Origin: a virus
DNA length: 31,079 nucleotides
Direction: 5' to 3' (one strand)
IMG/VR virus record: IMGVR_UViG_3300010885_027906
Location: 1-31,079 of that record
This document shows positions 1 to 31,079 of this stretch, in pieces. Numbering within the stretch: the first letter of the stretch is position 1; each line of letters starts with the position of its first letter. Both the position numbers and the translations under genes were made by a program. The notes under the pieces are model-generated. The model did no database searches. It was not told the origin of the DNA and was given only the letters and a program-made list of their open reading frames with translations.

Positions 1-123
1 ACAATCCATATAATACATCTCAAATCCCATATCTCTATCTTGTCTCCAAACTATATTGATACTAAAGGCTCCATACAAAATAAAATCTAATGCACATTTG
101 CTCCACAAATCAAATAAACTATC
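1..123. repeat. Left copy of 123-bp terminal direct repeat
   Basis: Bases 1-123 are identical to bases 30957-31079, read by eye over the full length. The repeat lies inside the portal gene, and the frame stays open when the two ends are joined. This is what an assembler leaves at the ends of a circular or circularly permuted genome; a true short terminal redundancy inside a structural gene is much less likely. The unique sequence is then 30,956 bp. Confidence 0.95.
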
Positions 124-411
124 ACCAAGGCTATTAACCATGACCAATCTTGTATTATAAATTTCTTCACTTAAACTAATATCTTCTCCTCTTACACCAT
201 ACCATTTTGATTGAATTGAGGCTCTATGTGTGGGAGATGAATTATATAATCTAATCAATTCTTGTGGAGCCATATTGGCAATACCATAATAAACCCAAGG
301 CGATCTTGTGTTAATAATTAGATTTTCCTCAATAATAGGAACATTGGCAGTAGAAAAATCAAATGCTTGAATAATGTTTTCTCTATCTATTTTAGTAATT
401 TCTTCATTCAT
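1..411 (-). CDS. Phage portal protein, N-terminal part (runs off the window edge)
   Basis: This segment encodes the first 137 residues of the portal protein, which continues at 31079 once the genome is circularised. The start is ATG at 411, followed by MNEEITKIDRENIIQAF. It is preceded by an A/T-rich leader, as in its neighbours, and lies 35 bp after the stop of the 143-residue gene. Reading across the junction gives one 410-residue protein ending at 30135. The portal forms the dodecameric ring at the head vertex through which DNA enters and leaves. Residues 29-70 (INTRSPWVYYGIANM onward) look like the usual portal N-terminal arm. Bases 1-123 are coded a second time at the right end of the window, so the two portal entries overlap by 41 codons and are one gene. 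Confidence 0.85.
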   Translation of the reverse strand, partial: MNEEITKIDRENIIQAFDFSTANVPIIEENLIINTRSPWVYYGIANMAPQELIRLYNSSPTHRASIQSKWYGVRGEDISLSEEIYNTRLVMVNSLGDSLFDLWSKCALDFILYGAFSINIVWRQDRDMGFEMYYMDC

Positions 412-446
412 ATATCTATAAATATCTTTTTAATATCAAATAATCA

Positions 447-878
447 TTAGGCAGGATTTATTTCACCAGGAGCAAATATGTAATTAGAATTATCTTCATT
501 ACTTGATACAAAAATATCATATTGAGAGTTCATTGTTATTGCTGATTGAACAATAACTTGTGCTTCCCCATTCTCAACAACATTATATGCAAGGGCTGGA
601 TTAAGGTTTCCTGACCCATTAGGTTGTTCGCTAATTGAATAAAGGTACAAACCCTCATACGGAAATCTAATCTCACCAGCACCCGTATTATCCCCTTCAA
701 CAAAGATAAACTCATCATACCTACTCTTATGTACTGAAACATTAGGAGGAATAAAAGATACATTTTGTTTTGAGAAAATATGAGTAAATGAAAATAGATA
801 CTCTGGATTTGTTAGTTCGCTATTCTGTGATACCGTAACTACCAAAGGATTAACTTGATTTGTCTTAATTATTAGCAT
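447..878 (-). CDS. Small phage structural protein of unknown role (143 aa)
   Basis: I chose ATG 878 (MLIIKTNQVNPLVVTVSQNS). An upstream in-frame codon at 893 lies within the terminator hairpin and is unlikely to be used. The protein is beta-rich: a hydrophobic opening strand, an ELTNPEYLFSFTHIFSKQ segment, RYDEFIFVEGDN, then GEIRFPYEGLYLYSISEQ and a Pro/Ala-rich DPALA-like stretch (NPALAYNVVENGEAQV). I recognise this pattern from small proteins encoded between capsid and tail genes in Bacteroidetes phages, but no function is known to me. It sits between the tube-like protein and the portal, so a decoration, fibre-base or head-tail role is possible. It follows a strong terminator and is probably made at lower levels than the capsid and tube. 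Confidence 0.7.
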   Translation of the reverse strand: MLIIKTNQVNPLVVTVSQNSELTNPEYLFSFTHIFSKQNVSFIPPNVSVHKSRYDEFIFVEGDNTGAGEIRFPYEGLYLYSISEQPNGSGNLNPALAYNVVENGEAQVIVQSAITMNSQYDIFVSSNEDNSNYIFAPGEINPA

Positions 879-881
879 CTT

Positions 882-916
882 AAAAAAACACAAGGAGGCT
901 TTAATTCCTCCTTGTG
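882..916 (-). terminator. Rho-independent terminator after the tube-like gene
   Basis: A perfect 10-bp stem (889-898 with 907-916; CACAAGGAGG and CCTCCTTGTG), an 8-nt loop, and on the minus strand seven T residues directly after the stem (888-882). It begins 11 bp past the stop of the 177-residue gene and ends just before the start at 878. It probably attenuates rather than ends transcription, because structural genes continue downstream and no separate promoter is obvious. Confidence 0.9.
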
Positions 917-927
917 ATTATAGTTTT

Positions 928-1461
928 TTATACAAAGTTCTCAACACTTATTCCGGTAGCAACACTTGCTAAAGTTCCGTCAAGTTCATTCATTGGGTTT
1001 GGTTCCAAATATTGGAAAGTCATATTATATCCATTCGCATCTCCTAAAGCCTTTCCAGTTACTGAAGTTCCAGCACTGATAAAGCATCCGTAAGTTTGAC
1101 CTAGATAAAAATAGTTTCCGTTATTGTCTTCACCAACAATAGACAATCTTTGTGATTGTGCTAATGTTTTTAAGATATTTCTTTTTGCTTGGTCTAATTT
1201 AGAAAAGAATGCTACAACTTCACCTTGATAGTATACCGTACCATTTTCTAAAGAAGCATTAACTGTTTCTGTTAGTTGGGAGGTAGTTCTAATCAATTGA
1301 AACTCGTAGTAAGTTCCTGAACCAGATATTTGAGTAATATACTCATCTCCGTCTGATGTGATAGATGTAACATTTGTGAAATCTGTTATCCACAAAGTTT
1401 TTAATCCACCCACATTATCACGACATCCAAGAGGTATTCCTGCTGTTAAATTACAACTCAT
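928..1461 (-). CDS. Putative major tail (tube) protein (177 aa)
   Basis: The protein starts MSCNLTAGIPLGCRDNVGG and contains LWITDFTNVTSITSDGDEYI, a central ENGTVYYQGEVVAFFSKLDQ segment, RLSIVGEDNNGNYFYLG, and a closing GYNMTFQYLEPNPM strand. Alternating beta strands with an RNILKTLAQSQRL helix resemble the small tube proteins of siphophages, and I recognise this opening and the ENGTVY segment as typical of a structural family in Bacteroidetes phages. It lies directly downstream of the capsid gene, with hairpins on both sides (1498-1520 and 882-916) that would produce a discrete abundant message, as expected for a high-copy structural protein. Against it, the tape-measure gene is not adjacent. 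A head-decoration role is the main alternative. Confidence 0.6.
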   Translation of the reverse strand: MSCNLTAGIPLGCRDNVGGLKTLWITDFTNVTSITSDGDEYITQISGSGTYYEFQLIRTTSQLTETVNASLENGTVYYQGEVVAFFSKLDQAKRNILKTLAQSQRLSIVGEDNNGNYFYLGQTYGCFISAGTSVTGKALGDANGYNMTFQYLEPNPMNELDGTLASVATGISVENFV

Positions 1462-1497
1462 TTTATATTATTTTATATTATGTTTATTTTTGTTAAA

Positions 1498-1520
1498 GGT
1501 GGGAGGTTTCCCTCCCGACC
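1498..1520 (-). terminator. Hairpin between capsid and tube-like genes
   Basis: On the minus strand a 9-bp GGT/GGGAGG stem with one bulged C and a GAAA tetraloop (arms 1511-1520 and 1498-1506). It lies 11 bp past the capsid stop. The following tract, TTTAACAAAAATAAAC, is A/T-rich but not a clean T run. It could be a weak terminator or a stabilising 3' end for the capsid message. Confidence 0.6.
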
Positions 1521-1530
1521 TTATTATTTT

Positions 1531-2490
1531 TTACAATCCGTTAGTTACAAAGAATTGTTGGAATGCTACTGCAGTTCCCAATTTCCAAGCCGCCATTATT
1601 CTTACTTCTTGGAAGTCTTGTGACCACCAACTTCTAAATGAATCCTCATCAGAAGCAAGGTCAGTTCCCACCAACATATATTGCATTGGTCCAGCAACAA
1701 TTAAATCAGAACCATTCAATCCAGGAACACCAACTACTTTATAGTTAGTTTGTGGATGGAATACTTCATAAACCTGACCTAATGTAGGTTCAGAAAAATG
1801 GAAGTTATTTACATTTCTGATTGCTGTTAAATAACATTTGAATTGAGTTTGACTCATATAAATGATAACATCATCTCTATCATAAATGTTTCTATTCAAT
1901 GATTGAATAAGATTATCAATTTGTCCCAACACAGCATTTGCTTGTGCTTGAACTGTTGCTCCAGTTACAGAACATAAAGCAGTTTGACCTGTTAATGTTA
2001 CTGCTGATGCAGAGTTATTAAAGATTTCAACAAAACCAGAGAAACTTGAAGTTCCTGTAGAAGCATTCCACAATAAATCCTCATTGTATCTTTTGATTTG
2101 TTTAGTTTGCAAATCTATGATTGCTTGCTCAAATGGAGCATTCTCATTATAAGAACCTGCGTTCAAATATTGACCTAACCATAGTGTATTTAATTGCTGA
2201 AGACATAAAGATTGGTTAACCTTTAACGCTTGAACTGTGATAGGAGCAACTGTAAAAGTTACTTGACCTTCAGAAGACCAACCACAAGTAGTTCCTGTTT
2301 GAACTGATAATGTTTCACTCAATAAGTTAACATTTTGAGTTCCTTTAATTCCTGGAACTACATTACAATATTTCATAGTGACTGGTGTAAGCACCGCTTC
2401 ACTGATGATATCAGCGGATAACTGATCTGTGTAGTTAGATAAACCACCCAAATTATAGTTGAAATCCATTTTTGCTAATTTGTTTTTCAT
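1531..2490 (-). CDS. Major capsid protein (319 aa)
   Basis: At 319 residues, following a scaffold-like gene and the protease, this is the expected position and size for the shell protein. The N terminus (MDFNYNLGGLSNYTDQLSAD after a short basic MKNKLAK lead) is followed by LLSETLSVQTGTTCGWSSEG, then VNQSLCLQQLNTLWLGQYLN and a long helix-rich stretch (PFEQAIIDLQTKQIKRYNED) resembling the spine helix of HK97-fold shells. DRDDVIIYMSQTQFKCYLTA and VVGVPGLNGSDLIVAGPMQYML look like the P-domain strands and the A-domain of such proteins. I assign it by position plus this pattern, not by a motif unique to the family. It starts 15 bp after the scaffold-like gene, behind an A/T-rich leader. Confidence 0.85.
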   Translation of the reverse strand: MKNKLAKMDFNYNLGGLSNYTDQLSADIISEAVLTPVTMKYCNVVPGIKGTQNVNLLSETLSVQTGTTCGWSSEGQVTFTVAPITVQALKVNQSLCLQQLNTLWLGQYLNAGSYNENAPFEQAIIDLQTKQIKRYNEDLLWNASTGTSSFSGFVEIFNNSASAVTLTGQTALCSVTGATVQAQANAVLGQIDNLIQSLNRNIYDRDDVIIYMSQTQFKCYLTAIRNVNNFHFSEPTLGQVYEVFHPQTNYKVVGVPGLNGSDLIVAGPMQYMLVGTDLASDEDSFRSWWSQDFQEVRIMAAWKLGTAVAFQQFFVTNGL

Positions 2491-2505
2491 TTTAATTATT
2501 TTTTT

Positions 2506-3576
2506 TTAGTTTTTAATCATTGCCTCTCTTAACCTTCTAAAACCTTCGTATTTAGTTGCAAGAGGATTGATTTCTTCGTTTATTATTTTTTGAGTAAATA
2601 CTCTTGAACCCGCAGGTTCCTTTGAGAACTTGATAAACTTATTATCCAATTCTGCTTGTTTTGTAGCAATTGCGTCAATTTTGGTTTCAAACTTTTTAAG
2701 AGCCGCAGCGAACATAGAAGCAATTTCAGTCATTTCATCTTCTTTGCTTAATTCTTCAACATTTTCTCTTTCAGTAATCATACCATCAGCAACTACAACT
2801 CTAATTTTAACATCATTACCTTTTTCATCTTTTAAGATAATCTCATGTTCTCCATCTGGTGCTTTTTCTTTAGTTCCATCTTCTTTAACAACATCAATAG
2901 GCTCGCCTATATCAAATGTTGGGGAATCTAATTTAATACCACCTTCAACGGTTTTTGCTTCTGTAAATACATTTGCTGTTGCTTTACCAATATCTGCTAA
3001 TGCATTTATCTTTGGGTCATCAAATCCAGTTCCTCTTTTAGCATTATCTGCCACAGATTGAACTCCTTTAATTGCTCCACCGACAATTTGAATTACTTTA
3101 CCATCACTGGTTTCGTATTCACCATCACTAATTGCAGATAATGTTCCATCATAACCAACTTTCTTAAGCCTGCGACCAACGATTTCTCCTTCGCCTTCCA
3201 TTCTTACGATTGTTCCGTCTTTTAATTTCACATCACCGAATGCCATCTCGATCGACATTTGTTCTTTTTCAGTTTTTGCTTCTTCAGGTGTTTCTTTTCT
3301 CTCATCAGCAGCGATTTCATCTTCTTCGCTTACCATTTTGATTTTAGATACTTTACCAGCGTCATCAACTTCAAGTTCTGTTCCGTCGTCTAACTTATGA
3401 ATTCCAGGAGGAGCGGGAATATATCCCTCTTCTGTTGAAATATAAATGGGTTGTCCTACTTCTAATTCACCTTCCATTTTCATTGCCATACCTTGTTCGG
3501 TTTTGGCTTCATAAAACTTGGATTGAGTTAAACCTAAAACTTTCATTATTCTTTCAACTGCTGTTTTACTATTCAT
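2506..3576 (-). CDS. Scaffold-like head assembly protein (356 aa)
   Basis: Highly acidic, Lys/Glu/Asp-rich, and placed directly upstream of the capsid gene. Residues about 30-250 hold three diverged copies of a beta module with the pattern 'PDG.h.LkDGt.i.v...G.i..i' (for example GIHKLDDGTELEVDDAGKVS, GEYETSDGKVIQIVGGAIKG, GEHEIILKDEKGNDVKIRVV). The C-terminal third is a helix with coiled-coil character (EIASMFAAALKKFETKIDAI), ending in a basic tail. Beta modules plus a terminal coiled coil before the capsid gene are common in Bacteroidetes phages and fit a scaffold cleaved by the upstream protease. It overlaps the protease gene by 8 bp. A head-fibre or decoration role is less likely given the charge and gene order. 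Confidence 0.7.
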   Translation of the reverse strand: MNSKTAVERIMKVLGLTQSKFYEAKTEQGMAMKMEGELEVGQPIYISTEEGYIPAPPGIHKLDDGTELEVDDAGKVSKIKMVSEEDEIAADERKETPEEAKTEKEQMSIEMAFGDVKLKDGTIVRMEGEGEIVGRRLKKVGYDGTLSAISDGEYETSDGKVIQIVGGAIKGVQSVADNAKRGTGFDDPKINALADIGKATANVFTEAKTVEGGIKLDSPTFDIGEPIDVVKEDGTKEKAPDGEHEIILKDEKGNDVKIRVVVADGMITERENVEELSKEDEMTEIASMFAAALKKFETKIDAIATKQAELDNKFIKFSKEPAGSRVFTQKIINEEINPLATKYEGFRRLREAMIKN

Positions 3577-4822
3577 CTTTTATAGATTTTATTATTTGTC
3601 TAATCTGGTTTATTTGTTTTTCCTGTGAAGAAAAAACTGATTTTTCTGCGAATAGACCTTCAACAGAAAAACCTGTAAGTGCTTTTTGTTTTATTAAATT
3701 CCAAACTTTTGGGTCATCTATTTTCATAGATACAAACCAAGTTCCAGCAGGAAGATTAAATCCATAAGCTGCACTTTTATCTTTTATAGGGTCTTCACTA
3801 ACCCAACTTTCAGTAATATATGCTTTATCACTACCTAACTTCATTCCATTATGTTCAACAGATGTTTCATCAGTTCTTTTTTGTCTTAAAAACTTATCAG
3901 CCATCTTTTTAATACTTTCTTTTGAGAAGAATACATAATACAAATTACCCAAATCATCATATCTATGAATCATTTTATTTGGAACCATTGCAGCTCCAAC
4001 TAATATATGTTTGTCCTCATCAATAAACATCATTCTTTCCATATTGGATTTCTTTGATGCTTGTTCATATCTTGATTTGTTGAATTGTAAATCACCATTT
4101 CTTGGAACTCCTGGTCTCCATTGTATACTTGGTTCACCATCTAATCTTGTTCCTCTATTTGCTGATGCAATTGTATCTTTTGTTCTGGTATCAGATTGTA
4201 ATCCTGGTCCTAATGTTTCAGTTTTTTCTCTATTTTTCATAGATGAACCAGAATTAACTATTTGACCAGCATTTTTATAAATCAATCTAACCCAAGTATG
4301 TCTGCAGTTAAATGAACCTCTCCAATTAAAAATACTATAATAACCAAACTCTTCATTGGCAACATTGGCAGTTAATTCATTTATATCTTCAATTCTATAA
4401 ACTCTGTTTTTTCTCAACATATCAGCACAAAACTTTCTATTCTTACCATCTCTTATTCCAACATACTTAAATCTAATTCTTTGTTCATCAGTATCTAACT
4501 CTGATGAATCATTTGGTGATGAGAACCTTTCTTGATTCATCTTTACAACCATTTGGGGAGTGATTTTTTCAACTCTAACTATATCCCAACCCTCTTGTAT
4601 CAGTTGGGAATAAGGCTCTCCTAATTCGTCTAATTTTGGTGTCATTTCACAAAAATTATCTTCCATAACTCTATATGGAGAATATTCTTCTGGTAATTCT
4701 TCCTTATTAAAGGCTAACCATTGCTCATCATGAGCAGGACGAGATACTAATGAAATGGCATCAATACCACTTTCATCAAACTCATCATCAATAAACAATT
4801 CTACAATACGAGTTGAATCCAT
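3569..4822 (-). CDS. Prohead protease, XkdF-like, with a MuF-type segment (417 aa)
   Basis: The protein opens with an acidic FIDDEFDESGIDAISLVSRPA stretch. The C-terminal half (about residues 270-400) matches the XkdF-like putative phage serine protease family: KHILVGAAMVPNKMIHR, YYVFFSKESIKKMADKFL, TSVEHNGMKL, AYITESWVSEDPIKDKS, LPAGTWFVSMKIDDPKVW and GFSVEGLF. The central segment (about 140-190) has RKFCADMLRKNRVYR and GSFNCRHTWVRLIYKN, the C-terminal signature of MuF/SPP1-gp7-like minor head proteins. The H of TSVEH and the S of ITESW or GFSVEG are candidate catalytic residues by family analogy; I cannot confirm which. It should mature the capsid and scaffold proteins encoded directly downstream. 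A TATATTTA box lies 6 nt before its ATG. Confidence 0.82.
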   Translation of the reverse strand: MDSTRIVELFIDDEFDESGIDAISLVSRPAHDEQWLAFNKEELPEEYSPYRVMEDNFCEMTPKLDELGEPYSQLIQEGWDIVRVEKITPQMVVKMNQERFSSPNDSSELDTDEQRIRFKYVGIRDGKNRKFCADMLRKNRVYRIEDINELTANVANEEFGYYSIFNWRGSFNCRHTWVRLIYKNAGQIVNSGSSMKNREKTETLGPGLQSDTRTKDTIASANRGTRLDGEPSIQWRPGVPRNGDLQFNKSRYEQASKKSNMERMMFIDEDKHILVGAAMVPNKMIHRYDDLGNLYYVFFSKESIKKMADKFLRQKRTDETSVEHNGMKLGSDKAYITESWVSEDPIKDKSAAYGFNLPAGTWFVSMKIDDPKVWNLIKQKALTGFSVEGLFAEKSVFSSQEKQINQIRQIIKSIKDE

Positions 4823-4858
4823 TTTTCTTAAATATAATTTATTTATGTTTTTACCACT

Positions 4859-7384
4859 TTATATCAAGGATCGTGATTTTATTACTCTATCTAATTGTTG
4901 TTGATTAGACATAGTATTTGCAACAACATAAGTTTGAATTGGATTATTGGAAAGCGCATTTCCAATAATATCAGTCAAATTACTATTACCTGATGGTTGA
5001 GTATTACTAACTGGTCCTCCCATAGCAAACTTTGCTTTAGGTTGATTACCATATGAGTTCATACTTGATAATAGTGGTCTAAATAATTTAGTTGATGATG
5101 CGTTCATAACAAACTCACCATTACTCAACATAGATGGAATTGAATCACTTGTTTCACTTCCCTGTCCACTAACATATCCACCCTCTGCAAATCCTCTTAC
5201 CGCTATTGGTCCTGACGCGGCACTTGATGAAGATGATGATGCTGTATCTACTTTACCTGATGCTGGTGCCGCAGGAACTTGAACTGCTACAATCTTTTTA
5301 ACTGTTGCTATACCTGTCGCAACTGCCGCTGCTGCCGCAATTCCTCCTAATATTGGTCCAACTATTGGAATACCTGCTAATGATTTATATGCCGCAACTG
5401 CTGATTGGTATGTATCTATCGTTGCCTTTGCGATTGCGAATGCTTTACCCGCAACCGTATCCTTACCAATTATTTCAGATAACTGACCTAAAGCATTTCC
5501 AACTAAAGCAACCTCTTCTCTTTTAGATGCCGCTTGGGCTTTATCAATCTCAATACTCGCATTACCAAATGCTGCTTTATTTTTTGTGTATTCTGCTTCA
5601 GTAATCGATCCTTTTTGAAAAGAAGTTTCTAAATCTTTTTGTGCTTGGTCTAAACTCGCTCTTTTCGCAGCATAATAATCTGCATCAAATCTCTTGAAAT
5701 CTCCATATGATTTTTCAGTTTCAACATTTTCTGCTGCTAATGTGTCTGTTATTGTTTTTAATATGGCATCTGAATATGCTTTTCTTTTATCTGCTCTCTC
5801 TTTTTCACTAACCCCCACCAATGTTGTTAATGCATTTTCATAATTTTGATATGCTTGTAATTGAGCCTCAAAATTACCATCTGCCGAAATTAACTCATCT
5901 TCTAATGCCTTAAATGTATCTGCTTTCCTTTTTTCATTATCCGATTTAATAGCATCATTAAGCATTTTTGCATACTTCGCTTCAATCTCCAATTTTTGAT
6001 TATTGGTTAAATCAGCAACAGATAATTCTTCTTGCATTCTTTGGTCAAGAAGTGATTTTAAGTTTTCTAATGAAGTGTTGGCTGATTGTGTTTCAAGTGC
6101 AATTGCGGCATCTAAATCAGCAATCCTTTTTGCTCTCTTTTTATCATCGTCTGCTTTAATAGCATCATCAAGTTTTTTAGAATAATCTTCTCTTATTACA
6201 TCTTTTTGGGCATTAGATAATTTATCATTATCTAACTCTAATATCATTCTCTTATCAAGTAATAATTTTAAGTTTTCCCTTGATGTATCTTCTTTATCAG
6301 TTTCTAATTTTATTTGAGCATCTAAATCAGCCTTTTTTTGTGCTAATAATTCTGCATCAATTTGTTTTTGTTTTTCGGCATTTTGTTTTGCTAATTGTTG
6401 TGCCTCTTTATTTGCGGTTTCTCGTTCTTTTTTATCTGCAAGGTCATTATTAAGCCTTAAAATCCTACCATTATTTAAGGCATCTTTTAATGCTTGATCT
6501 TTAGCATCAAGATCTTTTTGTGCCGCTTCTACACCTTCTTTATTTGCTTTTTTAATACCTGCATTATAAATCTTGGCAGATTCTTCTCTTGCGGCAAAAG
6601 CATTATTATAATCATCTTGAGCATTTTTTAATTGTTGAGTTCTAATTTGTTTTTCAGTTGCTCCATTAGCCTTCATTTCTGCTAATGTTAGATTTTGTCT
6701 TCTTTTAGCATCTTTAGCATTCATATCTAATACAGTGTTCTGATATGCAAGAGAATCATTTAACTTATCAGTTTCTATTTTTGCTTTTCCTTCAACATCT
6801 ATAAAATCCATAAAGGCATTAACCGCTAATCCTAAACCAACAACTAATGCACCAATACCTGTAGCAACCAATGCGGCTGAAAATGCTCTGGCTCCTGCTG
6901 CTGCTGTTGTTTCACCAACACCAATTGCAACAAATGATTTTGATAAAGCATTATTGATTGTTGAATATAATTTTGTTATACCAGTTGCTTTACCAATATT
7001 ATCAGCAATGCCACCAAAATCTTTCATTAAAGCACTAACCGAACCACTAATATCCTTAAATGTAAATGAACTAAATGTTTTTAATAATGAAATCCCACCA
7101 TCAAGTTTTGATGATATATCACCAATAGGTCCAGGTAATAATTGTAATGTTCCAAATAATTCTTTTGATTTAGCACTAACCCTTTCAGCATTATCTTTTG
7201 TTTCATTAAGTTTGTTTTTTAATATTTCAAACTCCTTACTACCTTCTTTACCTTCAGAAGATAATTTTTGTAATTCAACATTTAATAATTTAATTTGTTG
7301 CTTAAAGTTGAGAACACTATCTGATGCAAATTTCACTTCCTCATCATTAACATCAATCTCAATTTGTATTTTTTTATTTGCCAT
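4859..7384 (-). CDS. Tail tape measure protein (841 aa)
   Basis: A long protein with coiled-coil N-terminal half, two hydrophobic segments (about residues 168-195, GIGALVVGLGLAVNAF; and about 690-720, Gly/Ala-rich), and a central Lys/Asp/Ala-rich rod. The rod holds two 70-residue repeats beginning near residues 351 (ADLDAQIKLETDKED) and 421 (ADLDAAIALETQSAN). Near the C terminus is FAEGGYVSGQGSETSDSIPS then MLSNGEFVMNASSTKLFRPL, a motif frequent at the end of tape-measure proteins. It sets tail length and is ejected with the DNA. By the usual 0.15 nm per residue, the tail would be about 125 nm (inference). The rod repeats are a natural place for tail-length change. A 38-codon ORF overlaps its start. 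Confidence 0.92.
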   Translation of the reverse strand: MANKKIQIEIDVNDEEVKFASDSVLNFKQQIKLLNVELQKLSSEGKEGSKEFEILKNKLNETKDNAERVSAKSKELFGTLQLLPGPIGDISSKLDGGISLLKTFSSFTFKDISGSVSALMKDFGGIADNIGKATGITKLYSTINNALSKSFVAIGVGETTAAAGARAFSAALVATGIGALVVGLGLAVNAFMDFIDVEGKAKIETDKLNDSLAYQNTVLDMNAKDAKRRQNLTLAEMKANGATEKQIRTQQLKNAQDDYNNAFAAREESAKIYNAGIKKANKEGVEAAQKDLDAKDQALKDALNNGRILRLNNDLADKKERETANKEAQQLAKQNAEKQKQIDAELLAQKKADLDAQIKLETDKEDTSRENLKLLLDKRMILELDNDKLSNAQKDVIREDYSKKLDDAIKADDDKKRAKRIADLDAAIALETQSANTSLENLKSLLDQRMQEELSVADLTNNQKLEIEAKYAKMLNDAIKSDNEKRKADTFKALEDELISADGNFEAQLQAYQNYENALTTLVGVSEKERADKRKAYSDAILKTITDTLAAENVETEKSYGDFKRFDADYYAAKRASLDQAQKDLETSFQKGSITEAEYTKNKAAFGNASIEIDKAQAASKREEVALVGNALGQLSEIIGKDTVAGKAFAIAKATIDTYQSAVAAYKSLAGIPIVGPILGGIAAAAAVATGIATVKKIVAVQVPAAPASGKVDTASSSSSSAASGPIAVRGFAEGGYVSGQGSETSDSIPSMLSNGEFVMNASSTKLFRPLLSSMNSYGNQPKAKFAMGGPVSNTQPSGNSNLTDIIGNALSNNPIQTYVVANTMSNQQQLDRVIKSRSLI

Positions 7385-7490
7385 ACTTCATATAATCTTT
7401 TAAGAATGAAATCAATTTAATATTATCAATTATCATTGGTAATGCAATTTTAACATCATTCATTAGTTCATTTATTATTTTAACTTCCAT
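7374..7490 (-). CDS. Possible 38-aa gene upstream of the tape measure
   Basis: An ORF from ATG 7490, starting MEVKIINELMNDVKIALPMI and ending SFLKDYMKYGK, fills the 120-bp gap between the fibre-like gene and the tape measure and overlaps the tape-measure start by 11 bp. The peptide reads as an amphipathic helix with regular Lys/Asp/Glu spacing. It follows an A/T leader like its neighbours. Tail chaperones are often encoded just before tape measures, but this is too short to assign. It could instead be chance in AT-rich DNA. Confidence 0.5.
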   Translation of the reverse strand: MEVKIINELMNDVKIALPMIIDNIKLISFLKDYMKYGK

Positions 7491-7504
7491 ATATTTTTTT
7501 TTAA

Positions 7505-8782
7505 TTATGCTGGTGGACAACTAAAAGAACCAGGTTCTGTTAATGTTGTAGTATATGCTGGAAACTCACAACTTGGATAAAGGAATTGAACAATAGTGCC
7601 ATCTCCAAGACCAGAACCTCTATAGTAATAATTTATGGTAGGTAAATATACATTTGATGCCACTATAACACCTAAATAAACAGGATTACAATTATCATCA
7701 TAAATATTTGCCACATAATATGGACAAGATGGAGTTTGAGTTGGTGTTTTAGTATTAGTAGGTGTTGGTGTTATACCGCAATTAGGATCTACAACAATTG
7801 TCCATTGACTTGGTGCTCCCAAAGTTGGATATACTCTTGAACAGAATGGTCCAACAGTAGTTCCCGATGTTACATCTGGATAATAAATAAAATTACCTGT
7901 ATAACAATCAATATATGATAAACTTCTATTTCCTTCATCATTATTTGTACAAGTAAATCCTGTACAACTAATATCATGAGTTGGTGTTACAGTTGGTGTT
8001 GATGTGTGTGTTGGTGTATTAGTAGGTGTTGTTATAATTGATGTTGATGTTGGTGTCGGTGTATGTGTTGGTGTTGATGTGTGTGTTGCAGTTACACTTG
8101 GAGTTGGGGTTGGACATATTGCAGGATAAGCAAAATAAATAGGTTGATTAGCTGAACCAGACTGTAATCCTGATGATAAAATATAAGCACCACCTATAGT
8201 TGTTCCTGTATAACCAACTCCTCCAGTTCCTACAAATGTATTTACTTGATTATTGACTAAACTTCCTACTGTCTTGAATATAGTATATTGTCTTGATAAT
8301 GATGTAGGTTGAAAATAATAATTCGTTAGGGTATATGCTGTTGCTCCTACCGTTCTTACATACACTAAATAATTGTTTCCATCAGGTGATGTTCCTGTAT
8401 GGAAATATTCTTCAGGGTCATTATCTACCCAACCATAATCAAATGTTCCACCTGTATAACTTGTTGTTCTATAATAAGTTCCATTATAATCGGTAAAATT
8501 ATCCTTAAACTCTCCTTCCCAAGTTAAAGTAATTTCTTGAGGACAAGGTGGAGGAGTAGTTGGGGTAGGAGTTGGTGTATGTGATGGAGTTGGTGTTGGA
8601 TTTATAACACAATACCCAACTATATCTGGATTTTCGCAAGTAATAAGTGGCAATAAAACATTCATACAAATATTATCACCATAATATAATGTAAATGCTC
8701 CAACTTGACCTTCACAAGTTGTTCCAGAAACATAAACGCTTCCTTCATGATTATTTGTATTTTGATATATGATACAACTCAT
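7505..8782 (-). CDS. Modular fibre-like virion protein with Thr/Pro linkers (425 aa)
   Basis: Beads-on-a-string architecture. Residues 1-62 are a small Cys-rich module (MSCIIYQNTNNHEGSVYVSG, three further Cys). A short TPTP linker leads to a beta-rich module at about 79-222 (CPQEITLTWEGEF ... YPAICPTPTPS). A second Thr/Pro linker (about 223-270) leads to a second Cys module (about 271-340, SCTGFTCTNNDEGNRSLSYI, NCGITPTPT). A third linker precedes a terminal module (about 353-425, SCPYYVANIYDDNCNPVY). The two Cys modules look paralogous to each other (TNN-EG, then Y..C.G), and the beta module is paralogous to one inside the 1547-residue tail protein. No enzyme motif is seen. It lies between the large tail protein and the tape measure; receptor binding or tail decoration is inferred. 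Confidence 0.75.
   Translation of the reverse strand: MSCIIYQNTNNHEGSVYVSGTTCEGQVGAFTLYYGDNICMNVLLPLITCENPDIVGYCVINPTPTPSHTPTPTPTTPPPCPQEITLTWEGEFKDNFTDYNGTYYRTTSYTGGTFDYGWVDNDPEEYFHTGTSPDGNNYLVYVRTVGATAYTLTNYYFQPTSLSRQYTIFKTVGSLVNNQVNTFVGTGGVGYTGTTIGGAYILSSGLQSGSANQPIYFAYPAICPTPTPSVTATHTSTPTHTPTPTSTSIITTPTNTPTHTSTPTVTPTHDISCTGFTCTNNDEGNRSLSYIDCYTGNFIYYPDVTSGTTVGPFCSRVYPTLGAPSQWTIVVDPNCGITPTPTNTKTPTQTPSCPYYVANIYDDNCNPVYLGVIVASNVYLPTINYYYRGSGLGDGTIVQFLYPSCEFPAYTTTLTEPGSFSCPPA
7978..8114 (-). repeat. Thr/Pro-coding minisatellite in the 425-aa fibre gene
   Basis: Tandem GTTGGTGT-like units on the plus strand, read on the minus strand as (ACA CCA ACN) coding TPT/SPT/HTP. Shorter stretches of the same kind lie at 7735-7770 and 8560-8600. 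The units are imperfect and in frame. Confidence 0.85.
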
Positions 8783-8816
8783 AATATTAAATATGTTTTT
8801 TTTGTTTTTTAATTTA

Positions 8817-11800
8817 TTACCAACCTGAATAACTATATTTTGTTTTAAGATAATTTACAACATTAGTATTTTCTGTAGCTGTTAATTCTCTATTGTAATG
8901 TAAGAACTCAAATAGATATATTCCTTGACTTACAGTTCCACCATTATATCCCAATGAATATGAATTATATGTTTGTGGTGTATTTGCTGTTGAACCACTT
9001 GTTCCATCAACACCATTTATTGAACTATATAAATTACTTGAATTACCTGATGTAATCCAAAGTTGAGCGGCAGTTGAAACACTTTGTGCACGATTTCCTT
9101 TATAATTTCTTGCAGTAAAATTAGCAGATGATGTTGATACAAACCAAGTATTACTTCCACCTGATAATAAACTAATTGCCCATCCAGCAGAACTATTTGA
9201 GTAAGGTCTAAATACCATGTAAGATGTATGTGCTGATACATTTATTGATGATGTATTACCAGTCATGAAATCAACTGAATTACCAAACTCAACGGCTGTT
9301 CCTGTAAATCCTGTTCCAAGTGTTGCACCAGTTATAATTTGTGGTTGATTAGCTGCTACTGGTTGTGCTGCTGACCCACCTAATAAACCATAGTTAGGCC
9401 AAGATGAAACTGTTGCTCCACTTGCTGCCATAAACCATAATTGAAGATTGGTAATTCCTGATGGAGTAAATATTGGTTGTGTTGGTGTAGGTGTTGATGT
9501 AGGTGTTTTAGTTTGAGTTGGTGTATTAGTATTAGTTGGAGTCATAGATGGACTTGCAGTAATACTTGGTGTAGGAGTATTTGATGCGGTAATACTCGGT
9601 GTAGGTGTTTTAGTTTGAGTTGGTGTATTAGTATTAGTTGGTGTTACAGTATTAGTTGGAGTAACAGTTTGACTAGCAGTAATACTTGGTGTAGGTGTTA
9701 GTGTGGGTGTTGTTGTATTAGTAGGAGTATTAGTTTGACTTGCTGTAATACTTGGTGTAGGTGTATTGGTAGATGTATTGGTAGGTGTTTGTGTTGATGT
9801 TATACTTGGAGTTGGGGTAGATGTCGGACATATTGATGGATATGTAATTATTGAACCCCCTCCGAATTGTTGAAGACCTGGATTAGGATAAGATATTCCA
9901 CTACTTGTTGTATATCCTGAACTTAATGAGTATGATTGAAGTAAAGAACTATTAATCAAGAACCATTGAGGTGTAGAAATAGTTGGTATAAATCCAATAT
10001 TATAAATCCCTTTATTAAATATTTGATATGATACACCTAAATATGGACCTGCAATTTGTGTTGTTCCACTATAATATCCAATAATAGATGATGAATAAGT
10101 CCCATTAGCAGCACCAGAGAATTGAGGATTACTTGATAAATCAAGTTGTGTAGGACATACAGCATTAGGAGTATTTGATGGTGTAGGTGTCTGTGTTTGT
10201 GTTGCAGTATTTGTTGGTGTAGGTGTATTAGTTTGTGTTGCAGTATTAGTTGGTGTTACAGTTTGTGATGCTGTAATACTTGGAGTTGGAGTATTGGTTG
10301 AGGTATTAGTTACTGTAGGTGTATTAGTTTGACTTGCTGTAATTGAAGGTGTAGGTGTTTGTGTTTGAGTTGTTGTATTAGTAGGAGTAGCGGTATTAGT
10401 TGGCGTTGCTGTATTAGTAGGAGTTACAGTTTGTGATGCAGTATTGGTTGGTGTATTAGTATTAGTTGGTGTTTGTGTTTGAGTTGCAGTGTTGGTAGGA
10501 GTTGCAGTATTAGTAGGGGTCATAGTTTGACTTGCAGTTATACTTGGTGTTGGTGTCTGTGTTTGACTTGCTGTAATTGAAGGAGTTGGTGTTGGTGTTA
10601 ATCCAATAGTAACACTTGGAGTTGGAGTTACAGTTTGTGTTGCAGTATTGGTTGGTGTTGATGTTTGCGTTGATGTAGGCGTTGATGTTACATTAGGAGT
10701 TCGTGTTGGTGTTCTTGTTGGTATATTACTTCCTGTTGGTGTTGGTGTTAAAACAGGAATTGGATTAGTATTTTGAATAATAAGATTAAATGCTGTTCTA
10801 CCAGTACAAGCACAATCAGGATATACTCCAACATAATTATCTGTTTGACCTGAAGCAGAATCTGAAATATAATAATGTTGATAATTATGATTTTCATTAT
10901 AAGTTCCAAACTTAACTTGATAACAACCCAAATAAGTTAAATTATCATTGTATAATTTAACATATTTCTCATTATATGCATAAAAATTATAATTGATATC
11001 TGAATTGGAATATAATGTTTCATGACCATTACAATTTACCAAATCATAATACAATATTCTATGTGATTGATAATCTTTTGTTAGTTTAATCAATTCAATA
11101 TCACAGAGACCTGGCTCCAACATATTGAAATTGTTTATTTTATTTATTCTAAAATAATTGCTATCAATTAAAACCTTTTCATCAAATCTTAATTGCTTAA
11201 TATCTTCAGGATATAAATAAATCTTGGCAGCAAATATTTTACTTTCCTCACTTGTTAAATCATCAATATAATCTTTATAATAAACATCATACAAATCTTC
11301 TGCAACCATAAAGATTTCTGGTGGTTGAATTGTTGTTACATCTTCTCCACGAAAATTACAATAATGACTGAATCCCCATATATTAAATGGATATGTATCA
11401 AACCTATTCATCTCTTGGAATCTTCCCATAGGATATGTTGTTGATACCGAGTTCATATAATAAAATTGATAAGGATTTGCTCCACTTATTCCAACAAATC
11501 CATAATTGTCTTGTGGAAGAACAACACCTCTAAAAATCAATCTTGGTAATATCTTAAATGGTAAAAATGTTTGAATTGTTTTACCACCCTCATCTTTGTT
11601 ATTTATCTTTGAGAATGATGGTAGGGTAAGCATTGATTGATATGCACTTGTAATAGTGATATCTAATGGGCTTGAAAATATATGGTTAAACTCTGTTGTA
11701 CTATTCTTATAATCCAATCCAAGTTTTTTCTTATCTGTTCCAAATATTCTATTTGATGCTGTCCTATAATTTTGATTAGCATAATCTTGGTCTAACTGAA

Positions 11801-13460
11801 AATTATAATTGTATGTTCCATTTATAATGCTGGTGGTAGGTTGAATTAAAATAGGTTGACTTCTATCTATTCTTGTTGTCCAATCCAATATCTTTCCCTT
11901 ACCAATATAATCAACAATGGGTTCAATAATAAGTTGTCTTGGATAATCAGGATCTGGCACCAAAACAAGATTAAAATATCTATTGATACTTGTTATAAAA
12001 TCAATTTGCTTATAATCATTTAATGGAAACTCTTTTTGATAATCAATATCAACTCCTTGTTTAATTGCTGGTGGGGCTAAAGTAATACTAAACTTAAAAT
12101 CATATAAACTTGTACTTTCTCCTAAAAAATAAAAAGATATACTACTATTACCTGTTACTTGAAATTGTTTTTCAAATGAAATAGAAATTGGTGTTGATGT
12201 AAATCCAAAATCACTTCTTAATAATACTGTTTGACCACCTGAACCTTCAAAATATAATTTGGCATACGGATTTTGGTCATATCTTATTCTACAAGTACCT
12301 TGAGGGTCAGAACCTATAACATTAAAAGAATTACAATCATTAACAGGTATTGTTCCTTGTATAAAACTTCCTGATTGATTATAATAACTGTAAGTACAAT
12401 CAGTACTATTACAACCATCATTCTGAAACTCAATATTTGTAAACTGATTTGCTGCTAATGTATATTCAAACTTAAATGTATATAGACCTGCATTTAATAA
12501 TGGAATAATAAATGCCTGTGGAGTGTGACTCCAATTAAAATTATTACAAATAATACCTTCATCAGGTTTTGTATAATATGGAGTTACTGGATCTAAATAA
12601 CTAAATCCTTGATTAAAATATGTATAACAAGGTTGACTGGCATTCCTTTCATAAATTGTTTCATCAGTAAACTTGAGAGGCATATAAAATCTCTCAAAAT
12701 AATTCGTATCAAAAAACTTACTATTGATTGTATAACCTGCTTGATTAACAATCCTTGTATATAATTCTTTTATTTGTAATGTTGGTTTATAATAATAATC
12801 ATGAACTGGTGTTTGTTGATTATCAAAAAATCCATATATTGGAGTATATGTATCTGCAGTAAATGGTGAAAATTGAACTAATGGACTTACTTCAACATTT
12901 ACAGTATTACCTGATTTATAATCATATCCAATATTATAAAGACCCCACATAGTTTTTCCATTCTGATATGAATAATCTGTTGTGCCAGTTAATGGAAATA
13001 AATTAAAATCTACATTACTTTGCAATATTACATTAGGACTAAATGGGTGATTAAGGTCAGCTAAATCAGTATCAATTAAAAACTTATCCCCAATGTTTGC
13101 AGCTAAATCTCCAACTTGATTATAAAAAGTTATTTGATAAATGATTTCATCTTTAATAATTGATACACTATCCAATCTAATATTACCTTGCAATATTTCA
13201 TAACCATCCCAAGTTAAGATTGTTTCAAACTTATTGTTGGGGTTATAATTTACAGGAACAGAACTTACATTATAGTAATAATTGAATATCTGATTATTAT
13301 TTTTAGTACCAGGTAATCTAAATGATTGACTGAATGCACTATTCTTTGTTGTAACATCAGACAATTCAGCAAATGATAAACTCATCATTACTGGTTCATC
13401 TTCGTAGATGTCCAAAAACTTATGTTCTCCTTCTATTGTAGTCCTAATTCTTAAACTCAT
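8817..13460 (-). CDS. Giant tail protein: hub-like N terminus, Thr/Pro linkers, lectin-like C terminus (1547 aa)
   Basis: Residues 1-900 are a structural tail protein. The start, with FLDIYEDEPVMMSLSFAEL, KNSAFSQSFRLPGTKNNNQI and TWDGYEILQGNIRLDSVSI, matches a baseplate/tail-tip type common in Bacteroidetes phages. After about residue 905 comes a long Thr/Pro/Asn/Ser linker (DNA 10750-10167). Then follows a beta module (about 1095-1205: CPTQLDLSSNPQF, then SIITYPSICPT) like that in the 425-residue protein, and a second linker (9826-9476). The final 210 residues are a LamG/concanavalin-like domain (GITNLQLWFMAASGATVSSW, TSYMVFRPYSN, GIYLFEFLHYNRELTATEN). Such domains bind glycans, so this is the best receptor-binding candidate. 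It lies 3 bp from the 555-residue tail gene. The hub role is inferred from position. Confidence 0.82.
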   Translation of the reverse strand: MSLRIRTTIEGEHKFLDIYEDEPVMMSLSFAELSDVTTKNSAFSQSFRLPGTKNNNQIFNYYYNVSSVPVNYNPNNKFETILTWDGYEILQGNIRLDSVSIIKDEIIYQITFYNQVGDLAANIGDKFLIDTDLADLNHPFSPNVILQSNVDFNLFPLTGTTDYSYQNGKTMWGLYNIGYDYKSGNTVNVEVSPLVQFSPFTADTYTPIYGFFDNQQTPVHDYYYKPTLQIKELYTRIVNQAGYTINSKFFDTNYFERFYMPLKFTDETIYERNASQPCYTYFNQGFSYLDPVTPYYTKPDEGIICNNFNWSHTPQAFIIPLLNAGLYTFKFEYTLAANQFTNIEFQNDGCNSTDCTYSYYNQSGSFIQGTIPVNDCNSFNVIGSDPQGTCRIRYDQNPYAKLYFEGSGGQTVLLRSDFGFTSTPISISFEKQFQVTGNSSISFYFLGESTSLYDFKFSITLAPPAIKQGVDIDYQKEFPLNDYKQIDFITSINRYFNLVLVPDPDYPRQLIIEPIVDYIGKGKILDWTTRIDRSQPILIQPTTSIINGTYNYNFQLDQDYANQNYRTASNRIFGTDKKKLGLDYKNSTTEFNHIFSSPLDITITSAYQSMLTLPSFSKINNKDEGGKTIQTFLPFKILPRLIFRGVVLPQDNYGFVGISGANPYQFYYMNSVSTTYPMGRFQEMNRFDTYPFNIWGFSHYCNFRGEDVTTIQPPEIFMVAEDLYDVYYKDYIDDLTSEESKIFAAKIYLYPEDIKQLRFDEKVLIDSNYFRINKINNFNMLEPGLCDIELIKLTKDYQSHRILYYDLVNCNGHETLYSNSDINYNFYAYNEKYVKLYNDNLTYLGCYQVKFGTYNENHNYQHYYISDSASGQTDNYVGVYPDCACTGRTAFNLIIQNTNPIPVLTPTPTGSNIPTRTPTRTPNVTSTPTSTQTSTPTNTATQTVTPTPSVTIGLTPTPTPSITASQTQTPTPSITASQTMTPTNTATPTNTATQTQTPTNTNTPTNTASQTVTPTNTATPTNTATPTNTTTQTQTPTPSITASQTNTPTVTNTSTNTPTPSITASQTVTPTNTATQTNTPTPTNTATQTQTPTPSNTPNAVCPTQLDLSSNPQFSGAANGTYSSSIIGYYSGTTQIAGPYLGVSYQIFNKGIYNIGFIPTISTPQWFLINSSLLQSYSLSSGYTTSSGISYPNPGLQQFGGGSIITYPSICPTSTPTPSITSTQTPTNTSTNTPTPSITASQTNTPTNTTTPTLTPTPSITASQTVTPTNTVTPTNTNTPTQTKTPTPSITASNTPTPSITASPSMTPTNTNTPTQTKTPTSTPTPTQPIFTPSGITNLQLWFMAASGATVSSWPNYGLLGGSAAQPVAANQPQIITGATLGTGFTGTAVEFGNSVDFMTGNTSSINVSAHTSYMVFRPYSNSSAGWAISLLSGGSNTWFVSTSSANFTARNYKGNRAQSVSTAAQLWITSGNSSNLYSSINGVDGTSGSTANTPQTYNSYSLGYNGGTVSQGIYLFEFLHYNRELTATENTNVVNYLKTKYSYSGW
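9476..9826 (-). repeat. Thr/Pro-coding minisatellite, downstream tract of the giant tail gene
   Basis: About 350 bp of imperfect GT-rich units coding [11 protein letters not shown]- and TPTNT-type repeats. The cluster unit [17 protein letters not shown] is also present in the second tract of this gene and in the 633-residue gene, so homologous exchange is possible. Confidence 0.88.
10167..10750 (-). repeat. Thr/Pro-coding minisatellite, upstream tract of the giant tail gene
   Basis: About 580 bp of the same unit family as 9476-9826, separated from it by one globular beta module (coded 9827-10166). It is the longest Thr/Pro tract in the window. Confidence 0.88.
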
Positions 13461-13463
13461 ATG

Positions 13464-15131
13464 TTAGTATGCTAAATCGTATTTTCTATATGGTGTTTGT
13501 TTAACCTCTAAAGTATATTGATAAATCCTTTGATATTTTTGTTGGAATACTTTTACATCCTTATCCATAATAGTACAAGGAATTAAATAAGGGTATATTT
13601 CTGTTTCATTTTGTTCAGGTCTATAATCATTCATTATCATAAATAAATATGGTGATAAAAGCATTTCTTCAACTACCTCTCTATCATTTTGATAAACAAA
13701 TCCACTATCAAATACAAAGTTCTCTTCGGCTTGACCATAATAAACTGTTTCACTACTATCATAAGATTGTCTATTCCATACTTTGCTATTTAATGTCTTA
13801 TAACTTGAATATGTTTTTCTCTTTGGTAGATATGTTTTATTTGATTTTTTTGTGAATGTATATGTATCCCAAACTCCTTGTCTTGTTAAAAACAAAAATG
13901 AATATGGGTCATTAAAACATTCTTGGTCAACCATTTTATATTGTACTATCTCACTAACTCTATCTGCTCCTGATGGGTCGCAAGTTCCGCTACTTAAATA
14001 AACTGCGACATCACTCATCTCTGTAACATTGGGGTTCTTCTTGAATATGGCATAAGCAATTCTTTGTCCCAAGAAAGAAAAATAACCATTTGGATTTGGT
14101 GTGGAACTAATTGGAACTGTTTGTGATGTATCATAATTCATTTGTCCATTAGTTAATGTCTTCTGTAAAAATGTTACACCAGATACTACACTTGAATTAT
14201 TAAACATAGGATTTTCCCCATACATAAATCCCAATACAATCGGACAATTATAATAATGTGTTCTCCATCTTGTTTGTATTACATCACCACCAAATGCGGT
14301 CATTGGCAATGTTTCATCACCAAATGTTCCCATAAACAATCCATCTTTGTTATATGGATAAACACCAGTGTTCATTGCATATGAATAGATTTTATTATTA
14401 TGAAAGTTAAATGATGGGTCAGTTTGATAATAAGAATTGAATATAATGTTTGTTGATAATCCAACTACCTTATTATCCTGAACTCCTGGCCATATCATAA
14501 TTCCATAAGGTTGATTAACTGCTGATGCGGGGTTAATTGGTTCTCCATCCCAACCATCATAAACATTATAATTTGCTGTATCAATAACTAATACTGTGCT
14601 TTTACCAGAGGTGTATTGAACCCCAAAAATTAAACGATATTCATTTACTTGGGTAATGTTCTCATAACCATCATAACCTCCGTTAAACCCATTAGAAAAC
14701 CCTACAGATGATGGTCTTGCACTAATGATTGTTGCTTGGTTTGTTAATGCTGAAAAACTAAATCCACTTACATTCATATCACTTACCAAATATGGGTTAT
14801 TTTCTGCTTGAGTTGTAAGAGGATTATAAACCATACTCAAGTTTCTTGCATTTGCTTTACAGAAGTTTCTAACAATTGTTTCAACACTAAAAATACAATT
14901 ACCATATTGGTTTACAGGAATAAGCAATCTTGCCATCTTACCACTATCTTGATTTGTTCCTGTTGTATTATTTGGACCTAAATCATTACCATAAGGATTT
15001 TTATAAACATCAACTACTAATCTAATATCTGTATATGCTGAATAATCATTTAACGCAACATTCCAAGTATGGTCGCTATGTGATTCTGTTGCGTCTAATG
15101 GTTTTTGTAATATTGTTAAATCTAAACTCAT
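13464..15131 (-). CDS. Tail/baseplate structural protein (555 aa)
   Basis: Starts MSLDLTILQKPLDATESHSD. It is beta-rich and aromatic, with RLLIPVNQYGNCIFSVETIV, RLIFGVQYTSGKSTVLVID, CPIVLGFMYGENPMF, QYKMVDQECFNDPYSFLFLT and a C-terminal half rich in Tyr (KTYLPKRKTYSSYKTLNSKV; REVVEEMLLSPYLFMIMNDY). I recognise this layout from conserved tail genes of Bacteroidetes phages that precede the giant hub/fibre protein, but no catalytic motif or defined role is visible. Its start overlaps the upstream stop as ATGA (15131-15128), and its stop lies 3 bp before the next gene, so the trio is probably co-translated. A distal-tail or baseplate wedge role is inferred from order. Confidence 0.7.
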   Translation of the reverse strand: MSLDLTILQKPLDATESHSDHTWNVALNDYSAYTDIRLVVDVYKNPYGNDLGPNNTTGTNQDSGKMARLLIPVNQYGNCIFSVETIVRNFCKANARNLSMVYNPLTTQAENNPYLVSDMNVSGFSFSALTNQATIISARPSSVGFSNGFNGGYDGYENITQVNEYRLIFGVQYTSGKSTVLVIDTANYNVYDGWDGEPINPASAVNQPYGIMIWPGVQDNKVVGLSTNIIFNSYYQTDPSFNFHNNKIYSYAMNTGVYPYNKDGLFMGTFGDETLPMTAFGGDVIQTRWRTHYYNCPIVLGFMYGENPMFNNSSVVSGVTFLQKTLTNGQMNYDTSQTVPISSTPNPNGYFSFLGQRIAYAIFKKNPNVTEMSDVAVYLSSGTCDPSGADRVSEIVQYKMVDQECFNDPYSFLFLTRQGVWDTYTFTKKSNKTYLPKRKTYSSYKTLNSKVWNRQSYDSSETVYYGQAEENFVFDSGFVYQNDREVVEEMLLSPYLFMIMNDYRPEQNETEIYPYLIPCTIMDKDVKVFQQKYQRIYQYTLEVKQTPYRKYDLAY

Positions 15132-15700
15132 TTTATTTCTAGTGTTTCTACGATTATTTTTTCTACCAAAAGATTTATATCCTCTTGTATTGCATTATAA
15201 AAATTATTTAATTCTTCTAATAGTTCGGGTGGTATTTTATTTTTTGGAGTATTCGGATCTAACCAATCCTCTACTCCATCCAAAGTTTTATCATATAATT
15301 TAGTAGGTCTTATACCATACTTAAATATATTTGTTTGTATAGCCCAAGCAAGTTTCTTAATGTTGGGTCTTCCTTTTTTTCCTGTTGGTGGTGGTTTGAG
15401 CCCTCTTATATTTATCCATCGTATTAAAACTTTTAATGGAACTCTTTTGGCACCAATTCTTCTTCCCTGATTAACATATTGAAAATGGTCTGAATATGTT
15501 AATTCAATCGTTGGTTCTCCCTCAAACTCAATTACTTTATAACTAATACTATCATATAATTCTCCTGAAGCAATTTTATTTCCAATTCCATCTTGTGGGT
15601 GTCCATAAGGGAATTGTTTTTTCCTAATGTTAGCACGCAATATTCTTACATAGGCTTTACCTATTTTGTTTAATGCGGCTTCAGTTAATGGGTATTTCAT
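15128..15700 (-). CDS. HK97-gp10-like tail completion/neck protein (190 aa)
   Basis: Basic N terminus (KIGKAYVRILRANIRKKQFP), then NKIASGELYDSISYKVIEFE with a GEPTIELTYSDHFQYVNQGR segment and LIRWINIRGLKPPPTGKKGR. The 'L..S..Y......l...Y..yv..Gr' pattern is that of gp10-like tail-completion proteins, which bridge head and tail. The helical C terminus (ELLEELNNFYNAIQEDINLL) is probably oligomeric. The ATG at 15700 is 1 bp after the stop of the 633-residue gene, and its TGA overlaps the next ATG. Siphophages usually encode such proteins near connector genes; here it is among tail genes, far from the portal. Confidence 0.68.
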   Translation of the reverse strand: MKYPLTEAALNKIGKAYVRILRANIRKKQFPYGHPQDGIGNKIASGELYDSISYKVIEFEGEPTIELTYSDHFQYVNQGRRIGAKRVPLKVLIRWINIRGLKPPPTGKKGRPNIKKLAWAIQTNIFKYGIRPTKLYDKTLDGVEDWLDPNTPKNKIPPELLEELNNFYNAIQEDINLLVEKIIVETLEIK

Positions 15701-15701
15701 C

Positions 15702-17603
15702 TTAAGTATTTGAAGGAGTTGGGGTTACAGAAATAAATGAATTGAATGCTGCATTACATCTATCAAGTGGCATCATCACTTTAATCTTTAATAAACCAGT
15801 CCACCCTCCACATAAATCACTATAACTTTCAAGGAATGGGGTACATTCAATAACATCATCAATATAATATTTCTCGTTAAAGTTCCCCAAACTATTTGTT
15901 ACTGATAATCTAAATTGAGATATGATATCATCCAATATTTGATTTGTATCACTTAATACATCAACCTGATTTGCTAAATCCCTATTCACAATATCCATTA
16001 CAATACAATTAAACTCATAGGTTGCAAAACTTGAACCATTTTCAATTATCTCTTGTATTGCATTTGATGGAACAACATATAGTAATGGGAAGAATGGGCT
16101 CTCAAATGTTGGGTTGCTTTCTTTCAATCTACTTTCAGTCCAATAAGATAAATCTTCTAATGAACCAAACCCAAATGAATTAAGTTGTTTGTGATGGTCA
16201 GCCAATAATCTAAAGTCATCATGGAATGTCTTAAAGTTTATTGTCTCATGATTGATTGGTGTTCCTGTAAAGATGTTATAAGCTGCTGCACATCTATCAA
16301 GTGGGGTCATTGTTTTTATTTTTAATTCAGCATTCCAACCATTTGTAAGGTCAGAATATTTTTCAAGGAATGGTGTATATTGAATGCTGGTATCTAAATA
16401 ATATTTTGAGTTATAATTTCCCTGTTCTCTATTTATGGACAATCTAAATTGACTTACCACATCTTGAAGCATTTGCAATGTATCACTTAATGTATCAACC
16501 TGATTGGCTAAATCTCTATCTACAATATCCATCATAATACAATTAAAGTTCCATTCTTTGTATCTTAAATCATTAACCACCTTATCTGGTACAACATACA
16601 TTAAAGGAAATATTGGACTCTCAAATGTGGTGTTGGGGTCTTTATCTCTTAATTGCGTCCAATAACTTAATTGGTCAGTATCACCTAATCCATAAGAATT
16701 GATTTGCTTATGATAAAAAGACATTTTTTGTAGGTCATCAGCAATTGTTTTGAAGTTAATACTTTGTTCACCTAATGGAGTTTGTGTTGGTGTGGGTGTT
16801 GGTGTGGGTGTTCCTGTTTGAGTGGGTGTTATATTGATTGTAGATGTATTGGTTGGTGTTAAAGTTGGCGTTGATGTATTGGTAGGTGTAGATGTATTAG
16901 TAGGCGTATTAGTTGTTGTAGGTGTGTTAGTTGGTGTTGGTGTATTGGTTGGTGTTTGTGTTTGACTTGCAGTTATACTTGGTGTAGGTGTTGTAGTATT
17001 AGTAGGCGTATTAGTTGGAGTAGATGTTTGAGTTGCTGTATTAGTCGGTGTAGATGTATTAGTTGCGGTGTTTGTAATTGTTTGTGTTGGGGTATTGGTT
17101 GGTGTTTTAGTTGGTGTAGGCGTTTTTGTATTAGTTGGGGTAGAAGTATTGGTAGGAGTAGATGTATTAGTTTGTGTTGGTGTGTTAGTTGGTGTTGGTG
17201 TGTTAGTTTGACTTGCGGTAATTGAAGGTGTTGGTGTAGGTGTTAATCCAACAGTCGCAGTTGGTGTTGGGGTTGCAGTATTTGTTGGAGTTACAGTTGG
17301 TTGAATACTACAACCCATATATCCTGCTGGTTGAGGAAATCCATTAAAAATATACCAAGTAGCATAATTGCCTGATGATATTTCATTTGACCAATAACCA
17401 TAAGGAACACGAGTTGTTAAAGCAGCATCAAGATATAATACATCAAATGTTGTTAAACATGGCCAACAAGTTAAACCAGCATTAGTACAACTTACACATT
17501 GAAATGGTGATGTTATATTTGCATAAATTAAAAATGATGGTCCTTGTGAGCACGCATCATTACTTGTTAATCCACTTGATACTAAAAATGATACTAAAGC
17601 CAT
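15702..17603 (-). CDS. Duplicated neck/tail structural protein with a displayed N-terminal module on a Thr/Pro stalk (633 aa)
   Basis: Three parts. Residues 1-105 are a Cys/Trp-containing module ([39 protein letters not shown]). Residues 105-275 are Thr/Pro/Asn linker (DNA 17301-16780). Residues about 278-455 and 454-625 are tandem copies of one structural domain: both have [68 protein letters not shown] and LKIK.M.PLDRC.AA. The domain resembles a neck or tail-terminator-like protein usually found as a single copy. A receptor-binding-like module has apparently been fused to it through the stalk. The ATG overlaps the stop of the -1 frame of the upstream gene as TAATG. Confidence 0.75.
16780..17301 (-). 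repeat. Thr/Pro-coding minisatellite in the 633-aa gene
   Basis: About 520 bp of GT-rich units coding [13 protein letters not shown]-type repeats, with one [11 protein letters not shown] cluster at each end. It separates the Cys/Trp module from the duplicated structural domains. Confidence 0.88.
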
Positions 17604-17869
17604 TATATTATTGTTTGTAGTTGATTATTTCTTTTATCTTTTTCGCTGTTGAGGTCAATAACATAACAAAGATGGTTAAGACAAGCCACAAGGGGTAAAG
17701 AAGTGACATGGTCAATCTGCCAAATCTTGTCTTCGGCAAGGAAACTAATTGAGCAATACCATCCGTAATAACTACTGAAATTATTTTTATTCTCATTATC
17801 CACCACATTAACTTGCTCTGTGAATATAGATGGGAAAGTTCTTGTAATCCCTTCCCTAAACTTGATAAA
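17603..17869 (-). CDS. Alternative C-terminal extension reached by -1 frameshift (88 codons)
   Basis: Slipping back one base on the T10 run gives [16 protein letters not shown], then [18 protein letters not shown], then [19 protein letters not shown], and a basic end with stop TAA at 17605-17603. The fused product would be about 251 residues, near the 249 of the zero frame. The soluble W-x-hydrophobic plus 'HVTSLP...LNHL' composition looks like the downstream part of tail-chaperone fusions in other phages. Its stop overlaps the next ATG as TAATG, the coupling used elsewhere in this genome (23923), whereas the zero frame ends 4 bp short. This is not a separately initiated gene. Confidence 0.55.
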
Positions 17870-18357
17870 AAAAAAAGGGATCCTTCAACATATTTAATTG
17901 GTAAATCTTTCATATCCTCTATTCTTTTCTTAAAATCAGATTGACTATATTCAATACCATCTTCAACATATAAATAAGCAGCAAGTTCATTTAGATTAGA
18001 TAATCTATAACTTTCATCTTTTGATAAAAAAGTATCAATATCCACAAACTGACCAAATGATAATTTGTTTACATCAAATAAATTATATTTTTGAAAATTG
18101 TGTTCTATTTTTGGATATAGTTCTTTGGAATCTTTATTAAAGTATTTTGATATTTTATCCCCAACTTGTTTAATTGTTTTGGCATCACAATTTAATATTT
18201 CTTGTTTTGATAAACCAGTAACCTCTTCAATCATTCTTATAAAAATATCTTCTTCATTGAGAATATCTTTTAACATCATTATCTTTGACCAAGTTGCTAT
18301 TGTTGGTTCTTTTAACTGATATTTTTTTCCTTCTATTTCTATTATTTCTTGGGTCAT
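17608..18357 (-). CDS. Putative tail assembly chaperone, zero-frame product (249 aa)
   Basis: The first 160 residues are soluble and helical: [83 protein letters not shown]. The 'EPTI..W.k...' opening and 'FGQFVDI..fl' centre resemble tail-assembly chaperones, which bind the tape measure during assembly. After a T10 run (17867-17876) the zero frame becomes hydrophobic ([20 protein letters not shown]), odd for a chaperone. The -1 frame over the same DNA stays open to 17603 and encodes a soluble sequence. Thus either a programmed frameshift yields two products, or the zero-frame tail is an overprinted shadow. Its ATG lies 18 bp from the terminase stop, with a TATATTTA box 6 nt upstream. Confidence 0.65.
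17864..17880 (-). other. Candidate -1 slippery site (T10 homopolymer)
   Basis: On the minus strand the codons GGA TCC CTT TTT TTT TTA TCA contain ten consecutive T. A run of T allows P- and A-site tRNAs to re-pair after a one-base slip (X XXY YYZ satisfied by T TTT TTT). The +1 frame meets TAG within four codons, while the -1 frame is open for 88 codons. Polymerase slippage at T10 could give the same result. Confidence 0.55.
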
Positions 18358-18375
18358 TATTTATAAATATATTTT

Positions 18376-19524
18376 TTAGTAAACATACACTCCTGTGTTT
18401 CTTCCCACCTTCATCTCCAATACATATCTAATTCCATCTATGATATGGTCATTTCCTGGTGCAGGTTCATCAAGGTTTGTGTTGTTTTTATCAGATTTCC
18501 AAATGTAACTTTGTAATTCTGTTTGTAGGTTTATTGAGTTGGTGTGGATAAAGAAATTATGTCTTTTAACAAGGTCTATACCATGTAAAATTGAGTTCTT
18601 TTTAACTGGCTTACAGTTTATATTATTTCTTCTTAATTCTTCTATTGCTTGGGGATTTGCTGAATCTGCAATAAAGTCATCATTCAGATTTAACTTCAAG
18701 TCTTTTATCTTATAAATAAAATCTGGTATGGTTGTATTTCGTAGATATAATAATTCTTCACAATAGATACTATCGTCCATCTTGCATACTTTAACTAATG
18801 TTGATGGGTCTGAATAACCCCAATCAATTCCATATCCCAATAACTTTGCTCCTTGTGGTAATTCATGATATAGTTTTTGATGGGTGAATATTTGTTTGGT
18901 TGGATTACCTTTAAGACCCAATCCAAATATTCTCCATAGGTTGGGGTCTTTGTCTTGTAATGATTCTATTGTTTCTATTTGTATATCACTTAAGAACGGA
19001 TTGTCTTTGTATGTTATTACGGTATAAAATACATCTTCTTGTCCTTCCAATTCATATATCCAAGAACTCCATAATGATGGATTAAAATCTAATACTATCC
19101 TTCCACTTGTTCTTAATAATAATTGTATGTATTCATCATAGGTTACTTCTGTTGCTTCATTGATAAATAAGTAATCTCTTTTTCTTCCTCTTAATTTTGT
19201 TTCATCATCACAACTAATCCATTCTATAATGTTTGTCCCCAACTCAAAATATCCATCTGTGCTATGCCATTTATCAGCATCATAAACTCCAAAGTTTATT
19301 AAGATTTCTTTTAGGTCTCTTAATACTGAACCTTTAAGTGCTGGTAGGGTTTTCCTAACTATGGTTAATACTTTATTATCTTCTTGTAATAAAAGATAGA
19401 TGTAATAAATTAAGATGTTATAAGTTTTGGATGCTCTACTTGAACCTTGAAAAATACATATCCTTTTATCCGTTGATATTAAATCTTGAAATACTTTTGT
19501 GGTGGAGATTTTTATTGTGCTCAT
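18376..19524 (-). CDS. terL: Terminase large subunit (382 aa)
   Basis: The DNA-packaging motor and nuclease. Walker A is GSSRASKT at residues 27-34, with Ser where most ATPases have the Gly before Lys, a variant seen in PBSX-type phage terminases. Walker B with catalytic Glu is YLFINEATE at 118-126. Coupling motif region: RIVLDFNPS at 142-150. Nuclease acidic residues: D234 in GIDWGYSDPST, D287 in FIADSANP and D363 in NDHIIDGIRY. Length is a little short of the usual 400-450. I moved the start from a TTG at 19530 to ATG 19524 (MSTIKISTTKVFQDL). The small subunit ends 8 bp upstream. The sequence alone does not settle headful versus site-specific cutting, though the circular map fits headful packaging. 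Confidence 0.95.
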   Translation of the reverse strand: MSTIKISTTKVFQDLISTDKRICIFQGSSRASKTYNILIYYIYLLLQEDNKVLTIVRKTLPALKGSVLRDLKEILINFGVYDADKWHSTDGYFELGTNIIEWISCDDETKLRGRKRDYLFINEATEVTYDEYIQLLLRTSGRIVLDFNPSLWSSWIYELEGQEDVFYTVITYKDNPFLSDIQIETIESLQDKDPNLWRIFGLGLKGNPTKQIFTHQKLYHELPQGAKLLGYGIDWGYSDPSTLVKVCKMDDSIYCEELLYLRNTTIPDFIYKIKDLKLNLNDDFIADSANPQAIEELRRNNINCKPVKKNSILHGIDLVKRHNFFIHTNSINLQTELQSYIWKSDKNNTNLDEPAPGNDHIIDGIRYVLEMKVGRNTGVYVY

Positions 19525-19532
19525 TTCCAAAG

Positions 19533-19913
19533 TTAATCTTGATGCTCTTCATCTTTTTTTGTTGTGATTATTTCTATCTGAATAGTCTGCGTATTGTTTA
19601 TTTTTTCCCCATCGGTTGTTATATCCAATGATTCTTTTACTTTACCAAATCCTCTATCTAAAAGTAATGCTGCTGATTTTACATCACCAGATTTTGCTCT
19701 TTTCTTTAATGCTTGAATTATCTCTTCTGCTTCTGTTCTTCCCTCTGCTGTTTGCGCTCCCAATACCTTTGCCATTATCTCTTTTAGATCTGGTAATTTT
19801 GGTCTTCCTGGTCCTCCCTTATCACCTTTCTTGAATGGAATTAACCCTGTTATATTTTTTCCTTTCTTACCAATTATCTTTTTTGGTTTTTCTTCTTCTG
19901 AACTCGTTTCCAT
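19533..19913 (-). CDS. terS: Terminase small subunit-like protein (126 aa)
   Basis: The N terminus is basic with GLIPFKKGDKGGPGRPKLPD, the 'FkkG..GgpGRPK' motif of DUF5681-type proteins commonly encoded directly before terL. A helix follows (LKEIMAKVLGAQTAEGRTEA), then EEIIQALKKRAKSGDVKSAA and LLLDRGFGKVKESLD, as expected for a DNA-recognition domain. The C terminus is hydrophilic and Thr/Ile-rich. It would recognise phage DNA and load the large subunit. Position, size and motif agree. It begins 5 bp after the methyltransferase stop, so packaging genes share the middle-operon transcript. Confidence 0.82.
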   Translation of the reverse strand: METSSEEEKPKKIIGKKGKNITGLIPFKKGDKGGPGRPKLPDLKEIMAKVLGAQTAEGRTEAEEIIQALKKRAKSGDVKSAALLLDRGFGKVKESLDITTDGEKINNTQTIQIEIITTKKDEEHQD

Positions 19914-19918
19914 CTGAT

Positions 19919-21541
19919 TTATTTTATGAATAGTTCTTGTTGAACTGGTTTATTTTGTTCATGGTTTATTCTTGCTGTTGCTATATCCATATATTCTTGT
20001 TCTTTCTCAATGCCGATGAAATTAAGACCACATCTTATGGCTGCCTTCCCTGTGCTACCACTTCCCATAAACGGGTCTAAAATCGTCCCATTTGGTGGTG
20101 TAACAAGATTGATTAAGTATCTCATTAAATCTGTTGGTTTAACTGTGGGGTGATTGTTTTTAATTTTACCCCATCTTCCAAATGGATTTCCATCTTCACC
20201 TTCTAATGCTTTCTCCATATGGTTTGGTCTAAACTCTGCTCCTGACTTAATCTTTTCCTCAAAATTATCTAACCCTTCGTTCCTATCACTCTTTGATGCT
20301 TTGGGACAATAAAAGAATCTACTTGCTCCACCTTTATCTGTATAACCAGTTGTTTCATTTGTTTCTCCTCCACCAAATACTCCACCTTTATATTGTTTTT
20401 TATTTGCCTTTGGATTAAATCCTGATTTACTTGTTCCACTCTGTTCATCTAATAGTTGTCCTGCCTCTTCATCAAAGATTATGTTAGCAGGAAATCTACC
20501 TAATGTATTTAATTCAGGTTCATCCCCTAATGGTTTGAACCCATAACCATCACCTCTACCATGATTGCCTCTTCCACCAACATTTGGTATTTCTCCATTA
20601 TAATCAATCCTTGAACCATCAATATTTATTCCACCTGTTCCGTATTTCAATACATTCTCCGCAATTGATTTCTCACTTAAAGGTTTTCTTGCCATTACTA
20701 TTGGTTCGTGTGCTGGTTTAAGTGCTGTTCCCCAACCTTCCCAATCACCATTACCTTTTGTAATATCAAACTCTTTATATCCTGTTAATGGAACTGCACC
20801 TTTATTACCCCAATTCTTATCTGTTCCAATAAACTCTCTCTCCGCTTCTTCTAATGACTTAAATGGTAAGTTGAATGTTTCACAGATTAAATTAAATTGT
20901 TCGTTGGTTGGTAGATTATATCCTTTTTCCCAATTAGCAACACCTCCAGTTAATCCACCTGACTTGCTTGGAAATAATTTTGATACTTCATTTTGTGCTA
21001 TGTTATTTTCTTCTCTCCATTCTTTTAACCAATCACCAAACCATCCAATACTTTCTCCACCTCTTTTATCTATCGCTTTACCGATGTTATGTGATTTGGG
21101 GAACCCTGAACCAAATACCCACATCAACTGATCTCTAATTTGAAATCCAGCATCTTCAAACGCTGTTGCCATTCTATGATATGTTCTTGGAGCACTAAAC
21201 GATAAAATATGTCCTCCTGGTTTTAATATTCTTAAACATTCAACTGCCCATAACTCACACCATTCTTGGAACCATTTACCTTCTTTTGCTCCACCTATTG
21301 GAAGACCTGGTTGTACTCCTTTTGAGAACCCACCTTTAGCAGGACTCTTACCTTCTGCAAATCGTTCTTCACTTCTTTTTTGTTCTCTCTCAATAAGTTC
21401 TTTATGTTTTGCAGGATTATCCCATTCCTTATTCATAAATCCAATCCCATAAGGTGGGTCAGTTACAATGGAATCTATTGAATTATCTGGTATTGTTTTT
21501 AGTACTTCTAAACAATCTCCCAATCTTAAATCTATATTCAT
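19919..21541 (-). CDS. DNA methyltransferase (beta class) with inserted helix-turn-helix (540 aa)
   Basis: SAM-dependent DNA modification enzyme. Catalytic motif IV DPPYG is at 28-32, while the SAM-binding region comes at the C terminus: HPTVKPTDLMRYLINLV, then DPFMGSGSTG at 489-498 and FIGIEKEQEYMDIA. This permuted order is that of beta-class N4/N6 amino-methyltransferases. Residues 168-228 look like an XRE-type DNA-binding domain (WLKEWREENNIAQNEVSKLF, GGVANWEKGYNLPTNEQFN). About 230-460 is a Gly-rich region (GRGNHGRGDGYGF; GGVFGGGETNETTGYTDKGG), probably target recognition plus flexible loops. No partner endonuclease is nearby, so protection of phage DNA from host restriction is likely. 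The start overlaps the previous stop as ATGA. Confidence 0.93.
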   Translation of the reverse strand: MNIDLRLGDCLEVLKTIPDNSIDSIVTDPPYGIGFMNKEWDNPAKHKELIEREQKRSEERFAEGKSPAKGGFSKGVQPGLPIGGAKEGKWFQEWCELWAVECLRILKPGGHILSFSAPRTYHRMATAFEDAGFQIRDQLMWVFGSGFPKSHNIGKAIDKRGGESIGWFGDWLKEWREENNIAQNEVSKLFPSKSGGLTGGVANWEKGYNLPTNEQFNLICETFNLPFKSLEEAEREFIGTDKNWGNKGAVPLTGYKEFDITKGNGDWEGWGTALKPAHEPIVMARKPLSEKSIAENVLKYGTGGINIDGSRIDYNGEIPNVGGRGNHGRGDGYGFKPLGDEPELNTLGRFPANIIFDEEAGQLLDEQSGTSKSGFNPKANKKQYKGGVFGGGETNETTGYTDKGGASRFFYCPKASKSDRNEGLDNFEEKIKSGAEFRPNHMEKALEGEDGNPFGRWGKIKNNHPTVKPTDLMRYLINLVTPPNGTILDPFMGSGSTGKAAIRCGLNFIGIEKEQEYMDIATARINHEQNKPVQQELFIK

Positions 21542-21849
21542 ATTTTATTATTATTATCCCAATAGTTTAATAGTTCTATTGCTCTATCCAATCTTGCGTT
21601 TATTCTTTTCATACAAACTTGGTCACAATAACCAGATATATTTTCACCAAAATGTTTTTCGCTGAACTCACTTATTGCAATTCTCCCTTCTTCAGTTTTA
21701 TTTCTTGATGATAGATAATCTTTTATCTTAATCACCTCTTGTCTTGTATAAGGAGGTTGTTCTTGTGTTGGAAATACTTGTTCTGAATTAACTCCAATTA
21801 CCGGTGATGGTGTTGGTTCTTTGCTTTTGTTTTTACAATTGCATCCCAT
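21538..21849 (-). CDS. Small Cys-rich protein, MGCNCK type (103 aa)
   Basis: Starts MGCNCKNKSKEPTPSP, with two Cys at positions 3 and 5, then a Pro-rich linker (PTQEQPPYTRQEV) and a helical part (KIKDYLSSRNKTEEGRIAIS) ending GYCDQVCMKRINARLDRAIE. The four Cys (C-x-C near the start and C-x3-C later) could bind metal. There is no hydrophobic signal, so it is not an obvious lipoprotein. I know similar Cys-starting small proteins from Bacteroidetes phages without an assigned function. It is coupled to the methyltransferase by an ATGA overlap, which suggests a related role, but that is inference. Confidence 0.65.
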   Translation of the reverse strand: MGCNCKNKSKEPTPSPVIGVNSEQVFPTQEQPPYTRQEVIKIKDYLSSRNKTEEGRIAISEFSEKHFGENISGYCDQVCMKRINARLDRAIELLNYWDNNNKI

Positions 21850-21853
21850 TTGA

Positions 21854-22225
21854 TTATTTGTTTAATGTTAAGAGATATTTCGCTCTGTTTATATCACCAA
21901 GTAATCCATCTCTAATGTTTAATAAATCTGTATCTGTTCTTGGGTCTAGTTCATCACTTAATGCGATTAGATAATCTGCGAATTGGGATAGGTATGCTTG
22001 CAAATCAACATTCTCTGGTCTTTCCAATTCATAGGTAAATGTTGGTGGGAAATCTGGTCTTCCGTATTTTCCCATCATTGTTTCAACAAACTCATCAATA
22101 CCATCTAATAATAGATCGTATAATTTATCTGTTGTTTTATGTGTTGAATAACTGTAAGTATTCCAATGCTGTAATTTAATTTGTTCTTTGCATTGTTGTA
22201 GGTAAATAATAATTGCTTCTTTCAT
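21854..22225 (-). CDS. DUF5856-like helical protein (123 aa)
   Basis: All-helical: KEAIIIYLQQCKEQIKLQHW, then THKTTDKLYDLLLDGIDEF, VETMMGKYGRPDFPPTF and LQAYLSQFADYLIALSDEL. The pattern 'QiKl.HW.T.S...Hk..d.lY..l.d.iD.fvE..mGKYGRp' resembles DUF5856 proteins of phages and large viruses, which have a ferritin/Dps-like four-helix look. The His and Glu positions (H20, H29, E47) could bind metal, but no full di-iron site is evident. It ends 4 bp before the MGCNCK gene. Function unknown. Confidence 0.7.
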   Translation of the reverse strand: MKEAIIIYLQQCKEQIKLQHWNTYSYSTHKTTDKLYDLLLDGIDEFVETMMGKYGRPDFPPTFTYELERPENVDLQAYLSQFADYLIALSDELDPRTDTDLLNIRDGLLGDINRAKYLLTLNK

Positions 22226-22230
22226 AATTT

Positions 22231-22881
22231 TTATTTTTTTTGATATAATGTATCATAGGTAAATCTTTGTAAGATTTCATATCCTAATGATTCTAATAGT
22301 TTATTGAACTCTTCTAAATTGATTTTATTATCATAGTTCTTAACTTGGAAATGCCATGTTTCAGCATAAATAAATTGTGGTCTTAATTCTCCCAATGTTG
22401 ATAATACTTTATCTTCTGCTCCTTCTACATCAATATGTATAAAATCTATTTTTGTTATTGAATGTTTTTTGCAGAATGTATCTATTCTCATTGTTTCAAC
22501 TTCAACTCCTTTATCATCATATGTTACAGGGTGATTGATGGCTAGATTGGTATTTTCTCTTAATATTGGTTTTATAATTGAACCAGCAAATCTCCAATCA
22601 ATTTTCTTTTCTGTCTCAAATAAGCTTGGATAAAATGTTGTTGTTCCATCAAAATCAGCAAATGCCAAATTGAATGGTTTAACTTTATTATTGATTGCCT
22701 TTTGTGAATGTCTATCAAAATTGGTTTTATCTGCTTCAATTCCATATACATCAGCATTGGGAAATAATTGTTTGAGGTGCATTGCTTCTGTAAAATCACA
22801 TGAGCCAATATCAAACATTGTTAATTTTTCATCTTTTGAAAATCTTTCATTCAATTTTTGTATTACTATTTGTTCTGCCAT
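22231..22881 (-). CDS. FkbM-family methyltransferase (216 aa)
   Basis: A class I SAM-dependent methyltransferase. Motif I is FDIGSCDF near residue 23, the acidic ribose-binding residue is in VYGIEADKTNFDRH near residue 50, and the later FkbM signature is ETMRIDTFCKKHSITKIDFI with HIDVEGAEDKVLSTLGEL and IYAETWHF. FkbM enzymes O-methylate sugars or small molecules. In a phage the target may be a surface glycan, a modified nucleotide or a glycosylated virion protein; none of these can be read from the sequence. Its ATG overlaps the end of the sigma-like gene by 16 bp, and the DUF5856-like gene starts 5 bp after it. The Thr/Pro-rich virion proteins are a speculative substrate if glycosylated. Confidence 0.88.
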   Translation of the reverse strand: MAEQIVIQKLNERFSKDEKLTMFDIGSCDFTEAMHLKQLFPNADVYGIEADKTNFDRHSQKAINNKVKPFNLAFADFDGTTTFYPSLFETEKKIDWRFAGSIIKPILRENTNLAINHPVTYDDKGVEVETMRIDTFCKKHSITKIDFIHIDVEGAEDKVLSTLGELRPQFIYAETWHFQVKNYDNKINLEEFNKLLESLGYEILQRFTYDTLYQKK

Positions 22882-23360
22882 ATTTTGTTTCTTTCTTTAA
22901 TTAAAATCTTTTTAATTTTATTGATATCTCTGCTAATGCTGTTGAGAGGTATTGTTGTTCTTTTTGATAACTTTGTTAAGCTGCACCCTTCTTCTATGTA
23001 TAATTCCATCAACCTCCAATAATACCATTCTGTTTTCTTTTTTTCTTCTATCAATTCTTTAACCCAATCTAATGTAATAATATCTTCTTCTATCTTATCT
23101 TCAATATCAACATTGAATAATTCTACCAATCTATGATTTCTATTCTCATAATAAAAGTTGGAAGATTTGCTTGCCGCATTATTCATTACAATTCTTGTAA
23201 AAAAATAAATCTTTTTATTATCAGGAATATCTTTTGCTCTCTTATTTTTTAAGAATTGTTCAATGCAACTCTGGCATAAATCATCTGTATCAATATTGAT
23301 GTTAAACTTATTGCAGATGGTTTTTATCTTTGAATAATTCTCTTCTACCCATTTGTTCAT
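22866..23360 (-). CDS. Sigma-factor-like protein (164 aa)
   Basis: Opens MNKWVEENYSKIKTICNKFN, continues with DDLCQSCIEQFLKNKRAKDI and NKKIYFFTRIVMNNAASKSS (region-2-like helices), and ends with a helix-turn-helix (YIEEGCSLTKLSKRTTIPLN, SISRDINKIKKILIKER) in the place of region 4. Small sigma-70/ECF-like proteins of this layout are common in Bacteroidetes phages and could redirect host RNA polymerase to late genes. The promoter-melting aromatic motif of region 2 is weak, so a DNA-binding regulator without sigma activity remains possible. It sits mid-operon ahead of packaging genes, a sensible place for a late activator. Confidence 0.75.
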   Translation of the reverse strand: MNKWVEENYSKIKTICNKFNINIDTDDLCQSCIEQFLKNKRAKDIPDNKKIYFFTRIVMNNAASKSSNFYYENRNHRLVELFNVDIEDKIEEDIITLDWVKELIEEKKKTEWYYWRLMELYIEEGCSLTKLSKRTTIPLNSISRDINKIKKILIKERNKIWQNK

Positions 23361-23392
23361 CTTTAATAAATATCAACAAATCCAAAAAAGTT

Positions 23393-23668
23393 TTAACCTG
23401 CGATTGTTGATATGGTATTTAACTTCTTTTTTAATCTGTTGAGGATTTCTATTTCTTCAAATAATTCAACTTCCAATGCTCGTTGGATTCTCATATCCAA
23501 AAAATAATTGTATTCATGAATAGTTAATTTGCTAAAATCCCACTTGAAAAAAATATCATCTGTAATCATATTCTTTTCTTCTTCGGTTAATGTCCAATAA
23601 TCCTTAACTTTCTTATTTTCCAATTTCTCATTTAGGAACTGATTTAAGACCTGTTTTTGTTCGTTCAT
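23393..23668 (-). CDS. Unknown small protein (91 aa)
   Basis: I chose ATG 23668 (MNEQKQVLNQFLNEKLENKK) rather than the TTG four codons upstream. Charged and helical: YWTLTEEEKNMITDDIFFKW, then FSKLTIHEYNYFLDMRIQRA, then EVELFEEIEILNRLKKKLN. The 'LT.eE...I..DIFF.WdFskLTi.Ey' section could be a small protein-interaction domain. No motif recognised. It lies between a 69-residue unknown and the sigma-like gene in the same operon. Confidence 0.6.
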   Translation of the reverse strand: MNEQKQVLNQFLNEKLENKKVKDYWTLTEEEKNMITDDIFFKWDFSKLTIHEYNYFLDMRIQRALEVELFEEIEILNRLKKKLNTISTIAG

Positions 23669-23713
23669 ACATTCTATCAATTTAATAAAGATCGTTGAAG
23701 GAAGGGGTGTTTC

Positions 23714-23923
23714 CTAATCAATAAACCCCATTAAGGAGTTAGGATTATCTTCCAATTTTTTTAATTGAATAGCATTCTCAATGCTCCATTTATTATATTC
23801 AAGATATAATTGATTCATATCTGATTGTTGAAGTGATGATAATTGACTTTCATTTCCTTTGTTCCAACTTACATCACTAAATAGAACTCTAAATCTATCT
23901 GGTATATTTTTTATATCTCTCAT
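23714..23923 (-). CDS. Unknown small protein (69 aa)
   Basis: Starts MRDIKNIPDRFRVLFSDVSW and continues NKGNESQLSSLQQSDMNQLY and NKWSIENAIQLKKLEDNPNS. Acidic to neutral, probably helical. Its ATG overlaps the stop of the initiator-like gene as TAATG, so it is translationally coupled to replication and may be an accessory factor there, for example a helicase-loader-like partner; that is inference from position only. Confidence 0.58.
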   Translation of the reverse strand: MRDIKNIPDRFRVLFSDVSWNKGNESQLSSLQQSDMNQLYLEYNKWSIENAIQLKKLEDNPNSLMGFID

Positions 23924-24465
23924 TACTTTTTATTTAATATTCTGTTTATTTCTTCTTCCATTTCAATAGTAGGTTTATCAAAAATATCTAATTCAATTTT
24001 TTCTATACTAGTACTAGAATTAATATTTCTTATATTATTATTTTGTATTTTATTATTTTGTTTCTTATTACTTTGTATACATACTGGATCTCGGATATCC
24101 GAATCCCGGATTGACTGAACTTCAGTAAGCCCGAGATCCAGTAAGTCCGAAGCAGGTTCTTCATAAACAATATGATTGTATCCTTTAATTAAATTAGAAG
24201 TACTATCAATCATTTTAATAGAAACAATATATCCTAATCCAACAAGACCAATCCAATGTTTATTAAATCTATCCCTACCAATATTCATATCTTTCCATAT
24301 TTCACTTTTATAAACAACCCAATCTTCTGGTAATGATAAAAGATGAACCAAAATTGATTTTTGTTCTGGACTTAAAGTTTTTGATTGTAAAATATTATTA
24401 TTGATTGGAGTATATCTACTCTTACCATTTTTTTTGCTTCTTACAATTTGACCTGTATTTTTCAT
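23923..24465 (-). CDS. Winged-helix replication-initiator-like protein (180 aa)
   Basis: Residues 15-110 form a helix-turn-helix/winged-helix domain: SRYTPINNNILQSKTLSPEQ, KSILVHLLSLPEDWVVYKSE, IWKDMNIGRDRFNKHWIGLV, GLGYIVSIKMID. This 'yt.i.N..l....L...a..il..LlSLP.dWv..k..i.....igr..f...w..L...GYI' pattern matches N-terminal DNA-binding domains of phage and plasmid initiators (lambda-O-like, HTH_36-like). The C-terminal half is low-complexity: EPASDLLDLGLTEVQSIRDS, then an Asn/Lys/Gln repeat (QNNKIQNNNIRN). The DNA coding this half contains AT-rich 13-mers and GC-rich palindromes, as if the origin sits in the gene, like ori in lambda O. First gene after promoter P2. Confidence 0.72.
   Translation of the reverse strand: MKNTGQIVRSKKNGKSRYTPINNNILQSKTLSPEQKSILVHLLSLPEDWVVYKSEIWKDMNIGRDRFNKHWIGLVGLGYIVSIKMIDSTSNLIKGYNHIVYEEPASDLLDLGLTEVQSIRDSDIRDPVCIQSNKKQNNKIQNNNIRNINSSTSIEKIELDIFDKPTIEMEEEINRILNKK
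24008..24151. other. Candidate replication origin inside the initiator gene
   Basis: Three AT-rich 13-mers at exactly 15-bp spacing: TTATTATTTTGTA (24035-24047), TTATTATTTTGTT (24050-24062) and TTATTACTTTGTA (24065-24077). Next to them is an unusually GC-rich block. It holds a perfect 12-bp inverted repeat ACTGGATCTCGG (24083-24094) and CCGAGATCCAGT (24131-24142). Nested in that are palindromes TCGGATATCCGA (24091-24102), AATCC-C-GGATT (24102-24112) and ACTGAA-C-TTCAGT (24114-24126). CTAGTACTAG lies on the far side (24008-24017). AT-rich 13-mers beside initiator sites are the layout of many origins. The 15-bp period also equals five codons, so a coding repeat could explain part of it. Confidence 0.55.
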
Positions 24466-24478
24466 AATTTATAAAATA

Positions 24479-24534
24479 AAACCCCTGTCTTTCAATATGT
24501 GCCTCTAACATCACAATCTACTCAACAAGGGTTT
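24479..24534 (-). promoter_or_regulatory. Leader inverted repeat before the initiator gene
   Basis: Arms AAACCCCTGT (24479-24488) and ACAAGGGTTT (24525-24534) pair at 9 of 10 positions around a 36-nt loop. On the minus strand the second arm runs into TTTTATTTTAT and then the ATG at 24465. It could be an attenuator, a leader structure or an operator between P2 and the initiator gene. The sequence AAAGACAGGGG within it recurs near 26422-26432. Confidence 0.45.
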
Positions 24535-24576
24535 CAATAATTTTTTTAATGTCCGTATAGTTAGAAGGGACAATTA

Positions 24577-24607
24577 TAAATATAATCAATTACAACAAAA
24601 GTTTCAA
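24577..24607 (-). promoter_or_regulatory. Promoter P2 for the replication/late operon
   Basis: On the minus strand TTG (24607-24605), a 20-bp spacer and TATATTTA (24584-24577), extended to TATATTTATA. This fits the Bacteroidetes -33/-7 form (TTG, about 19 bp, TAnnTTTG) in five of six -7 positions. It is closely similar to P1 around 26290, including TTGA, CTTTTGT and a second TTGA before the -7 box. It leaves a leader of roughly 105 bp before ATG 24465. Confidence 0.6.
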
Positions 24608-24649
24608 TAGGATATAAAAACTTTTTTACTTTCCAATATATTTATTGAA

Positions 24650-25036
24650 ATGGAAAAGATATGTAGAACATGCAATTTAGAATTACCAATAGACAATTTT
24701 TATAGAAATACAACATATAGAGATGGAAGATATAGTGATTGTATTTCCTGTTATTCAATTAAAAGAAAAATATATTTATCAAATCAACCTACCAAAGAAA
24801 AGAAAAAATCATTACTTGAATCATCATTTCTTCAATTAAGAGGAGTTAATGCTGATGATTATATAACAATGTATCAATTCTTACATTCAATGGGATATAA
24901 TTTACAAGAAGATATACATCAACAATTTATAGATAGACACGGAATTAAAACTTATAAGCAAAGAAAAAAAAGGGAACTCAACAAATATTTCATTGATGGT
25001 TCCCTTAATCCAGAATATGGAAGGTTTAATAATTGA
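24650..25036 (+). CDS. Zinc-ribbon protein, HNH-associated type; only plus-strand gene (128 aa)
   Basis: The N terminus MEKICRTCNLELPIDNFYRN followed by GRYSDCISCYSIKRK is a C-x2-C ... C-x2-C zinc ribbon of the kind found at the start of phage HNH endonucleases. The rest (LESSFLQLRGVNADDYITMY, QFIDRHGIKTYKQRKKRELN) has no HNH His/Asn pattern. It may be a degenerate or N-terminal-only relative of those nucleases, or a DNA-binding regulator. It is divergent from the initiator operon and convergent with the 94-residue gene (stops 2 bp apart). A TATATTTA box (24637-24644) only 5 nt before the ATG would, if it is a -7 element, give a nearly leaderless message. Confidence 0.72.
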   Translation: MEKICRTCNLELPIDNFYRNTTYRDGRYSDCISCYSIKRKIYLSNQPTKEKKKSLLESSFLQLRGVNADDYITMYQFLHSMGYNLQEDIHQQFIDRHGIKTYKQRKKRELNKYFIDGSLNPEYGRFNN

Positions 25037-25038
25037 AA

Positions 25039-25323
25039 TTATAAAACAGCAATACCAAAACACTTCTTACCAACCAAAAATTGTTTTATACCCTGTTTAT
25101 CTCCTTGTCCTTGAACGATCTGTGTTATAGTTGGGGAAATATACAAATCAATCCAAACATTCAATGGCGGGGTTGTAAATCCGTTTTTAGTGGTATCATA
25201 AAATAATGAAGCAATATCAATATTTTTGGAAATCATCTCACCATAAAATAATGGTTCCCAAATAACATATTCTTCATTACCATCTGGAAACTCAATCTTG
25301 CATACAATTTTATATTCAATCAT
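25039..25323 (-). CDS. Unknown small protein (94 aa)
   Basis: I chose ATG 25323 (MIEYKIVCKIEFPDGNEEYV), which overlaps the HNH gene stop as ATGA, in place of a start 21 bp upstream. The sequence continues IWEPLFYGEMISKNIDIASL, a Pro/Thr-rich stretch (NGFTTPPLNVWIDLYISPTI) and QFLVGKKCFGIAVL. Beta-rich by appearance. No family recognised. Last gene of the short early operon before the convergent plus-strand gene. Confidence 0.6.
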   Translation of the reverse strand: MIEYKIVCKIEFPDGNEEYVIWEPLFYGEMISKNIDIASLFYDTTKNGFTTPPLNVWIDLYISPTITQIVQGQGDKQGIKQFLVGKKCFGIAVL

Positions 25324-25859
25324 TTTTTTACATATTTTTTCCAACTACCTCTATTAAATATTGTGGAGATATAATTTAATGGAATACCATATTTTTTCAT
25401 AACATCCCAAGATGAGTATGATGGTTCAAGTAAATCACTTAAACCCAATTCAATTCTATTTTGATTAAAAACCTTATTCTCCATTCCCAATTGAATATGA
25501 CCCTTAATTTCAGGAGTTAATTTATATTTGTTTTGATTTCTTGGTATAGCATTTCTATTTTCATAATTTTTTTTCATTGAGATACATTCAAGATTTTCTA
25601 ATCTATCATCATTACCTTTTTGATTTATATGTTCAACAGTTTGCTTACAAGCACATTTATTAAATGATTGCCATATAAGCCTTCCAACTCTTTTTGTATG
25701 AACTTTTCCATTCCAAATTGTAACCATTCTATATTCATTGCCTTCATTCCTAATAGCCAATACTTTTTCTGTCTTGCTATTTCTAACATTACCAAGATTA
25801 GATACCTCATATCTATCTTCAAACTCCCACATCTCAACCCATTTTTCTTCGTTATTCAT
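25320..25859 (-). CDS. NUMOD4-HNH homing-type endonuclease (179 aa)
   Basis: The N terminus has a NUMOD4 motif (WVEMWEFEDRYEVSNLGNVR). The centre has an HNH core: NKCACKQTVEHINQKGNDD, then RLENLECISMKKNYENRN, with His and Asn in the positions of 'vdHiNgnk.dNr.eNLe'. The C terminus (GLSDLLEPSYSSWDVMKKYG, IPLNYISTIFNRGSWKKYVK) looks like an extra DNA-recognition helix. Such free-standing enzymes cut intronless alleles and spread with phage DNA. ATG 25859 is preferred over 25865, and both overlap the preceding gene. No intron or split gene is evident beside it. Confidence 0.85.
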   Translation of the reverse strand: MNNEEKWVEMWEFEDRYEVSNLGNVRNSKTEKVLAIRNEGNEYRMVTIWNGKVHTKRVGRLIWQSFNKCACKQTVEHINQKGNDDRLENLECISMKKNYENRNAIPRNQNKYKLTPEIKGHIQLGMENKVFNQNRIELGLSDLLEPSYSSWDVMKKYGIPLNYISTIFNRGSWKKYVKK

Positions 25860-26070
25860 TTTCATTAAAGATTTGTGCTAAATGTTTATCAATCGCGTCT
25901 AATCTATCCCCGATTTCTTTGCTATAACCATTCATACAATAATCAACCAATACATTGGTAATTGCTGCCATTTCTTTTAATTTGAATGGTCTGTTTAATT
26001 GTTCAGAATACTGTTGTGTAAACTTTAACATGCTTTGTGATACTATCACTTTTTGATTGTCTTGTGCCAT
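25852..26070 (-). CDS. Unknown small early protein (72 aa)
   Basis: Starts MAQDNQKVIVSQSMLKFTQQ and continues YSEQLNRPFKLKEMAAITNV, LVDYCMNGYSKEIGDRLDAI, ending HLAQIFNENE. Entirely helical by composition. The first part resembles short phage transcription-modulator or coiled-coil proteins, but no motif is decisive. Second gene after promoter P1, so it is probably made early in infection, where host-takeover proteins are common. Confidence 0.65.
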   Translation of the reverse strand: MAQDNQKVIVSQSMLKFTQQYSEQLNRPFKLKEMAAITNVLVDYCMNGYSKEIGDRLDAIDKHLAQIFNENE

Positions 26071-26081
26071 TTTGTTTTATT

Positions 26082-26261
26082 TTAATAGTTGTTTAATTGT
26101 TCAATTTCAAGGTAAGTTAATCCACATGATGATATTCTATTATCCCAATCATTTTGAATCATATCACAGATGATTTGGTCTTTAGATTTATCTGTAAGAA
26201 TATCTTTAATATCCCATTCTGTAATTTCTGTTGTGCTTCCACTAATTTTTAAGTTTGCCAT
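26082..26261 (-). CDS. First early gene, unknown (59 aa)
   Basis: Start ATG 26261, reading MANLKISGSTTEITEWDIKD and ending CGLTYLEIEQLNNY with TAA at 26082. It lies 16 bp downstream of the -7 box of P1 and 12 bp upstream of the next gene. The amino-acid make-up is protein-like (regular acidic residues, DWDN). It contains ITEWDIKDILTDKSKDQIIC, plausibly one helix. As the first gene of the early operon it is a candidate host-takeover factor; that is inference from position. Confidence 0.68.
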   Translation of the reverse strand: MANLKISGSTTEITEWDIKDILTDKSKDQIICDMIQNDWDNRISSCGLTYLEIEQLNNY

Positions 26262-26276
26262 TTTGTTTGTTTTATA

Positions 26277-26306
26277 TAAATATACTCAAACCCTACAAAA
26301 AGTCAA
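26277..26306 (-). promoter_or_regulatory. Promoter P1 for the early operon
   Basis: On the minus strand TTG (26306-26304), a 19-bp spacer and TATATTTA (26284-26277). It matches the Bacteroidetes -33/-7 layout with one -7 mismatch and shares TTGA, CTTTTTGT, TTTGAG and TATATTTATA with P2. It lies between the late terminator and the first early ATG, the expected place. The transcript start would fall a few bases before ATG 26261. Confidence 0.68.
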
Positions 26307-26329
26307 GAACTACATAAATATATTTTGCA

Positions 26330-26358
26330 AAAAAATCCCCATCTTTTTAGGGATGGGG
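26330..26358 (-). terminator. Rho-independent terminator ending the late operon
   Basis: Stem CCCCATC (26337-26343) with GATGGGG (26352-26358), 8-nt loop, and on the minus strand a T-rich run (GGGGATTTTTTTG) straight after the stem. It lies 110 bp past the adhesin stop and just upstream of P1, separating late read-through from early transcription. Confidence 0.88.
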
Positions 26359-26361
26359 GAA

Positions 26362-26377
26362 TTGTGAACGATCACAA
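26362..26377. promoter_or_regulatory. Operator-like dyad between late terminator and adhesin gene
   Basis: Perfect 6-bp arms TTGTGA (26362-26367) and TCACAA (26372-26377) around ACGA. It lies about 55 bp upstream of the -33 of P1. A dimeric regulator could bind here, but no repressor gene is recognised in the genome. Confidence 0.4.
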
Positions 26378-26379
26378 AT

Positions 26380-26431
26380 AAGATAAGGGTTTAACAAAAT
26401 GGGAGCATATAAATAATAAGTCCCCTATCTT
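26380..26431. repeat. Inverted repeat in the late/early intergenic gap
   Basis: AAGATAAGGG (26380-26389) and CCCCTATCTT (26422-26431) are inverted with 9 of 10 matches and 32 nt between. With the dyad and terminator it accounts for most of the 207-bp gap (26262-26468); no gene was seen in this gap. The AAGATAGGGG core resembles sequence before the initiator gene (AAAGACAGGGG near 24482-24492). Confidence 0.45.
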
Positions 26432-26468
26432 TAATATAATTATAGAGTATCCTGGTAAAAATTAAATA

Positions 26469-27965
26469 TTATGGACAAACTCCACCATCAGTTATAACCC
26501 AATTATAAGCTCCTGTTAATATCGCTCTATTAGCAGTTGCTAAAGAATTATAACATACATCAGCATCAAATACATTGTATTGTTGTAATGTTGGTAATGT
26601 ACTCCATCCAATATACATATTATCCAAGTTTATTGAACTAAGTGATGTTGCATTTATAAACATTCCACTCATATTTGCAACATTAGATACATCCCATCCA
26701 CCAATATTTTGATTAAATGATGATGAATTATAAAACATATATTGCATATCAGTTACATTAGATACATTCCAATTAGAAATATTTTGATTAAAATATATTG
26801 AATCAGAAAACATATTATTTGTAGATGTTACATTGGACATGTCCCATTCATTTAATCTATTAACTGTTAATATAGTAGTATTTTGAAATAATGATTGACC
26901 ACCAGTTCCACTTATTAATGGAAGATCTGTAACTGCATCAAGTGTTAAATTAATACAATCAGCAAAAGCACCATCAACATTCAATAAAAGACCTGTTCCC
27001 CATTGAGTAACACTTATTATTTTATTATGATAAGATACAGGATAACTATCAAATTCATAAAAAGAAAATCCATTAATTGTTCCTGATATTGTAATTGTAT
27101 AATCTCCAGCAACTTCATAAGTGTGAGATATATTTGCAAATGTATTTGCTGAAACATTCCCATCACCCCAATCTATTGTTCCACTATAAGTTCCAGCTGG
27201 ATCATAAGGTAATCTTACTATTTCATTACTTCCTGTTGTTCTCCATACACTAATAAATGGTGTCGCTGCTGCTGATGTTGCAGATGGAGTTGGTGTAGGA
27301 GTTACATTTGGTGTTCCTGTTGGCGTTGATGTGTTAGTTGATGTAGGTGTAGGAGTAACAACTGATAATGTTTTAGTTGGTGTAGGTGTTGGTGTTTTGG
27401 TTGATGTAGGTGTAGGCGTAACAACTGATGATGTTTTAGTTGGTGTAGGTGTTTTAGTTGGTGTAGGTGTTTTAGTTGGTGTAGGTGTTTTGGTTGATGT
27501 AGGTGTATGTGTTGCTGTAACAGAAGGTGTTGGTGTATGTGATGCCGTAACAGAAGGTGTTGGCGTGTGTGATGGAGTTATTGATGGTGTAGGTGTATTA
27601 CTTGGAGTTGGTGCCGGAGCATTCACATTATTTACAACAAAACTCAATACATCAGAATTACTAACAATAGGAGTTTCCAAAACATTTATTCCTGAACCAC
27701 AATCAGTAAGACTATAAAGAACACCATTAACATAATATTCAATTTGAGCATCTCCCCATAAAAGATTTAGATATATTAAACCTGTTGTATTTCCAAAAAA
27801 AGAAAAATAATTATTTGTTATTAAGTCATTAGTACCAGATATTGTATTTCCACTTAATAATGGAAATGAACCAGAATTAACTTGAAACATACTGCTTCCA
27901 TATGGATAAGATCCAATTTCAGTTATTTCTGTTTGAGATGTATTTGATTTAATTGAAAAACTCAT
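26469..27965 (-). CDS. PKD/BspA-repeat surface adhesin on a Thr/Pro stalk (498 aa)
   Basis: Residues 1-115 are an N-terminal beta domain ([20 protein letters not shown]). About 116-230 is a Thr/Pro/Lys linker ([30 protein letters not shown]). Around 235-300 is a PKD-like domain ([34 protein letters not shown]). About 350-480 holds BspA/DUF285 repeats of some 25 residues: [60 protein letters not shown]. BspA repeats mediate surface binding in bacteria and appear in viral fibres. No signal peptide is seen, so a virion fibre is more likely than an exported lipoprotein. Last gene before the late terminator, which is typical for host-range genes. Confidence 0.85.
27282..27616 (-). repeat. Thr/Pro-coding minisatellite in the PKD/BspA adhesin gene
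   Basis: About 330 bp coding [14 protein letters not shown] and [12 protein letters not shown] repeats. It is richer in Lys and His than the other tracts, so it has diverged from, or was acquired separately from, the TPTNT type. Confidence 0.86.
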
Positions 27966-27988
27966 TTTAATATATTTTTATAATGTTA

Positions 27989-29242
27989 TTATTTTTGTAA
28001 AGATTCTATTTTTCTTTCTGCCCACTTCAAGGCTGCTTCACCACCCCAACTATCATACATTAACTTACCACATCCTTCATCATAAGATTTAGATGATGTT
28101 AAATCAGACTTATGTCTTGATAAATAAGAATACATTCTTTTAACTGTATCAATGGAAATATTTTCACCCTTTGCTAATTGAGATGCCCTTGTTTTACCAA
28201 CAGCAGTTCCACAAGAACCCCATCCGTTTTTTTCAGCATAATCAACTGCTCTTTTTGCAGCATTCTTAACTCCTTCAGGATAATCAGATATTGTATCTGC
28301 AAAATCATCTTCACTCATTTTAATTGGAACACAATTTGGTGATCCATCATCTTTTAATCCTATAGCCTCATAACCTTCCCAACAAGCATCTTCCAAACCA
28401 AAATCCATTACTGGTTCAACCAATAGATTATCACTCATTTCTTCATCAACATAACTTTTAATTGTTTCAATATGACCATCCATATATTTTACATCATGAA
28501 CCATACCTACTTGTTTATCAATTACATTCATCAAATCATAAAAATCACTAACCAATAAAGTAGCTTGTTTTAATTGTTCTTCTGAAGCACTACCATCTTC
28601 TTTTACATCGGCTTCTATCTCAAAAACATTATCGGCAATAACCGCAGCATTTCTAATCATTCTTGACGCACTCTCATCAGGTTTCATACTAATAAGATGA
28701 TTAAAGGTAGCAACAGCACCAGGACAGATATAAAAATATTTGGTATCATATCCCAATACATTTATATTCATATCATCTGCCATAACTTGAGGATTAGTTC
28801 CACCTGTTGGTTGAACAACAACTTTACTCGCACAATGTGCATACGCTTCTTTATAATCAAACCCTTTAGATTTCTCACGAGCAATACATTCACCAAGTGC
28901 TGTATCTTTTGGAACATCAGCAAACTCTTCCAACTTACTCCAATAAGAATAATATTCATTAAATGAACTCAAACAAAATCCCATTCTTTCCTTTAATGAC
29001 TTGAATTGAGATCTCATTCTTGAATTATTGGAACATCTTGATAAATAAGAGCCTCTGTTTTCACTTTTTCTTGGTTGGAGAATAAATAAATCTTCTTTTT
29101 TCATAGTCATTTCTTGTTTGTCTGAATAGGATTTACATACAGCATATCTTTGAGTTTGGTCAGGATATTCATTTTGGATTTCACCCAAACATCTTGAGAT
29201 AAAATCTTTTTCTGATTCTCCTTTTTTTCTTGGTTCTGGCAT
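27989..29242 (-). CDS. Mosaic phage protein with three head-associated motif types (417 aa)
   Basis: Residues 1-45 carry GESEKDFISRCLGEIQNEYP followed by DQTQRYAVCKSY, a small motif frequent at the ends of phage head proteins. Degenerate versions follow near 60-95 (RGSYLSRC, RMGFCLSSF) and 113-140 (ALGECIAREKSKGFDYKEAY). The centre (about 155-275: MNINVLGYDTKYFYICPGAV, then VGMVHDVKYMDGHIETIKS) is unknown to me. The C-terminal domain (about 330-417: AEKNGWGSCGTAVGKTRASQ, TVKRMYSYLSRHK, GCGKLMYDSWGGEAALKWAE) also recurs fused to phage portals or proteases. Here all three stand alone in one gene between the membrane protein and the adhesin. Some 10 Cys may bind metal. A structural or ejected protein is inferred; no lysis enzyme motif is visible. 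Confidence 0.62.
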   Translation of the reverse strand: MPEPRKKGESEKDFISRCLGEIQNEYPDQTQRYAVCKSYSDKQEMTMKKEDLFILQPRKSENRGSYLSRCSNNSRMRSQFKSLKERMGFCLSSFNEYYSYWSKLEEFADVPKDTALGECIAREKSKGFDYKEAYAHCASKVVVQPTGGTNPQVMADDMNINVLGYDTKYFYICPGAVATFNHLISMKPDESASRMIRNAAVIADNVFEIEADVKEDGSASEEQLKQATLLVSDFYDLMNVIDKQVGMVHDVKYMDGHIETIKSYVDEEMSDNLLVEPVMDFGLEDACWEGYEAIGLKDDGSPNCVPIKMSEDDFADTISDYPEGVKNAAKRAVDYAEKNGWGSCGTAVGKTRASQLAKGENISIDTVKRMYSYLSRHKSDLTSSKSYDEGCGKLMYDSWGGEAALKWAERKIESLQK

Positions 29243-29244
29243 AC

Positions 29245-29508
29245 TTAAATTCCTTTTCCGTATTGTTTTAATTTAATATTTTCTTCGTGTAATATATCAA
29301 TCTTTTTTTCCAACTCTTGGATTTTTACATTAAGGTTTTCAATTTCCTTCTGTAAATCACCAATAATCTCACGATAAATATCTATAGAAACTTGAAGGTT
29401 CTTTAATATAAGATTATCTGTATCAGCATCATTTTTTCTTTTACCAAAAACCCAAGCAATAATAAAAGTAAGAGTGTTTGTTATAAATAATATAATAGTT
29501 TCGTTCAT
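29245..29508 (-). CDS. Membrane-anchored coiled-coil protein, possible holin or spanin (87 aa)
   Basis: The start is ATG 29508 (MNETIILFITNTLTFIIAWV); the longer frame to 29565 overlaps the connector gene and lacks the A/T leader. One N-terminal transmembrane helix (residues about 4-21) is followed by a basic GKRK and a long coiled coil (DLQKEIENLNVKIQELEKKI). This N-in, one-helix plus coiled-coil design fits a spanin, a small holin or a membrane anchor of an ejection complex. Holins usually have less coiled coil. No endolysin was recognised beside it. The gene begins 10 bp after the connector stop and ends 2 bp before the mosaic gene. Confidence 0.62.
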   Translation of the reverse strand: MNETIILFITNTLTFIIAWVFGKRKNDADTDNLILKNLQVSIDIYREIIGDLQKEIENLNVKIQELEKKIDILHEENIKLKQYGKGI

Positions 29509-29518
29509 AATTTTTGTT

Positions 29519-30142
29519 TTAACAATTTCCTCCCTGGCATAAATAAGGGTAAGTTGGGTCAGCATAACTTCTTAATCCATATCTCTTTAACATATTCCAA
29601 GGCGAAGTATCACCCATACCATTTTGCATTTGAACTCCACTAAAATAGTTCTTACCCAAATGAGGAAATAACCCTTGATTAGATGTTGTCTGAAATACCA
29701 AAGGATATAAATTGGAATTAAAAATTACCTCTTCAATCATTCTGCGTTCAAAGAACTGGCTTCTATCATCTGCTCTTGTTTGCATATATTCCATCTCCTT
29801 AATTGTAACAGTATTTTCAGCACCAGTTACAATACCATTATTTTTAATTCTCATAAAAATACTTGGAAGACATTCAGCATAAGCAGCCCATATTAACATA
29901 GGTTGAGCGAAATAATTTAGGAAGTTCTCATTTGTTTCTGTTAATGTATTACCTGATACTTCATACAATAAAGTCTTATAATATCTGGCACCCAAAATAT
30001 ATTCCATTTTTGTCTGTTGAACAACAGAAATAAAAGGTAATAACACCGAACTTGTTACATTCGGGTCAATATCTGTAAAGTTTTTAAGTTTTGTCTCACT
30101 TACAAGTAAGACATTTTGTGGAACTATACCTGGACTACTCAT
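29519..30142 (-). CDS. Head-tail connector protein, DUF6712-like (207 aa)
   Basis: Helical protein with LVSETKLKNFTDIDPNVTSS, LLPFISVVQQTKMEYILGAR, NFLNYFAQPMLIWAAYAECL and GIVTGAENTVTIKEMEYMQT, then RADDRSQFFERRMIEEVIFN. 'lvset.lk.ft.id.nv....l.p.i...q......lG...y' followed by a helix hairpin and 'knk.Gi........' is the DUF6712/connector-type layout common in Bacteroidetes phages: the ring that docks the tail beneath the portal. Two Cys close the C terminus (YLCQGGNC). Its ATG overlaps the portal stop by 8 bp, which supports the assignment. Confidence 0.78.
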   Translation of the reverse strand: MSSPGIVPQNVLLVSETKLKNFTDIDPNVTSSVLLPFISVVQQTKMEYILGARYYKTLLYEVSGNTLTETNENFLNYFAQPMLIWAAYAECLPSIFMRIKNNGIVTGAENTVTIKEMEYMQTRADDRSQFFERRMIEEVIFNSNLYPLVFQTTSNQGLFPHLGKNYFSGVQMQNGMGDTSPWNMLKRYGLRSYADPTYPYLCQGGNC

Positions 30143-31079
30143 TTGTTATTGGATTTACTTCAGGATTATTTGTTGCTGGAACCTGAGTATCAACAACATC
30201 TTTATTTACATCATTAACATTTTCATGAACTGGTGCTACATCAGGAACTGTAACCATATCAAATTGTTTAACAACAATCTCTGCTGGTCTCTTATCTCTC
30301 AATAATAATAATTTCTCAAATACTTTTTTGATTTCAGTTTGAATTGGTTTAATAACCAAATGTTGAAAGTGGTCTTGTGCTTCTAAATGGTCAGGAGTTC
30401 CTAAACCACCAGGAGTAATAATTCCCAATAATTCAGGACTACTAATTTGATGTGATGTTAGAATTGCTTGTTGAACAGCAGCTGCCATTTCAATCCACAT
30501 CTTATCACTTGAATTAGGTGTTATTTGTGTAACCTCTGGTGCTTGGTCTTTACCATCAGAAAAAGTTAAAAACAATTTACCAGCATTATTAGAACCACCA
30601 TACTTGGCGGTCATATTGTTAAAGATTTGTTCTCTTTGTTCAGGATCGGGAATACCTGAATTGATGGCAACAAATAATGATGGTTGAAGATTATTACAAA
30701 TGTTATTATACCACCAATTATAGATTTCTATTTCACTCGCTACAGCCGTGGCACCACCCCAATAACTTGGAGTAGCATAAAAATTATTACCACAACTATG
30801 AGTTGTATGATAAAAAACTTGGGATGGCTCTTCATTAAGAATATCAAATGATGCAAGTTTTCTTGGGATAAACTTTTTCGGGTAAGCCCAATCAGCACAA
30901 TAATAATAATGATGTACTCTATCATATAAATCTGATTTTTCTGCTCTTAATTTGGAACAATCCATATAATACATCTCAAATCCCATATCTCTATCTTGTC
31001 TCCAAACTATATTGATACTAAAGGCTCCATACAAAATAAAATCTAATGCACATTTGCTCCACAAATCAAATAAACTATC
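30135..31079 (-). CDS. Phage portal protein, C-terminal part (continues from position 1-411)
   Basis: This is the rest of the 410-residue portal protein; its 5' end is at 411 after circularisation. Visible portal features include an early DLWSKCALDFILYGAF helix, a stem-like stretch with EIEIYNWWYNNICNN followed by QPSLFVAINSG, then KYGGSNNAGKLFLTFSDG, and near the end the SSPELLGIITPGGLGT motif seen in many siphophage portals. The C-terminal 40 residues are low-complexity (Asn/Val/Pro-rich), probably a flexible tail. It ends with TAG at 30135 and overlaps the connector gene (start 30142) by 8 bp, suggesting translational coupling. The portal lies downstream of the capsid gene here, the reverse of the usual order. 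Confidence 0.87.
   Translation of the reverse strand, partial: DSLFDLWSKCALDFILYGAFSINIVWRQDRDMGFEMYYMDCSKLRAEKSDLYDRVHHYYYCADWAYPKKFIPRKLASFDILNEEPSQVFYHTTHSCGNNFYATPSYWGGATAVASEIEIYNWWYNNICNNLQPSLFVAINSGIPDPEQREQIFNNMTAKYGGSNNAGKLFLTFSDGKDQAPEVTQITPNSSDKMWIEMAAAVQQAILTSHQISSPELLGIITPGGLGTPDHLEAQDHFQHLVIKPIQTEIKKVFEKLLLLRDKRPAEIVVKQFDMVTVPDVAPVHENVNDVNKDVVDTQVPATNNPEVNPITNE
30957..31079. repeat. Right copy of 123-bp terminal direct repeat
   Basis: Exact copy of bases 1-123. Merging the two copies closes the circle and restores one uninterrupted portal reading frame: the start at 411 lies exactly 101 codons upstream of the methionine codon at 31064. Confidence 0.95.

Follow-up and report, generated by a model that had tools for sequence, protein, structure and literature searches.

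The rep gene and its genomic context

The window (the whole stretch of DNA that was analysed, a 31,079-base virus record) carries a perfect terminal direct repeat of 123 bp at positions 1–123 and 30957–31079, because of which the assembly is probably complete and circular; such a repeat fits the assembly of either a circular or a terminally redundant genome. The genes are mostly on the minus strand, and since the best matches of the terminase large subunit include Bacteroides and Flavobacterium phages (~32% identity), the host of the phage is likely a member of the Bacteroidota. The gene of interest, rep (23923–24465, minus strand), encodes a 180 aa protein matching the PHROGs families phrog_186 (DnaD-like helicase loader, 1e-8), phrog_4707 (replication initiation, 2e-8) and phrog_1456 (DNA binding protein, 2e-12), and tblastn searches with this protein matched the Rep of phage TP901-1 (2e-8), as well as initiators of Streptococcus and Staphylococcus phages. 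A small protein with weak sigma-factor or HTH matches is encoded at 22866–23360, and a protein 50% identical to it is encoded downstream of rep in one relative (L012).

The AlphaFold model of the window Rep comprises a confidently predicted N-terminal winged helix (residues 20–100, in a wHTH domain of approximately residues 1–104), a disordered linker (~105–163, with pLDDT <50 for residues 109–163) and a short C-terminal helix (residues 166–179). The nearest solved folds identified with Foldseek were Geobacillus primosomal DnaB (5wtn) and domain 1 of RctB (5ubd), with modest scores (best E-value 2e-3). A Pfam search gave no matches for the window Rep, HTH_36 was found below the cut-off in several of its relatives, and a PDB sequence profile search returned only weak, irrelevant matches. 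Family match, fold and gene neighbourhood agree with the original prediction of a winged-helix replication initiator, and the rep product is probably such a protein. It belongs to a group of short Rep proteins (167–185 aa) lacking the C-terminal domain that is found in most relatives.

A half-site array and AT-rich repeats in the Rep linker

A GC-rich block of nested palindromes had been predicted within rep, bounded by an inverted repeat (24083–24094 and 24131–24142) and adjoining three AT-rich 13-mers starting at 24035, 24050 and 24065, and all of these coordinates were correct. The GC-rich block is real, with a GC content of 50.7% for the 75-nt linker versus 22.0% for the remainder of rep, and reaches further than was proposed, to position 24149. 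It contains C[G/A]G/C[C/T]G half-sites with a 16-bp period (24084–24149), and the array unit is an 11-bp site, CGG-N5-C[C/T]G, whose copies start, on the coding strand, at 24149, 24133, 24117 and 24101. On this (minus) strand, site 1 (CGGACTTACTG, 24139–24149), site 2 (CGGGCTTACTG, 24123–24133), the inverted site 3 (CAGTCAATCCG, 24107–24117) and site 4, the palindrome CGGATATCCG (24092–24101), start exactly 16 bp apart, a period found across the family, and are followed by an extra half-site CAG that begins at 24086 (24084–24086). In this direction the linker reads CGGACTTACTG-GATCT-CGGGCTTACTG-AAGTT-CAGTCAATCCG-GGATT-CGGATATCCG-AGATC-CAG.

The bounding inverted repeat is perfect, as predicted, and measures 13 bp rather than 12 (24082–24094 and 24131–24143), as the 12-bp core arms ACTGGATCTCGG and CCGAGATCCAGT are extended by T24082 and A24143. 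It is a by-product of the half-site array with its 16-bp period, in which two junctions face each other, and the 11-bp site rather than the inverted repeat is the underlying unit. The inverted repeat is not itself what is conserved, and was rejected as an RNA stem, since a comparison of five relatives showed that pairing is retained at most half-site positions, while the spacer pairs are broken without compensation. The array block folds as single-stranded DNA (z = -6.7), and has the highest CGG/CCG density of the window (6 in 80 bp, with 3 for the runner-up). It is located ~315–380 bp into rep, and a scan of the window for CGG-N5-C[C/T]G found no copies outside the array, including the region of the rep promoter, nor was a second array found in the window.

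Since rep is on the minus strand, the GC-rich array precedes the AT-rich repeats in the coding direction. The three 13-mers (TTATTATTTTGTA, TTATTATTTTGTT and TTATTACTTTGTA, spaced 15 and 15 bp) form a putative DNA-unwinding element of three AT-rich 15-bp repeats (24035–24075, minus strand), with one copy of CAAAGTAATAA (24065–24075) and two of CAAAATAATAA (24050–24060 and 24035–24045) on the coding strand; this element is conserved in relatives as ACAAAGTAATAAT repeats. The predicted frame-keeping period of 15 bp holds in the window, where the repeats encode the repeated peptide QSNKKQNNKIQNNNI, but not in the relatives, where the corresponding decamer is usually spaced 16 bp apart and is read in two frames. 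In our judgement the repeats of the window alone are about what the peptide QSNKKQNNKIQNNNI requires, and because the peptide nearly dictates them they were excluded as evidence; it is the relatives that suggest that the AT-rich repeats matter as DNA. Beyond the AT-rich repeats, a palindromic element CTAGTACTAGTAT (24005–24017, minus strand) is also present in relatives with a short Rep. This element may only be coding (peptide TSIE), or could be a third origin element.

Selection on the linker DNA

The linker was compared with 5000 synonymous recodings, in which the linker peptide is kept and codons are drawn according to the codon usage of the phage itself. Not one of the 5000 contained at least four TCGG/CCGA half-sites (mean 0.23), none had the 13-bp inverted repeat (mean 2.3), and none reached 38 G+C (mean 27). 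The linker uses codons that are rare in the other genes counted, where CGG is never used and CTG and CTC represent 0.3% and 1.6% of the Leu codons, as well as TCG, which represents only 1.5% of the Ser codons elsewhere. In 58 distinct linkers (the window and its relatives), 289 TCGG/CCGA half-sites were observed versus 59 expected (the mean of 300 recoding sets, maximum 77), and these occupied all three reading frames, often inside a single gene. The spacing between half-sites of the same orientation peaked at 16 bp (146 pairs) and 32 bp (60 pairs), and as 16 is not divisible by three, this 16-bp spacing cannot result from a peptide repeat. On the linker side, 34 of the 64 distinct sequences carry the AT-rich decamer AAAGTAATAA, with 63 copies in total, read in two frames (AAA-GTA-ATA and CAA-AGT-AAT) and most often spaced 16 bp apart; the N-terminal coding parts of these genes, amounting to 19.7 kb, contain no copy. 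As judged from the sequences, selection acts on the linker DNA rather than on the peptide, since half-sites and decamer occur in multiple frames and mostly at 16-bp spacing, rare codons are used, and no recoding reproduced the pattern.

A lack of repeat conservation in close relatives, beyond the needs of the peptide, had been named as a refutation of the original prediction; the array proved to be conserved across dozens of relatives, far more than the peptide demands, which supports that prediction. A pattern-only scan of 2.9 million viral contigs in IMG/VR for two tandem sites, which took no account of the protein, yielded three contigs, with the sites located in rep linkers in all of them. 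The relatives are mutually related and the sequence counts are thus not independent events, but the arguments from frame, spacing and codon null are unaffected by kinship, since they work within single sequences. Two divergent relatives, L033 and L082, each lack TCGG/CCGA, and repeated CGG-N5-CCG was recognised by eye in L082. Both the array and the AT-rich repeats coincide with the part of Rep that is predicted to be disordered.

Rep relatives and the neighbouring helicase gene

Searches of IMG/VR identified 73 relatives, and a search of genome contigs with the Rep protein as query confirmed none. A DnaB-family helicase gene was detected in 31 of the relatives, and was located directly after rep in 30 of these, with L082 as the exception (examples with DnaB directly downstream are L014, L015, L017–L030, L046–L050, L054 and L056–L058). 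For three relatives the helicase was confirmed by Pfam DnaB_C matches of 1e-61 to 1e-85. The presence of a DnaB gene adjoining rep is independent evidence that Rep starts replication. The group of short Rep proteins to which the window phage belongs has neither the downstream DnaB gene nor the Rep C-terminal domain, and no recognisable DnaB was found in the window phage itself.

Comparison with known phage origins

According to PMC8965321, ORF13 of Lactococcus phage TP901-1 and ORF16 of phage Tuc2009 (P335-type replisome organizers) each bind regions rich in direct repeats inside the gene that encodes them, and these regions act as the origin. TP901-1 shares with the window a homologous wHTH domain and, in the linker directly after it, short GC-richer repeats followed by three AT-rich repeats at 15 bp; its origin is inside the initiator gene (PMC8965321), as predicted for the window. 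The systems differ in the sequence and period of the sites (15 bp in TP901-1, versus 16-bp CGG/CCG half-sites in the window), in the long C-terminal region of TP901-1 Rep, which is absent from the 180 aa Rep of the window, and in the host, which belongs to the Bacillota for TP901-1 and probably to the Bacteroidota for the window phage. The TP901-1-type features found here are a homologous wHTH initiator, an in-gene array under DNA-level selection, and AT-rich repeats adjoining the array in a fixed order. A similar arrangement was seen in the Staphylococcus phages phiNM1 and BE21, where the initiator gene holds TCGG/CGG-containing repeats at 15 bp and, after these, ACTAATAAT repeats at 15 bp, but the repeats are mainly direct ones, whereas the half-sites of the window alternate in orientation at 16 bp, and the initiator of both phages has a helicase loader gene next to it rather than the DnaB gene of the window phage's relatives.

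The parallel originally drawn was with phage lambda, which has its origin within the O gene, with iterons of internal inverted symmetry beside an AT-rich, unwinding-sensitive region (PMC6022878). The architecture agrees, with symmetric iterons adjoining an AT-rich region inside the initiator gene, and lambda is the right analogy, with TP901-1 and Tuc2009 being the closer one. The lambda iterons differ in containing 18-bp inverted repeats and in being present in four copies, and as only the architecture was compared, the predicted origin of the window would work like ori-lambda without being a member of that class. In Bacillus phage SPP1, oriL consists of direct repeats and an AT-rich unwinding element inside initiator gene 38 (PMC6316719); this resembles the repeats and AT-rich element in rep, but SPP1 has a second origin, oriR, whereas the window shows no second array.

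In the Streptococcus phages Javan37 and phi7917, the rep reading frame ends shortly downstream of the winged helix, and is directly followed by repeats and AT-rich DNA that are apparently non-coding (truncated initiator and array at L086:1011–1176 and L085:1030–1176, respectively). The Javan37 array comprises three copies at spacings of 32 and 16 bp and is spanned by an annotated hypothetical ORF of 38 aa, while the phi7917 array has two copies of 31 nt at a spacing of 31 bp and is located between annotated genes; both are followed by AT-rich, TACTAA-containing DNA. The apparent arrays of these distant relatives suggest that the origin-like element need not be coding.

A putative replication origin within rep

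We propose that the linker of this winged-helix initiator gene doubles as a replication origin, and assign a probability of roughly 0.86 to this reading together with the mechanism outlined here. The in-gene origin is very probably real, with the origin function itself being what we infer, and there is direct support for the array and its spacing, the DNA-level selection, the conservation, the order of the elements, the initiator family and the link with DnaB in relatives. The N-terminal winged helix of Rep would bind the CGG/CCG half-site array with its 16-bp period, and the resulting nucleoprotein complex would melt the adjoining AT-rich repeats, allowing the replicative helicase to be loaded there. 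This helicase would be the host DnaB in the window phage, and in many relatives a DnaB that the phage itself encodes. The linker, being disordered and sequence-tolerant, would accommodate the origin DNA without harm to the protein fold. A point against an origin is that the window Rep lacks a C-terminal domain that could contact the helicase.

Alternatively, the array may be an operator or other regulatory site, used by Rep or another phage protein for autorepression or as a transcription roadblock. Palindromic half-site arrays are equally typical of operators, and initiators often autoregulate. However, a location this far inside rep, with no further CGG-N5-C[C/T]G at the promoter or elsewhere in the window, argues against such a role, and an operator does not need the conserved AT-rich block that follows the array in fixed order; in addition, the homologous in-gene repeats of TP901-1 have been published as an origin (PMC8965321). 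We therefore consider a regulatory site instead of an origin to be unlikely. It is less likely still that the palindromic block forms a functional structure in the rep mRNA, such as an attenuator or an element controlling stability or translation, since the strong fold of the window sequence (calculated as a DNA strand) is not matched by compensated spacer pairs in the five relatives, where half-sites are mostly complementary, and it is the spacing and half-site sequence that are conserved rather than one helix. Such a structure would also leave the adjacent AT-rich repeats unexplained.

The explanation to which we give least credence is that the repeats result simply from the low complexity of the linker peptide (QSNN, SDIRD) together with AT-rich codon bias, and that the DNA pattern has no function. 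While this would account for the AT-rich 15-bp repeats of the window, which are in frame and code for a repeated peptide, it is already contradicted by the recoding, multi-frame and decamer results, as three frames are used by the half-sites and two by AAAGTAATAA, with 16 bp as the predominant spacing, and the linker uses codons nearly absent elsewhere in a pattern matched by none of the 5000 recodings. The arrays of the two Streptococcus phages furthermore lie beyond the rep coding sequence.

The layout of an origin inside a gene is already known, and what is new here is the evidence from multiple reading frames, together with conservation across a large group of uncultivated phages; our literature search did not find in-gene origins in Bacteroidota phages. 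The probable origin of an uncultivated, probably Bacteroidota-infecting phage group is thereby placed within ~120 bp, and half-sites and AT decamers that recur across the reading frames of one gene provide an annotation-free test for in-gene origins. The locus represents a single DNA stretch under two constraints, with the predicted origin located in the one disordered part of Rep and the peptide following the DNA. Coding and non-coding states of the array can be compared, since in the Streptococcus relatives a comparable array seems to be located immediately outside the shortened rep. More speculatively, wHTH initiators of Bacteroidota-type and Bacillota phages might share one design, consisting of half-sites at 15–16 bp followed by AT-rich 15/16-bp repeats, and situated either in the disordered linker or, where the initiator is truncated, immediately after it. 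If this tentative joint reading holds, the AT decamer (AAAGTAATAA, or ACTAATAAT in the Staphylococcus phages) might be a sequence-specific element for single-strand loading, analogous to DnaA-trios, and more than an easily melted stretch.

GC skew and DnaA boxes

Along most of the window the cumulative GC skew declines, with a rise across the PT-rich tail genes, and the cumulative extremes of third-position GC and AT are both located after the gene at 23393–23680 (permutation p = 0.30 and 0.038, respectively). As nearly all genes are on one strand, the skew is uninformative about the origin. Long PT-rich repeats (TPTPTNTPT) are present in several genes of the window (7505–13460, 15702–17603 and 26469–27965), and the local GC skew is reversed there. 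No DnaA boxes (TTATCCACA) were found near the array, and this sequence matches the window at 1386 and 18551 only. In both Javan37 and phi7917, the consensus DnaA box TTATCCACA is present near the end of the initiator reading frame.
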